64,000 nt of DNA from Asparagopsis taxiformis (lineage: Eukaryota > Rhodophyta > Florideophyceae > Bonnemaisoniales > Bonnemaisoniaceae): assembly GCA_030407315.1 (NCBI GenBank), contig JALQPE010002623.1:1-64000 (forward strand), given 5' to 3'. Below are positions 1 to 64,000 of the stretch, one piece after another. The translations under genes were made by a program, and so were the position numbers. Each line of letters opens with the position of its first letter. Within the stretch, counting starts at the first letter, position 1. The notes under the pieces are model-generated. The model had not been told where the DNA came from and did not search any database. It was given only the letters and a program-made list of their open reading frames with translations.

Positions 1-160
1 GAACACAGACGAACCCTTCGTTGAGCATTTCGTGATCTGCTCCTCGGCTATCGTACGCAGAGCCGGATCCTGACGATAGGGCATTGAACGTATGGGCCGC
101 GTGCCCGGTTCGAGTTCGATTCGATGCTCCGTAGCATTGATTTCGCCGAGGCGTCCGCCC
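1..160 (-). pseudogene. Start of gypsy reverse transcriptase (partial)
   Basis: The minus strand from about 150 to 1 reads in one frame as the classic gypsy RT entry: HRIELEPGTRPIRSMPYRQD, then a stretch ending EEQITKC. In gypsy Pol this motif (an xIxLxPGxxPxxxxPYRxxP pattern) precedes RT block 1. The polymerase palm lies outside the window. The upstream connection to the protease is not an open frame over its whole length. The segment is too short to tell whether the polymerase is intact. Confidence 0.75.
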
Positions 161-698
161 GTCCACATTGACGGAATGTGTGGCTAGCATCTCGTTGATG
201 CGCTTTCGTAAATCCTCGTCGTCGAGGTGCGACAAATCGATTGTCGATTGCCAATTCGTGGCGGGGTCGTTCCCCTTTTCGTTGACCAACGGGTCTGGCG
301 GTTTCGTCGCCCAACGTTCGTATTTGTCCGCGTCGTCGCGCCGCCTAGCGGTAGTTCAAAACCTTCGCGAGGGCTTCGCCGCCCTCACGCTTGAGTGGGA
401 CGATTCCCAACGGGGAGCGTACGCGTACGCAATCGTCGCGCCTTTCGGCAAGCTCGCGGTCCTTTTCTTCGTGAAGTTCGAACACGATGATAGAGAACGT
501 CTCTCTCTGGTTCCTACGTCGACCACTCCGTTGGCTATGCGTAGCCCATGCCGGAATTGCACCGACGCTTCGGTTCGAGGAACACGAGGCCGTCGCATCC
601 GTCGTCACGTTGACGGTCCGTTGCGACCACATCGCCGGTACACACGTGTACTTCGTCAGACGAACCGAGAATGTTCGGCTCGGCGATTCGCGGCCGCG

Positions 699-1100
699 TT
701 ACGCTCGCGGGCGTTTGGGTGTTCCACTTTTGGATTCGTCTCTTCCCCCTCCTCGTACGGAGTCGTCGTATCGCCCTCCGCGATAATGGGTATCGTATCT
801 CCCGATGGAGCTCGATTGTCTGCGCTCGACAGCGTATAGCATCGACATGCTTCGACATGAACGACGTGCCATTATGACGGGAACAGCCAGCGTGTTGGCT
901 ACGAAGAATTTTACGCGGAACAGCGAGTTCCCCAGCCTGACGCGAAGCAGGATGGCGCCTTCGATAGGCAAACGTCGCCCGTTGGCGTCTCCGAGCTTCG
1001 GTAGCTCTTCGTCACGTAGACAGCGGTCAACCCAGTCGTAGGGCAGTAAACTTGTTCGTATCAAGTTGTAGCCGCTGCACGTATCCATCGCGATGGTATC
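699..1100 (-). pseudogene. Retropepsin-like aspartic protease remnant of element A
   Basis: A 129-codon minus-strand segment begins with MDTCSGYNLIR, matching the retropepsin active-site block (usually DTGSG followed by a hydrophobic NLI-type stretch), but with Cys where the catalytic Asp-Thr-Gly has Gly. Further on, residues such as LRVRLGNSLFRVKFFVANTL fit the flap and second half of the protease. It lies between the gag zinc knuckle and the RT start, as expected. The Gly-to-Cys change and the broken upstream frames suggest it is inactive. That is an inference from the motif alone. Confidence 0.55.
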
Positions 1101-1886
1101 GCCCTCATCACGTTGAGGTCTAGTCCGATCGTTCCGGACACGATAATGCTTCGAAGCAAGTAGGCACGTATGCCCTCGAGAACCAACGGTTCGGTCTCTG
1201 ACCGGCGCGCGCGTCTACGTCCTCGTTGCGGTTCGTCGCTTCACCGCATGAGCCCGTATGGCTTCTTTTGCGTCGACACGCTTCGTATAAGCCGCGTGCT
1301 TGGCTTTCTCGCGCTCGGAAGCGTCGTGCTTCCGGACTAGCGCGTCTCGCTCGTCTGCGAGGCTTCCTCTTCGTGTGAGGTTCGTTCGTCCCGTCGGACT
1401 TCGTTTTCTTCCCCACGTCGGGTGTCGTGTGACTCGAGTTGGCCTTCGCGGCCGTGAGCTTTTCGTAACTCTCGTTCATCGGTGAGCCTGCGGAGGACCA
1501 ATCATCGACGTCGCGTCGTCCCCTTTCACGTAAGGGTTCAGGCGATGTGGGTGGCTCGTGACCTACATCGCCTGGTCGTGTTTTCCGGCGCGAGGTCGTT
1601 CGACACGTCGTCGTCGTGAGCCCACGAAGCTCGTTCGTCATCGTGACTCGTTCCACCTTGGTGTGGTGTTTCGTCAGCGGAAGTCGTCATGTAGACTCCG
1701 CTGCGGCCATTACGCTGGCCATTTCGTTCGTTCGCCCACGGGCGGGGGTCACGTCGGTCATTACGAAAGTCGCCGCGGCGCCTGTCGAAGGGCCTCCCCC
1801 CGTCACGATTGGGGTTTCGGAGTATCGTAGGCGGCGTGCCGTACCTCCGCGGGTTCACGTTCCCTCGCTCACAGGTTCGTTCCTGG

Positions 1887-4024
1887 TTACGTTTTGCCAT
1901 TTGGTTGGCGGAAGTACTCAGCCTGCCGTGGGTTGCTCTTCACGTGGAAGAGGTAGTACTTGTACGCGAAAAAGATCCGTTGATCTGGCGTCAGACGCGG
2001 ACACGTAAACGTCGAGTGGCCATCTTCGCGGCATGACCAACACGACAGCGTCCAGTAATCATTCGGGATTACGGAGTGCGCCAATTGCGTCTCTGCTCGC
2101 TCGTGAGCTTCGGCACGTCCTCGCATGGACGGTTCAATCGAGCTTCGAGCTCATCCAGCTTTTCGTTTGCCGTTTTCGTATCGTTGGGCGGCGGCCCGTT
2201 CGTGAAGAGGATCGCCTCTAAGTTCTCGGCAACGTGAGCCGCAACGAGCGATACGTCGTCATCATCCCTCGCGGGGACTTTCTGGTTACCATCGTGGTAA
2301 TTGGGCTCGTTAGCCCGTTCATTACTTAAGTACGCGGACTCGTCGTAGTCCGCGAACTTCCTCGACTCGTGGTCGGAAATAGCCAACGTAGGCTTCACCG
2401 GAAACCGCACTTTCGGTTTCGCGGCTGACGCGACAGCTGATGTACGTGCACGGAAGGTCGTTCCTTCGGCCGTCGCCAATCGTCTCACAACGGTGAGGTC
2501 GTTCCTCTCTCGTTCGGGGAGTGACCGGAGTCGTTCCGTCACGGCTGCCCGCGTCGAGGGCAGCAAACCACGTACGTAGTGGTGAACGAGGAGTCGGTCC
2601 GTAAACACGTAGTTGCACGCCCGCGTGGCGGGTCGAGTCTATCAGCGTACTGATTCTCGTCCTCGTTAGGACTCTGCGTGATCATCGTGACCTTTTCGTA
2701 GGCCTCCTGCAGCACGTCGCCTGCAGGTATCGTTTGATCAACGCGTTGATCACGTGAGGCCACGAGAACCTCTTCGTCGGATCAGTCGTGATCACACCCA
2801 GTCGTACACTGGGAATCGTAGAACCGTCGGGCGTCCCCTTCGAGGAAGAAGTGCAGCGCACGTACTGCCACTCCTCGCACACTCCGAGTGTGCTGAACCC
2901 ATTACGTATTTGGGCGAGGAATCCGAGCAACGTAATCGGATTCCGGCGGAGAAACGAACGGCTTTAACGTAGGGAAAAGTCCCTCCAGCTCACGTTTGAG
3001 CTTATGTACGCTTTGACTCTCATTCACGTAGAGATGTTCACGTACATCGTTAAGTCGGTACATGCGGTACGCACCACGTTCGCAAATGCGTCGAGCATTG
3101 TCGTGTGCTCTGCTAACGCGTGGCAAACGGGTCCGAGGGCGTTCCCTGGTAAGCGTACCGCGTCGGCACGTTCGTTTTCGTGGACTCGCGTGTGTCCGTC
3201 GTGCCGAACGTCCCAGCCACGGAATGTACGTCTCACGTGGCGGGGGAGCTCTCGTATCGAATTGCGCAGCTCGTGCTGCGTCCGCCGACCGCGCGTGGTC
3301 TGGCGTATCGTTAAAACGCAATTGCCTTCGTGGCGTCTCGTCGGGGTTGGCGATGGCTCGTTGCACTGTCGCCCCCCTTCCGTACGTTGTCGGGGTCGTC
3401 GGACCGGTTGGTTGGGGTATCCTCCCGGAACGGCCGGGAGGATTGCGAGTTATAGGCGCGCGAGCCTTCGTAATTCGGATCGCTTCCGCTCGGCGGAGCG
3501 GAACGTCCGGCGACGATTTCGTTGAATACTACGACAAACGAGTCGAGTCTTCCCTCCACGGCGGAGAGGCGGTTTCGTAAATCTTCGTTTTCCCGTTCGA
3601 GGGTCGCTGAGCGTTCACGTAACGCAAGAGCTTCGCGCTCCGAGACTCCGAGTCTCTGCCTTACGGCTTCGTCGACGGCCGCGTCGCGCGCCCTTTCGAT
3701 GTGACCTCGAAGGTCTTCGTACACTAATCGTAGTGCCGTGGGAGTCACGTTCCCTTCGTTGAGCTGACCGCGCGTTGCGGGGTCCATACTCACGGACTCA
3801 AACGGGCTTACCGTACGTGGTAGCTGGCCGATCGCCTCGATATCCGGCGGGATAGATCGATCGGTCGCGAAGATCGCTTCTGCTGACAAGGCCACGTCGG
3901 CTTCGGCGTCCGCTGACGTTGGCAACGGTTGCCTGGGCGACGCGCTGGAATTCGACACAGCGTAATTCATAGACCGTCGTCTGTAGCGTAGCACGTAGCT
4001 TTTCGTTAACGTAAAAGAGCTCAA
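1887..4024 (-). pseudogene. Gag of element A, frame-disrupted
   Basis: The first segment (4024-3311, 237 codons) holds a heptad-like coiled coil (around residues 120-165, many Glu/Arg/Leu) and an Arg/Ser/Asp-rich tail. Coding then continues in other frames at 3366-2902, 2930-2682, 2763-2539 and 2608-2069. A capsid-like stretch lies in the last two. A CCHC zinc knuckle, CWSCREDGHSTFTC (CX2CX4HX4C), lies near 2046-2005. At least four frame changes are needed to read it through. One falls beside a run of six C at 3372-3377, where one base fewer would join the first two frames. Family knowledge identifies Gag from the knuckle and its position; the coiled-coil end has no recognised family. Confidence 0.65.
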
Positions 4025-4812
4025 CCTCGTTGGTTGTCGTTATGCTCGTAGCAACTTCTAGGTCGGAAGACCAGTGTGGAACGACGGTTCGTTAGAAGTA
4101 GCTGGTACGAGCCAGTGGACACGCTGTCCTTACGAAACGAAACGAACGAACAGTGCCACCCGCTGGTGTTTGACTGTATTCGTAGAACGGTAGAAGGTAG
4201 AGGTTAGCGAGTAGACACGAGCGTCACGACGCAACAATCCACGCGAGGATTACGTTAGCAAACGAGGTGTTACGTCACCGGAGGCGCTCTCAACCAAGCC
4301 CGTAGGCACTACACGCGATCAGCCTCACGTGCGGCGATGGGTAGGGAGTACGCAGCTCGACGGAGACGAAGCCTCGCTAGGCAAAACGTAAACGTAACGT
4401 AGAAGTCAGTCGTAGACCAGAGCCGTTGCCCGATCGTTGTCTTGTCCCCTTTCCCTCCCGGCACGATGCCAATACCTATATAGCCACGATGGCATCGCTT
4501 TACAGTGTAAACACTGCTCGTAACGTCCCCGAATGGGAAAGGACCTTGTGGGTCGCACGTAGGGACCCGTTGGTCCGTTGGCCGTTGCGAGTACGTTCGT
4601 TGCACACGTGTGCTGGTTTCGCGCGCGCATGCGCCAGCAATGTTCGTGCATTGCTGTCGCCGGTCGTGTCCGCCGAAATTCAAATTCCGCGGAAATCGTA
4701 AATATTTGGAATTTCAGAATTGCCACGTATACTGCAGGGTAGAGGCGGTTAGCGGCTGTTTTGGTGAAGCGAAGCGGGGGGAGCAGCGATTCATGTGTGT
4801 TGTGGGCTATTA
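4025..4812 (-). other. Leader and probable 5' LTR of element A
   Basis: There is no convincing gene here. On the minus strand a TATATAG box lies at 4476-4482, inside a GC-balanced region of the kind expected of an LTR promoter. Reading frames here are short and unlike known proteins. The LTR ends could not be placed because no second copy is in the window. Confidence 0.35.
4476..4482 (-). promoter_or_regulatory. Candidate TATA box in LTR of element A
   Basis: The minus strand reads TATATAG here, about 450 bp upstream of the gag start at 4024. It is the best TATA match in the presumed LTR. No transcript start is known. Confidence 0.3.
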
Positions 4813-5040
4813 TACGTGGTACGGGAGTGCTCCGGAGTCTAGGACGTAGGACTTACCCGGCTTGGACACATCAATGTTGCTGTGGGAGTCCAAGAAGGTC
4901 TCCGTGTCGTCGGTTAGTCTTCTGGGTGGGATGTGAGTGACTTCGTGCGTAAACGGCTTGGTATCGATGGTTTTGTTCTGATGGCGCGCTGGGTTGTACG
5001 GCCTGGGGCGGGCGCGGCACTCGTGCGTGTTTTGTGTGGA

Positions 5041-5811
5041 TCAGCGGTGGTATGTGCACCATTTGTTGTGGATGCGGCGTTTGGGGTGGCGTGGACTAGG
5101 GTAATGCGTGTGGTAGGGATTGTGTGGGTGGTTGGTGTGTGTTGCTGATCTGCGGGTTTTGACGTTCGCTTCCATGCGTCGCAGGCGTACGATGACGTCG
5201 GAGATGTGTGTTGGGGGGTCCAACGTTAGGAGGCCGTGTGCGGTGCGGTAGTCATGATTGTGGCGTAGACCGAGGAGTAAGAATTTTATCGTAGTGCTCT
5301 CGGAATCTATGCGGGGGTATTGGGCATTGCGCATCTCGATGCGCATGGCGTCGTGTTTGGCGAAGTACGTATCAAGGTCCATGCCGGGGTCGAGGGTGAT
5401 TGATCTGGCGCGTTCCTCCAGGAGTTCGTGCGGCAGGGATGCAGAGTCTTTGATGTGGTTTAGAATGTGTGATGTGAGGAGGTGGGGTGGGGAGGTGAGA
5501 GCATCGCCGGATAGACGTATGGCGATTGATTCCTGTGTGCTGGCTAATATGAGGAGACACAGCCTTTCCTGGTCTAGTTTGAATTTGGCGAACTCGTCGG
5601 GGTCGGCAGGGGCTGTGGTGCTCGGATCGAGGTGTGGGGCGAGGCCTAGGTCGGCTGCGATAGCCTGGAGCGTTCGTTTCCAGAAGCGTTGGTTCGCAGG
5701 GGACAGGGTAGGGAGGTGTGTGGGTTCCATTTGTGGCGCGGATGAGTCGTCGCGTGATTGAGGGGTGTGCGTGAATAGATCGTGAGACGCAGTGTGCGGG
5801 AAGTAGCCCAT
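5041..5811 (-). pseudogene. Copia-type Gag (UBN2-like), truncated by in-frame TGA
   Basis: This 256-codon protein has an alpha-helical capsid-like body of the gag/UBN2 type found in copia elements. Its features include a stretch with LLEERARSITLDPGMDLDTYF and a later LLLGLRHNHDY block, followed by a His/Pro-rich basic tail. The start codon lies inside the primer-binding site, so there is almost no leader. The TGA at its end falls in the middle of a zinc-knuckle motif. The same frame continues after the stop to a protease DSG motif, so this is probably a mutated Gag-Pol rather than a natural Gag end. Suppression of the TGA is possible but unproven. Confidence 0.65.
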
Positions 5812-5815
5812 AACC
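5806..5815 (-). other. Primer-binding site of copia element (half-tRNA-iMet type)
   Basis: The minus strand reads GGTTATGGGC immediately after the LTR end CTAACA. This matches the anticodon-arm region of initiator tRNA-Met used as a half-tRNA primer by Drosophila copia (established for that element). The gag ATG (5811-5809) lies within it. Confidence 0.6.
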
Positions 5816-6195
5816 TGTTAGAGGAGAATGAATCCTGACTTCTTTATTCAATGTGTCTCAGTTCTTCTATTATAAGTTAGTGTGTTCTGTTCTCGCCGGC
5901 GTTCCGACGGTGCGTCGGACAGCTGCCTTTTGTTAGCATCCTGACATTATCAAAACCACTACTCCATCGAAATATTATCTCCCAATAGTATCCTTTTATT
6001 TCCTGCTTGCGTGCGAGCAAGCAGAACCGAGTTAGAAGAACGGCCCTCAATTGCTGCGAGAGTGGAGCAGGGCGGATCAGGCGACTGAGTAGAGGAGAAA
6101 TACACAATCCGGATCCCATAAACCGTGATTACTATAATCGAATTTTAGTTTCCCAGGTGCGCCACGTGTACCAATTAAAGAGATATCTGCTGACA
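5816..6195 (-). repeat. 5' LTR of copia element (outer end uncertain)
   Basis: The inner end, TGTTAG on the plus strand at 5816, is fixed by the adjoining primer-binding site. The outer end is probably the TGTCAG (minus strand) at about 6195, giving 380 bp. A nearer TGTCAG at 5946 would give 131 bp. On the minus strand a TATAATAG box lies near 5870 and an AATAAA signal near 5840. Short reading frames inside it look like chance. Confidence 0.4.
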
Positions 6196-6220
6196 TCGTG
6201 GAGTTCCCTCTCAAACGCAC

Positions 6221-6225
6221 ATCCC
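6221..6225. repeat. Target-site duplication (left), ATCCC
   Basis: The five bases ATCCC lie immediately left of the left LTR and are repeated immediately right of the right LTR (13255-13259). Five-base duplications are usual for gypsy integrases, so both element ends are intact. Confidence 0.85.
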
Positions 6226-6457
6226 TGTTGTACGTGGCCACGGGACGGGGAGTGAAACGGTGTAAAATGTAGAAACGTAGATAGATTGATTTTTACTAAG
6301 TCTAGCTTATCTCCCTCTAGGTTATTCCGACCGCTGGGAGCTGTATTTAGCTTCCTACGGTTGGACGACTGGAAACTTCCAGACGTCTACCTAACCCTAA
6401 ATTAAAATTCTGGTAGAAATTACCTGTAGAATTTTTCTTGTAAAAGTCATTTCCACA
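6226..6457 (-). repeat. 3' LTR of element B
   Basis: It starts TGTTGTACG and ends TTTCCACA on the plus strand (TG...CA ends). It is 232 bp and looks identical base for base to 13023-13254. It contains a small palindrome, CTGGAAACTTCCAG, near its middle. Confidence 0.93.
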
Positions 6458-6460
6458 TGA

Positions 6461-6466
6461 CCCCCC
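6461..6466 (-). other. Polypurine tract of element B
   Basis: The minus strand reads GGGGGG followed by TCA directly before the 3' LTR start, the place and composition expected of a plus-strand primer. It is short. Confidence 0.55.
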
Positions 6467-6521
6467 GGCCAGACCGAGGCACCGAGGAGGTCTAATTTCG
6501 CAGGTTCTGGGCCGCGCTCGG

Positions 6522-6528
6522 TATAAAA
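6522..6528 (+). promoter_or_regulatory. TATA box for the antisense H3-tail gene
   Basis: TATAAAAG lies in a GC-rich context 269 bp upstream of the ATG at 6791, on the strand of the accessory gene and outside the LTR. It suggests an internal promoter separate from the LTR promoter. Confidence 0.5.
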
Positions 6529-6588
6529 GCCGGCAGTACTTCCGCGTGGGTCTGGACTCCAGACCCTCTTCCACCGCTGACCCCTTCC

Positions 6589-6655
6589 TTACTGTAAGCA
6601 CCGTAAGTACTTTACAGTAGTTGGTAGCTTACTGTAGTGCGATATCTTACAGTAA
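6589..6655 (+). promoter_or_regulatory. Four alternating TTACTGTAA / TTACAGTAA motifs in the leader
   Basis: Copies lie at 6589-6597 (TTACTGTAA), 6612-6620 (TTACAGTAG), 6629-6637 (TTACTGTAG) and 6647-6655 (TTACAGTAA), alternating in orientation at 17-23 bp spacing. They sit between the TATA box and the start codon. They could be protein-binding sites or could fold as RNA, since the first and last are exact reverse complements. The function is unknown. Confidence 0.5.
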
Positions 6656-6790
6656 ACGTCTGTTTGCAGCCATCCCACTTCCCGCCTTCCCTTCGGTCGT
6701 CTCTCCGAGCACCCTGCGTAGTCGCGGTCATCGATTTGTTGAGATCTTGCTTACGTGGGCCTTTCGGTACCTGGTGGGTGATCCATTGAG

Positions 6791-8251
6791 ATGGCCAAGA
6801 CGAAACAGACCGCAAAGAAGTCGACTGGGGGGACTGCCCCTCGGCAGGAGCTAGCTGCTCGGGCGGCGCGGATTCCCAGACGAGACCCTCCCGCGGCTCC
6901 TGGCACCTACCGTCGCGAGGGCGGCCAGGAGGTACGCTATCGCCCCGGGGAAGCCGTCCCCGCGCGGGCCAACGAGGTTAACTTCGACGACAAATCCCAT
7001 CGGGGAATTCGTCAGAACCTCTTCCGTTGGTTCGGACGTGAAGACGTCCAGAACATCCGCCGCTCCTCCGACCACCGTGGTCGTTTCGTCGTCGACTTTG
7101 GCCGAAATCGTCGCGATCCGTGCCAAGTGACGGCCAGGGAACTAGAGTTCCTCTTCGGGCCTCAGATCGTCGAATTCGCCTCCGATCCGGCCATCTCCAT
7201 CCTTACCGCGGAGATGGCTTGTCGTCTCGGTCTCACTGAATCCCACGGTGACACCGAGAAGTACGCCGAATGCCCCGACGACACCGATTGGATCATCGAG
7301 AAGATCTGGTTGTCGAAGGGAGGTGAGAACGGCGAACTGGAAGGCTGCTTCTATGCCTCCGCCGAAGGGGAGCGAACCGGCCATCGAATCGATCTGTATA
7401 CCATGGTTTTCCGTCAGGTCTCCGAACCGGCGGAGCGCGACGCGGCACTCCAGGAGCAGGATAACCCCTCTCCTGTGACCAGAGGGAATGGTCAACCCTC
7501 GCGGGTGAGTTTAATAGCCAGTATCGACGCTTGGTGTTACAAGAAACCTGGGAAGAAGAAACGAGTCAATGTCGCCATGGCTCGGGTGCCCTCCCTCGAA
7601 GCCCCCCCATTCTTCGTGGGGACTCCTCGGAACCGCGTGGTGGTACCTGTGCAGGACTTCACCAACAACTGCCTGCGTGCCGCGGCCGCCAATGGGATCG
7701 CTCTCGTGTGCGATTTTAACACGGCCGATAGGTTTTTCCGTCGGGAGCTGGCTCGGGACGAAGAAGAACGCCTTGTTCGAGGTTATTATACTAGTGTCGT
7801 GGACTTTGGTTCTGTCTCGAAGGCCATCGATGATCGTGCTCCTTCAACGGTGACTCTGCCCCGGGTGGCGATCCCCCATTTCGACCTAGGAGCCCCAGAT
7901 TCGCGCTCTAGGCAATGGGCGTGGTTACGGGAGAAACTTTCGAGGGAGCCGGACGTATACGTGGTGCAGGTTTGGAGTCGAGATGGCCTGAAACACGCCA
8001 TATGTATCGACTCTCGTACCTGGCCTGGTCTCATCTACGACTCCTCTGAAGCCTTTGTGATGAGTCTAGAGCCTCGGGCATTCTTCTTATGTTGTAGCAC
8101 CAGTAAGTCGTCGGATTTCTCCTCCTTCAACGATCTTCGACGCGTCCAACGGGAGGGTTCGAATCCAGAGGAGAAGCGTGCTAAGCGACAGCGCATGAGG
8201 AAGCGCGAGAAGGTTCGCAAAGCGAAGATCGACGGTGAGGGGTTGTCTTAG
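6791..8251 (+). CDS. Antisense retrotransposon protein with histone H3 tail and papain-like fold
   Basis: The protein has 486 residues. After Met it reads AKTKQTAKKSTGGTAPRQEL, matching histone H3 residues 1-26 at 19 of 26 positions. K4, K9, S10, T11, R17 and R26 are kept; R2 and R8 are Lys, K14 is Thr and K27 is Ile. RYRPG (residues 48-52) matches H3 40-44 after an 8-residue insertion. No histone-fold core follows. The C-terminal half holds NNCLRAAAANGI (Cys294) with Gln288 six residues before it, KHAICID (His402) and LIYDSSE (Asp417). That order and spacing fit a papain/C39-like cysteine peptidase (inference). The last 40 residues are strongly basic, NLS-like. The start has G at -3 and +4. 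The protein probably acts in the nucleus on H3-tail readers or writers; the activity is unproven. Confidence 0.85.
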   Translation: MAKTKQTAKKSTGGTAPRQELAARAARIPRRDPPAAPGTYRREGGQEVRYRPGEAVPARANEVNFDDKSHRGIRQNLFRWFGREDVQNIRRSSDHRGRFVVDFGRNRRDPCQVTARELEFLFGPQIVEFASDPAISILTAEMACRLGLTESHGDTEKYAECPDDTDWIIEKIWLSKGGENGELEGCFYASAEGERTGHRIDLYTMVFRQVSEPAERDAALQEQDNPSPVTRGNGQPSRVSLIASIDAWCYKKPGKKKRVNVAMARVPSLEAPPFFVGTPRNRVVVPVQDFTNNCLRAAAANGIALVCDFNTADRFFRRELARDEEERLVRGYYTSVVDFGSVSKAIDDRAPSTVTLPRVAIPHFDLGAPDSRSRQWAWLREKLSREPDVYVVQVWSRDGLKHAICIDSRTWPGLIYDSSEAFVMSLEPRAFFLCCSTSKSSDFSSFNDLRRVQREGSNPEEKRAKRQRMRKREKVRKAKIDGEGLS

Positions 8252-8417
8252 CACAGAACGATTTGATAGAGAAGGAAATGAATCGTATTGAGTAGACTAG
8301 CTAGTAATGGGTAGAGAGATCTAGAATTGAAATGAATGCGTAGACAAGGGTTGAATGATTAAAAAGGGATTATGCATAAAAGGGAGTGTGCAAGCGAAGG
8401 GTTTCCCTAATGGAAGC

Positions 8418-11400
8418 TTAATGCAGTAGATGTAGTGGACGCCTACGGAAGAGAAGTAGACGTCTCGCATGGATGGGGCGACGTGATACCTTCGCTTGGT
8501 CGGAAGCGAGTAGGTATCGGGGGTGGCTAGCTTGGATGACCTTAAACGGTCCGTACCACTTGGTTTCGAACAACGACAACTTCGTCGCTCCGAAAGCTTT
8601 CCCTTTCGCCACAAGGACCTCGTCGCCTACCTCGAACCGACGTTCTGGTAGATGAGCTCGAGCTTGGGTATTGCGTAGATGCATTTCTACCCTGCTCGCT
8701 CGTTGCGACTGGAGAGCTAACATCTCAAACAGTCGGGATTGAGGGTCCAGCGGACGGTCCAGAAGCGGTGACGGGTCGTGGGCGACTACCCTTGGTACCA
8801 CTCCGTACATCAGTTCGAAGGGTGAGGTGCCGCCTGTCATGCAACGACGGCGGTAACCGTAGAGCACGTGCGGGAGTAGGATGTCCCATTCGACCGAGTC
8901 CCTGCCTTTAACTTTGGCTAAGGACCTCTTGATGGTCCCTACCATTCGCTCGGCTCGCCCATTAGACATGGGGGAGTACTCAAGCACGGTCTTCCAATCG
9001 ATCCCGTTGCTCTTCATGAAACTCGCGAGTGTCGCAGCTGTGAAACACCCCGCATTGTCGGATACAATGGTAGTTGGGGGGCCGAACGAGTAGATGATCT
9101 CATCCTTCACGAAATTGAGTACGACATCCGCGGTACTAGCTGCGGTGGCCCTGGCGATAGGCCAGCCAGTGAGGTGTTCCACAGCGATGAGAAGGAATCG
9201 GTTACCTTTGGCCGTGCGCGGGAGCGGCCCCGCAAAGTCGATGGAAAACGTGTGGAAAAGGCCTGTCAACGGCTGACTCAGGGTAGTCCGATAGCGGGGT
9301 ACCGGTTTATTCTTCTGACACCCCTCACAACTCCGAACGTAGTCGTGAATGTCCTTGCCCATACGCGGCCACCAGTAACGTTCCACAATAAACTGGCGGG
9401 TCGAGGCAGCGTCCCAATGACCGATGTTGTCGTGGAACATTTGCAGGATCTTGATTCGGAGCGGAATCGGTGCGACTACCTTGGGTCCCAACGCGGTGCG
9501 GCGAAAGAGCTGGTCTTCCCAGACTAAGAAATCCTTGGAACTCCGTCGAACCTTTTGTCGAGCTAGGCCCTCTACTTCGGGTTCAGCTCCACCCCGTAAG
9601 TATTGGAACACTGTGACTAGGTCAGGTTCTATGCGGAGGGCTTCTGGAATAGCAAGCAGGGCGAGGTCGCCCTCATCTTCTCCTGACCCCGGAGCGGTAT
9701 GGGTTTGTTCTAGACGGGACAGAAAGTCTGCAGCGGAGTTCTGTTTTCCCGGCCTGAACGATATGACGAAGTCGTATTCCGCGAGGAAGTCGAGCCAACG
9801 GGCAAGTCGCCCGTGTATATCTTTCTTCTGGAATGCGTATTGCAACGCTTGGTGATCCGTCATCAACTTGAAGGGCTGGGTGGACAGAAGGTAGAGTCGG
9901 AATTTCTTCAGTGCAAAGATAACTGCTAGGGCTTCCCGTTCGCATGCCGAATATTTTCTTTCAGCCGTATTCATCGTCCTACTCGCGAATTGAATAGGAT
10001 GAATACGCCCGTCTTCCTTCTTCTGCGCTAGTACAGCTCCGACGGATACGGAGGAGGCATCTGTCTCGACTAAGAAGGGAGTATCGAAGTCAGGGAAGGA
10101 AAGGACGGGAGCCGAAGTTAGTTTTTCCTTCAGCGTCCCGAAGGCTTGATTCATCTCCTCTGTCCATTCGAAGGAACGTCCAGAAGAGGTATATGGGAAT
10201 AGAGAAGCCGAGATGTCAGCAAACCCCTTAATGAACCGGCGATAGTAGCCCGCCAAACCGAGGAAGCTGCGGAGCTCGGAAGCGGTTTGCGGCGGAGCTA
10301 CATCTCTAATGGCAGAAATCTTGGCGGGGTCTACTGACACCCCATCGTGGCTAACGATGTGACCAAGCAACTCGACTTTAGGTTGAGCGAAGAAGCATTT
10401 GACGACCTTCAGCTTCAAACCCCTCTGACTTAGGGACTCGAAAAGGATACGAAGGTGGGAAACGTGTTCTCCCATGTTTTTAGAGAATACCACAACATCG
10501 TCGAGATACGCTCGGACGAATGGTAGATCCTTGACCATCTCATCCATCATCCTCTGGAAGGTGGACGGGGCATTCATTAGTCCAAACGGCATAACTTCGA
10601 ACTTGTAGGTACCGTAACGGGTGACGAAAGTCGTCATCTCCTTGCAAGCGGTATCCATTCGAATCTGCCAATACCCAGAGAAGAGATCGAGAGTGGTGAA
10701 GAGGGAATTTCCTCCCAATTCATCGAAAATCTCTTCGATCCTGGGTAAGGGCCAACGATCGGGTTTGATCTTCCGATTCAGGATGCGGTAGTCGACGCAG
10801 AAACGAGGTTTCCCGTCCTTCTTCGTAGCAATGACCACCGGGAAGGACCATGCTGATGAGGCCGGGGTGATGATTCCCGCTTCCAGCATGCGATCGATTT
10901 CGGATCGTACTACCTCGTTGTGTTTCGGCGACAACCGACGAGGTTGGTGGTAGACAGGGGTGTCGTCTTCCAGCTCAAAAGAGTGTTTAACAGGGACGTC
11001 GGCTTTCCTGAGATCGTGAAAGGACCAAGCTACGATTCCGTAGTCCTTCAACGACTCCGATATAACTCGTCTATCCGAGGGTGATAGATGCACGAGTTTT
11101 TCTTCGATGAGCTTGTCATGCTCTTCGGTCTCAGAGAGGTCGCTCTCCTCTTCGACCGCTAATTGCGGCTTGGCGAAATCAACGTGGGCGACAATTAGCG
11201 TACCTTCGTCTTCTTCGCCTGAAGAAGTCGTCGAGGCTCCTTCATCGGTGCTGAGAGACGTGAAGTCTTCGCTTTCACTACCACCCTGAGGAAGGAAGTG
11301 GAGGCCGTTATCGGGTTCTAGCCCAATCCGCGCCGATTCTTCGCCGAGTTGTATCTCAACGACTCGACTCCCAATATCCAGTTTAGCCTGTAGATCTTCC

Positions 11401-11756
11401 ATGGCCGGTAAGCCGATGATGAGGCCGATAGGTGCCTTTTCAATGGTGAGGAAATCCATGGAAGCTGTGAGGTTTCCAAAGGTTATGGGCACATCTTTGA
11501 CACGGCCAATGCAGTTGGCGCTCGACCCATCTGCGACCGTAATCCTCTGCTTGGTACGCTTCGGCAGGAGGCACAACTGACGGGCGAGATCAGCAGAGAT
11601 GATATTGGGTATAGCCCCAGTATCCAGGAGCGCGCGAATCTCTCGACCATAGATACGAACTGGCGCGACCATCAGAACTCGTTTGTTCTGAACGTTTAAG
11701 GCTGGCGCAGCCTTACTCGGTCGGCGATTCTTAAGAGGCGAGAAGAGACGTCGCAT
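8418..11756 (-). CDS. pol: Gypsy Pol polyprotein (protease, RT, RNase H, integrase)
   Basis: An open frame of 1112 codons from its first Met. In order: retropepsin (ALLDTGAIPNII, residues about 42-53); RT with FCVDYRILNRK, LFTTLDLFSGYWQIRMD, MPFGLMNAPSTFQRMM and the YLDD catalytic box; RNase H with LVETDASSVSVGAVLAQ; integrase with an HHCC zinc finger (GHWDAASTRQF to CEGCQ) and a D-D-E core (SIDFAGP, VSDNAGC, NGRAERM); then a YGPF motif. All catalytic residues I can recognise are present. The frame is open upstream of this Met into gag (through ELANASTGLTFGQLLRGD), so it is probably made by a +1 (or -2) shift from Gag rather than from its own AUG. It ends 166 bp from the convergent accessory gene. 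Confidence 0.93.
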   Translation of the reverse strand: MRRLFSPLKNRRPSKAAPALNVQNKRVLMVAPVRIYGREIRALLDTGAIPNIISADLARQLCLLPKRTKQRITVADGSSANCIGRVKDVPITFGNLTASMDFLTIEKAPIGLIIGLPAMEDLQAKLDIGSRVVEIQLGEESARIGLEPDNGLHFLPQGGSESEDFTSLSTDEGASTTSSGEEDEGTLIVAHVDFAKPQLAVEEESDLSETEEHDKLIEEKLVHLSPSDRRVISESLKDYGIVAWSFHDLRKADVPVKHSFELEDDTPVYHQPRRLSPKHNEVVRSEIDRMLEAGIITPASSAWSFPVVIATKKDGKPRFCVDYRILNRKIKPDRWPLPRIEEIFDELGGNSLFTTLDLFSGYWQIRMDTACKEMTTFVTRYGTYKFEVMPFGLMNAPSTFQRMMDEMVKDLPFVRAYLDDVVVFSKNMGEHVSHLRILFESLSQRGLKLKVVKCFFAQPKVELLGHIVSHDGVSVDPAKISAIRDVAPPQTASELRSFLGLAGYYRRFIKGFADISASLFPYTSSGRSFEWTEEMNQAFGTLKEKLTSAPVLSFPDFDTPFLVETDASSVSVGAVLAQKKEDGRIHPIQFASRTMNTAERKYSACEREALAVIFALKKFRLYLLSTQPFKLMTDHQALQYAFQKKDIHGRLARWLDFLAEYDFVISFRPGKQNSAADFLSRLEQTHTAPGSGEDEGDLALLAIPEALRIEPDLVTVFQYLRGGAEPEVEGLARQKVRRSSKDFLVWEDQLFRRTALGPKVVAPIPLRIKILQMFHDNIGHWDAASTRQFIVERYWWPRMGKDIHDYVRSCEGCQKNKPVPRYRTTLSQPLTGLFHTFSIDFAGPLPRTAKGNRFLLIAVEHLTGWPIARATAASTADVVLNFVKDEIIYSFGPPTTIVSDNAGCFTAATLASFMKSNGIDWKTVLEYSPMSNGRAERMVGTIKRSLAKVKGRDSVEWDILLPHVLYGYRRRCMTGGTSPFELMYGVVPRVVAHDPSPLLDRPLDPQSRLFEMLALQSQRASRVEMHLRNTQARAHLPERRFEVGDEVLVAKGKAFGATKLSLFETKWYGPFKVIQASHPRYLLASDQAKVSRRPIHARRLLLFRRRPLHLLH

Positions 11757-11820
11757 CTCTTTGGCGGCTTCGGCGGCGTCTCCACGAAGGAGTTGGCCGA
11801 AAGTGAGGCCTGTGGACGCA

Positions 11821-13023
11821 TTAGCGAGCTCTCCAACAACGTCGTACTTTCCGACGTGATCTTGAAGAACCTTCTTGGAAGTGTTCTTTTTCTTCGCCTT
11901 GCGGTTTTTTCTTCCCTCGGATGGGAAGAGGCTCCAGTTGCAAGGGAGGTAGGATACGACCAGGCGTTGGGTGCATCAGGTTTTCAGTGTTGATCCCCTC
12001 AGCTCGACGTTGCTTCGGAACCGCTTCTCCCGTCATGGTACGTTTCGTAGTACCGACAACATCGGGAGTTGTGGTTACAACGGTAACTTGATTCGAACGG
12101 GAGGAATCGTCCCTGCCGGTAGAGGGGCTCCTCTGCTTCTCCGTGCCCTTCTGGCGACTATAGCAAGTCGCGACAGAATGACCCAGACGACCACATTTCG
12201 AGCAACGGGTGTCTCGGTGAGGGTTTTCGGGGCAGGAGTTAGCCCCATGTCCCGGTTTCTGACAGAAGGAGCAAGGACGAGGCGTTTCGCGCCTATCCGA
12301 TGAGGATGCTCCTGTCTGCTTGCGGACGATGAGGGAGAGCTCAGCGAGTTGCTCCGCTAGCTTGTCCACCTTGTTCTCCACCTGTGACGTTCGTGCGTCG
12401 GGACGGTTCAGGACCCGCTTAGATCCAAAGGTGGAATCGAGCGGGTGCTGTTTCCCTGTATCGTGATATGGGACGGAAGAGAGGAAGTCCTTGCGACCCT
12501 GGTCGAAGTCACGCACCACTTTCTTGAGGTCGGTGTAGTGCGTGGCACCGCGATAGATCGCGAACTGGGCCAGTTCTGGGAAGCGGGAGAGTGCATTCCT
12601 CAGAAGGCCAAACTTAGCTTCATCATTGAAAGATGCCTTTTCGAACAGACGATCCATAGTTTTGAGCGAGCCGACAAGATCCTCGGGATCCAGTACCGCG
12701 TTGATGGCACTGCGGATATCGTCACTCGGCTCTGTCTTGACTCCGAAACGATCGATGAAGGCCTTCTTGACGAGGGCGTAGTTCATAGCCTCTTCCGTCA
12801 GCGCTCCATCCTTGGCGAACGTTTCGTAGTAGAAGTCGAATGCCTCGCCCTCGAGGTGGGCGAGGAGTTCGAGAGCTTTCTCCTCGTCGGACTTGCCGCG
12901 CATAGCGACGTTCTCGAAGAAGAAGAAGAACTTCTTGACGTCGGAAGAGAGAGAGCCGTCCATCTTAGCAGTGGATGGACCCGCCTGCTGGTTCGGGTCG
13001 TCGGCCCTCCACAAGAGTACCAT
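11821..13023 (-). CDS. gag: Gypsy Gag with two CCHC zinc knuckles
   Basis: The protein has 400 residues from the ATG formed by the last LTR base and the first two bases of the primer-binding site. An N-terminal Ty3-type capsid region (roughly residues 25-190, including FDFYYETFAKDG and KKAFIDRFG) is followed by a coiled-coil-like stretch. Two zinc knuckles follow, CSFCQKPGHGANSC and CSKCGRLGHSVATC, both CX2CX4HX4C, which package RNA. The C-terminus is basic and Ser-rich and overlaps the pol frame, which lies one base further on. A run of six A (minus strand, 11910-11905) in the overlap is a candidate slip site. An in-frame GTG further upstream lies inside the LTR, so the ATG is preferred. Confidence 0.88.
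   Translation of the reverse strand: MVLLWRADDPNQQAGPSTAKMDGSLSSDVKKFFFFFENVAMRGKSDEEKALELLAHLEGEAFDFYYETFAKDGALTEEAMNYALVKKAFIDRFGVKTEPSDDIRSAINAVLDPEDLVGSLKTMDRLFEKASFNDEAKFGLLRNALSRFPELAQFAIYRGATHYTDLKKVVRDFDQGRKDFLSSVPYHDTGKQHPLDSTFGSKRVLNRPDARTSQVENKVDKLAEQLAELSLIVRKQTGASSSDRRETPRPCSFCQKPGHGANSCPENPHRDTRCSKCGRLGHSVATCYSRQKGTEKQRSPSTGRDDSSRSNQVTVVTTTPDVVGTTKRTMTGEAVPKQRRAEGINTENLMHPTPGRILPPLQLEPLPIRGKKKPQGEEKEHFQEGSSRSRRKVRRCWRAR
11905..11910 (-). promoter_or_regulatory. Candidate frameshift site between gag and pol
   Basis: The minus strand carries A6 (AAGAAAAAACCG) within the stretch where gag and pol frames are both open. Pol is in the +1 frame relative to Gag. Other A-rich codons nearby could equally serve, so the position is tentative. 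Confidence 0.25.
13009..13022 (-). other. Primer-binding site of element B
   Basis: TGGTACTCTTGTGG on the minus strand begins directly at the LTR end, with the TGG that pairs with a tRNA CCA tail. The tRNA used was not identified. The first two bases are also part of the gag start codon. Confidence 0.6.
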
Positions 13024-13254
13024 GTTGTACGTGGCCACGGGACGGGGAGTGAAACGGTGTAAAATGTAGAAACGTAGATAGATTGATTTTTACTAAGTCT
13101 AGCTTATCTCCCTCTAGGTTATTCCGACCGCTGGGAGCTGTATTTAGCTTCCTACGGTTGGACGACTGGAAACTTCCAGACGTCTACCTAACCCTAAATT
13201 AAAATTCTGGTAGAAATTACCTGTAGAATTTTTCTTGTAAAAGTCATTTCCACA
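13023..13254 (-). repeat. 5' LTR of element B
   Basis: It is 232 bp and looks identical to 6226-6457. It is the promoter LTR for gag-pol on the minus strand. No strong TATAAA box is seen in it. Confidence 0.93.
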
Positions 13255-13803
13255 ATCCCATGCTCATTTGCGGAGATCCGAAAACTCCGGCTGGTGATAC
13301 GCCCAACTTCTTCTACCTCATACCCGTTATGACGGATATGAGGTATAATTGAACACCCTCGTCAACTCATCACCTTTCCAAAACATCTGCAATAACTGTG
13401 AAAGATTCTGAAGGCGCATTACACACGCTAGAAGATATGTGATTTCCGAGATCCACTTCTGCATCCAAAATCACGTGAAGCCGCACCCATTCGGCGCTTT
13501 TCACACTTGCGTATGGTGCAGATCTCCATCCTCAACAAGCAGCAGCGACACGACGACATCTCAGAAGCAAGCAATTTTTATTTTGAAGCAGCATGGCAGG
13601 AACCTAGCCAGGTTACCGGGTTTTTGCGGCCCTTCTCCGCCTTTACATGGCACAGATATGTAACAGGCTTCGATCAAGTTCAGCGGCGGATAGTGTATCC
13701 GTGGTCTCGACGTCATAGGCGTTCCACGGGTGCACAGTTTATATCAATGCATCTGAATGGTGCGTCAATCGTGCCAGGTTCAGTATCTGACTCGCGGTCT
13801 GGG
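13255..13803 (+). other. Right target duplication and upstream region of the decarboxylase-like gene
   Basis: ATCCC at 13255-13259 is the second target duplication. A near-perfect inverted repeat (arms ACCTCATACCCGT and ACGGATATGAGGT, about 13317-13346) follows. The frame of the next gene is open upstream to 13507, but that extension looks non-coding. No other gene is seen. Confidence 0.5.
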
Positions 13804-15165
13804 ATGGCGCTTTGTGGTCCTATTGCATCGGTATGTTCGCGTGAAAATTCGAAAATGGATTCACTGGTTCCGGCGCTTCGTGACGTGCAGCTATCGGTTG
13901 ATAATATTGTCAGAGAAGTGGGAGATAGGTTTTGTGCTGAGGTTATGCACGTGCCGTCATGTATCTTCGCTGATAAGTACGGTATTGAGCTCGCTCGAGA
14001 TGCAAGCCCAACGCTGGTGGTGGATTTGAGCCGTGTTGCTCGAAATGTGAACAATATTCGGCGAATGTTCGGTGGTGAATGCCCCACACTGCGATATGCA
14101 GTCAAGTGTAATGATGACGAGGCGATAGTTTCATTGCTGAATAAGCTTGACTTCCATTTCGAAGTTTCCTCTGTCTCTGATGCAGACTTGCTGCACAGAC
14201 TCGGCGTCATGCGTGAGCGGATCTTGTTGGTCGATACTGCGTTTAGTGTCTCCGGTGTACAAGCGCTGGATAATATAGGGATTGTATCGATCTTTGAACC
14301 GCCTGCTATGGAAGTTGTCGAGAATTTGAAGGGATCCGATGTGAAATTCGAGATTCGCGTGCCGCAAGGCGCATTATCAGAACTGCATGTCATTCTGGAG
14401 CGGATGCAGAGTATGTCTGACAGAATTACATCGATTGCGTTTGAAAAGGACCCGAACAGTGTGATGGTTTGTTCAGAAACGGGTAATTGCAATACGTTTG
14501 GACGCTTCAAGCTGTTGGACCAAGTTTGCGACAATTTTTCCCGGACTGGGACGAGGGAAATTCATGTCAATGCTGGAGAGATGTGGGAGGTGGATGCGGC
14601 TGGGGGCCTTCAATCATTGAAGGAAACCGCGGCACAGTTCATTCCCGACTCGTTTGATTTGAAGAATGTCTCTGTAGACGTGAGTCGATTGGTGGTTGGA
14701 AACAGTGTGTCGCTTGTGACCACAGTGATTGGACGCAGAATTCGACGGAAGTCTATGACAGCGTCGGATAGCGAAGTTGAAGAGGTATACAGCTACTACC
14801 TCGATGACGGAGTGTATGGAGCGTTTAGCTTTGTGCAAAACGAAGAATGTGGCAATACGGCTGTTCATACACCGTTCATCTATCGTGCAACAGGAGCGGA
14901 TTATCATGATACCATAAGTATAAATGTTGTTGATGCTGGCTCTGAAGCCGAAGAAATGCGAACGGAGTTTTCGGTTCTATATGGACCGACTTGTGATGCT
15001 ACGGATCGCATTTGGGAAGGAAGATTGCCCGTTTTGAATGTAGGGGACAGGTTGGTGTTCCCTAACATGGGAGCGTATGCATCATCTGCAGCGACGTCGT
15101 TCAACGGATTTGGAATATATTTTGATACGCGATACGTTATGTCAGCAATGTGTTGTGGCGATTAG
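13804..15165 (+). CDS. Ornithine-decarboxylase-like protein, possible pseudoenzyme
   Basis: The protein has 453 residues, the usual ODC length. It keeps the Lys block (YAVKCN), the DDGVYGAF block, the catalytic Cys/Asp block (GPTCDATD), and the C-terminal LPVLNVGDRLVFPNMGAYAS and FNGF motifs. Other cofactor motifs are missing or altered. The HVGSG histidine block has no counterpart, the DIGGGFPG loop reads NAGEMWEV, and EPGR reads DVSR. Animal antizyme inhibitors are ODC relatives that lost PLP binding, so this could be a regulator of polyamine metabolism rather than an enzyme (inference). The start was chosen for context (G at -3 and +4); ATGs at 13747 and 13855 are alternatives. A divergent decarboxylase for another amino acid is also possible. 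Confidence 0.8.
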   Translation: MALCGPIASVCSRENSKMDSLVPALRDVQLSVDNIVREVGDRFCAEVMHVPSCIFADKYGIELARDASPTLVVDLSRVARNVNNIRRMFGGECPTLRYAVKCNDDEAIVSLLNKLDFHFEVSSVSDADLLHRLGVMRERILLVDTAFSVSGVQALDNIGIVSIFEPPAMEVVENLKGSDVKFEIRVPQGALSELHVILERMQSMSDRITSIAFEKDPNSVMVCSETGNCNTFGRFKLLDQVCDNFSRTGTREIHVNAGEMWEVDAAGGLQSLKETAAQFIPDSFDLKNVSVDVSRLVVGNSVSLVTTVIGRRIRRKSMTASDSEVEEVYSYYLDDGVYGAFSFVQNEECGNTAVHTPFIYRATGADYHDTISINVVDAGSEAEEMRTEFSVLYGPTCDATDRIWEGRLPVLNVGDRLVFPNMGAYASSAATSFNGFGIYFDTRYVMSAMCCGD

Positions 15166-15775
15166 CAGTGTAACGTTGGCACATGCTAGGATTGACGCCC
15201 ATTTCAGCGAACACCGATGCATGGTCTGTATCATTCGCGTAGCTGTAATTCAAACGTGGGGGAAGAAGACGCCTTGGGAACTGCAAAGATTATGTCAATT
15301 CTCATCAAGTGGGGCGGAAAGGGAGTCGGTTGGCAGAAGTACGGGCACTTTCCCACATGGACTCTTCAGCTGTGGGAGTGGTTCACAGCAGTTTGTTGCC
15401 GAAATGCTGATCATCCAAAGCCAAGTCGCTTGGAGGACGATTGGCCAGTCTGTAGATAAATTGTATATGCAACATAACATACTCTGATAGGTACAAGTAG
15501 ACAGACCCCTCATGAAAATTATATGAAAAAAGATCCGACCAAATCTACGACACTGTAGTGGCCCACAGACGTTGGGCTCTGAACGGACCCAAAACGGACA
15601 GGCTGTCTCCAACAACAACTCGAAAGAAACTCCTTACAGTAACCCGACACGTGTAAAACGCACAAACTACACGGCCATCCAGCGTGACAGTGAGCATCAT
15701 GTGCTCGAGACGGCATTGCATCACTTGGAGCCAAGACTCCTGCGCGTTGACAGCAATCAACCGGCGACGAATACA
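15166..15775. other. Intergenic region
   Basis: Short frames on both strands show no motif. The frame of the downstream YIPF gene is open back to 15572 but is unlike the family there. It is taken as 3' and 5' untranslated DNA. Confidence 0.4.
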
Positions 15776-16675
15776 ATGGGCACCGAAACAGTTTTAGAAA
15801 ACGAGTACCAAGCGCCGCCGCAGCCAGCGCAGCGCGGAAACCCATTTGAGAGCAGCTACACGCCTGTGCGTGGCAGCGAATTTACGCGATACGAAAAGTC
15901 GCAACGCGCGGCCGCGTTTGCCATCTACGACGACGGTCTGGACGACGGCGCGGAGACGGGCGGGTGGGAAAACGAACCGACCGGCACGCGTTCGGAGCCG
16001 CGTTTCTGGCAGCCGCGATTCTACGCCGCGTATTTCGACATCAATGTGTCCGACTTTGCGATGCGCCTCTTCCGCTCCGTCGTGCCCTACAAGCCGCTGC
16101 TGGGCTGGGTCAGCGAGGAGGAGGAGATGGACGGCGGCACTTCGGTGCCCGATCTGTACGGGCCGGTGTGGATCACGACGACCTTGGTGCTCGCGCTGTC
16201 GATGGGCGCCAAGTTTGCAGAGTTTCTCATGAACGTTTTTCGACGTACTGAGACGGATAGTTTGCGTCCGTCGATTTCGAGTGTGGAGTTTTCACGTCTG
16301 TGGCAGACCGCGTCGTTGTTGTATTCGTATGTGTTTGTGTTTCCCGTCTTGTTGACGGTTTTTCAGTGCTTGTTTGCGAAGAGGTCGCTGGCACACAATT
16401 CGGTGCGCACACATCCCATTCTGGGCACGGTTATGGTGTATGGATACTCGATGACGCCCGTTGTGATTGCCGCATTGGTCGCTATTGTGCCCGTAGAGTC
16501 GATTCAGGTCGTCGCTATTTACGCCGCCTTTGTTGTAGGTGCCCTGGTTCTTATTCTTAATTTGTGGAGAGATGTCTCGGTGGAACATAGATCGCTTACC
16601 TACTTTGTTAGATCAGTCGCGGTTGGCGCCCATGCAGCAGTCGCCTTCGCGCTCGTGTACTTATTCTATTTGTGA
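15776..16675 (+). CDS. Yip1-domain Golgi membrane protein (YIPF1/YIPF2 type)
   Basis: The protein has 299 residues. A hydrophilic N-terminus (about 135 residues) is followed by the family hallmark DLYGPVWITTTLVLAL, the start of the first of five membrane helices. A preceding block with FDINVSDFAMRLFRSVVPY matches the conserved region before the first helix in YIPF1/2. Family members bind Rab GTPases and shape Golgi and ER membranes. A hydrophilic 25-30-residue loop after helix 1 is typical. The ATG at 15776 (A at -3) removes an unlikely 68-residue extension. Confidence 0.85.
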   Translation: MGTETVLENEYQAPPQPAQRGNPFESSYTPVRGSEFTRYEKSQRAAAFAIYDDGLDDGAETGGWENEPTGTRSEPRFWQPRFYAAYFDINVSDFAMRLFRSVVPYKPLLGWVSEEEEMDGGTSVPDLYGPVWITTTLVLALSMGAKFAEFLMNVFRRTETDSLRPSISSVEFSRLWQTASLLYSYVFVFPVLLTVFQCLFAKRSLAHNSVRTHPILGTVMVYGYSMTPVVIAALVAIVPVESIQVVAIYAAFVVGALVLILNLWRDVSVEHRSLTYFVRSVAVGAHAAVAFALVYLFYL

Positions 16676-16845
16676 TGATGCGCGTTGTTGTTCATCTCGA
16701 AACATTCAAAAGTTGTAAATTTTTTGAGCTTTTACGAATCGACTTGTCGCTCCCATGAAGCACTTATTCGACTGTGAGACGACGACCGGATCCCGGTGCT
16801 CGCTCACCGACCGAGTTGACGTGATTCCGTTTTGTTCTCCTGGCG

Positions 16846-17430
16846 ATGCAGGCTTTGATTCGTCGACATGCCACTGTGGCATCGTGTATGAAGAGATGTT
16901 ACATGCAAAATCTTCGGGCGCTTTCTGAAACTGCTACATCACCCGACGTTTCATACCAAACACAAACGCAACCAACGTACAGACTGCCTTTCTATGGGTC
17001 TTCAGAAGAAGAAATTTCAGCGCTACCGAACGATACCGTTCGACAGGCATTGCGGTCGTATGGTGGCCTCATGCGCCCGAAAGATGAACCGGACACACTA
17101 CGACAACGCCTCATCAGTCTGACGCGCGCCGATTACCGCCCATTGCAGCTCACGATTGAAGGCGTGGTTGTATCGGACAAAATGGACAAGAGCGTTGTGG
17201 TGGCGGCGAGAAGAAAAGCGTATTCGACAAAGATCCGCGTGGCCTATTTGAAGACTAAGCGATTTATGGCTCATGATGAATTCAATCTGTGTCGCGAAGG
17301 GGATAGGGTTGTGATACGATCCTGCCGCCCACTTTCTAGACACAAGTCACATGTCGTCGTGGAGAATTTCGGTGATAAAACTAGAGCTGGACCGGATGAT
17401 CGCAAGATTGTGTTGGAAGATATCGCATAG
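16846..17430 (+). CDS. Mitochondrial small-subunit ribosomal protein uS17
   Basis: The protein has 194 residues. The last 95 form the S17 OB-fold: LTIEGVVVSDKMDKSVVVAA, then an AYLKTKRFMAHDE block, then GDRVVIRSCRPLSRHKSHVV, the S17 signature. S17 binds 16S-type rRNA early in small-subunit assembly. The N-terminus (MQALIRRHATVASCMKRCY) is Arg-rich and lacks acidic residues, as in a mitochondrial targeting peptide. The intervening 70 residues are lineage-specific. Red algal plastids encode their own rps17, so a nuclear copy with this leader is most simply mitochondrial. Confidence 0.88.
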   Translation: MQALIRRHATVASCMKRCYMQNLRALSETATSPDVSYQTQTQPTYRLPFYGSSEEEISALPNDTVRQALRSYGGLMRPKDEPDTLRQRLISLTRADYRPLQLTIEGVVVSDKMDKSVVVAARRKAYSTKIRVAYLKTKRFMAHDEFNLCREGDRVVIRSCRPLSRHKSHVVVENFGDKTRAGPDDRKIVLEDIA

Positions 17431-17811
17431 TTGAATTTGGTAATCATCTAGTGAAGTAAGCGGCATCTTAGTTGCGATTATATATGCGCAACTTTATCTG
17501 TAAATGTAATATGTGCTTCGGGGCTGCCATGTTATGCGATACAACGTAGTTCTGCTCGTTGATAAACTGGGACTATTAATACAAACCGATCTGGTAATGG
17601 AGAAAGAAGAGGAGCGGATGGGCTTGTTCCAATGTAGAAACAGATTCATAATTTAGATGGCTGTGAGTTATCTTTCGACTGATCCGGGAAGAAGAATCAT
17701 TGACTCATTTCCTATCTCGTGTGGATCTATCAGAGTTGTTGAGTCAGCCGAATGCAATTAGGTCCATGCGCATATTCAAGAAGTAAACCGCCGACATAAC
17801 GTATGTAAAGA
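17431..17811. other. Intergenic region
   Basis: This is AT-richer DNA between two convergent genes. No reading frame of note and no RNA gene is seen. Confidence 0.4.
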
Positions 17812-18475
17812 TCAATCGTATTCTGAATCGCCATCCGTTTCAGATACCCGATATTGGATTTGTTTCGGCCCTCTATTGCCAACAAACGCCGAGATAGCAC
17901 TAAAAATAAACAGCATCCAAGCGAACACGACTGAAACGGTAGCAGCGCTCGGTGCGCCGTCTGCTTTTGTCGCTGTCAATGTAACCGCACCAACAAACTG
18001 GTCATCGAGAAAACAACAAACAAAAAGTTAGAAGATCTGACCAACCAAATAGCACAAGACATGAATTTGTCGCTTCTTACCCACCAGATTGTCAACCAGC
18101 TGAAAATGACCGTCTCCACATTCCCGGGAAGTTGAATACTGGAGCAATACTCCAACGAATACCATAGGATCGTGCACGTAAGCACCACAAACGCAATTGC
18201 AGCCCATGCAACCTGATCAGCAGGGAACAAAAAACAAAGCACGTCAATACGTCAATCGCATTGCACGCAGCGCACAGCATTCAAAAGACACAACGAACCG
18301 CATAGCTACATCGGCTAAGGCCGACGGTGAGATTAAACAAACATGCTTTGGCCATCTCACCATTCGCCAGTTGCACATCCTGTACGAGCTGGCTCGGGAA
18401 CACGCCAAGAATAACCGTCGTCCAAATCCATTCGACGAGGTAGAGAATCAAGCGACAACATTCCAGCAGCCCCAT
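17812..18475 (-). CDS. Spliced four-helix MARVEL-like membrane protein
   Basis: Exons were inferred by splice signals and frame. 18475-18361 begins MGLLECCRLILYLVEW and ends at a GTGAGA donor. 18212-18081 (VAWAAIAFVVLT... to LTIWW) is preceded by a long pyrimidine tract and CTGATCAG. 17997-17812 (FVGAVTLTATKADG... to SETDGDSEYD) has a GTAAGA donor and a CTAAC branch site before it. A short exon near 18314-18292 (ADVAMRFV) is needed to keep frame but is uncertain. The joined protein would be about 151 residues with four hydrophobic helices and a hydrophilic tail, the MARVEL/synaptogyrin layout. The family assignment rests on topology, so a distant relative is possible. No single frame covers the gene. 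Confidence 0.55.
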
Positions 18476-19793
18476 GACGAGCGCTGCGACGCGTGCAGAT
18501 GACGAGAGATTCGACTAGTCGAATTGGGTGACGTACAATGAAAAGCGCGCTCTACAAGACTGGCGGACGCTTACCACCGGCGCGGCGCTGTGGTGACGGT
18601 TCGGTGGAGAGTGCGCGATGTCGGGCGTTCGATGCGTCGAGGTGGCGCTGTTTGATTGACGAAATGAGTGTTGGTTGGTCGGTGAATGGGTTGCAGATGA
18701 AAATCGATACCTGTGTTTGGGAGCACGCTGTTTGAACGAATATTGAAACGGATCCAATCGGGGGTGGTGCAGAGGAGCAATGGGAATTGCTTTTGAATTT
18801 ATGTTCTGCGCCAATCATATCAGTTCAAGTACAATTCTGACGTGATAGCATTTGAATTCAAAAGATTTGCTGCTTTGATACTGATATCACCGAATCGATG
18901 TTTGTGTGCATGTTACGGCGGTTATTGTGTGTAACGGAGTTGCTTCTCTTATGACATGCGTTGTCGTCAAGGTAATACGTTTCTAATGCGGTTGTACGCG
19001 TCTTGCCGCCATAATACCAAACATCAGTGCACACTCTAGCTGGATTCATGTCAAGATCAAGACTCGGTTAATGCGCATCGTTTCGAATGTTGTCGTCATT
19101 GTGACGATTGACAGTGGCCCCATCCGCTCTTGTTTGCCTGTCCATCTCGTTATTCGTGCGTGCTTTCATGATAGAACTGCCTGTTTTTATGCCATATAGT
19201 CGTACTTTACCCCCTACGTAGTCGGTAATTTTTCTCTTCCATGATTGCTGACACCCTTATCAGTGCTTCGCTGTATGCTCTACACTGGACATTGCACACC
19301 AACTATCCATGAGATGAGTCATATGTTCATTGTTCAAACATTATTTCTCCATGCGACTCTGAGTGCTGAAGCATCCGACCTTTTATTCCACGAAATGAAT
19401 CGCAGTAGGAGCAAGCATCAATCTGATGGTACTAAAATTTAGTATTTCATGTCAGACGATAAGCGACTTGTAAACAGCAAAAAATGTATTTCGGGCAGGA
19501 ATCCAATAAACCTGACTCGGGAAAATATCGAGTATCCAAACTCTTCGTACAATGATTTCATAGCGTACCACCCACATTTGAGGTTTTGCAACATGTCATC
19601 AACAAACTTTCATACGTTGTCGTCCTGATTCCTTACACCATAACTGTTGCTGAACCAAGAAAAGAAAATATGTTGAAGTAGGTCTCTCCACGAAATCAAC
19701 TATGGTCTCCATTTAAATGGTAGCATAGGATACATCTTCCGTCTGCCGCGATATATCTGGAAAAGGAGTGCTCGTTTTCAGTTCATACGCACT
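18476..19793. other. Intergenic region, no gene recognised
   Basis: Overlapping short frames at 18515-18818 on the minus strand and 18538-18735 on the plus strand have no domain and mirror each other as shadows. Nothing else is supported. Confidence 0.35.
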
Positions 19794-20165
19794 ATGTTTC
19801 TAAGTAAGATACTCGGAAAAACTGGCACGAGAAAGCTGAGCAAGTCAAAACACAATGAGTACTTGAGAGTAAATGGGTTGAATCCCGAAAGTGGGAAGAG
19901 AATTTCACGCCCTTTGACAAGACCAGCGATGACATCGGCAGAAACAAAATCGAGTACAACAGCAATACCATCAGATAAGGAACTGAAGGCATTTTGGAAC
20001 ATCGATCGTTCAGCTGCTGCCAGCGATGTTGTCGCGTTTGAGTCTCCAAAACTACAAAAGAATAGAGAATATATTTCTTCCTCAGATGACAACACGATAT
20101 CGGACGAGAAGCATCGACAATCCGATCGAACGGAAAAGACTATGAATGATTCACTGAGCTTCTAG
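19794..20165 (+). CDS. Small hypothetical Ser/Lys-rich protein
   Basis: The 123 residues are unrecognised. The composition is protein-like (Ser, Lys, Asp, Glu and Thr rich, no Cys, one Trp) with a basic N-terminal third and an acidic, Ser-rich C-terminal third, so it is probably disordered. It lies upstream of the senescence-domain gene on the same strand, 317 bp away. The start context is weak to moderate. It could be chance, because the region is AT-rich and nothing confirms translation. Confidence 0.3.
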   Translation: MFLSKILGKTGTRKLSKSKHNEYLRVNGLNPESGKRISRPLTRPAMTSAETKSSTTAIPSDKELKAFWNIDRSAAASDVVAFESPKLQKNREYISSSDDNTISDEKHRQSDRTEKTMNDSLSF

Positions 20166-20482
20166 TACGGACATGTTATTGGTCGCCACCACGCGCAAGG
20201 TATTAAGCTAGCGGATGAACAAAGTAGATAACGTTGCAAATGTAAAGCCAATCTGGGAATCATTGCGCATGTAACATGCGTGTAGTTTCTCGAAGTGTTA
20301 ACTTACATGTTCGGATGATGCCATACACGTGTGCACAATTTGCCAATTTTCAATTATGTCATTCAATCTGCGAGGCGATACACTTCATTGCTGGCCATTG
20401 CACTTATCGCACATTATTTCAACACCATCACGTCCAACTTGTAATCCGCTCACCTCACTTCATCTAACTCGCGCTTTCCAAC

Positions 20483-21730
20483 ATGCCAAACTCCCACCAC
20501 ACGCAGCCCTCCATCTACCCCGACCCCTTTGTCCCTCCGACGACCGAGTCCTTTGACCCGCCATCGAGCGCGCCCTCTGGCGAGCATCCGACCTATGAAC
20601 TGCTCATCGAGGTGATCGGCGAGCTGAAAGAAGTGACATCACCGGCGTCAACAACAGCCGTGCCATCGACTCTGCAAGGTTCTCTTCGAATTTTCCAGGG
20701 AAAACACATTGTGGAAACGCCACAACCTGAGGATAAACCGCCAACCTACCACGCATTTCTGTCCATTCAAACCGTGAACATCCCGCTTCTTTCCACGCAC
20801 ATTGCATCGCGTCTAAATTTCTACCCGTACCGCACGTTCCAGCTCTCCATACCCGACCATGTCTTCCACATCACCCTCAGCGAACGCGTAGAGCCGGAGC
20901 TATTCGACGGCTTTGAGCGCATTCTCAAGTGGTTCTGCAAATGGCAATCGTCCGACAATCGCCCCGAAGGCGCCGAGCCACAGGTGGATGCATCCGAGTT
21001 TTCCACGACTGAGCGTGCCATATACAAAGCCGGCGAGTCTGGTGTGCGACTTGTGGAACGAATCGGATCGGCGATTAACGACGGGCTGACCAAACACATG
21101 TCCAAACGCGTGGAAAATGCGCGGAATACGCAGCCGAGAAACGTAAAAATTGGCGGTAATGTAACGTCTAAGACCCTGTCTGGCACCCGAACCGTGGTGC
21201 ATAAAGGCGCTGCAATAGCAGCGGCCGCTTCGGATAAAATCTCCGAAGCTGTCGGAAAGGGTATTGCAAACAATTCAATTTCCAGAGACTTGCGCGAAGC
21301 GCCGCGAGGTAGCACGAAGAGACAGTTTTATGACCATCTCATCGCCGGTTTAATGACCATTGGGAAGGTGTATGTCGAGGCCGACAAACAGGGAAGGTCG
21401 ATCATTCAGAACGTCAGTAGCAGTGCCGCCGAATTGACAGGCGCCAAATACGGCCCCGAGGCCGAGGATGCTACCAGAAAGCTTGGAAGCATTACATTGA
21501 ACGGGTACAGAATCATGCGATTCCCGCAGAAACTTGGTGCGACCTCGTTGCTCAAGGGCGCTATGAAGGCCAAATATGGCGAACAATATGTTGCCGCTGA
21601 AATGGACCTTTCGCAGGACTATATTAATACAGACACGAACGATTCTGCCGGGCACGGGTATGGACGACCGTATGTTGCCAATTCGCATGGTGCTGATAGA
21701 TCGAATGATGCCACAAATCCGACGCAATGA
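20483..21730 (+). CDS. Senescence/spartin-domain protein
   Basis: The protein has 415 residues. A Pro/Ser-rich start (about 35 residues) leads to a conserved plant-type region at about 40-160 (LIEVIGELKEV, LRIFQGKHIVE, FHITLSERVE). The senescence/spartin domain follows at about 185-385, with GVRLVERIGSAINDGLTKHM, then Ala/Gly-rich amphipathic segments (KGAAIAAAASDKISEAVGKG) and a second block (IGKVYVEADKQGRSIIQN). Proteins of this family associate with lipid droplets, plastids or endosomes in animals and plants. The repeated amphipathic helices fit membrane or lipid-droplet binding. No introns are apparent. Confidence 0.82.
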   Translation: MPNSHHTQPSIYPDPFVPPTTESFDPPSSAPSGEHPTYELLIEVIGELKEVTSPASTTAVPSTLQGSLRIFQGKHIVETPQPEDKPPTYHAFLSIQTVNIPLLSTHIASRLNFYPYRTFQLSIPDHVFHITLSERVEPELFDGFERILKWFCKWQSSDNRPEGAEPQVDASEFSTTERAIYKAGESGVRLVERIGSAINDGLTKHMSKRVENARNTQPRNVKIGGNVTSKTLSGTRTVVHKGAAIAAAASDKISEAVGKGIANNSISRDLREAPRGSTKRQFYDHLIAGLMTIGKVYVEADKQGRSIIQNVSSSAAELTGAKYGPEAEDATRKLGSITLNGYRIMRFPQKLGATSLLKGAMKAKYGEQYVAAEMDLSQDYINTDTNDSAGHGYGRPYVANSHGADRSNDATNPTQ

Positions 21731-22494
21731 TTTTGAATTCATGAATGAGCGTGTACCATTCGCATGTATATGAAGCTCTCTCGTCTGGAGTGATGAACGT
21801 AGTGTGACTAGCTTTAACCGTCCAATTTTTTTAGACTGCTCTGGACTCTTACGACGCCCTAATGTTATATATTTTTATGTCAATCGACCACAACCAATAA
21901 AGGGTTACCGCTAGCAGCATTTGTAGTTTCACTTTTGACATTGCGGACGACAATTCAATCTTAGGATGCAATCCGTTGCAGAACAGTTGGGAATTCCGGT
22001 ATTCATACACAATAAAGCGATGATTCGCTTCGGCATTATCATGCTGACGCATAGTTTCAAACCGACGTTTCAGCTCGTGCTGCTTATCCCCTTCATCTCC
22101 GCTTTCATTACAGTTCTCATGCTCACTGAAGTTCTGGAAACAGTAATGTACCATCGTGAAGCATAGCATGGTGCCAACCAATAATGAGTTATTGTGCTAC
22201 TGTAGGCAACACACGAGTGTGTTCACTTGCCCGAACAACAAACTGACTCATATCTAAGACCTTACTCCAGCGCTGCTAGTTTTCTTGACGCTTCCACACA
22301 AATCGTATATTCAGCTTTTCATTTAAAGCTAGCAGGGCAAATCTCTGTGTTTTGTCCTACACTAACCCAAAACACAAGTCAGAAGTAATTCCGTCATTAT
22401 ATGTATATCTAGCGACCAGAATCTCTCCGATATGTTTTACCATTCAGTTCAGTCACAGCGCACAAAGCATCCTTAGCGACAACTCTATTCAGCC
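21731..22494. other. Intergenic region
   Basis: This lies between two converging genes. Only short frames without motifs are present. Confidence 0.4.
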
Positions 22495-23476
22495 TTAAGG
22501 TCTAGTATTAGTAGCTCCGAACGCGTTGGGAGAAATTCTGTTCATTTTGTTGTGAACGGGGCATATGCAATTGCATGTGCATTCGCCCGAATTGCGCGCC
22601 GTTTGCATGTTCCCTCGAGGTAGTTGTTGTCCAAGTGAAATGTTTCCCTCTTTTTCAGCTTCTCGTAGAGCGACTTTTTCGTGCCATTTGATATGCCAGT
22701 GGAGACTGGAAGACCACATAAACTCTCTTTCACATAAGTTGCACGCAAATGGATATGTCTTCGTATGAATTCGAAGATGGACTAGACACAGTTGTTGGAC
22801 ATCAGAATTGTTAGATATCGGCAATATCATTCCCACTTATGATGATTCAATTTGACATACCTTTCAGATTAGAATTTCTTGAGAACGTCTTCTCGCAAAA
22901 TTCATATGGGCAGGGTATAACTTTCTGTTTCAGCGGTGCAGTTGACGCCGAATTCTCCAAGCGAGACTCTCTTCCACTCCTCCCAAGCACTGATTTCCGT
23001 GCTCGTTGAGTGCCAAAAGAACTGGACATATTTATCCGATCTACAAAATCCACCTTTGGTTCCGTGGCCGTATTTGAGGACGCGTTTGGCATTGTCTGGG
23101 GATGAATTCCAAAGCGATTCGTGATATCGTTCCTCTGGTGGGACGAATCGGTAATCAACTTGGATCCCAAGAGGAAATCACTCATTCTCGGTAGTTCTCC
23201 TTGCACTGCGGCGGGCGAAAGCGGAGTGGGTTTGGCAGAAATAAGTGAGCTTATGGGCACCTTGCTCGGGCAATATGTCTCTGCTGGTGTGCTCTCCATT
23301 CCTGACATGGTTTGAGGCAATTGCCCAATCATTTGTCCAAAGTCGGAAGAAGCGTGCAAATGGCGTAGCGATCCGAGGGAAGACGGTTTGCGAGGCCGTT
23401 TCGTCAGCCGGTCGCACACGACTGGGAAATATGTCGGGGTCATATCTTTGCGAGTTGACGGAAGTTGAGAACTCAT
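22495..23476 (-). CDS. Spliced C2H2 zinc-finger protein (two fingers)
   Basis: Exon 1 (23476-22861) and exon 2 (22781-22495) join across a 79-bp intron (GTATGT donor, CTAAC branch, TGTGTCTAG acceptor). The join falls inside finger 1 and restores it: CPYEFCEKTFSRNSNLKVHL then RIH (CX4CX12HX3H), followed by a TGEKP-like linker (TKTYPFA) and finger 2, CNLCEREFMWSSSLHWHIKW then H. The summed exon length (903 nt) is divisible by three and encodes about 300 residues. The long N-terminus is Ser/Pro/Thr-rich and probably disordered. It is probably a DNA-binding regulator. The start could also be at 23617. Confidence 0.8.
22782..22860 (-). other. Intron of the C2H2 gene
   Basis: GTATGT at the donor, TATCTAAC about 35 nt before the acceptor and CTAG at the end. 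Its removal completes the first zinc finger, which is strong support. Confidence 0.85.
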
Positions 23477-25007
23477 CGAGCATGGGGGTAGGCAGACAAT
23501 ACGACGCGGGAAGTGGAAATGTGGCGAATGATGAGGAATAGGTGTGCAATTTTGTTTGCTCGCCACACAGGTTGTGAAGGTACGGGTGTAGAGCAGCGTG
23601 AAGGAAGTGGATTGCACAACTTAAGAAGGCGCGCAGGCACTGGTGGAGACAGAATATTCCCTTCCTTTTGTGTACTGCAGGACTGCGAGTGCGGACCTGA
23701 CCTGGGAAGACTACTCTGTGGTTACTGACATGATTGAGTGCTGTTTAAACCAAGCTGTCGACAGAAGCAGCACAAGCTGTTTACAATATTTGTAAGTAGA
23801 GTATGGCATGATGAGAATGGTTATGCGTATGTCATCGGGCGGCACCATCTGCGTTGCTTCATTTGAAGGCCGGCCGTGTTGTGCTCAACTCAGCTTGGCT
23901 CTTCTGACAGCACACTGCTGCTCTCGCGACTTATACACCTCGACACGCTTATGCACTTAGCGAAAGAGATGGAGAGAAAAGCTGCGATTACGTTTGGTAG
24001 ATAGAAATAGAGGAACGTGGAGCACTAGATGCGGTATTGAAGTAATTGAATGTGTAGAACTGTGTGGATGGAATATAGCATTGAACAGCAGTGCTTCAAT
24101 TAGGTAGCGGATCACATCATGATGGTATCGGATGAGTTAGGAAAGTCCCAAAATAGATAGTGTACGCGTTGAGTTCAGTGCAGCCTTGCTTACGAAACCT
24201 GAATATGAGGCACGCAAGTACTGGAATTGTACGGGCGGAGCAGACTCGGCTGGACATGTGGACTGTCGATCAATATATCAATCACGATGGAGCAGCGTGT
24301 GCCTTTTTCGGCCAGTCCATGTCCGTTGGAAAAGCGGAGCGGCGCTAACATGCGAATCAAATGGCGTTACTCGACCGTGGACGTCCGCACTGCTTGGCAT
24401 CTGCCCGATGTGGCTGCATTCCACCAGTTACACCATATCAACTTGCTTCGCGCATCGCAAGACCAAGTGATTCCATCGGTGGATTGGGTCGTATCGTTGG
24501 TGGCGCTATCGAATTGACTGCTTGGAACGTCTGCTCAGTCCACCGCCGATATTGGCGGCAAATCAATTTAAAGTTTTGAATAAATGACCGTCTCGAAGAG
24601 GTAGTAATTCCAGGCAAAGCGGCCGTCGCTGGAACGGCCTCTCGATACCACCGCCTGAGCTGCATATCGAATATTGTAGGTAACGTTACTGCGTGCAACT
24701 CGAGCGCAGATCCCAGTACCCTGTCAAGTATAAACAACCTTTAAACTGAGCTATTTAAAGTGATCAACCCATACCTTGCTACCCAATGTGCGCGCTATAT
24801 CAACCACTTTTGATTCTCACTTTGCTTTCAAAGTGACCTTGACCTTCAACAATAGATTGGGGTACATACTTGCATCAATGAACCCCCCAACCAAGAGCAA
24901 CGCACTTCCCCATATCAAAACCAATCCATGCTGTCTCATTCCTCTGTGCAGCATCTAAATCCCGCACAATGTGAAAAAGAGCAAAGCTTCCACGTCTGCA
25001 CAGATAT
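23477..25007. other. Gene-poor region
   Basis: The region holds many short frames on both strands, none with a recognisable domain or consistent start. No tRNA, CRISPR or transposon ends were found by eye. Upstream regulatory DNA of the zinc-finger gene is expected near 23.5-24 kb. Confidence 0.35.
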
Positions 25008-25744
25008 TTGCGCCTACTCCTCATAATAGCTGCATGCTCCCAATTGCCGGGAAGGGATGTATTGTTGCGATCACACAACGTCATATCGAGTTTACACGAA
25101 ACCCAAAATGATTATAATGAGACGACGACGCTAGCCGAAGCATGTATGTGCCGAATGACCACGTCCGTCTATTTTCTCTGGACGTATCTTGAGTGGCAGC
25201 GGCAAAAATGTGAATGGTTGAAACAAAAGGACTGCATACATGGGTGTGCAACGCTTATTGAGAGATGATGAAAGCATGAAATAAGAAACCTCGAGAGGCT
25301 TCGTAATCTACGCGATATCATGAAAAATTCAACTATTGCCTCTATTGCGGCACTTGTATCTTCGGAGAGCAACCAACATCACAATGTTTTGCATAGTTTC
25401 GTGTCCAAATTTGGTTCATCTTTCGAGACACGCTACATTGCTTATGGTGAATATGAGAACAACTGGGTGTCCATTCTTACGCAACTCGCATATTCTCAGC
25501 GAACATCGACAACTTGGACTCTGAAGAAACAAGCGTTTGCTTTCCATCGATTAATCAGAATCTCAGCCACGGAATATTCTGTGATATCAAGCATTCGGTG
25601 TTGTTTTTGAGAGGGATATGTGTTTCCTCCAGAGCTTCGTTCTGTGGACTTGCAACCCCTATTGATGATCGCGCCAATGCCCTTGCTATAATTTGCAACC
25701 ATTTCTCAGACGCTACTTGGAATGATACTTTCATCATACTTTGA
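25008..25744 (+). pseudogene. Coding-like but frame-broken stretch
   Basis: Plus-strand segments at 25008-25268, 25320-25610 and 25514-25744 have protein-like composition (for example CIHGCATLIE and GLATPIDDRANALAII) but lie in different frames with stops between. It could be an intron-containing gene I could not resolve, a decayed gene or chance. There is no domain match. Confidence 0.2.
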
Positions 25745-28075
25745 ATACCCGTACCGCTTAGTGTGAACATTTTCTACGTCCCATAATCTACACGCTCCAA
25801 CAAGGAAAGATGCCATACCTAATGGTTTCACACACGCGATATGCAGCTACAATGCTGCGCTTGGTAAAATTGAGAGAAATTGGGTAGCTGAACTACTAGG
25901 AGTGGAAAAGTGTCAGGCTGAAGAAACTGATTTAGACACGCAGCAGACGAAAAACCAGCGAGAGTCGATGCAGTTTCGACATTGCGTCACGTTTGTCCAC
26001 AGCATGAAAACATTGATGATGATGACAGAGATACCATGTACAGGCATGTACGATACTTTTTTCAATCCAGGTGCGACTTTGATGATAGTAGAGACGGGCA
26101 GATCGAAATGAACTGGATACAAAAGTAATCAACGTCTGTCAACAAGAAAAGCTGCAGTGTGCAGCCGGCATCGAGTGATCAAGGTGCTTGAAATAGCATT
26201 TTGCACTGCATGAAACAGCTAAGCATGGTTTGAGATGACTTGAGGGGCGCTTCCATGGTTTGGCCGAATCAGTTTCGATACCGTTTGCGGCGTCGATGTC
26301 CGTCGTCAAAGTGATGTGATCAGCTGCTGCCTAGTGTTGTATTACATAGTAGGCTTACGTGTAGCGAGCTGGATTTGGATTTTGGTTTGCAACGTGACTG
26401 TCACTCTTTGGCAGTATTTTCAAGCACATATGAGGGTGCTGAGACGTTGTTGGTGCTCTGCTCGTTACGCGTGCACTTGACTTTCAGGAGACCAATCAAT
26501 TGAGCTCCCAATGTTGATGCACCCAGTTTATACAGATGCAGCCGTGTAATGATGTCATATTATTTATGGCATATCTCTGGAAACGTCTTGATGTTGCATA
26601 CATACGAGTAGAGTGGTACGAATGTTTGTCTTGATGCTTACCAGGAGAACGCAGTGTACGTGGCCAACTTTGAGGCGACCAAGTGGTACCGTACGGGTAC
26701 CTAGGTACCCCCTTAGCAGCAGCAATAGGGCGTGGTATCTAATGTTCACATGTCACTGTAGGTAAAGTATCGAGTAGGTAGGTAGAGAAAGGCTATTTGA
26801 AACATGACGGCAAGCAGTATCAGAGGTTAGCTATATCTACTTTAATAACAATGCCAGATGCACATGTCCAGAATGGCACTAGTTCCCCGGCACTTGCTGA
26901 GAACTATTACGATGCACTACACTACTGTAGCAGAAATCTATATTAGTCGCCGAGTCCTGGCTAATGATAGGCGGAAAGAATGACAAACAGGTGCACAGAC
27001 TGGCGCTGAGAGAGGATGTTTGCTATAATTACTGCGCTGATCCAGGTTTGGGCGATGGTCGGCGCCATTTTCGATACTTTGGTACCAACATATTTGACAA
27101 TATCGATTGCTGCACTTGACGATACTCATTTAAATATGGGGTGTTAATAGCAAGATCTGGGCGGGCAGAAAATATGAGTTGTTGGCGTGAGGACGATTTG
27201 TTTAAAGGATTGCACAATATAAACGGCGGGCAAAGTCAGTATACAGTGCGTCTAACAGATAGTTTAGCGCAAGGCGAGAAATGCAAGCACTATCGATATA
27301 CGGTAGGTTGCTGTTTCCAGCTTGCGGAGGCGACGGGCGATTGAAATCAAGATAGATGGATTTGAACTGGCAGCTATGTTGTGTGTTTGGCAAGTTGTGC
27401 CAAGCGTTGTGCAAGCTGGTCGAATTGTAGCGAGATGATGACATATGAGGGCGAATGATTTATTGTTGCACATCATATTCGATGTGCCCCAATGACGTCA
27501 TCCCAAGTGGTGTCAAATATTGCACTCACAGTCTCAACTTGGGGAACGCAAATCAAGTTGCGGGAATTGCAAAGCGTCTACGATCGATGGAAGGGTACGC
27601 TCATGGTGATGCACTTGCGCCAAACGCCTAGAATGTGATCAAGATTAGGTTTCAACACAGTCGATGCAGCGTTGGTAGAGTCAATAAAGTATTGTATATA
27701 TCTTCAAACTAAGAGTAGCTATCATCTAATCACGCTCGATACTGCGATGAGGCAACAGAGAGCAGCCTGGTGGGCAGCGACAAAAGTTGAAGAATGCGAT
27801 AGTCACTGCGTCTCTGTTTGACGCTCTTGTCTACTTTACATGCTTATCACGCGGCGATGATGTATGCAGCACTTGAAACGTCCAATGCTCACCAGAGTAC
27901 AATAATCAATGCGTCAACAAGCTACAATACATACAGCACAACAGCAGCAAGCAAGCCATTGGCGCAGCAGCGATGGGACGAAAAACGAGCGGCGGCAACC
28001 ATCCAAACGTGACGGGCGAGCGGTCAGTTGGGCGTGGCGGCATATCAGGTATGGAGCGATACAACGGATAACAAT
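25745..28075. other. Gene-poor region
   Basis: No supported gene. Frames are below 100 codons, overlapping and without motifs. No convincing RNA gene was found. Confidence 0.35.
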
Positions 28076-28861
28076 CTAGCTTCGAATAATTGGAATGATT
28101 TCCACATAGCCTTCCACGCCACTTCCGGCGGCCATCAAGCGGAGGACGCCCTCTGCGGCGAGCACGTTTGCCACCATGACGAGCACAGCGATCATAAAGT
28201 TGTGGTCAAAGGTGGCGGGCATTGGACAGGATGGTGGCCAAGGATCGGCGGCGGACTCTTGCTTGCACAATGGCTCGAGACGAGCCCAGAGGATGCCGAA
28301 AGCGGCGGTGAGAGCGAGCCCGGCGAGGAGGATGAATGCGCCGTTACGGCCCTTCAATTGGCGCAGCATGCGAATCGTGGCGGCGGCGGCGAGCACGAGA
28401 ATGGCGCCGGCAATGGCGCCGAGCAGCTCGCGACGCAGGGCGACGTTGATGTAGGGTATGTCGGGGGCGGCGACGAGTCGGGCGGAGAGCACAAATGTGG
28501 AGAGGAGGAGCACGACGACGCAGGCGACAAAGGTGGTGGCCTGGAGACAGGCATTGTTTGGCTCGGGAACGGCGACGGCGGTAGCGGCGGGAACGCAGAG
28601 GGAAACGGCGATGAGGATGGAGACCACGGCGAGAATGGCGAGATAGAGGGATAAGTAGCCTTCGTAAAACTGCTCGGCGAGAACGAGGAAGAGCGAAGCG
28701 AGCGCTTGGAAGAGGAAGACCATGCCAAAGTAGCGCGCGACACCGGAATGAGTGCCTGGTTCGACGCTCTTGGTCTGCATGATCACGGCGAAAAACAACA
28801 TGCTCTCCAGGAAGACCATGTAGAGGGCGACATGGAAGGCGGGGGTGAGATCGACGGCCAT
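28076..28861 (-). CDS. Seven-helix membrane protein, unknown function
   Basis: The protein has 261 residues from the ATG at 28861 (MAVDLTPAFHV); the ATG at 28933 would add a Leu/Pro-rich stretch of low complexity. Seven hydrophobic segments lie near residues 8-26, 42-62, 67-88, 98-118, 138-158, 168-188 and 215-235. A loop with two Cys (LCKQESAADPWPPSC) between helices 6 and 7 could be disulfide-linked. I do not recognise the family. Gly-rich frames on the opposite strand are shadows of this GC-rich gene. Confidence 0.65.
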   Translation of the reverse strand: MAVDLTPAFHVALYMVFLESMLFFAVIMQTKSVEPGTHSGVARYFGMVFLFQALASLFLVLAEQFYEGYLSLYLAILAVVSILIAVSLCVPAATAVAVPEPNNACLQATTFVACVVVLLLSTFVLSARLVAAPDIPYINVALRRELLGAIAGAILVLAAAATIRMLRQLKGRNGAFILLAGLALTAAFGILWARLEPLCKQESAADPWPPSCPMPATFDHNFMIAVLVMVANVLAAEGVLRLMAAGSGVEGYVEIIPIIRS

Positions 28862-28994
28862 GGGGGGAGGGGGAGGGAGAAGGAGTGCGCGCGCTAGTTG
28901 GGAGAGAGGCAACGGTGTGGCGGAGATGGGCACATTGCGGGAATGATATCATCGAGTTGGAGATGAATACAGTAGAGTAAAAATTTACATCAAT

Positions 28995-29870
28995 TTACAT
29001 TTGATTGTCGCTCTCCTCCTCCATACTTTGACTCCAATACACATAATCTCTCCACGACTCGTGCAGATACTGCGGCGGGAACGCCCTCGCGTTGGTCTGC
29101 AACTGGTGGTTACTCGGCTCGAACGGCATGCGCTTGAGCTGCATGTCGTTGATATCGGCGAGCAAGCGTCTACCCTTGCGGTGGTTACACCGAATACACG
29201 CGGTGACGACGTTACGCCAATTGGTCTTGCCGCCGCGACAACGCGGCAGCACATGATCGAAAGTGAGCTCCTGCGTCGGGAAGCGCTGGCCGCAATACTG
29301 GCACGAAAACTTGTCGCGCAGGAACACATTGAAGCGCGAAAACGCCGGCGTCTTAACCGCCATCGGCTGGTAGCGCTTGAGCGAAATGACGCTTGGCAGC
29401 GGGAAAATCATTCCGGGACTACGAACGCCGACGTCGTACGTGGCGACAACGGTGACGCGTTCCAAAAAGACCGCCTTGACAACCTCCTGCCACGGCCACA
29501 AGCTCAGCGGCATGTAGCTCAGCGGCGAGAAATCGGCGTTCAAAACCAGCGCCGGACAGCTCTCCGGACGCAAATCATTGCTATGCTTAAATACACGCTC
29601 GCCTAAATCGCGACAAGCGCCCGCGTCATCGCCGCTACCCGGCTGCACACGCTCCCATTTGTTGTTGTACGAAAGATTGTTGCGTCCGCGCGGCGCCGGA
29701 CGCGGGTAGCTACGCGCACGCTTCTGCGATGCACGCGCGCTTTTCGCCGCGCGTGCCGCAGACTTTGGCTTCTTTGCGCTCATCCGTACCAGACACGGCG
29801 CCGTGCCGAACGCCACGCCCGCCGGCGCGAGCCGCGTCTGCGTCGGGAGAACGAGGCCGCATATTTTCAT
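28995..29870 (-). CDS. HNH-domain protein, probably plastid-targeted
   Basis: The protein has 291 residues from the ATG at 29870. The first 65 are rich in Ala, Arg, Lys and Ser with few acidic residues, as in a plastid transit peptide. The conserved core matches the cyanobacterial/plant HNH family. It has CPALVLNADFSPLSYMPLSL, WPWQEVVKAVFLERVTVV, RSPGMIFPLPSVISLKRY and FSRFNVFLRDKFSCQYCG, then ELTFDHVLPRCRGGKTNWRN with VVTACIRCNHRKG. Zinc Cys pairs (CX2C twice) and the catalytic His in FDHV are present. The family is nuclease-like but its cellular role is not established. It shares a 326-bp intergenic region with the divergent ABC1 kinase gene. Confidence 0.82.
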   Translation of the reverse strand: MKICGLVLPTQTRLAPAGVAFGTAPCLVRMSAKKPKSAARAAKSARASQKRARSYPRPAPRGRNNLSYNNKWERVQPGSGDDAGACRDLGERVFKHSNDLRPESCPALVLNADFSPLSYMPLSLWPWQEVVKAVFLERVTVVATYDVGVRSPGMIFPLPSVISLKRYQPMAVKTPAFSRFNVFLRDKFSCQYCGQRFPTQELTFDHVLPRCRGGKTNWRNVVTACIRCNHRKGRRLLADINDMQLKRMPFEPSNHQLQTNARAFPPQYLHESWRDYVYWSQSMEEESDNQM

Positions 29871-30196
29871 GGTCGCTACTGGCAAAACTGCAATGCTGCT
29901 GCTGCTATACGCGAGGGAACGCAGCAATAGAGAGCGAGTTGCATCTTGGAATCTATTTGAGCGCTGCAAATTGTATACAACGGAATCGAATCATAGCGAA
30001 TCGCTTGCATGTCGACCACTTATTTTTCATCGACAAAACTCGTTTCCACCAGTCAAAACTTGTCTCCCAAATATGCGCCACAAGTTGACGCTAAACGCAT
30101 CCTCCTGACGCGTCGCGTGCCCGTATCTTATAAACCTACCTCCGTATCGATTCCACCTCATCCGTCGCGTCCATTGCGAGCCCAACGCGACCAACC
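29871..30196. promoter_or_regulatory. Bidirectional promoter region between HNH and ABC1 kinase genes
   Basis: 326 bp separate the two divergent start codons. On the plus strand a TTATAAAC box (30128-30135) lies about 62 bp before the kinase ATG. No other motif is clear. Shared control of two plastid-type genes is plausible but unproven. Confidence 0.4.
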
Positions 30197-32185
30197 ATGG
30201 TCTCGATGCCCGCCTTTCTCCCGCCAACCCCGCTCCGAGCGGCCACCATTCACCATGTCAGCACGCCGCGCATGGTGCTCACCAAATCGAGCAACAAACC
30301 CGTCAAAAACCCGTCACAACCCGCCCGCGACGATGCGACATACATCGGCTCCCGCCCCGTCGCGCGTCGCGGCAGACTCCGTGTAGATTTCGCCGCTCGC
30401 TTCACAGAGGACGCGCCACTGGCGCCCCCAACAGACGACGGCCGCTACAGTCGCTGGAAAAACGGCAATTACATATCCCGTTCCCTGGCCATCTGGAGCT
30501 TTATGGCGCGATTATTGGCCGCCAATTGGGTCGACTCCAAGCAGTGGACCTATCCGCCTGGCGGACGCACCGCCGAACGTCTCGCCAAACGGCGTCGCAA
30601 ACTCGCAGCCTATGCGCGCGAACGTATCCTTAAACTAGGACCCACCATGATCAAGGTCGGACAATTGGCCAGTACCCGCGCTGATATTCTCCCGAGAGAG
30701 GTCGTGCAGGAACTCAGCGCTTTGCAGGATCGCGTGCCCGCGTTTTCGTGGCTCGAGGCAGAGCGCATTCTCGTCCAGGAATATGGAAGACCTGTCGAGC
30801 AGGTTTTTGCCTATTTTGATAAAGTGCCCATCGCTGCCGCTAGTCTGGGTCAGGTGCATCGCGCGACCCTGTTTTCAGGCGAGCAGGTCGTCGTGAAGAT
30901 TCAACGCCCGTCGTTGCAAAAGTTGTTTGATTTGGATTTGGACGCGTTGAAGGTTGTGGCTTACTATCTGGACAATTCCAAGCAGTATGGTGGTAATGGT
31001 CGCGATTGGATCGGCATTTATGAAGAGTGTCGAAAGGTGCTGTATGAAGAGATTGATTATGAAAGAGAAGCCGATAGTTGTCAGCGATTCGGAGATAACT
31101 TTCGCAATGCAGGCATTTCATATGTCAAGGTGCCACTTGCGTATAAGGATTACACCACTAAACGAGTGCTCTGTCTGCAGTATTTGCCTGGTATCAAGAT
31201 CTCGGACAAGGAGAAACTGGAACGAGCCGGGCTAGATCTCTCGCTAGTGGCCGAACGCATCGGCTCAGCATTCATTCGTCAGGTACTGGAATACGCCTTT
31301 TTCAGCTCCGATCCGCACCCAGGCAATTGCGCTGTCGGCGCAGGCGAAACCATAATCTTCTACGACTTTGGCATGATGGGCGAACTCAACCCCAACATCA
31401 AACAACGTCTCATTGACATTCTCGCCGGCGTATTGGACAAAGACGCTGATGTGGTCATGAACGCGCTAGTCGATCTAGACGCCCTCGTACTACCCGCCGA
31501 TCCAAGCCCAGTACGTCGCTCCATTCAATTTTTCCTCGACTCTATCGGCTCGCGTCCCAGTCGCGATCAGACGGTAGCTGCCATCGGTGACGATCTGTAC
31601 GCCACAGCATACGACCGTCCATTCCGACTTCCAGCAGCCAGTATCTTTCTACTGCGCGCCTTTTCAACGCTGGAGGCGCTCGCAAAGGGTCTTGATCCCG
31701 AGTTTAAATTTTCCGAAATCGCCTTTCCGTTTGCAGATGAGCTATTGCGGGAGCGAAGCGGAGGGATCTCGTCGCCGCAGGGCCTGATGCGATCGGTAGC
31801 GACGAGCGTTCTGTCCGGCAAATCCAACGCCGTCACTGACGAGGTGCGCAAACGAGTCGTTGGTGCCGGTACGGATGCTGTGAAAGCTGTGAGCAGAATT
31901 GAGAAGATTGAAAAGACATTGACGCAATTGGAGAGAGGCGATATTAAGATCCGGTCGAGATCTACTGAGACGGAGCGATTGTTGCGCAAACAGTATCTGC
32001 TTACGGAGACGAGTAATTATCTATTGTCGACGGGTACGGCCGCTTTGGCCGCGACGCAGCTGTACATTTCGGGAAATTTGGAACCGGCGGCGGTCGCGGC
32101 TGCTGGTTCGGTCGCGCTTGGCATTTTATGCTTGCGGAAAGTTGCAAAGTTGAATAAGAAAGAGGCGTTTACGCTGGATCGTTGA
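30197..32185 (+). CDS. ABC1/UbiB-family (ABC1K) atypical kinase, plastid type
   Basis: The protein has 662 residues. A basic, Ser/Thr-containing N-terminus (about 65 residues) suggests organelle targeting. Family motifs are present in order: KLGPTMIKVGQLASTRADIL (KxGQ at 153-156), the Ala-rich loop IAAASLGQVHRA (around 212-223) replacing the usual Gly loop, Lys234 in VVVKIQRP, EIDYEREAD, SDPHPGN (371-377) and the DFG-like FYDFGMMGEL (Asp390). Two hydrophobic segments near the C-terminus (about 600-650) probably anchor it in a membrane. Relatives act in plastoglobule prenyl-lipid metabolism or mitochondrial coenzyme Q synthesis. The plastid-type sequence and the HNH neighbour favour the plastid. 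The start has an ACCATGG context. Confidence 0.9.
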   Translation: MVSMPAFLPPTPLRAATIHHVSTPRMVLTKSSNKPVKNPSQPARDDATYIGSRPVARRGRLRVDFAARFTEDAPLAPPTDDGRYSRWKNGNYISRSLAIWSFMARLLAANWVDSKQWTYPPGGRTAERLAKRRRKLAAYARERILKLGPTMIKVGQLASTRADILPREVVQELSALQDRVPAFSWLEAERILVQEYGRPVEQVFAYFDKVPIAAASLGQVHRATLFSGEQVVVKIQRPSLQKLFDLDLDALKVVAYYLDNSKQYGGNGRDWIGIYEECRKVLYEEIDYEREADSCQRFGDNFRNAGISYVKVPLAYKDYTTKRVLCLQYLPGIKISDKEKLERAGLDLSLVAERIGSAFIRQVLEYAFFSSDPHPGNCAVGAGETIIFYDFGMMGELNPNIKQRLIDILAGVLDKDADVVMNALVDLDALVLPADPSPVRRSIQFFLDSIGSRPSRDQTVAAIGDDLYATAYDRPFRLPAASIFLLRAFSTLEALAKGLDPEFKFSEIAFPFADELLRERSGGISSPQGLMRSVATSVLSGKSNAVTDEVRKRVVGAGTDAVKAVSRIEKIEKTLTQLERGDIKIRSRSTETERLLRKQYLLTETSNYLLSTGTAALAATQLYISGNLEPAAVAAAGSVALGILCLRKVAKLNKKEAFTLDR

Positions 32186-32469
32186 GTTTGTTGGTGCGCT
32201 TTTGTAACATAGAGTAGAATAGTATGGTGAATGAATTACAAGAGGATTGCGTGCCCGTCCAACAATAGCACGTTTGCCGACGTGAAGCGACTATGAATCT
32301 CCGCGTGTGACACATCATTGCTGTATTCAAATTATACAAATTCCATTTGCGTCACCACATATTAATATCGACTCATCACACAACCATCCTTCCTCGGACC
32401 TAACTACCCAGCGTAGACTCCCCGTATAACCGCCTGACCAGACGTCCATCTCAAGCGCCCCAACCCACC

Positions 32470-33282
32470 ATGAGCGCCATGCAAGCGCCACCAGAAGCCG
32501 CCATGGACACCACGGCCCCGACGGCCAACCAGCTGTCAACCGGCCACCAAAAAGTCGACAACCAGCTATGTCTAAGCACGCCATTCGACGCATTGTGCAT
32601 CTTCAACCAATGTTTCATCGTGCCCGAGCGCATGAACTATGTGGAGCTCTACTTTGGCAAGTACCACGGCACAATAACCGAGCCGGGTTGCTACTGTCGC
32701 AACTCGTGCACGGTCGAAATCCGACGCGTAGCCACCAATCTGATCACGTACGACCTCGAAAACACCAAAGTGCTCGATCTGAACGGATCGCCCGTCGTGA
32801 TATCGGGCATCATCACCTACGAAGTCGTCGACGCGCGCAAAGCGGCCATCGATGTCAACGACCCGCATCGCTTTGTGCGCGACCAAGCACCGGCCATTTT
32901 GAAACGTGTCGTCTCGCAGTACCCGTACGAATCGGAGCAGCCCGGCGTGCCGAGTCTGCGCACGGAGACGACGGAGATTTCAAACAGCATGCGCGACGCG
33001 TTGCAGCAGAGATGCCAGGTGGCCGGCGTGCGTATCGAGACGTTTAGTGTGAACGAACTGTCGTACGCGCCCGAGATTGCGATCAGTATGCTCAAGAGAC
33101 AGCAGGCCGAGGCGCTTATTTCGGCGAGAAAGGCTATTGTGGCTGGTGCTAAGGATATTGCTAAGAATACTGTCGAGGACGTTGGACAGCATATGTCGCC
33201 GGAACAGAAGGCGGGCTTGTTGAGTAATTTACTGGTGGTGCTTGTAGGTGATAAGGACGTTCAGCCTGTTGTGTCGGTTTGA
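32470..33282 (+). CDS. SPFH/band 7-domain protein
   Basis: The protein has 270 residues. The SPFH core spans about 45-240: FIVPERMNYVELYFGKYHGT, NLITYDLENTKVLDLNGSPV, GIITYEVVDARKAAIDVNDP, TTEISNSMRDALQQRC, then VAGVRIETFSVNELSYAPEI and an Ala-rich helix (QAEALISARKAIVAGA). No N-terminal membrane anchor is seen. Membrane attachment may use Cys residues near 74-80 (GCYCRNSC), as fatty-acylated SPFH proteins do (inference). Such proteins form oligomeric membrane microdomain scaffolds. It is shorter than flotillins and closer in size to stomatin-type proteins. The start context is ACCATGA. Confidence 0.87.
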   Translation: MSAMQAPPEAAMDTTAPTANQLSTGHQKVDNQLCLSTPFDALCIFNQCFIVPERMNYVELYFGKYHGTITEPGCYCRNSCTVEIRRVATNLITYDLENTKVLDLNGSPVVISGIITYEVVDARKAAIDVNDPHRFVRDQAPAILKRVVSQYPYESEQPGVPSLRTETTEISNSMRDALQQRCQVAGVRIETFSVNELSYAPEIAISMLKRQQAEALISARKAIVAGAKDIAKNTVEDVGQHMSPEQKAGLLSNLLVVLVGDKDVQPVVSV

Positions 33283-33773
33283 GACTTTTCTAGTGCTGAT
33301 GTGATGCTCTCCGTGTTTCGATGGGGACGAAGAATGATGTTTTGTTTGTAATTGCTGTTGCTCGCTATTACTGTTTACAAGGCCTTTGTGCCTCTGTTTC
33401 GATAGTCGATGACGTTGACGTCAAGAATCTTATTTGTCTTGTAGTTGCTCGTCAATATTATCTATTTTTGGACAATTAACTCGCACATATTTCAATTGTA
33501 ATTGACGTGTCAAATGTCGCAGAGGACTTGCACAACACGTGGCGAGTTGATTGATTGCTCAAAGACGCCGAAATCGCAAATTTCGCATTTGAAAACCAAA
33601 ACCTGCAAAACATGCCTTCTTTTCAGATTGTCTCATTAAAAAAAATAAACAACTCAGCGTCGATCCCTCACATCGGTCATGACGTAACATCTCCTCCACC
33701 AACAAACTCAACTCACCCGCATGCATCGTCCTCAACCTTCATCAACCTCCGCATCACCGCCACATCAACCACC
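33283..33773. other. Intergenic region
   Basis: No gene is seen. The frame of the following glycosyltransferase is open back to 33555, but the extension precedes the signal peptide and is taken as 5' untranslated. Confidence 0.4.
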
Positions 33774-34976
33774 ATGAATCTATTCAACTTTCTAATCTTC
33801 ATTCTAATTCTCTCCCAAACCACCCATCAACCCGCCGCGGTCTCGACAATCCCCGCGCTCTCCCCCAAGAAAATCGCGCTATTACACATGCACGATCGCG
33901 TCTACTTCTTCGACAATCTCGGCACTCTAACGCTAAGCAACAAAAAACGCTACGCCGCACGCCACGGGTACGAAATGGTCGTGCACGTCCCCGAAGAAAC
34001 AAGCGGTCTCTACCGCGCATCGGACGCGGACTGCACGCAGCACGGCGCCGAGATGCGCCATGGCGCCTGTTACCAACCGGCGAATCGTGGCTTTCAGAAC
34101 GACGATCGCGCCGCGACGTTTGGAAAGATCAAGCTTGCACGCGCCGCTTGCGTCGGCAGAGACGGCTATTGGTTGCTATGGTCCGATGCTGATGCGATGA
34201 TTATCAACCAAACGGTGCCGCTGACGCAGCTTATTGACGACCGATTCGATATGATGATCTCCGTCGATTGGCTCATGATTAATGCCGGCGTCATTCTGAT
34301 CAAGTGTTCGCGTTGGATGAATGGGTTTTTGAAACGAGTGTACGACGATGAAGAGTTTGATGAGGCGCGCGCGCTCGATCAGTCGGCGTTGCAGCATTAT
34401 CTGGATAATGAAGAGGGGGCGAAGCAAAGGGTGAAATTTGTGCCCAAGAGATTGTTGAATGTCTATGTGGAAGAGTATGTGCCCGGCGATTTTTTGCTGC
34501 ATATGGCTGGAAAGTTGTATGAGTCGACAGTGGATGGCGCTAATGCTATTGCGAATCAGTTTGATGTGCTGTCCACGGTTGATCATGTCGATGATATTGC
34601 GGCGTTTTTCCAGGGCAGATATTTGTTGGGCATGTACAGCGGCGTGTGCGTTCCGGATGAAGAGAATGGCACGGAGGATTGTTCGCCGGAGGATGAAAGG
34701 CGTTTGAAGCTCAAGGAACCGTTGATTGCGATGAGTGTTCCCAATAGATATCGTCATGTCTTGTTGAGATATTCATGGATGGACAGTTGGGAGGATAAGT
34801 ATGATGTGCCTGGATGGGATGATGGTAGAGTTGTGTTTGATCCGCAGAGTGATGGCGACGATGATGACACAAGTATTGTGGATAATGTTTCAAATGATAC
34901 TGTGGATCAGGTTGGTACATGTACAGCAGGAGCGGGTTCCAGATGTAATGATGATGATGATCGTGATGAACTTTAA
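33774..34976 (+). CDS. GT34-like glycosyltransferase with signal peptide and RDEL C-terminus
   Basis: The protein has 400 residues. The start MNLFNFLIFILILSQTTHQP is a signal peptide or anchor. The catalytic domain (about 40-250) holds the nucleotide-sugar/metal DxD motif in YWLLWSDADAMI, the NAGVILIKCSRW block and DQSALQHYL, as in GMA12/MNN10-type galactosyl/mannosyl-transferases (GT34). The C-terminal 60 residues are acidic and end DDDDRDEL. RDEL at the very end resembles the ER-retrieval signal KDEL/HDEL, suggesting a soluble ER-lumen enzyme rather than the usual Golgi type II form. Two N-glycosylation sequons occur (for example NQT, NGT). The ACCATGA start context is good; the substrate is unknown. 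Confidence 0.82.
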   Translation: MNLFNFLIFILILSQTTHQPAAVSTIPALSPKKIALLHMHDRVYFFDNLGTLTLSNKKRYAARHGYEMVVHVPEETSGLYRASDADCTQHGAEMRHGACYQPANRGFQNDDRAATFGKIKLARAACVGRDGYWLLWSDADAMIINQTVPLTQLIDDRFDMMISVDWLMINAGVILIKCSRWMNGFLKRVYDDEEFDEARALDQSALQHYLDNEEGAKQRVKFVPKRLLNVYVEEYVPGDFLLHMAGKLYESTVDGANAIANQFDVLSTVDHVDDIAAFFQGRYLLGMYSGVCVPDEENGTEDCSPEDERRLKLKEPLIAMSVPNRYRHVLLRYSWMDSWEDKYDVPGWDDGRVVFDPQSDGDDDDTSIVDNVSNDTVDQVGTCTAGAGSRCNDDDDRDEL

Positions 34977-35476
34977 ACTTGATGTGGTATTGTCTTGGGG
35001 AGTTTGACTCAATTGTCAACTCGTGGACAAAGAATTGGAATGACAGATTTCCGTATCACTATCATCAATGTGAATGAATACAGCAATCAGATTTAGTAGT
35101 GTGGTGTAATCTCTGTTATGTAACCAACATGAGATACACGTATCTGACTCGCAGCTCGCGCGTGATTCGGATACAAGGTATAGCCGAAGAAAAGAATAGC
35201 CAAATGTATGATATGCTGGTACGATCCGACTCAGCGAACGTACAATAGCATACATATCGAAGAACACATTTGTGTCTCCTGGTAGAACGGGTGCACAAGG
35301 TTGAAGCAACGCGTCTCGCTTCTTCGCACTCCTCAACAAGACCCTTCGGGATCGCACACCGCCTCAGCCAATTACAGCGTTTGACACACCAACCAACGAC
35401 CCATACCCAAATCTCTCTACAGTACACGTCCCCAACCGATTACACCACCATCGAGATCCAACAACCCGCCAGCCGC
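34977..35476. other. Intergenic region
   Basis: No supported gene. Short frames on both strands lack motifs. Confidence 0.4.
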
Positions 35477-36000
35477 ATGCCCATGCAGCCAACTCATCGT
35501 CTTACACGAAGTGTACCGCCACCCAACATCCAGCAGCAACAGCAACAGCCCACTCACGCACAACACGTCGCTCCAGGCGATCAACTGAATGCTCCACAGC
35601 AATAGGCAGATCCGCGGCGCGGCGTGCAGCCGCGGAGCACCGGCGCGTCCAGCGGCGTCGGACAGACGAAACAGCCAATCCGGCAGCCTATAGCGCGGGA
35701 CGACGCGCCACAACATGCATCGCCCCTGTCTACGACGCATGTCTGTTCCATCCATGCGCGTCATCCGCCCCGAGTCTGCCCGGCGTGTGCACGTCCACAC
35801 GCCTTACACAATTCGCGCATCGCCATTGGCAGACCGTGAATCTCGGCGCCAGATCCGCCCAACGCTCTTCTGTCCGCAATTCATACACACACACTGGGCT
35901 GCGCATCGCTGGGTGTGATGCTGTTTGCGTGTTGGATCGCGCCCTGTTTCGAAGCAGGACACCCATGTACGTGGCGTGAGCGCTTTTAAAAGGCTCTTCT
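35477..36000 (+). pseudogene. Pro/Gln-rich, possibly LITAF-like sequence broken by stops
   Basis: One frame from ATG 35477 encodes a Pro/Gln-rich segment (PPPNIQQQQQQPTHAQ), meets TAG at 35603, continues Pro/Gln-rich to VCPACARPHAL, meets TGA at 35837, then reads a hydrophobic Cys-containing stretch (LGCASLGVMLFACWIAPCF). Pro-rich tail, CPxC, hydrophobic Cys-rich hairpin is the layout of LITAF-domain proteins, but the second CPxC is not in frame. It could be a decayed gene, an unresolved spliced gene or chance. Confidence 0.22.
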
Positions 36001-36246
36001 TCCTTCCCGCACCGCGCAAAAATAACCTCAAACTAGCATATTGACGTGTCGTGACTGCGCGTTATTCTTGATACCCTTGGAAGCGTGTGTTGATATTGGC
36101 AACTAGTGTTTGCCACATTAATTATTCGACCTTGTGGCGTTTGGGGGCAGTGCTATTCCCGCGCATTTTCCACTCTTGTTGCAACGCGCTTGTAGACCGC
36201 CAACGATCAGGCAACGGTATTCTTCGATCCGTGCATCTCCTCCGCG

Positions 36247-37266
36247 ATGAAGCCGTGCATGTACATCATCATCGCACTTGCTGTGCTTGTGCACGTCGTT
36301 CGCGCAGACGTCGACCAGGACGACATCGATAGAACCTTCGAGCTTGAAATCGGCGATCGCGCATTGTGTGGATTCCAGATCGAAATTGACGATGAGTCGC
36401 TTACACTAGACGCGTCCGATATCAAGGTTGAAAATGACGATTGTGACGGCGGTACCCTCACGCTCTCCCAAAACCCCAAGGATGCCACATCTGCCGCCAG
36501 GTTTCTGATTTCCAAAGTAGAGGCCGGAAATATCCTCGCCGGCTCCATCGACGACCAACTCACATGCAATGACTTTTCGCTTGCCTCCGGTTCTAATTTC
36601 ATCTTCTTCGAACCCGAGGACGACTTCACCGTCAAATGGGCCGATTTATTCAACGGCGAAAGCCCGCTGGAAAACGCCACCAATGACGACGATTTCGAAT
36701 TCGACGACGGCACCACCTACCTAATTGTCAACGAAGACTGTCTCTACAGAGCGACCTCCATCACCGATTCCGTCTGCTTCCCGTCCTCCGCAACCGTGCA
36801 GCTCAAATCCGGCGCCCGCATCCGCATGGACCAGCTGTCAATCGGCGACCAAGTGCTCGTCAAACGGGGCGTGTACTCGCCGATTATCGCGTGGACACAT
36901 CGCGATGCGCGCGCGTCCAACGCCCGCTACACAAAGATTGAAACGGCGCACGGCCAGAAACTCGTCATAACCGACAGTCACTACGTGTATGCAGACATGC
37001 AGATGCGTCAAGCTGCTTCCGTGCGAGTCGGTATGACAATGGAGACCGGTGAGGGTGATGATACCGTTGTGACTAAAGTTTCACGTGTGCATGCGCGTGG
37101 ATTGTACAATCCGCAGACAGCACACGGTGATATAGTGGTGAATGGGCTTGTCAGTTCCACGTATACTAGCACCGTGAAACCGGAGATCGCACATGCATTG
37201 CTTACGCCGATTCGAGCAGTGGTGAAGGCCGGCTTGTGCGCCGCGTCTGTATTATCGGGTAAGTAA
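36247..37266 (+). CDS. Secreted Hint-domain (hedgehog/intein-like) protein 1
   Basis: The protein has 339 residues. Signal peptide MKPCMYIIIALAVLVHVVRA; then an acidic N-terminal domain (about 21-178) with four Cys shared with the neighbour paralogue (ALCGF, DDCDG, LTCND, NEDCLY), likely two disulfides; then a Hint domain from Cys179 or close by (SVCFPSSATVQLKSGARIRM, LSIGDQVLV, YSPIIAWTHRD). The TxxH block is VITDSHYVYAD, followed by GDIVVNGLVSSTY. The Hint fold catalyses self-cleavage at the bond before its first Cys, as in hedgehog. The N-terminal domain is not a hedgehog signalling domain and I do not recognise it. It may be released and modified extracellularly (inference). A tandem paralogue lies downstream. 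Confidence 0.88.
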   Translation: MKPCMYIIIALAVLVHVVRADVDQDDIDRTFELEIGDRALCGFQIEIDDESLTLDASDIKVENDDCDGGTLTLSQNPKDATSAARFLISKVEAGNILAGSIDDQLTCNDFSLASGSNFIFFEPEDDFTVKWADLFNGESPLENATNDDDFEFDDGTTYLIVNEDCLYRATSITDSVCFPSSATVQLKSGARIRMDQLSIGDQVLVKRGVYSPIIAWTHRDARASNARYTKIETAHGQKLVITDSHYVYADMQMRQAASVRVGMTMETGEGDDTVVTKVSRVHARGLYNPQTAHGDIVVNGLVSSTYTSTVKPEIAHALLTPIRAVVKAGLCAASVLSGK

Positions 37267-37958
37267 CTGTTTGGACGGACATATCATATGCGGTGAGTAT
37301 TAGACCTCTCATTTGACATTGACAAGATGGTAAACTTTAAAGTACAAGAAAGACACACACTAGTTTAGATCAGTTGAGGTGATGGGGTGCATAGCCTAGG
37401 AGCAATAGGTGTGGCAATGCGATACGTTTGTCAGACTTGACGGGCTGTCAAGATGATGCTCGCACAGAAACGGGTCCACCAATGAACTGATCAACTTTGA
37501 TTGCCATTGGTACGGGAACTTTGCATATGCGTCTGACTGAATTACTGCGCTGGAAAAAGTGTTCAAACACCCAACAGCTGACCTTCTCTCTTCTCCAGTC
37601 ATAAGCTTATGGCACTCGTTACTGGACATAACCGTCCACCTCGTCCCAATCATGTTTCTAGCAGACTCATTTCCACACGCTCGCTTACGTTTCCACATTC
37701 CAGATGTGTCACTGTTCAGTATCTACCGCGACACCATTTCTGCCAGATCCATACAATTCACTTCACGAATAACATTGCTGTGCCATATAACATAAATGAT
37801 CGCCTCAGCCTCGCTGATGTGGAATGCTAACTGCATCCAACTCCACCTCCCGACACGGACCGCAGTGCCCCATCCCTGCGCATAAAACAAATACTCCTCC
37901 TCAATCACACGCTTCATCCGCAACTCCCGCGTTCATCCCATCTCGCATCACGCCCAAA
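37267..37958. other. Intergenic region between Hint paralogues
   Basis: No gene is seen. The frame of the second Hint gene is open back to 37824, but the extension lacks hydrophobic leader features. Confidence 0.4.
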
Positions 37959-38990
37959 ATGTCGCCCGCAGCACTGGCCCTCGCTCTCGTCCTAGCGCTC
38001 TTCGTGTCCCATTCGCGCGCCGACTTTGACCGCGACGAAATCGACAACGAATTCAGACTGCGCATCGGAAGCGTGTCCGAGTGCGGAGAAATACTACGTT
38101 TCCGTCGCGAATCGCTCTTGCTACGCGCGGAAGATATTCGCATCGACGGCGACGATTGTACCGGCGATGGAGTTCTTCGTCTCACCGAAAACCCGCGTGA
38201 TAACCCGTCACCAGCCGTGCGATTCCTTCTCAACGAAAATGACTCGGGTGACTTTTTCGCGGGAAGACTCTCCTCCAGGATCACTTGTGGCTCTCTCACG
38301 GTACCGGGACGCTCAGAATTTATTTTCCTCGAACCCGACGATGACTTTCGCGTCAGATGGTCGACGTTTTTCATGACACGAGGCGGCATTCAGGCAGCAG
38401 ATAGGGACAATCGGTTCGAATTTGATGAGGATACAAACTATGTTATCGTTCGTGACGATTGTCTGTTTTCAAGTACCAATATCGGTGACGTCTGCTTCCC
38501 GGCCGCAGCGACTGCGCAGCTTTCATCTGGTCGCGTCGTGCGCATGGATGAACTGCAAACCGGTGACAACGTTTTGGTGGCTCCTGGTATTTTTTCTCCC
38601 ATCATCGGTTGGACTCATCGCGATTCAACCCCCATGTCTGCCATCTATACACGCTTAGACACAGATTCTGGTCACTCACTGACGACGACCGATGGTCACT
38701 ATGTCTACGCTGATGGAAAGATGATGAAAGCGGAAGACGTTCGTGTCGGTATGGTCATGAAAACTGGTACTGGATCTGACACTGCCGTTGTAGACGTGAG
38801 ACGTGTAGCCGATAATGGTCTTTACAATCCACAGACGATCCACGGTGACATTGTTGTGGACGGTCTGTTGAGTACAACATATACAAAGACTGTGCCACCA
38901 ATGACAGCTCATGCAATGTTGGCACCAATCCGTGCTGCTTTCAAGGCTGTTTGTCAGTTGATACCGTCTGCAATCTCTGAAGAATTATGA
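37959..38990 (+). CDS. Secreted Hint-domain protein 2 (tandem paralogue)
   Basis: The protein has 343 residues from the ATG at 37959 (AAAATG context), which starts the signal peptide MSPAALALALVLALFVSHSR. It has the same plan as its neighbour: an acidic four-Cys N-terminal domain (SECGE, DDCTG, ITCGS, DDCLF), then Hint from GDVCFPAAATAQLSSGRVVR with the TxxH block TTTDGHYVYAD and the closing GLYNPQTIHGDIVVDGLLST. Both end with a short helical tail (AHAMLAPIRAAFKAV). The Hint halves are clearly more alike than the N-terminal domains, suggesting faster change of the released part. No cholesterol-transfer region is obvious, so the acceptor after cleavage is unknown. Confidence 0.88.
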   Translation: MSPAALALALVLALFVSHSRADFDRDEIDNEFRLRIGSVSECGEILRFRRESLLLRAEDIRIDGDDCTGDGVLRLTENPRDNPSPAVRFLLNENDSGDFFAGRLSSRITCGSLTVPGRSEFIFLEPDDDFRVRWSTFFMTRGGIQAADRDNRFEFDEDTNYVIVRDDCLFSSTNIGDVCFPAAATAQLSSGRVVRMDELQTGDNVLVAPGIFSPIIGWTHRDSTPMSAIYTRLDTDSGHSLTTTDGHYVYADGKMMKAEDVRVGMVMKTGTGSDTAVVDVRRVADNGLYNPQTIHGDIVVDGLLSTTYTKTVPPMTAHAMLAPIRAAFKAVCQLIPSAISEEL

Positions 38991-39587
38991 TTGCTTACAA
39001 TTGAAGCTGTTCTGTTTGGACCACCCAGAATAGCCCTTCAGTGCGCACCATGCTCCATGTGAAATTGGTTGCACAGTGACAATACCTTATCTATGTTTAG
39101 CTCTGCTAGGAACTGCCGCACTTTCCGTTTGGCAAGTCTGATGCTCCCTGAAAATGTCAAAACCAGTAGAATGACGACTTGTTACCCTCAGGTGTGCAAT
39201 GGCAGTTGAGATACCAAGTAATCCAAGTGGTGCTCAAGCTTGAGCAGTTTCTTGGCACCTTGTGCGTGCGTCTGTTGCAATAATCCCCAATTGGCGTCTT
39301 TTGAGAATCAGAATTTTTTCACCCGAGTCCGCCACATTGTCTCGGTCAACATCTTAAACCTCTCGTTGTAATTAAATGTCTACGTGACTTGACTCAATCG
39401 TGTTCCCGGCGCTGCAACATATATTCAAAATTTGAAAGCGAACCAACAAGGAACGCTCGTCGCCCTGAACGCTGATATAGATGTTAGTCGATATGTTCCC
39501 TAGTGCCTGAAAGTTCCTTCATTCTTGGCCTCCCGAGTAAAATCATTCGCATCATCAAACACCACAAAGTTTTAGCCACTGGCAGAA
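38991..39587. other. Intergenic region
   Basis: AT-rich DNA; no supported frame or repeat. Confidence 0.4.
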
Positions 39588-40100
39588 ATGGGAGCTTTCT
39601 TAAGTCGTCATTACGGAGAGCATCCAAAATACGACGCGCTGCCGGACTGCGAAGAGATGGCTGTCTTCTATCCGGAGTCACAATGTTGCGGTGTGAATGG
39701 GGAAAGAATTTCTGATAAGCTGAAAGATATTCCATCAGCGACCGACATCAGCGCGCCATCGCGCATCGAAGTTGAGCGAGGACGTGGTACCCTATCTGCA
39801 ATCGTGGATAAGCCCTATTCTAAACCCACAGTTGTTCATTCAACTGCCGTTTCATCCGAGGGTGAAGAAATGTGCTGGAAATGGCCGATTGCTCGCGAGA
39901 CATTTCCAAATACGTATTTTGCAGAAAGGCAATGGGGACAATTTGGTGTTGCTTGTGCCTCATCATATGAAAAGGCCTACACTGAGGACGTGGCATGCGG
40001 AAGAGAGCGGCGACCCACGTTGCTACTGACGGATGGACAAAGAAAAGATGGCATCTCGAGAGAAACAAAACTGAAGCGGTGTACCAGTAGCATGTGGTAG
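39588..40100 (+). CDS. Hypothetical protein with N-myristoylation-like start
   Basis: The 170 residues are unrecognised. It starts MGAFLSRHYG: Gly2 and Ser6 fit the N-myristoylation consensus, with basic residues next, as in membrane-attached signalling proteins. The middle is hydrophilic with scattered Cys (ESQCCGVNGE, EEMCWKWP). The start has A at -3 and G at +4. It has no neighbours of related function. It may be a lineage-specific gene. Support comes only from length, context and composition. Confidence 0.42.
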   Translation: MGAFLSRHYGEHPKYDALPDCEEMAVFYPESQCCGVNGERISDKLKDIPSATDISAPSRIEVERGRGTLSAIVDKPYSKPTVVHSTAVSSEGEEMCWKWPIARETFPNTYFAERQWGQFGVACASSYEKAYTEDVACGRERRPTLLLTDGQRKDGISRETKLKRCTSSMW

Positions 40101-40429
40101 GGATTTATGGTTTCGACATGATGGTTTTGTTGGTGGTATCATTGCTTGTAGCGTAACTCACGAGAGAGCAACTTGTAGATCGACGTACAATAAAGTCATA
40201 CAGCAAATTTCTCCGACATACGCTGTTGCATCCGGAGAAACTATTGCTGCAAGACAATAGGCTCAAGGCGGACCAGTTAAATTCAAAGCCACCATACCCA
40301 CGGTGCGGTCTCTGTTTGCGGAACACTGTTAGAGCTGTACAAGCATATTTACAAGCCGAAAAGCAGTGACTGACTGTATCTGAAGTTGTCGACCGAATAC
40401 AAACTATACATATCGCACGCAATCTCCAT
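40101..40429. other. Intergenic region between convergent genes
   Basis: No gene is seen. It probably holds two 3' ends. Confidence 0.4.
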
Positions 40430-42628
40430 CTAAGATTCGCCGGTAATGGGGGTTGCGGCGGGATGATTGGTATCAACTCTAGAAGCATCGCGAGCATTTG
40501 TCTTTTCGACCTGCTCGGCAGCTAAAGCGTCGTCGATTGATTGCAACATATCTATGAGCCCTGCGTGCTGTGGTTCTTGCAACAAACCATCAAGTATACA
40601 GCGTCTCGCCTGTGCCAATTTCCCGTCTTGACGAAGGGCGGCCGCTTTGCGAAGATAGCCGCGCACCCAGGTGGGGTCTAAACGGAGGCTGGTGATGGCA
40701 TCAAAGAGAGCGCCATGAACTTCACCGCTTTTACGGCGAGCTAGACTGCGATTGCCAAGAAGGGCGAGTGCCAATGCCTTGCGTTCCGGATCGAGATCCC
40801 AGCCGGAAATATCAATGGTGGCCAGCGAAGTGCTCGCTGAAGAAGCAGTGACGGTACGACGATTTTTCGGACGAAGATTTGTATCCCCAACGGAAAATCT
40901 TGTGCGAACAGTGGAACCGTCTGGTATGATTCTACGTCGTGCCTCAAAACTATGCGCTGGTTTTTCAGCAGCACGCTCCGGAATATCGAATTCGGAGGTA
41001 TGGACGGTTCCCTCGGCACGATCATCCTTGCTAGTGGACAAACGGGACAGCCGCGACACGGAACGAACACGGGAAACAGAGCGTTTGATAAATGCTTTCC
41101 CAGAAGTGCCATCTGCCTTTCGCTGCGGTTGCGAGCGTTCACGCGCTAATTCGCTGGTGATCGTTGAATCGATGTCAGGCGTTTTGGACGGTTCAAGTGT
41201 GTGTGGTTGTTCAGAAGGTGGAGTGGAAGGCGGGGTGCGCGTTCGCGATGGGACGATCTTGCGTTTGATAGATTTCATAAGCGTGCGTGCGCGTGATGGT
41301 TTTTTGGACTTGCGCGAGAAGCGACCGCTCCACGCGGAAGAATCGGAGCGGAGATCGTTTGAAATAGCATGGGAGGACTCGTCATCAATGATGGTTTGAA
41401 TGGGTCGCATGCGTGTCTGACGCTGTGGTTGTTCCGGGTTGGGTCGTTTGTTGGGGCGTGGAAGTTGATCAACGCGGGAGGAACGCCAGCGTTTGACGTT
41501 TCCAACAAAGTTGGATATGGATGAATTTCTACGAATAAGATTCTGTGCAGGGTCCTCCTCATCGTCCTGATGGGAAGCATCGGTGTCGCGCAGTGATTCC
41601 GAAAGCGCGGCCAGCGCTTCTGTATACAGGAAAACGGCATCTGTGAAGCGTCCAGCCAACATGGCGACGTTTCCACGACCCTTTAGCTGGTGCAAAAACT
41701 GCACGTCGTGTTGTCCGTTTTCGCGAAGATGTCGCTGCAGGAAAACGAAGACGCGATCCATGGCCCAGTCGGGTCGTTGGGTGTCGTGCTCAAACTCCTG
41801 TAGCACGAGCATAGTCTTATCATTGCAGGGATAGTTTTTGTAGAGGAGCTGGCCGTGGGAAAGCGGCACGACAACGTCTGAGGAACCGTGCAGAAAGACG
41901 GCGGGGAGCGGGCGAGTGATTTTGCGCACAGCGGACAGTGGATCAATGTCGTACACATCAAAATTAGCACGTTCACGCACGACTTTGCGCACGGCGCGAA
42001 CGCCAACGGAGAGGATAAGTTTTCTAGGAACACCGAGCGGAATAGGCATTTCAGCGACCATAGAATGAGCGAGCTTGTCAAAACTAGCAAAAGGACTGTC
42101 AAGCACGAGCGCCACCAAGGCCTCGTTAGCCTGACAGAGACCGGCGTACATGACGGCGGTAGCGGCGCCCATAGAATGACCCCATAGCACGATGCGTTTG
42201 ACGGAGCACTGATGGACGAGATAATCGACCACGGTTTGCACGTCGTGTTTCTCGTGCACGCCAAGGGAGATGAAGTCGCCCTCCGATCTACCCGAGCCTG
42301 AAAAGTCAAAGGCGAATAGCGCGAGTCCGTAGGGAATGACATGAGGAATGAGCATGGTCGCCTCCACGCGACAGCTACCGTTGCCGTGGAGGTAGACGAC
42401 GACGGGCGCGTCGGACGAGAGCGCTGTGGGACGGAAATGACTGGCTTGGATTTTACAGCCGCGCGCATTGGTGAGGGTGATATCCTCGCGCATCGCGGGC
42501 ACATCCTCGGACAGAAAGGTGCGTTCGCCAAGCTCGGTGCGGGAATACGAGGCGCGCGGGGGGCGGATTATGAAAGTCGCAAGGGCGGAAACGCCTGCGG
42601 GACTCAGCGCGTCCACCTGTTCGGCCAT
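40430..42628 (-). CDS. Alpha/beta hydrolase with C-terminal TPR-like repeats
   Basis: The protein has 732 residues. The hydrolase domain (about 40-300) has the oxyanion motif LHGNGSC (80-86), the nucleophile elbow GHSMGA (Ser152), Asp251 in LHGSSDVVVPLSHG and His281 in FEHDTQRPDW, a complete triad like that of the ABHD/BEM46 group of membrane-proximal serine hydrolases. TPR-like helices start at about 310 (GRGNVAMLAGRFTDAVFLYT), are interrupted by about 240 residues of Ser/Arg/Pro-rich disorder (370-600), and resume at 615-705 (ALALLGNRSLARRKSGEVHG and AAALRQDGKLAQARRC). The layout suggests a scaffolded lipid or acyl hydrolase; the substrate is unknown. The disordered insert is rich in possible phosphorylation sites. 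Confidence 0.85.
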   Translation of the reverse strand: MAEQVDALSPAGVSALATFIIRPPRASYSRTELGERTFLSEDVPAMREDITLTNARGCKIQASHFRPTALSSDAPVVVYLHGNGSCRVEATMLIPHVIPYGLALFAFDFSGSGRSEGDFISLGVHEKHDVQTVVDYLVHQCSVKRIVLWGHSMGAATAVMYAGLCQANEALVALVLDSPFASFDKLAHSMVAEMPIPLGVPRKLILSVGVRAVRKVVRERANFDVYDIDPLSAVRKITRPLPAVFLHGSSDVVVPLSHGQLLYKNYPCNDKTMLVLQEFEHDTQRPDWAMDRVFVFLQRHLRENGQHDVQFLHQLKGRGNVAMLAGRFTDAVFLYTEALAALSESLRDTDASHQDDEEDPAQNLIRRNSSISNFVGNVKRWRSSRVDQLPRPNKRPNPEQPQRQTRMRPIQTIIDDESSHAISNDLRSDSSAWSGRFSRKSKKPSRARTLMKSIKRKIVPSRTRTPPSTPPSEQPHTLEPSKTPDIDSTITSELARERSQPQRKADGTSGKAFIKRSVSRVRSVSRLSRLSTSKDDRAEGTVHTSEFDIPERAAEKPAHSFEARRRIIPDGSTVRTRFSVGDTNLRPKNRRTVTASSASTSLATIDISGWDLDPERKALALALLGNRSLARRKSGEVHGALFDAITSLRLDPTWVRGYLRKAAALRQDGKLAQARRCILDGLLQEPQHAGLIDMLQSIDDALAAEQVEKTNARDASRVDTNHPAATPITGES

Positions 42629-43555
42629 GGTGTTTGTGCGCGACGAGTTGAGGCGGATGGATGAATGGCTGGTTGGGTAACGGATGTGACTAATGCTCTG
42701 CGCGCGTCGAAATGATGAGACGGTCGAGCTAAATACAGCGGGTCCGTCAAGGGCCCGCGGGGCGCCCCGGCAGTTTGTACGGTACTGTCAGCTCGAGTCG
42801 ACTGACTGCTATTTACTTACGTGTACGTCATGTGCGTATCGTGCAATTTGTTAATTTTTCAACACGCGCCGTGCACGTCCCACTTTAAAATTTCAAAACT
42901 AGTCTTTGCGTTCCCCTTTGCTCACCGCGTACCACGACCAAGCAGACTTGTGCTCCAGACCTTGCAGACGCCGAATCGCCGGGTGCATTGTTACTTGCGC
43001 CTCGACTGCTTTCGGCATCATTCCCGCGCTTGATTTCTTTTCCTCCGTGATCACTCGCATTACCGCACGATTCTTCCCTTTCGCTCCCACCTCGCACGAT
43101 TCCAGCCCCGCCGCCTTGTCTGTACACATTTTAATCCGTCTCTGGAGACGCCTCTATCTGCTGCTAGCTCTGCTTTGTATATTTATATCCGCTGCTTGCG
43201 ACCCGCCACGTCATGTAATATTTTGCTCGTCGCCACGCCATATAGACACTGCAAGAGATCTATCTATCTCCCCCTCGCAAAATTCGCCCACCCATGACGT
43301 GTTGCTTCAAGCCAGCTACCATCATCGTTTACAGCCGAATCGACATACATGTCCTTGCCTATGACTTGCATTGACACTCAACTTGAACAAATTTTCTTTC
43401 AAAAATTTCCGCATCAACTCTAGGCCACCTGTCCTTAGCCTTGGTCGCGACTCCACGCCCACCTTCCCGCCAAACGCGCTCACTCGCCCAACTCTTCCGA
43501 CCGGTCCCCCGCTTCGATCGTCATATACAACTTGATTCGTTGCAGCGCGCGTAAC
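42629..43555. other. Divergent promoter region
   Basis: This lies between the divergent hydrolase and mitochondrial-type genes. A 152-codon plus-strand frame at 42906-43364 has no motif and is judged chance. No RNA gene was seen. Confidence 0.35.
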
Positions 43556-43998
43556 ATGGCGCTCAGAACGGCCGCTTCATCTCTCCGTAGACATTTCTCC
43601 GCTTCGACAAAGTCATTGGCCGCTGAGAAATTGCCGTTTGAAAAGCCCGTAAGTGCCATCACATGCTCTCACTGTCCGATCTTATATATCTCTAGTCTTC
43701 TAACTTTCACTTTCCGCGGAGCTGTACAGCTTTATGAGAGTGAGATCCTGCAAAAGGCAAAAGTAAATCAGGATACTTATCAAAGGTACCAATGACGCTT
43801 TCACTCCCGTTTATTATTACCCATCTACAAACATTATCACTAACTCACCCAACCTTGAACGTGCGCACCTCGAACAGGATTCAGTTTTATGGCAATACCC
43901 TTGTCTTGTTAGCAAGCGCAAGTTTGCTTGCAAGGCTCGGATATTACGTGGTAAACGGCAAGGAAAATGGCGCGCTAGCACTGCCCCGACGTACATAA
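43556..43998 (+). CDS. Spliced small mitochondrial-type membrane protein
   Basis: Three exons: 43556-43648, 43730-43785 and 43878-43998 (270 nt including the stop, 89 residues). The donors are GTAAGT and GTACCA; the second intron has a CACTAAC branch site. The N-terminus (MALRTAASSLRRHFSASTKS) is a clear mitochondrial presequence with an Arg-based cleavage region. A charged stretch (YESEILQKAKVNQDTYQR) and one hydrophobic helix (NTLVLLASASLLARLGYYVV) follow, then a short basic tail. The size and plan match small subunits of respiratory complexes, but I do not recognise which. Frame continuity across both joins supports the model. Confidence 0.72.
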
Positions 43999-44204
43999 AT
44001 GCGATGTCCTACGTAATAAAACACGCATGAGTATCGTCCTCTGCACTGATACACATTCGTCTCCCCACAAGCAACATACACAAATCCTAAACAACAGAGC
44101 GACTAAATGCAACCAGCCCACACACACCGGTCTCTCTTCACCACGCAGGACAATGTTTACGAAACGGTTGCGTACGAAAGAATTGCGTCTAGAAACTGAT
44201 AAAA

Positions 44205-45362
44205 ATGCGCAACCGCAACACACCAGATAATCTGCGCCAACCGCGCGCGCTCATTTTCAACCAACCCATTCCAGCAAAACGCATGCAGCTCAACCATCTC
44301 CAAGCCGGGGCTAGAAATCGTGCATCCATCCGACACTCCACGCCCGCTCTCGCCGCACTGGAAGAGGAGCGCGTCATGTTCAGCCTACTATTCGGGACGC
44401 CAGTGCCGCGCCAAGCGGTGCGTAGCGTTCGGGAAGTTCGTCGCCGCCACCGACTGGAGTCGCGCAAACAGCGCTCAAAGCTGGTGCAAACGGCGGTATT
44501 ATTCTTCTCGTGCGCGCTAATGACGGTATCATTATGGTCGCTTCGACGCATGCAGAAGATCGAGCATCCGATGAGCGTTGCATCGCGACAGTTTCACGCG
44601 GTACATTCGGACGCGAACGAGACGCACATGCGCGTGCTCAACGGGACAGAAGCGGACGCCAAGCGAGTCGGCGGGGATATGTCGCTCAACGAAACCGACG
44701 CGACGCGCGCGCGCGGTGCGAACGACTCGCACCAACCGCCGGACGAAACGGCCGAATCGGCATTGGCGCGCACGCGCGGTACGCACGCCCCGACGCTGGG
44801 CGCGGTGGACGCGTCGGTTGGGACGGGTTCTGCGCGCGCGTCGACGACGCGCATTCCTGGGATTGGGGCCCGCTTGGGGGATGGCATGGGGTCCGGTGCT
44901 GGTGCTGGTGCAGGGGCGTCGATGGAACGCGGGACGGTTGGTGGAATAGCGAGTGCTGCATATGGTGACAGAAATTGGACGGGTGCGGATGGGGTGGGGC
45001 TGGGTTTGCAGGCTGCGGGTCGCGCGGGGTCTGGTGTGCAGATGCGGAGCGCGGTGGATGCGTCTGGGTTTGTTGGGACGGGACTGGGCGGCGGTGGACA
45101 GGGAGGTGTTGAAGTGCAGAGTGGGGAGGGTGGTGATGTTATTGATAGTTTAGATGATGAAGAAGGTGGAAACAGCCCGGTGATTACACTGCCGAGGAAT
45201 GAAATGGTTGTGGAAACTAGTCGGGAATCAGGTGTGGTGGGGAGCCACGTCGGTCAAGACGCGACGAAAGTAGGTCAAATACAGGTAGGATTAATTGAAC
45301 GCCAAGTTGGTAACGGTACAATCGATAGAGAAGAGGCGTCTGGAACGGTATCAACTTTGTAA
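44205..45362 (+). CDS. Type II membrane protein with Gly/Ala-rich lumenal domain
   Basis: The protein has 385 residues. A basic cytosolic N-terminus (about 90 residues, with KLVQTA after an Arg/Lys cluster), one membrane helix at about 92-113 (LVQTAVLFFSCALMTVSLWS), then about 270 residues with several N-glycosylation sequons (NET, NGT, NDS, NWT). That region is Gly/Ala/Ser-rich and later acidic, and probably disordered. No enzymatic motif is seen. It could be a Golgi or plasma-membrane protein or a wall-associated glycoprotein. A second ATG within the first 30 codons is a possible start. GC-rich coding produces long shadow frames here. Confidence 0.6.
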   Translation: MRNRNTPDNLRQPRALIFNQPIPAKRMQLNHLQAGARNRASIRHSTPALAALEEERVMFSLLFGTPVPRQAVRSVREVRRRHRLESRKQRSKLVQTAVLFFSCALMTVSLWSLRRMQKIEHPMSVASRQFHAVHSDANETHMRVLNGTEADAKRVGGDMSLNETDATRARGANDSHQPPDETAESALARTRGTHAPTLGAVDASVGTGSARASTTRIPGIGARLGDGMGSGAGAGAGASMERGTVGGIASAAYGDRNWTGADGVGLGLQAAGRAGSGVQMRSAVDASGFVGTGLGGGGQGGVEVQSGEGGDVIDSLDDEEGGNSPVITLPRNEMVVETSRESGVVGSHVGQDATKVGQIQVGLIERQVGNGTIDREEASGTVSTL

Positions 45363-45499
45363 CTCGACGATGTAATCGCAACATGGCGTCGTTGGCGTAT
45401 AAATAGAAGAAAACATATTCAATCTTTTTCCAATTTGCATACCCGTCCTCCCCCGCTTTGTCTGCGTTTCCGCGTCGCCGTCGGCATCCATCAGACACA

Positions 45500-45924
45500 A
45501 TGCTGGGCCTCGGCGTCATCTTCAAAGTACTGTTGCTTCTCGTCAACGCGATGGCCATTCTGCACGAGGAGCGTTTTCTGCGCAAGGGTACGTCACATCA
45601 CACCACACCACATCACATCACATCACGCGCGGAAACAAACGTACTAACCGCGTCAAACGCAGTCGGTTGGTCGGAACAAGAAGCGGCATTAGACGGCGGA
45701 ATGAAACTACAAATCGTGAATCTCCTCAAAGCGTTTCGCGTACTACGATGTACGTCCACCACTCACATTTCACGTTCACCAACCGCCACAACGCACAGAC
45801 AGACTAACCAAACCGAATGGCAACGAACGACCCGGTCCGGCCCGACCCGACCCGACCCGTCTCACCAGTTCCGATCATCATCGTCAATTCCATCACCGTG
45901 CTCGTTCTGCTCGTGATTGGCTAG
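45500..45924 (+). CDS. YOS1/IER3IP1 homologue (ER-Golgi transport), spliced
   Basis: Exons 45500-45587, 45663-45749 and 45869-45924 encode 76 residues. Helix 1 is MLGLGVIFKVLLLLVNAMAI, followed by the family signature LHEERFLRKVGW, a short loop, KLQIVNLLKAFRVLR, and helix 2 FPIIIVNSITVLVLLVIG. The human and yeast proteins are 80-85 residues with the same order. Yos1p binds the Yip1-Yif1 complex and is needed for COPII vesicle traffic. Intron 1 carries a textbook TACTAAC branch site 19 nt before its acceptor and intron 2 a GACTAAC. The splice sites are GTACGT/CGCAG and GTACGT/ACCAG. Confidence 0.92.
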
Positions 45925-46320
45925 TAGCGACGACACGGGCGCGCAAGCGCGACGGCCGTCGCGCGCGATGAGACATGTCAACCGACGACGGACGCCAAGT
46001 AATTACAGTTTGCGCAATGGTGCGTGTTGAACGATATCGCTAGTGGAAACATGTATGTAGCATGGTGCGCGACCAAACTCTGCGTTGCGCCGATGCAGCG
46101 CGGCATGGCGTGGCGTGGCGCGGTCGTCATCATCACGCGAGTACAATACGGTCCGATACGGTCGAATCGGACCTGCGTAGCGCGACGCGACGCGCCCCGC
46201 TAAAACTGGCTAAATGTACTAAAATTTCATCGTCCCTTGCGTCCATATCCACACCCGCGCCTCGCGCTCGCTCGCTCGCCCCTGTGACCCGACACGCACT
46301 GCCAGCGCCGCTTTCTTGCC
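45925..46320. other. Intergenic region
   Basis: Spacer of about 400 bp between two small ER-protein genes. A short GC-rich imperfect repeat (GGCGTGGCGTGGCGCGG, near 46104-46120) is present. No gene is seen. Confidence 0.4.
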
Positions 46321-46725
46321 ATGCAACACGATCCGCGTTCCGAGGCGCGTATCACGCCGATGCATCTGGCGCCCGTCACGCTGCAGGATCTTCCGCCGGA
46401 TTATTGTAAGTCGAGCTGTGTTGTCTATGATGCGATACGATGCAATGCAATGCAATGCAATTGACACGGGTGTTTGTGCAAAGACGCGTTGATTGCGCTC
46501 ACGTTTGCGTTTCTCGCAATCGTGTTGAAAGTCAAGTTGTACGCGTGGATCACCGCTATATTGTGCATGGCTTCGCTGGCCAACCAACGCATCAGCTCGA
46601 TCGATTGGCAGATATTGTTTGCGACGATCAGTCTCGTGATTCTCACGTTCATCTCCACGCATACGCCGGCGTTGGCGCAGCGCAGTTCGTTGCTGCAGAT
46701 GTGGATGGAGCGCGACGCCGCGTAA
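46321..46725 (+). CDS. Asterix/WDR83OS homologue (ER PAT complex), spliced
   Basis: Exons 46321-46405 and 46484-46725 encode 108 residues. The N-terminus ends LQDLPPDY, and exon 2 continues YALIALTFAFLAIVLKVKLY with AWITAILCMASLANQRISS and a third helix (ILFATISLVILTFI). This matches the UPF0139/Asterix family (PDY, helix, LK(L/V)K, W, SLANxR), usually 100-110 residues. In animals Asterix with CCDC47 forms the PAT complex, which shields polar membrane helices during insertion. The 78-bp intron starts GTAAGT, ends GCAAAG and contains a short ATGCA tandem repeat. Frame continuity across the join supports the model. Confidence 0.9.
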
Positions 46726-46917
46726 ACGAGAATGAGATTACATTTACAAGATGGGACGAATCGAAATGTCGTTTCCGTAAACATGATAAAAACAATAATG
46801 AAAAGCGAGCAGATAGATAAAGATACGATCATTGATAAACGGCCACAGCTCTTCAAACTCAACCAACACACAGACGAATAATGCACAATCGGTGCTGATC
46901 AACCCGACGCGCTTGCT

Positions 46918-48975
46918 CTACGCCGCGCGAGCATTGGCCGACGTGACGTACACACTTTCCGCATTCACATCGCCCATCGCGACACTGTGACATCCGCAGC
47001 TCACCCCATGACTCTTCACACTATCCAACAAGTTTTGCTGTCTCTGACAGTCCTCGCGCAACTGTTCCAGATGCTTTTTCACGCTATCCTCCGTCGCTTT
47101 CTTCCGCTCCAACGTGCGATGCGCGTGTTGTCGCTTTTGTTCGCGCGGCGTCGCCGTGTACGACATGGCGTCACGCTCTTGTCGCGTTCGTTTTCGCGAA
47201 ATAGACTGCACGTGTCGACTGGTCAAATCAAACAGTTTCGGTTGCAATAGATCGGGCAATTGTCGTTGTGACAACGACCCATGTCGTACTTCCAACTGAC
47301 GCAACGCGCGTCGACATCGCGGCAAACTCTTGTGTTTCATTTGCAGCATTGCACACGCCTGTTTGTTCAATTCGCGTTCCAGCTCGATGAAAGCCTGTGC
47401 CGTGTGCGGCGCTGTTTCCAGAAACTTGACTTTGCTGTAGCTTCGAATGCCCGATTGGAATGACTTGTCGACATTGTACTTCAATCCCGCCGCACATTTC
47501 GCTTCACGAACGCACATACCCGTCGGATTGTTCCACAGCTTGATCACTTCCTCGAGACCCTCGAACAAGTCTTTGACATGATACGGCGACGCCGCAGCTG
47601 TGGCGCTGTACAAATGTCGATGCACCATGATTTTCTTAAAGTAGCCACCGTCGGAGAATTGACAGCAACCGGCTCGTTCATGTTCGCGCACATATTGACA
47701 GCGCAGTCGCCACATTGGATGAATTTGATCGCGGAAACGCGCCACCGAAATGTTACTGCCGCACGAATTGAGACCGAGATTCTGCAGCACGGATTTCAAC
47801 GCCTCTCGAGCGCTGATCGCGCCGTCGACGTCGCGGCGAATATCGGGCGCGCCCTTGTGACAGTTCAACTGCTTGAAGAACTGATGGGTGGTACACTTTG
47901 CACGACCGGAAATAGCTTCACAAGCGAGTGCTTCGTCCAACTGTTGTTCAGAAACATCTGCGAAATCGGCATGCAACTTGGCGACCAACACGTCCCATCG
48001 AGCGTCAGCCACGGCGTCTGTCAGCAACTTTTGCAACGCATCCTTAATATTCTTAAACGTAAACGACTGCTGATTGATGCCCAGCTTTGCGCGCAACCAA
48101 TCGCCAGCAGTGGAAAGGCTATTATACGGAATCTGCGAGGTGGCAATATTACGCCACTTGGCGTCCTTCTTATCACGCACAGTAAACTCAAAATGCAATT
48201 GCGGCGCCATAAACACATGACGGACCGGACGCGGCACGGTAGAATTGCGCACAATAGTACGCGTCAACGAGACGAGATAAAAGCCAGCAAAACACAACGG
48301 GCCCAAAGCGTTAATCGGCTTGCTAAAATCGCATCGGTCGACATCAAGAATCGACAATGCGGTGGTATGCGGGGACGCGAGATCCAAATCGTCTACCCTG
48401 ACATCGTGGTGGTGGTCCACCAGCTCGGGGACATGTCGATACGACACGGGCTCCCTCTTCTCTGCTGGCGGGACCTGACCGAGCTGGGAGGCGAGAAGAA
48501 GCGAAGCGTCGATGTCCTCGCTACTAAACACGGGTTCGTGACGATCGTCTCCCAGAAGGGCGAGGTCGATTGTATGGCTATCAAAGCTGTGTGCGGGGGG
48601 CGGGGTTGATGCGGGCGGGGGCAGGGACGGTGCGGGCTGCGGTGCGACAAAGGTATGTTCGTACGCGGCGGCGGCGGCAAAGGTGTTCTGAAGGGTCGAC
48701 AGCGGAACGAGAAGGTCGGCCGACTGGTGCGGTGGCGGCGGCGGTGGCGGCGGCGGTGGCGGCGGCGACGCGTTGAGCTGGGCTAGTACATGCGCGTGTG
48801 GAAGCAAGGTCTGGCGCTGGGGACGGGCGAGCGACGCGATGGGGAGGGGGTCGGGGTCGACGACGGACGCGCGTGTCGGTAGGTCATAGAGGGTATCGGC
48901 GGGGAGAAGAGCCGAGTCGAGCGGAGATTGGGCGTGGTACTGTTGCATTGCGCGGGATGGGACGCGACGCGGCAC
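46918..48975 (-). CDS. Large orphan protein with polyproline tract
   Basis: The 685 residues are unrecognised. The N-terminal 200 residues are disordered with a run of 12 Pro (around 71-82) and Ala/Pro repeats. Residues 215-500 look globular, with a beta-rich start (CFAGFYLVSLTRTIVRNSTV, then a PQLHFEFTVRDKK block) and scattered Cys/His (CCQFSDGGYFKKIMVHRHLY). The C-terminal 130 residues are a basic coiled coil (RTLERKKATEDSVKKHLEQL) ending in a Cys/Ser patch. It could be a nuclear or cytoskeletal adaptor. MQQYHAQS at 48948 is an alternative start. The opposite-strand frame at 47578-48609 is a shadow. Confidence 0.65.
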   Translation of the reverse strand: MPRRVPSRAMQQYHAQSPLDSALLPADTLYDLPTRASVVDPDPLPIASLARPQRQTLLPHAHVLAQLNASPPPPPPPPPPPPHQSADLLVPLSTLQNTFAAAAAYEHTFVAPQPAPSLPPPASTPPPAHSFDSHTIDLALLGDDRHEPVFSSEDIDASLLLASQLGQVPPAEKREPVSYRHVPELVDHHHDVRVDDLDLASPHTTALSILDVDRCDFSKPINALGPLCFAGFYLVSLTRTIVRNSTVPRPVRHVFMAPQLHFEFTVRDKKDAKWRNIATSQIPYNSLSTAGDWLRAKLGINQQSFTFKNIKDALQKLLTDAVADARWDVLVAKLHADFADVSEQQLDEALACEAISGRAKCTTHQFFKQLNCHKGAPDIRRDVDGAISAREALKSVLQNLGLNSCGSNISVARFRDQIHPMWRLRCQYVREHERAGCCQFSDGGYFKKIMVHRHLYSATAAASPYHVKDLFEGLEEVIKLWNNPTGMCVREAKCAAGLKYNVDKSFQSGIRSYSKVKFLETAPHTAQAFIELERELNKQACAMLQMKHKSLPRCRRALRQLEVRHGSLSQRQLPDLLQPKLFDLTSRHVQSISRKRTRQERDAMSYTATPREQKRQHAHRTLERKKATEDSVKKHLEQLREDCQRQQNLLDSVKSHGVSCGCHSVAMGDVNAESVYVTSANARAA

Positions 48976-50854
48976 GGGAGCGTGTGCGGTGGCGATGCGA
49001 TGTGACGGTAGTGTTTGTTATACGGTGCGAGGGGGCGATGGTTGTGGACCGATCGGACGGAGCGGTATGGTTGGTCTTGGGAGCATTTGCGTACAATTGA
49101 TAGCGCTTGCGCGCGAGGTGCATATGTGGCAGCAGCTTCCACATGTTGGCTTTGAAATGAATTGATTCGACACACTCGCTGGTGCCGTGTCGTTGTGTAG
49201 AGCCAATGCGATGGGTACACATGTATTTTACACGTCGTGTATACTTTGGATGCGAGCGCTGTCAGCTCGTGGCTCACCAGTTGCGACACGCATTGTATTG
49301 ATCCAAGCCAAGCGTTTTTTTTCTGCCAACATGGCCGGAATCTAAGCACAACACACCGTCACACACTTGCATGTGTACATACGCTCCCATGGAAAGCCTA
49401 TTTGTGTACGCCGACTTTGAACAACTCTATCTTCTCCCCGCGTTTGCCCAAAACGAGTAGCTCACCCCTGCCAACTGCTGCGCGCCGTCTCGCTTTCCAC
49501 GCTTTGGCGCTGCAGTGCAATGAAACCGATCGCTATACAACGCAAAAAGAGCGTTTCGTCCAGCTGGCAATCAATCAATTTGATGGAATCTCGCGAGCGA
49601 TGATCATACTCTGTACGCAGCGGCGACACGTCGTCAGGGTCCCCTATCGGGGCATGGGGCGGGTCTGGTTTGAATTGAGCTGTGCATCGATCGGGAAAGC
49701 GCGCAGACGACAAGAGAGTTGTCATGAAGACGAGTCGGTGCAAGTAGAATAAAGAGCGTCGGGGCAGATGTGACCTGACTGACGAGCGATTTCAACTAGA
49801 CCCTTCGCAACGGCGTATTGTTATATTTGTCATGGATCGCGAGCGCTGGCCCGATCCTCTGACGTTGCGCGCGCGATTTTTGACAGAAGAGGTAATGCAA
49901 CGCACGATGATCTCGTACACTGTCCCGTCGTGTCCGCTTCGACGCGGAAAGCATCTTGTCCGTTTTGCCACAATTCATCCGATCACATCCGCTCCAAGTG
50001 TAATATAATAAACACCGCACTCGGCCATCCCGTTCCCGCCCCGTCGTTCCATTCCATGCATACCCCTCTATAATCAACGCAGCGCGGCATTCGCACTCGC
50101 CCCCGTCGTCCTCCATGTACGCTACGTGCTGCTCGTCCAGCCGACTTGCAATCACTGTCAGCTTGATTGCTTGCGCTTTATCTTCTCTCTCGTAATCACC
50201 TCGTTTCTACATGTCGATTGTAATGTCATGCGTCGCATGCATTCTGCTTTGCTGCATCACTCTGCACTACGCTACGCCACGCCACGCCACGCCACGCCCA
50301 GCACAGCGCTCCGTCGATTATCTACATGCACGTGCATTTACCATTCCGCGTTATGGCACACCACGCCACGCCACACCGCCCCGTTCCTTCCAAATGCTCC
50401 CGTCCGGTATGATTACATGTGCATATTGTATTGCCCGCCCCGCGCCACCCCAACTCGATCATTCCGTGTTCGAAACACGTGTCCCAATTACAATTACAAC
50501 CCCCCAAAACAAATTCACTCACCCCATTGGTCCGCAAAGATATTTGTCCAGATTTGTAACCAAATTGAAAAAAACATGCAAAAACCAAACATACACCCAA
50601 CCCAATCGACACCTTGCAAACGCACAACAAGAAACAAACCTCCCGACAGTCTGTCCCTCCACATCCACAACACATGCAGCAACAATACCAACAACAACCA
50701 CAAGTCCATCGACACATCCGCGCGCCACCACCACCACCACCAACAAAGCACGTCATCCATGCCGCACGCGTCAAACGCGCCATCAATTACCAAAACCGTC
50801 GCGTCTCGCAACCGCCCAACCGTTTCGTGCACTCAAATTAACTCATCCCCCGTC
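48976..50854. other. Divergent upstream region with short tandem repeats
   Basis: No supported gene. CACGC repeats occur at about 50274-50302 with a shorter set near 50358. The RING gene's frame is open back to 50126, but that part is low-complexity and repeat-derived and is left out. Confidence 0.35.
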
Positions 50855-52387
50855 ATGGACCCGCCGTCGCCGACCCAAACGCTAACACCCAACACCTCAC
50901 CGCCCCCATCCGCCGCGTCAGCATCCATCGCGTCCGCCTCTGCAACCGCGTCGACAACCGCCCAACCCCCGTCCCCGACCCTGTCCCGCACCCTCTCGAC
51001 CTCCTCCTCGACCCCGCCCCTGTCGCACGCCCAGTATCCGCACGCGACTCGTCTCACCTTTGCGTCGCCGCTGCCGCCCGCCGCCCTCGACCGCGAGGAC
51101 GACCCCTTTCGTGCTCCCCAAATTTCCCAGACCCTCGACGACGAGGAGGCCGCCACCGCGATATCCGACCATTCCGACGAGGATGACTCGTCGCCGCCAT
51201 GCTCCCCGACCCATCTCGCCCCCGACCCAACCCCAGCCCCAGCCCCCGCACCAGACGACGAGAAAAAGTGGTGCGTGATTTGCTTTGAACGCGAGCCAAA
51301 TGTCACTCTCGATCCCTGCGGCCATGCCAATTTGTGTGACGTCTGTGTCAGTCGCCTCCTCAAGCGTCGTTGTCCCACCTGTCGTGCTCGTGCCAAAAAG
51401 GCGACCATTTCCGGTGTCGATTCCCTTGCTATTACCAAGAATGTTCGTGATATCATACAGGAGCGCAAGAATCGCGAGTCGCAAGTCCTCGAAGATACCC
51501 TCCAAATCGTCTTTCTCGGTCCCGAAAAAGTCGGCAAGAAAACTCTTGTGCGCAAGCTTATTTCTAGATATCCGCTCGTGAATGACGCTTCCTCCGTTAC
51601 CGAAAAGCCCCCAAGTACAGGTGCTGCTGACTTTGATGTTTTCAGCGACGGAACCGATTTTTCTGCCAATTCTAGTATTGCCGGCGCAAAAGTTCGTCTA
51701 ACCGTGCTCCGTAGAACTACTCTAGCATCTCGACGAATGGTTCTCGATGATGTGCGCGTTCTCAAACCCGATGTGCTCGTTTTATGCTGCTCCGCCCATG
51801 CGGGGCCAACTTTTGACGCCATATTGTCCTGGGACAAGGTGTTGCGTAACAACTTTCAGAAACCGCGCGTGTGGGCGCTATTAACATTGGACGGAATGGC
51901 AGACGCTCCCAGTACGGATATTGATACGTCGCGCGACGTTCCCAGTGCCATTCGTGCGATTGCGCCCCCAGAACTGCGCCCGCGAGGTCACTATATTTGC
52001 TCGCCTGGAGAAGGCTTCTCAATCGGCTTCCGCTCGCTCGCAAAGGACATTGTGTCCATGGGTCGCATTGCGCGCGACGAAGAGCTCGCGGCGTCAATAG
52101 CTCTCGAAGAAGCTAGAAGTCTGGCCGAGCACGAGGCAGCGGGCACGCTCGGTGATCAGGCAGCTGCCAATCTTGTAATTGCCAATAATGGCATTGGCGT
52201 TCCGACCGCCTCGTCCAATAGTTCAGCGCATGCGTCGAGAGCGGCGTCGGGTAGAGGCCACGGCGGTGTGGGTAGGACCTTCTCGTTGAGAGGTTTGCGC
52301 GGCGACAGAGGTGGTAATAATAATGGTAACGCTGGTATATCTATATCGGGTTTCGTGAATTGGCTGGCTGGTTCGCATGAAACATGA
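50855..52387 (+). CDS. RING-finger protein fused to a GTPase-like domain
   Basis: The protein has 510 residues from ATG 50855. The first 135 residues are Ser/Pro/Thr-rich. A C3HC4 RING follows at 140-178: CVICFEREPNVTLDPCGHAN then LCDVCVSRLLKRRCPTC. A helical linker leads to a small-GTPase-like domain starting with a P-loop GPEKVGKKTL (222-231) and a hydrophobic strand (LKPDVLVLCCSAHAG). The G3 (DxxG) and G4 (NKxD) motifs are not recognisable; LLTLDGMAD sits at the G4 place, so nucleotide binding may be altered. The C-terminus is Ala/Gly-rich. A RING E3 linked to a GTPase recalls TRIM23, but the domains here are arranged differently. It is probably a ubiquitin ligase. Confidence 0.75.
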   Translation: MDPPSPTQTLTPNTSPPPSAASASIASASATASTTAQPPSPTLSRTLSTSSSTPPLSHAQYPHATRLTFASPLPPAALDREDDPFRAPQISQTLDDEEAATAISDHSDEDDSSPPCSPTHLAPDPTPAPAPAPDDEKKWCVICFEREPNVTLDPCGHANLCDVCVSRLLKRRCPTCRARAKKATISGVDSLAITKNVRDIIQERKNRESQVLEDTLQIVFLGPEKVGKKTLVRKLISRYPLVNDASSVTEKPPSTGAADFDVFSDGTDFSANSSIAGAKVRLTVLRRTTLASRRMVLDDVRVLKPDVLVLCCSAHAGPTFDAILSWDKVLRNNFQKPRVWALLTLDGMADAPSTDIDTSRDVPSAIRAIAPPELRPRGHYICSPGEGFSIGFRSLAKDIVSMGRIARDEELAASIALEEARSLAEHEAAGTLGDQAAANLVIANNGIGVPTASSNSSAHASRAASGRGHGGVGRTFSLRGLRGDRGGNNNGNAGISISGFVNWLAGSHET

Positions 52388-52592
52388 GACGTTGCGGGTT
52401 GATAGTTGTGTGATGTTCGGACATGACTTGTTACCGTTTCTTGCATCTCCCGGCGTAGCTTGAGAATTTTCCCCGCCCTGGTGAACGAGGTCTTTTGTTG
52501 TGAATAATTAATGTACATGCCTAATAGAAACTACGATACTGCAACGGCGGTGGTGATAAAGTAGTTAAGTTACATATTTTACATCAAAGCTG

Positions 52593-55500
52593 CTACTGAT
52601 ACACTTGCGGGAATAGCCCTCTCGTCTGTACACGAATTGGAAACGGCCAAAACTTATCGCTCAGATCATCGATGCCGTTGTTGTACAATTTGCAGTTTGT
52701 TCGAAGACCCATGCAATATGAAGCACGCGTATGTAGTCTGTACCCAATATACAAGTTGCCTAGTTTGCTCCACCATTCCACTTCAATGAAGCTCGGGTCT
52801 ATCAGCAGCATACCCGACTGATCCAGCAGTACCTGCACTCCGACGTGCACATAGTTGAGAATCGAATTCGGAACGGTCGGGATTGGATCGCATGCCATTT
52901 CAAATCGCCAATGCGTTTCCACTAACCGCTCATATCGCGCTTTAAACGCCTCGTTTCCAATGCGCGGACAGCCAAACGTTGTGCACGACACGTCCTGTCG
53001 TCGTCGCAGTCCAATTCTCTTATAGTAGCGCGCCGCTTCATAGCTTGCAAATGTAGCCATGGCGCCGCCCATACTGTGTCCGCAGATAAACAATGGCAGA
53101 TTCTTGGCGACACCACCAGAATCATTGCCGCTTTGCGCCTCTCGTCCCTGGTACAATTCCACCAGTGCTCCCATCACGCCCTTGCGCAGCGATAGATACG
53201 CGGAAATGAACCCTTCGTGGACCTTGGCTTGTCCAAATGTCATGAGTTCACGTGCAAATGTACTCGCCACTTCAGAAACTCCCTGTGTTGCAGCAAGTAC
53301 GGGTGTGTCGTATTCGTGCCAGTGCGGACGATTTGCTCTCGCAGAAGCCGCTCTTCTGACATCGCCTGTGTGATCTGTCGCACCATATGAAAATTTGTTC
53401 CATTTCGATCCTTGTTCATCAATAATGTCTTCATGACTAGGATCGATTCTCCAGCTTCGCAACTCTTCGTCCGACCTGCTGCGCCGCATTTTCCTCAGCT
53501 TGGAAGATGAATTAACATTTCCTCGAGGGTGTGCTCGCCATTGGCGAAAATCAAGCAGTGAGTCTTCATGGTCTTCATTGTCGTTTGCTGAGGATGGTTC
53601 CTTCTCTGCGTCCGACTTCAACTCGTACTCGAATTTGCTCAGCTTTTCGTCCAAAACTACACGATTGATATTGGCATTGAAACCCCAGTTGCCAACATCT
53701 CTGGTCCCACTGAACGACACGATGACTCGCGTTGAATCCACGAGTACTATGGCATGGGTATTTAGTTCTTCATTGCAGATGTGTCTGTAGAGAGAGAAAC
53801 CGTAATGCTTTGCCGTGCTGTACGGATTCACGCGAAACATTGTTCCGTCATCATGATCCGGCTGAACTTCTTCTTCAGATTTCTCAGAAACAATCGAGTC
53901 TTTTGACAACTGCAGATTCTCCTCTTCAATCTGTCGAGCAAGGTCGTTCAAGTCATTCGCCAGAGAGCCAACATGCAACGGTGGCGCATGATTGGCGGGT
54001 AATTCTCGAATGCGCTCTACAAGCTCCTCATTCCTATTGCCCGGTACGTACGATAAATAAGCTGCGTTCGCCATGAGCACCTGTGTCTCCATGACGAAAA
54101 GGTTTTTGCGGAGGCGCAGGCTGTGCAATTTGGGTGGCGGCGGCAGATTCTGGAAGGTAGGTGGTGAGCCGGGACCGTGTGCAGTCATGGCCGACATAAA
54201 TTGTTGATTCGGCGGACTGAACACATTCGCATTCGAATTTTGTTGCATAGATGATATAGTTATTGGCTGAGTGTGTGACGATGCGTCCTGTGCATTATAA
54301 TGGCGAATCGACATAGGTGGGTCACTAGAAGTATGTATCGCGACATGGTTGGTACTTGGCGTATCAAAGTACACCACGGTTTCACTTTGTCGTTTCGGCA
54401 GTAAAATGTCTGGTGACAGTTCATCAGAGTTGATATTATTTCCATATTCATGCCGATGGGGAAGGGGTGGCTTTGCGCTGAGTACGAGCGGAGAGACGAC
54501 GTTGCGTTGAGACTGCATGGTGACTTCATCGAACAACTCGCGATGACGATATCGAAATGGTGTGGCGGCATCCTGCGAAAGGGTATTCTGTACACCGAGG
54601 TCTGTGGTTGACGAATCTTGCTCATCCTCGCTGCTATCTTCTGCATCTTCTGTTTCGGCAATATCAGCCAGTCCCATCCACACGGCGATGCGGCTGTTGC
54701 GGACGAGATACAACAGCTGTCTGACTTTGGACTTGACAAACGGCACGACAGAAGATGCGGGGAGGTTGACATAGGCGAGTACGAGCGTCCAGGTGAAGTA
54801 CACAAAGGCTAAACTGAGTCTGGCCACGGGCGGCTCGAGTTGGAAGATGGAGGATTGACGATTGTCAAATGTGTTGTACAACATTTCTCTTGGCAGCATG
54901 TACGTAATGAGCAAAGACAGACCGATCATATTGAAGCAGAATGCGAGCGTTTGATACACAAAACAACGAAAGCCGAGCTGTTTGGATCGATTTTCAACGT
55001 AGGGAACTTTGGCGAGAAACATGGCAGTTGTTGCAACCTCCTTCACGAGCCAGAAGCCGTAGGCGGTGTCCAAAAGCGTCGTGAGCAGCACTGAAATGGT
55101 GATGCGCAGAGAGTTTCGGCCGGACAGTTGGAGAAGAAACCAACTAAGCAGTCTGGAATAGGGCACAAGCCCGAGAGAAATTCCAAAACGGAGGCCGGTG
55201 ACAACTTTGACGACAAAGTATAGCAAGGCCATAGCCAATTTGGGTGCGTAGAAGGAGAGGGAATGGAGGCGAGTTTCAGAAAATTCTCTGTACGAATGGG
55301 CTGCAAGAATAAGAAAGAGATAAATAACGGCGGTATAAACGGCATCACTAATAACCAAACTCGTAGCGGAATGCGAAACGGTTTCATGAGACACGACATA
55401 CGTCTGTGTCATGGTGCCTTGAATAAGCGGATTGGTCGCGAAAAGGCCCAGAGCGAGTAGAATAGCGGTCCAAATCTGCTCGTCTGTCACCGCGCGACTG

Positions 55501-55913
55501 GCGAACAAGCACAAGGCGAAAAAGACGGGGAGCAGCACGCTGCCGAGAATGAGCAGCACGCGGACAGCTTTCTCAGGGGAGGTGAGGGGCGGTAAGGCGG
55601 CAGAAAGCGACCAAGCGCTATGGACGCGATGGAGTGTGGCGAGGACGTATACAAAGGCGATAGTGGAGGCGGTATAGAGACAGAGGATTGCAAAGTTGAC
55701 CTCCCATCCCTGCAGGATCTCGAGTCTGGTCTTTGCGGGGGTGGTGCGAACGGACGGCGCGGGCGCTTGGGAAGGATCGTCCGCATCGGTGGAAACGAAG
55801 AAGGAGCGATGGGCGGGGGAGAATGTGTAGCGGAACGAGAGCGGAAGACTGGCTGGATGATGGGCGACGCGTCGTTGTGCACGATGAGACATGGTTGATG
55901 GGCGCTGTTGCAT
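52593..55913 (-). CDS. Multi-helix class 3 lipase
   Basis: The protein has 1106 residues. N-terminal membrane domain (about 70-415) with eight or more hydrophobic helices; a disordered, acidic/Ser-rich stretch (about 420-600); then a class 3 lipase domain (about 610-1106). Conserved lipase pieces are VIVSFSGTRDVGNWGFN (oxyanion region), GFISAYLSLRKGVM, the nucleophile elbow FICGHSMGGAMATF, FGCPRIGNEAF with the Asp soon after (CDPIPTVPN), and a His in YRLHTR late in the domain. The plan resembles diacylglycerol-lipase-type enzymes with membrane helices before the catalytic domain. Activity on a glycerolipid is likely; the exact substrate is unknown. MSHRAQRR at 55892 is an alternative start. 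Confidence 0.85.
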   Translation of the reverse strand: MQQRPSTMSHRAQRRVAHHPASLPLSFRYTFSPAHRSFFVSTDADDPSQAPAPSVRTTPAKTRLEILQGWEVNFAILCLYTASTIAFVYVLATLHRVHSAWSLSAALPPLTSPEKAVRVLLILGSVLLPVFFALCLFASRAVTDEQIWTAILLALGLFATNPLIQGTMTQTYVVSHETVSHSATSLVISDAVYTAVIYLFLILAAHSYREFSETRLHSLSFYAPKLAMALLYFVVKVVTGLRFGISLGLVPYSRLLSWFLLQLSGRNSLRITISVLLTTLLDTAYGFWLVKEVATTAMFLAKVPYVENRSKQLGFRCFVYQTLAFCFNMIGLSLLITYMLPREMLYNTFDNRQSSIFQLEPPVARLSLAFVYFTWTLVLAYVNLPASSVVPFVKSKVRQLLYLVRNSRIAVWMGLADIAETEDAEDSSEDEQDSSTTDLGVQNTLSQDAATPFRYRHRELFDEVTMQSQRNVVSPLVLSAKPPLPHRHEYGNNINSDELSPDILLPKRQSETVVYFDTPSTNHVAIHTSSDPPMSIRHYNAQDASSHTQPITISSMQQNSNANVFSPPNQQFMSAMTAHGPGSPPTFQNLPPPPKLHSLRLRKNLFVMETQVLMANAAYLSYVPGNRNEELVERIRELPANHAPPLHVGSLANDLNDLARQIEEENLQLSKDSIVSEKSEEEVQPDHDDGTMFRVNPYSTAKHYGFSLYRHICNEELNTHAIVLVDSTRVIVSFSGTRDVGNWGFNANINRVVLDEKLSKFEYELKSDAEKEPSSANDNEDHEDSLLDFRQWRAHPRGNVNSSSKLRKMRRSRSDEELRSWRIDPSHEDIIDEQGSKWNKFSYGATDHTGDVRRAASARANRPHWHEYDTPVLAATQGVSEVASTFARELMTFGQAKVHEGFISAYLSLRKGVMGALVELYQGREAQSGNDSGGVAKNLPLFICGHSMGGAMATFASYEAARYYKRIGLRRRQDVSCTTFGCPRIGNEAFKARYERLVETHWRFEMACDPIPTVPNSILNYVHVGVQVLLDQSGMLLIDPSFIEVEWWSKLGNLYIGYRLHTRASYCMGLRTNCKLYNNGIDDLSDKFWPFPIRVQTRGLFPQVYQ

Positions 55914-56233
55914 CGAGCCATGCGATGATGGCGCTGGGTTGTAGTAACGTTTTCATGTGTGCAGAACGCCCCGATGGCTTTGTCGATTGAATATTCAGAT
56001 TCGATGCTTTCCTCATGCTCCCGCCAATCATAGCGTGACACTTGACTGTATGTCGCGTGTGCGTGACGCGATGCTTGTTGGATATTTGAATCGCTTCTTT
56101 TGGGAACAGCCAATTGTTGATGGTGGTCTTTCTGCCGTCCTCTTTGGCTGAATATTCCGGCTTGTTGCTGCCAAAGTGAGCACTGTCGTTTTCGACCAAT
56201 CAATGCGCTTTCAGCAGTGCTCTGCTCATGATA
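55914..56233. other. Upstream region of the lipase gene
   Basis: No gene is seen. It borders the left arm of the inverted repeat. Confidence 0.4.
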
Positions 56234-58454
56234 TCCTGTCACTCAATTTTCTCTTGTCGCTACCCTGCCACACACTCACCATCTCTCGTCAGTCTGCATT
56301 CATCGATCATCTGCTTTTGTCACACCCTGCTTCCCACTGTTACTCCGTCCATCACACATTGCTCGGTCGTATCTCGTCGCGCCGTGCCATGTCACCGTAA
56401 ATTTCCGCAAATTTTTCAACCCTCCTGCTCCACTCACGTCGGCCCTTCCCGGCGCAATGGCAGCCAAACAATGCAAGTCGCGCTGGTTGCCTCACGTCCA
56501 TCAACTGTGGATGTTGATCAATCTCGTTCATTCGCATACTGACAGCTCACTGTCTTCGATGGACGACTGCATGCACTGGCCGGGGTTGCGCCGCGTCGAG
56601 TGGTGACATGCTATCGTTCAACGGTACCCTACCAACCAGAGGGTAGTAATGCGTCGTGACGAACCCAACACCCAGCCGTGCATCCGCCCGTCCGTCTGTT
56701 CAGCTGAGCGTCACACAACGAGACAGCCAATAGATGTCGACATGGATTTCAAAATTTCAAATGCACTCCATGAACTACTATCATTCGTGTCCGTGCGTGT
56801 GTCTGCATTACTCGGCAACGTGGAGTGGAGTAAAGTAGAACAGAACAAAACAAAAAACAGAACAATAGAACAGAATAGGGAGGCGGAAGAACTCAATTGT
56901 GCAATGATTACCCGAGATGTGGTATGATTCCACAATTAATTCTCGGTCGTCTCTATCTTGTTGAACGACATTCGAGCCGGTTGGAATTGATGTGTTGTAT
57001 TAGTGAATTGATCGATCGATTGATCGATCGATCAATCAATCGTTTATTCATAAATAGATCAAACTATATATATATGTATACACCCACACCCACGCTCGCT
57101 CACTCACTCACACCCACACACAGAGAGCACTGCCTACAAGCGCAACACAGAGTCGATAAACATCTCTTCTTCCGCAGTGCGCTCAACCGAGTCGGCCTGC
57201 TTCAGCAGCCACTCCAGGCTGCCTACCTCTCGAGGGAGTTCGTTCACCCCCTCGATGTACTCCCAGGCGTCAACAGGCCTGTCGCGCCCGTTGTCCGTCT
57301 CAGGCTCGAGCCTCCTGCGCTTGGACGGCGGCTGCTGCGGCTCGGATGAAGAGCTTGATTCCTCTGCCCGAGCGGTACTTTCCTCTGTACTACTGTGGAC
57401 AGACTGAATAGAGTCTTCCACTGTTTCCATGAGGTTATCCTGCTCTTCCGACGGAACCGAGTCCCAGACCTCTGTTGTGTCGTCGTCATTTGGTGACGGC
57501 ATTCCTCGGGACTCATCCGACATGGAACTGGCGCTATCTGTGTCCCACGGAGCTGGCATGGCGCTATGCAGTTTTGTCCAGGGTTTGTGTGTGCGAGGAC
57601 AATGGCGGATGAATGGTTGATGTGGAGCTCCTGTGTGTTGCCGGACACTGTGTAGAGTTGCAGTGGTCTTTTGAATACTTTCGCCTCCCCACACAAACGC
57701 AATAATTTCCTCCCTCCCTCACTCACTCCCTCCCCCTCTCCCCTGTCCGAGAACAAATTGACATTCTCTCCAATTTCTTCCAATGATTCCAATTCTGTAC
57801 ACCCCATAGTGTTGCACAACGACTGATTGATTGACTGCACTCAGGCGAGCGTGATTTTGAGTCGGCAGAGAGAATTTCGATTTGGCAATAACGCAATATT
57901 GGGTATTGCCGTGCTCATCAGTCGTTCAATACACATTCCATGTGTATTGATTGTTCAATTACCGCCAATACTACCCGATCACAACCACAGTTACTACTCC
58001 TGCTACTGCCACTAAATCACAACGGAGTGAATCCGCAGTTGCTGATAGTGTCTTGCATTTCCACAACAACCACTTTCAATCTACCATTTCACAATCGATT
58101 CGCTGCCGTACAAGAAATTCTCTCTCGCTATCCCAAAACTCTTTTTCTATATTCCGACTCGTATCAGCATCCACCAAGCCTCCCTACAGTATTCTCAACA
58201 TGCAGTAGCATTATCGTGACTCACATTAAACCAATGCAATACAACAGGACAAAAATTGAGAGTCAGTCCCGTACAATCTTTCTTTACTGATTATTCTTAA
58301 CATTTCATTGCCTTTGCAATTTATCTCAACAGCACCAACGACTGCTCCATTCTCCAAAAGTCTATAATTTTCAGCTCCAACTCTATTATCGAAACTTGGT
58401 GGAACTTATTAGATTCTCGAGAGGATTTGTCCCACACGAAATGAGGAATGGAAG
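56234..58454 (+). repeat. Left arm of a 2.2-kb inverted repeat
   Basis: The sequence is repeated in reverse orientation at 58766-61045. Paired coordinates sum to 117220 in the inner part and 117228 further out. The 8-bp step comes from a GATC/GATT microsatellite near 57009-57050. I saw one base substitution in the inner 1.4 kb. The outer 100 bp is less alike and lacks about 46 bp present in the other arm. Sharp identity ends inside at 58454. Confidence 0.95.
57134..57559 (-). CDS. Small acidic protein, palindrome copy 1
   Basis: The protein has 141 residues from MPAPWDTDSASSMSDESRGM. It is rich in Ser, Glu and Asp, with a basic nuclear-localisation-like cluster (SKRRRLEPE) near the middle and a conserved-looking C-terminus (DAWEYIEGVNELPREVGSLE then WLLKQAD...). 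It is probably nuclear and largely disordered. The frame continues upstream to 57694, but that part overlaps a leader-like stretch. The reverse copy at 59661 differs by one residue (Glu here, Gly there) in the GSLxWLL segment. Transcription points outward from the palindrome centre. Function unknown. Confidence 0.55.
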   Translation of the reverse strand: MPAPWDTDSASSMSDESRGMPSPNDDDTTEVWDSVPSEEQDNLMETVEDSIQSVHSSTEESTARAEESSSSSEPQQPPSKRRRLEPETDNGRDRPVDAWEYIEGVNELPREVGSLEWLLKQADSVERTAEEEMFIDSVLRL

Positions 58455-58765
58455 TAATATTGCCTTATGTGGAGGAATAACTGTTTTGTAGCTCTGTTTT
58501 CCTCATCACATTCACATCATATCTTTATTGCTCACACTATGAAAAATGAGGTGGAGTCCCTATCGAGAGTTCCTGATTGCCTTCCTTCACAAGTGTTGTA
58601 TTCAGGTTCGAGAAGATGCGTGTTCAACCTTTGTGAGGAAAGGTAGGCTGGAGTAAGAGAATTGAGAATATATTTTTCATAGTGGAGCACTGCATATATG
58701 ATATGAATTCATGAGGAAAACAGTGCAACCAAGATGAGTTTGAGACAAAATCACCTACTATACTG
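58455..58765. other. Unique spacer of the inverted repeat
   Basis: 311 bp without matching sequence between the arms. AT-rich, no frame of note. It would form the loop if the arms paired. Confidence 0.7.
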
Positions 58766-61045
58766 CTTCCATTCCTCATTTCGTGTGGGACAAATCCTCT
58801 CGAGAATCTAATAAGTTCCACCAAGTTTCGATAATAGAGTTGGAGCTGAAAATTATAGACTTTTGGAGAATGGAGCAGTCGTTGGTGCTGTTGAGATAAA
58901 TTGCAAAGGCAATGAAATGTTAAGAATAATCAGTAAAGAAAGATTGTACGGGACTGACTCTCAATTTTTGTCCTGTTGTATTGCATTGGTTTAATGTGAG
59001 TCACGATAATGCTACTGCATGTTGAGAATACTGTAGGGAGGCTTGGTGGATGCTGATACGAGTCGGAATATAGAAAAAGAGTTTTGGGATAGCGAGAGAG
59101 AATTTCTTGTACGGCAGCGAATCGATTGTGAAATGGTAGATTGAAAGTGGTTGTTGTGGAAATGCAAGACACTATCAGCAACTGCGGATTCACTCCGTTG
59201 TGATTTAGTGGCAGTAGCAGGAGTAGTAACTGTGGTTGTGATCGGGTAGTATTGGCGGTAATTGAACAATCAATACACATGGAATGTGTATTGAACGACT
59301 GATGAGCACGGCAATACCCAATATTGCGTTATTGCCAAATCGAAATTCTCTCTGCCGACTCAAAATCACGCTCGCCTGAGTGCAGTCAATCAATCAGTCG
59401 TTGTGCAACACTATGGGGTGTACAGAATTGGAATCATTGGAAGAAATTGGAGAGAATGTCAATTTGTTCTCGGACAGGGGAGAGGGGGAGGGAGTGAGTG
59501 AGGGAGGGAGGAAATTATTGCGTTTGTGTGGGGAGGCGAAAGTATTCAAAAGACCACTGCAACTCTACACAGTGTCCGGCAACACACAGGAGCTCCACAT
59601 CAACCATTCATCCGCCATTGTCCTCGCACACACAAACCCTGGACAAAACTGCATAGCGCCATGCCAGCTCCGTGGGACACAGATAGCGCCAGTTCCATGT
59701 CGGATGAGTCCCGAGGAATGCCGTCACCAAATGACGACGACACAACAGAGGTCTGGGACTCGGTTCCGTCGGAAGAGCAGGATAACCTCATGGAAACAGT
59801 GGAAGACTCTATTCAGTCTGTCCACAGTAGTACAGAGGAAAGTACCGCTCGGGCAGAGGAATCAAGCTCTTCATCCGAGCCGCAGCAGCCGCCGTCCAAG
59901 CGCAGGAGGCTCGAGCCTGAGACGGACAACGGGCGCGACAGGCCTGTTGACGCCTGGGAGTACATCGAGGGGGTGAACGAACTCCCTCGAGAGGTAGGCA
60001 GCCTGGGGTGGCTGCTGAAGCAGGCCGACTCGGTTGAGCGCACTGCGGAAGAAGAGATGTTTATCGACTCTGTGTTGCGCTTGTAGGCAGTGCTCTCTGT
60101 GTGTGGGTGTGAGTGAGTGAGCGAGCGTGGGTGTGGGTGTATACATATATATATAGTTTGATCTATTTATGAATAAACGATTGATTGATCGATCGATCAA
60201 TCGATCAATCGATCGATCAATTCACTAATACAACACATCAATTCCAACCGGCTCGAATGTCGTTCAACAAGATAGAGACGACCGAGAATTAATTGTGGAA
60301 TCATACCACATCTCGGGTAATCATTGCACAATTGAGTTCTTCCGCCTCCCTATTCTGTTCTATTGTTCTGTTTTTTGTTTTGTTCTGTTCTACTTTACTC
60401 CACTCCACGTTGCCGAGTAATGCAGACACACGCACGGACACGAATGATAGTAGTTCATGGAGTGCATTTGAAATTTTGAAATCCATGTCGACATCTATTG
60501 GCTGTCTCGTTGTGTGACGCTCAGCTGAACAGACGGACGGGCGGATGCACGGCTGGGTGTTGGGTTCGTCACGACGCATTACTACCCTCTGGTTGGTAGG
60601 GTACCGTTGAACGATAGCATGTCACCACTCGACGCGGCGCAACCCCGGCCAGTGCATGCAGTCGTCCATCGAAGACAGTGAGCTGTCAGTATGCGAATGA
60701 ACGAGATTGATCAACATCCACAGTTGATGGACGTGAGGCAACCAGCGCGACTTGCATTGTTTGGCTGCCATTGCGCCGGGAAGGGCCGACGTGAGTGGAG
60801 CAGGAGGGTTGAAAAATTTGCGGAAATTTACGGTGACATGGCACGGCGCGACGAGATACGACCGAGCAATGTGTGATGGACGGAGTAACAGTGGGAAGCA
60901 GGGTGTGACAAAAGCAGATGATTCGAGGACATAGACGGGGATGATCGATGAATGGAGGTAGCGGGGGATGAGGGTTGAATGCAGACTGACGAGAGATGGT
61001 GAGTGTGCGGCAGAGTAGCGACAACAGAAAATTGGATGACAGTCT
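58766..61045 (-). repeat. Right arm of the inverted repeat
   Basis: Reverse complement of 56234-58454. It is longer by an 8-bp microsatellite difference and about 46 bp near its outer end (about 60922-60985). The inner boundary is at 58766. Confidence 0.95.
59661..60086 (+). CDS. Small acidic protein, palindrome copy 2
   Basis: 141 residues, the same as the copy at 57134-57559 except Gly for Glu in the GSLGWLL segment. Acidic Ser-rich N-terminus, KRRR cluster and a short conserved-looking C-terminal domain. Both copies keep an open frame, which suggests either very recent duplication or homogenisation by gene conversion. The family is not recognised. Confidence 0.55.
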   Translation: MPAPWDTDSASSMSDESRGMPSPNDDDTTEVWDSVPSEEQDNLMETVEDSIQSVHSSTEESTARAEESSSSSEPQQPPSKRRRLEPETDNGRDRPVDAWEYIEGVNELPREVGSLGWLLKQADSVERTAEEEMFIDSVLRL

Positions 61046-61950
61046 ACTCTAAGGTACCATAAGCGGTGGTTGTGGAAATGCAAGAAGATTGAATCGCACA
61101 GTCTCGGATCAAACTTTTCTCAGCCCTAAATGCATCCCGTACATGCGCCAAGTAACATGTTAATTTAGTATCTTTCTAATCTACATTGACAACAATTTGA
61201 TTTGATTAGAGCTGCTGAACAGCATCTCATGTGGCTTTGATGAAGGGCTGGACTTTGCATGTTCCGTTCCTCTGCAACGGATGTAGAGCAGAAAAACAAT
61301 GAAACCAAAATGCTGGTGTGACTTCTGTGTTGTTTTCCGCTTCGTGTTTGGAGATTTATCTCCCACTGCGGAGCAATATAAAAGAACAGTCAATGAGAGC
61401 GAAAATATGAAATTTTCCCAGACGCTCCGTGTATAGCATCATCCGTGTCTTTGCTTCGTTTCCCAGGAGATTGCCCCGTGGCCACGTCGCTTCTCGTGTA
61501 ATGCACGGGGCGCCGCGAGAGATGTCACAGCAAGTATACGAGAGATGACGGTAGCACATCTACGGCGAAGTTTCCTCACGAGACGCTATGCTGAGATTCT
61601 GGTCATTCACCTTTTCGGACAAAGACGATTTCCGCGACCATTCAAACCAAATTCGACCGAGCCATGTGCAAGTTTCTGTGAACTGGAAAGCGAGCTGGGA
61701 ATTACCCGGAGACAAATTATTCCGCGAACAACTATTTCTAGTGGTAAGATAGAGCAATGTCTTAGCGATGGAATTGAACCATTCTGTGGGAGAAGACCGA
61801 AGGAACTCGGACCTATCACCAAGCTATATCTTTGAAATATGTTATTTTTATTGCATTGTACCACGCAAATGTTCAAGAACCATAATCAATTGTATTAGGG
61901 CCAATAGCAATCAGGGTCTCACTCATGCCATGGGGTTTGATAAGAGCCTT
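61046..61950. other. Intergenic region
   Basis: No supported gene. Frames near 61545-61876 on both strands are short and overlap each other. A TATAAAAG sequence occurs at about 61377-61384. Confidence 0.35.
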
Positions 61951-63118
61951 CTACATACCAAGACAAACTTTTCCAACATCACCAATCAGTTCAGAGTCAG
62001 GCTCATTCCAATCAAAGAAGGGACCCAATTTGACCACACGACCAACTCCTGGGAAGTTCTCATGGGCGGTTGCCACCAAAACTTCTTCGCGATCTGCAAA
62101 TTGGTCCAGGAAAGAAAGTCTGGATTGAATGCCTTGACTAGGGTCTGAGTCGATCCTCACTGACCATTCGGATGTTGAATTTGATCCCACTATACCATAT
62201 GAACAGCGACATAACGACATGACGACACTCACGTTAGACACCTTCTTTAGTAGCTGGAAAAATAATAGAAGTGCAGTCCATTCTATACCTTTGTTCTGAA
62301 CACGTCTCCAGAGTATACGAATCTTCTTTTCTCGAGCTCAAAGAAATAGAAGCATGACCAGGTGTATGGCCAGGAGTCGCCAGGAATCTCAAGCCACGAA
62401 GAGGACGTTCGTTATACTCAACTATAACAAGACGTCCTGCACGCTCATACATGGGAATGTTCCTTAGATAGATAACTTGAATCTCAGCTGAGATTATGCG
62501 ATAGCAAGGGGAGAGAAACACAGTTCATGTCAGATAGACGAGAAGGAAATTCAATGGAATAAGATATCATTTTCAGGAGAATACGTACTCATAAAACCGG
62601 ACTCAGTATCGCGAGGAGCTGTCCAGAATTCGTGCTCAATTCTTGTGATATACAATTTTGCATTTGGATACACCAGAGAGCCATCTGCCTGTGTGAGACC
62701 CCAATGTGGTCAGGATGGCCGTGGGAGAGAACGACTGAATCAATAGTTTCTGGTTCAATTCCGGCAAGTTTCATGTTCGCAACTGCCAGACCTGCAGACT
62801 CAAACAGACCAGTTCCATTAAATTCTGGGGTATTGGCCGCACCTGCATCGAACAGAATGCGGTTGAACGGAGTATCGACGATGAAGACATTGAGACCGAC
62901 AACGGTGGGATTTGTTTGTCGAAAGGCAAACTTTACAGCACGTTCTACGGACGAGGGGGAACATTGAGAAAATCTTGCCGGAAGATGACATTTCCATCAT
63001 TTATTGCTGTTACATTCATTCTACCAACAGAAAATATGTAAGTCGATGGATTGCGATTGCATTGCGACGCGACAAGACAGAGTGTGAGCGAAATTGACAG
63101 CGTGAACAGGCGAAACAT
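61951..63118 (-). pseudogene. Secreted metallo-beta-lactamase-fold hydrolase with three frameshifts
   Basis: The ATG at 63118 starts a signal peptide (MFRLFTLSISLTLCLVASQC) followed by MBL-type sequence. The family motifs appear in order: FIVDTPFNRILFDAGAANTP, the metal-binding SHGHPDHIG (HxHxDH), ADGSLVYPNAKLYITRIEHE then FW, TPGHTPGHASISL, SGDVF, and a C-terminal ATAHENFPGVGRVVKLGPFF. Reading through needs one base more in each of three runs: G5 at 62955-62959, C4 at 62699-62702 and T4 at 62327-62330 (plus strand). An intron (62588-62489) and a doubtful 35-nt one near 62288-62254 are inferred. Either a recent pseudogene or homopolymer errors in the assembly. Metal ligands are otherwise intact; the substrate is unknown. 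Confidence 0.75.
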
Positions 63119-63352
63119 GGTTGATAGTTCTCAAAAGATGGGTGGTTTTATTAGTGGAAGTTGTGAACGGGCTTCAAAGTAGGTCTATTTATATAGATAC
63201 AACAAAGTGCAGTGGTTGATTCATTCCACAAAACATTTGAAGTACGTTAAGTCGAGAGCTACATTCCGTTTCGCGAAGGAAGTGCGTGAGTTTTGGTCAT
63301 GTAACTTGACAGCACTACTGACATGACCATGAAAGAAAGGATGACATCAGAT
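63119..63352. promoter_or_regulatory. Upstream region of the MBL gene
   Basis: About 230 bp upstream of the ATG, AT-rich. A TATATAG sequence on the minus strand near 63193-63199 could be a TATA box for the MBL gene. Confidence 0.3.
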
Positions 63353-63895
63353 CTAGATGTATAGTGGAATTGAACAATAATGTATACGATGCAGTGACCT
63401 TATGTCATTAGGAACGGGAGACACCAAACTGCCGAAAAACCTTTCACCCACAATTTCTTGTATATGCGTGTATACAAGTGTACATTGGAGTGGACGAAGT
63501 TGTGCTGAAATAATTTCTCTGCCAAGACACACTACAGGAAGAAAGTTCCGTTGCTCGTGTAGTAGTTGGCAAATATGCTGAATTTTAGGAGTTGCGAGAG
63601 GACGTTTCGGTGGTATCTTAGTTGTAACCTCCAGATGTTCAACATGATGGCGACATTTGATTATTAGAATATCCCTGGACATAGACAGCGTAGAAAGGCA
63701 AAGGCAAGTGGTGACTTGAATTAAGAGATGCTGATAGAATTTTGGAAGAGTACTATCGCTCTTCAGTTTTATACACGTGGCAAGAGGAAGCGATTCATTT
63801 GGACCACATAAAGCTTTGGACAGCAGAGCTGGACATGTCAGCGGTACATTCCACCAATTACGATCAATTGCATGATTGTGTCGACGAGTTGCCAA
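63353..63895 (-). CDS. Hypothetical protein, weakly supported
   Basis: 180 codons, unrecognised. The composition is fairly protein-like (many Leu, Ile, His, Cys), with a predicted mix of helices and strands and no signal peptide. It lies upstream of the MBL gene on the same strand. There is no motif or repeat. It could be a lineage-specific gene, a fragment of a mobile element extending beyond the window, or a chance frame. Confidence 0.22.
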   Translation of the reverse strand: MATRRHNHAIDRNWWNVPLTCPALLSKALCGPNESLPLATCIKLKSDSTLPKFYQHLLIQVTTCLCLSTLSMSRDILIIKCRHHVEHLEVTTKIPPKRPLATPKIQHICQLLHEQRNFLPVVCLGREIISAQLRPLQCTLVYTHIQEIVGERFFGSLVSPVPNDIRSLHRIHYCSIPLYI

Positions 63896-64000
63896 GACAG
63901 AAACAGCGCTGCATCACTCTGCCAACCTCACAATTATTGTCCAAACGGCAGTGGCGTCATTGCCTGGGACCTTTCGCAATATTGAAGAACAAAATGTCTT

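Follow-up and report, generated by a model that had tools for sequence, protein, structure and literature searches.

Why should a retrotransposon carry, on the strand opposite to gag and pol, a gene for a protein that begins like histone H3? We addressed this question for ORF3 of the red alga Asparagopsis taxiformis, located at positions 6791-8251 of the window, by which we mean the whole 64,000-nucleotide stretch of DNA that was analysed (contig C2495 of the 141-Mb assembly that we searched). A preliminary description had read ORF3 as an antisense retrotransposon gene headed by a copy of the H3 tail. This observation is confirmed: the tail is also found, and is constrained, in other copies of the element and in a second family. 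The interpretation that came with the observation is partly supported, as set out below.

The retrotransposon and its antisense gene

The features of the window to which we refer are listed here with their coordinates, strand and, in brackets, the evidence used to place them.

6221-6225, no strand: target site duplication ATCCC, left copy (read at the element edge)
6226-6457, minus strand: 3' LTR of the minus-strand element, 232 bp, TGTTG...CCACA (identical to 13023-13254)
6522-6528, plus strand: TATAAAA facing ORF3, 269 bp 5' of the ATG (motif)
6589-6655, no strand: TTACTGTAA / TTACAGTA repeats, clustered between TATA box and ATG (conserved with changes in family A copies)
6791-8251, plus strand: ORF3, 486 aa, antisense to gag-pol, between pol and the 3' LTR (open reading frame and genome tblastn)
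6791-6871, plus strand: copy of the H3 tail, Met plus H3 positions 1-26, 19/26 identical (sequence comparison)
6935-6949, plus strand: RYRPG, equal to H3 40-44, in family A only (sequence comparison)
7538-8194, plus strand: C-terminal half of ORF3, residues 250-468 (copy alignment)
8418-11756, minus strand: pol, with aspartic protease, RT, RNase H and integrase (Pfam)
11821-13038, minus strand: gag, with sub-threshold zinc-knuckle matches (Pfam)
13023-13254, minus strand: 5' LTR of the minus-strand element (identical to 6226-6457)
13255-13259, no strand: target site duplication ATCCC, right copy (read at the element edge)

With an LTR pair and the target site duplication ATCCC on each side, and with a 1112-aa pol product in which the Pfam domains follow the order protease, RT, RNase H and integrase as in Ty3/gypsy, the element in the window is a complete Ty3/gypsy LTR element whose insertion is recent (identical 232-bp LTRs, ATCCC duplication). 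The pol product had been described as lacking a chromodomain, and the Pfam search returned zero Chromo matches up to an E-value of 1, so that the element does not classify as a chromovirus. Between positions 11700 and 11900, gag and pol are in separate frames in the window copy, whereas seven other copies with 100% identical pol have a single 1556-aa open frame, on account of which we consider that the window copy probably contains a frameshift there. Elsewhere in the window, at 36247-38990, two adjoining genes (36247-37266 and 37824-38990) have C-terminal parts that resemble, as judged by eye, Hint (hedgehog/intein-type) domains.

Upstream of ORF3, TATAAA was found in 7 of the 10 family A copies that we examined, six times at -269 and once at -260; of the other three, two are truncated at this site and one (L058) reads TATAATA. 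Among the family B copies examined, 0/4 have TATAAA in the 330 bp upstream of the ATG. The repeats located at 6589-6655 are palindromic and TTACTGTAA-like, and are possible protein-binding sites. The start of ORF3 can lie at most three codons upstream of the Met in family A (an open frame of 489 for 486 aa), and an in-frame Met further upstream makes a longer N-terminus possible in one family B copy (L048).

The N-terminus of ORF3 copies the tail of histone H3

Residues 1-26 after the Met (codons 2-27) are identical to H3 1-26 at 19/26 positions in an ungapped alignment, exactly as first described. We searched ORF3 against PDB chains using phmmer and obtained histone H3 as the best match (E 2.7e-7); a family profile searched against the same chains gave an E-value of 1.5e-8, with positions 1-31 as the best stretch. 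The further matches to H3 chains, among the 60 of 135 matches that were listed, stay within the first 51 positions. Together with the lack of a PF00125 match, they provide no sign of a histone fold after the tail. Since protein starts commonly carry low-complexity basic stretches, one could suppose that a basic, Ala-rich N-terminus has come to resemble H3 by chance or convergence. The E-value of the phmmer match, the ungapped alignment from residue 1 and the presence of two families that differ in nucleotides yet keep the same H3 residues leave this explanation with a negligible probability.

The pentapeptide RYRPG (H3 40-44), also present in the preliminary description, does follow the tail at residues 49-53, the end given there (6946) leaving out the G. 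When residues 28-80 were shuffled 200,000 times, RYRPG arose in 130 shuffles and any 5-mer from host H3 27-55 in 358. RYRPG is intact in 29/36 family A loci and altered in the other 7, mostly older copies, and it is absent from 11/11 family B copies.

For the protein as a whole, a Pfam search returned 0 families, TRP28 (PF04195) and PF00125 being among those without a match. Four residues of ORF3 are kept in nearly all copies that cover them, namely Cys294 (41/44), His402 (39/42), Asp417 (39/42) and Cys435 (39/41), and a basic stretch, EEKRAKRQR..., is conserved in the C-terminus. One could imagine that the C-terminal half is a cysteine peptidase (papain-like or Ulp1-like), directed by the tail to ubiquitin or SUMO conjugates on chromatin; we give this only a slim chance. 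AF2 models of the C-terminal half were poor.

Copies of the element and related families

A tblastn search of ORF3 in its own genome yielded 93 pieces, seven of which (the window copy counted) cover the full length at 100% protein identity, each on a contig of its own. We examined 36 loci of family A, to which the window copy belongs, and 11 loci of family B, all of which were used. Family B is a second gypsy family, in which ORF3 is about 36-45% identical to that of family A, gag 45-47% (loci C1764 and C436) and pol 53-56% over 1009-1073 residues (C1764 55%, C436 53%, C1656 56%), with just 35% over the first 190 residues of the C436 pol. In the family B loci C1764 and C436, ORF3 is again antisense and located after a gypsy pol, LTRs being delimited for the window copy alone; on many contigs, pol and ORF3 matches adjoin on opposite strands. 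A recognisable H3 tail (e.g. MARTNQTAKRSTGGRAPRKDLAAAAAR) stands at the start of 11/11 family B copies, most of which are broken by stops or frameshifts further on than the tail.

A gene specific to this copy, formed as a chimera or by misassembly with a host H3 gene, had been named as a possibility that would undo this reading, and is ruled out by the seven full-length copies at 100% identity on seven contigs together with the second family. Nor do other copies of the element in general lack the tail, another possibility raised at that time: it is found in family A copies as well as in every family B copy examined.

Family C has about 54% pol identity, and no ORF3 match was found within about 3.1 kb after pol in 4/4 of its loci. 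The pol identities between families (A-B 0.53-0.56, A-C 0.54, B-C 0.51-0.55) are too even to call A and B sisters, and ORF3 may either have been gained before the split of A and B or have been lost in family C.

Searches of public proteins (5.8 billion proteins, with about 8,000 candidates scored per search) gave a sole full relative among the scored candidates, P0001 from ENA, with 94% identity. Another ENA protein, P0002 (143 aa, 3 contigs, the longest of 1171 bp), has an H3-like tail, MAKTKQTARRSTGGKAARKQLAARAA, starting from residue 14; the body of P0002 is unrelated to ORF3, and its tail also has Arg at position 9.

Host histone genes and origin of the tail

We identified two intronless H3 genes on contig C171 of the host genome; a further H3 gene, on C578, is interrupted within codon 44 by its only intron. 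Exon 1 of the C578 gene ends in codon 44, and the similarity of family A to H3 ends there too, with the last residue of RYRPG. From this shared end point we infer that the tail originated by capture of H3 exon 1, with family B lacking RYRPG and chance being possible. Compared with the C578 gene, the tail shows saturation at synonymous sites (pS 0.72-1.04), which suggests that the capture is old; the same saturation excludes a recent gene conversion from host H3. C578 also bears one of the 13 phycobilisome-linker matches in the genome, matches that point most probably to a red alga. At C2491:57334-57772 (L039, L043) we noted an H3-like gene that is divergent, has a long and basic N-terminus as well as HRFRPGTRALMEIRKYQ, and is possibly a centromeric H3.

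The same genome has 10 matches to PHD domains and at least 150 to chromodomains (150 of 1826 candidates were scored, all above the cut-off; e.g. on C2679, C644 and C707). Many of the chromodomain matches belong to open frames that are as long as gag-pol (1,100-1,634 aa), and chromoviruses are probably abundant in this genome. Given the PHD and the many chromodomain matches, chromodomain-bearing elements and the tail-bearing element probably share one nucleus.

Selection on the tail

We compared the window copy with three family B copies and found 18-19 of 26 tail residues to be identical, versus 159/418 to 172/436 (38-39%) in the rest of the protein (Fisher p 0.0005-0.003). The tail is the best-conserved 26-residue stretch between families A and B, and its lead over the next one (residues 136-161, 17/26) is real, though narrow. 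Pooling six family A and four family B copies (the last 16 codons being too few to judge), we obtained a between-family pN of 0.206 for the tail, 0.427 and 0.457 for two parts of the body and 0.613 for the linker right after the tail, with a pS of 0.72-0.79 across all of these (0.775 in the tail), that is, with saturated synonymous sites. Between two family B subgroups, the Ka/Ks of the tail was 0.05-0.07 in three pairs, 2/4 of the copies involved containing stops; one of the three pairs had 10/24 synonymous versus 2/54 nonsynonymous changes in the tail (p 7e-5). The strand opposite ORF3, which is the sense strand of the element, contains 8-12 stops per frame and has a longest open stretch of 122 codons; the stops in each frame exclude the constraint on the tail as a by-product of a gene on that strand.

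Constraint was less apparent among close relatives. In six intact family A copies, the pN/pS of the tail was 0.42, a weaker constraint than in the body (0.18-0.20) and one based on small counts; within the family B subgroups, the Ka/Ks of the tail was 0.28 and 0.90, with few changes in each. The comparison of dN/dS across copies, suggested earlier as a check, has thus revealed constraint between the families and between family B subgroups, and weak constraint among family A copies and within subgroups. The family A value, along with the linker that has diverged freely after the tail, would suit a passive relic of gene capture, in which selection acts on the body of the protein and the tail is kept only as the part at which translation begins. 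However, the tail is more conserved than the body between families, and its Ka/Ks is low between family B subgroups, and we regard the passive relic as very doubtful. Because the tail is the best-conserved stretch between families at saturated synonymous sites and has such low Ka/Ks between family B subgroups, it is old and selected at the protein level. As a non-histone protein with an H3 N-terminal sequence under selection, ORF3 corresponds, in terms of sequence, to an H3 histone mimic.

Residues kept and lysines lost

To define which H3 residues are kept, we tabulated the tails of 30 family A copies, representing 13 distinct tail DNAs, after excluding L009, L017, L019, L059 and L062 (frameshifts in or around the tail) and L065 (start of the tail missing); L030 covers no tail. 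All 11/11 family B loci were included, representing 10 distinct tail DNAs. Over these 23 distinct tail DNAs, S10, G13, R17 and A25 are kept in 23/23, T3 and T6 in 22/23 and T11 in 21/23. The usual residue is that of H3 in both families at A1, T3, Q5, T6, A7, S10, T11, G12, G13, A15, P16, R17, L20, A21, A24, A25 and R26.

None of the lysines follows this pattern. Among distinct tail DNAs, position 4 is Lys in 13/13 of family A and Asn in 10/10 of family B, and position 9 is Lys in 12/13 of family A and Arg in 9/10 of family B. K14 is replaced by Thr in family A and Arg in family B, K18 by Gln or Arg in family A (Lys in family B), and K23 by Arg in 11/13 of family A and Ala in 10/10 of family B. 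The H3 lysines of positions 1-26 are thus common to both families in 0/5 cases, versus 17/21 for the other positions (one-sided p 0.0019, for a test that was framed post hoc on copies related by descent). Given this difference, mimicry, if any, would not depend in both families on lysine marks.

It had been proposed that the tail could be modified at K4 and K9 like a histone, a proposal that would fall if these residues were under no constraint. The retention of K4 and K9 in family A agrees with it and Asn4 and Arg9 in family B speak against it, leaving no function of these lysines shared by the two families; an interpretation based on K4 and K9 would be limited to family A. A related explanation is that methylated K4/K9 of the tail draws silencing factors with chromodomains or PHD domains away from the element, or draws the element to them. 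The lysines kept in family A and the richness of the genome in chromodomains would fit, but the family B tail is constrained despite having lost both lysines. Moreover, HP1 and G9a use the ARKS context of H3, which is missing here because R8 is usually Lys in both families. We consider this methyl-lysine explanation quite improbable. Position 2 is also changed, R2 being Lys in family A. WDR5 is a reader that needs Arg2 of H3, and Lys2 would harm the binding of family A tails by Arg2-dependent readers.

The tail could also serve as a nuclear import signal, or as a general basic tether, taken from H3. Both tails are strongly basic, though their basic positions shift, and the H3 tail is an import signal for Kap123 in the available text of a published study (PMC5677370). 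In that text, Kap123 reads H3 K14 and K23; in work that it cites, binding was lowered by K14A and K23A and little affected by K14R (PMC5677370). Against a Kap123-like import, K14 and K23 are kept in neither family, having been replaced by Thr14/Arg23 in A and Arg14/Ala23 in B. Furthermore, the C-terminus of ORF3 already has a conserved basic stretch, and a tether acting by charge would not preserve T3, Q5, T6, S10, T11, GG and APR. We therefore judge import or tethering to be rather improbable as the role of the tail.

Comparison with known systems

Antisense accessory genes are known from gypsy elements, with no function assigned to them in the accessible parts of two reports (PMC7264820, PMC11963269). 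Gene23 of maize Grande is described as an antisense gene that has a promoter of its own and whose product is nuclear (PMC7264820), and in Retand a TRP28 domain was reported in 57/104 antisense ORFs (PMC11963269). As with the plant aORF-3R genes (Grande gene23, RIRE2, Retand, PvRetro13), most copies carry ORF3 in antisense orientation in the interval from pol to the 3' LTR; its candidate TATA box may provide a promoter. Unlike Retand, ORF3 is without TRP28, and the word "histone" occurs 0 times in the main text of the Retand report (PMC11963269).

The fungal hAT DNA transposons with H3 genes in Dothideomycetes, described for Pyrenophora (H3L; PMC3538342) and Pseudocercospora (PMC6710886), are likewise mobile elements that acquired and amplified H3 sequence. 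As far as the available text of these reports goes, they differ in being DNA transposons with H3-like proteins or gene copies that include the histone domain (in Pseudocercospora, all inactivated except the original), whereas ORF3 has a bare H3 tail heading a foreign accessory protein and constrained in two families. Among the matches listed in searches of open-access full text, judged by title and the opening of the abstract, we found no H3 tail at the head of a retrotransposon accessory protein. Within that scope, the earlier statement that no LTR retrotransposon with such an arrangement had been described holds, alongside the published hAT elements.

Chromoviruses are also gypsy elements that engage the H3 tail system, but they carry a reader of the tail, the integrase chromodomain, whereas the ORF3 element carries the tail itself and has no chromodomain match. 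Histone mimics with short H3-like tails include influenza NS1 and the SNAG domains of SNAIL and GFI1. In these as in ORF3, the end of a non-histone protein imitates the H3 N-terminus, over about 4-10 residues in NS1 and SNAG motifs versus 26 positions aligned without a gap in ORF3.

A possible role of the tail and its implications

The explanation that we favour, tentatively and with slightly less than even confidence, is that ORF3 is an accessory gene opposite gag-pol whose selected H3 tail mimics H3 and lets the protein dock, independently of the lysine marks, on host factors that bind the H3 tail. The TATA box next to the LTR would drive expression of ORF3, Ala1 would be exposed once the Met is removed, the conserved basic C-terminal stretch would allow entry into the nucleus, and the tail would bind the host partners of the H3 tail. 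Since the phospho-acceptors T3, S10 and T11 are kept, mitotic H3 kinases and their readers would be first candidates as partners, as might readers of the free N-terminus. The benefit to the element can be guessed at: the tail could tether it to mitotic chromatin or occupy silencing factors. In a bolder and unlikely version, the element stole H3 exon 1 as a lysine-independent decoy. This decoy would keep host H3 kinases and readers of the tail occupied, and might also lure the chromodomain integrases with which competing chromoviruses are equipped.

What antisense accessory genes do for gypsy elements is a standing question. In ORF3, the H3 tail forms a recognisable address, which means that a 26-residue peptide can be used to isolate the partners of the protein. 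The two families also provide a natural experiment that separates the lysine marks from the rest of the H3 tail, the non-lysine residues being selected and the lysines changed between families. A decoy tail, if true, would mirror the chromodomain from the side of the ligand. Should the mimicry be borne out, mobile elements would contend for chromatin with both readers and decoys of one and the same tail.
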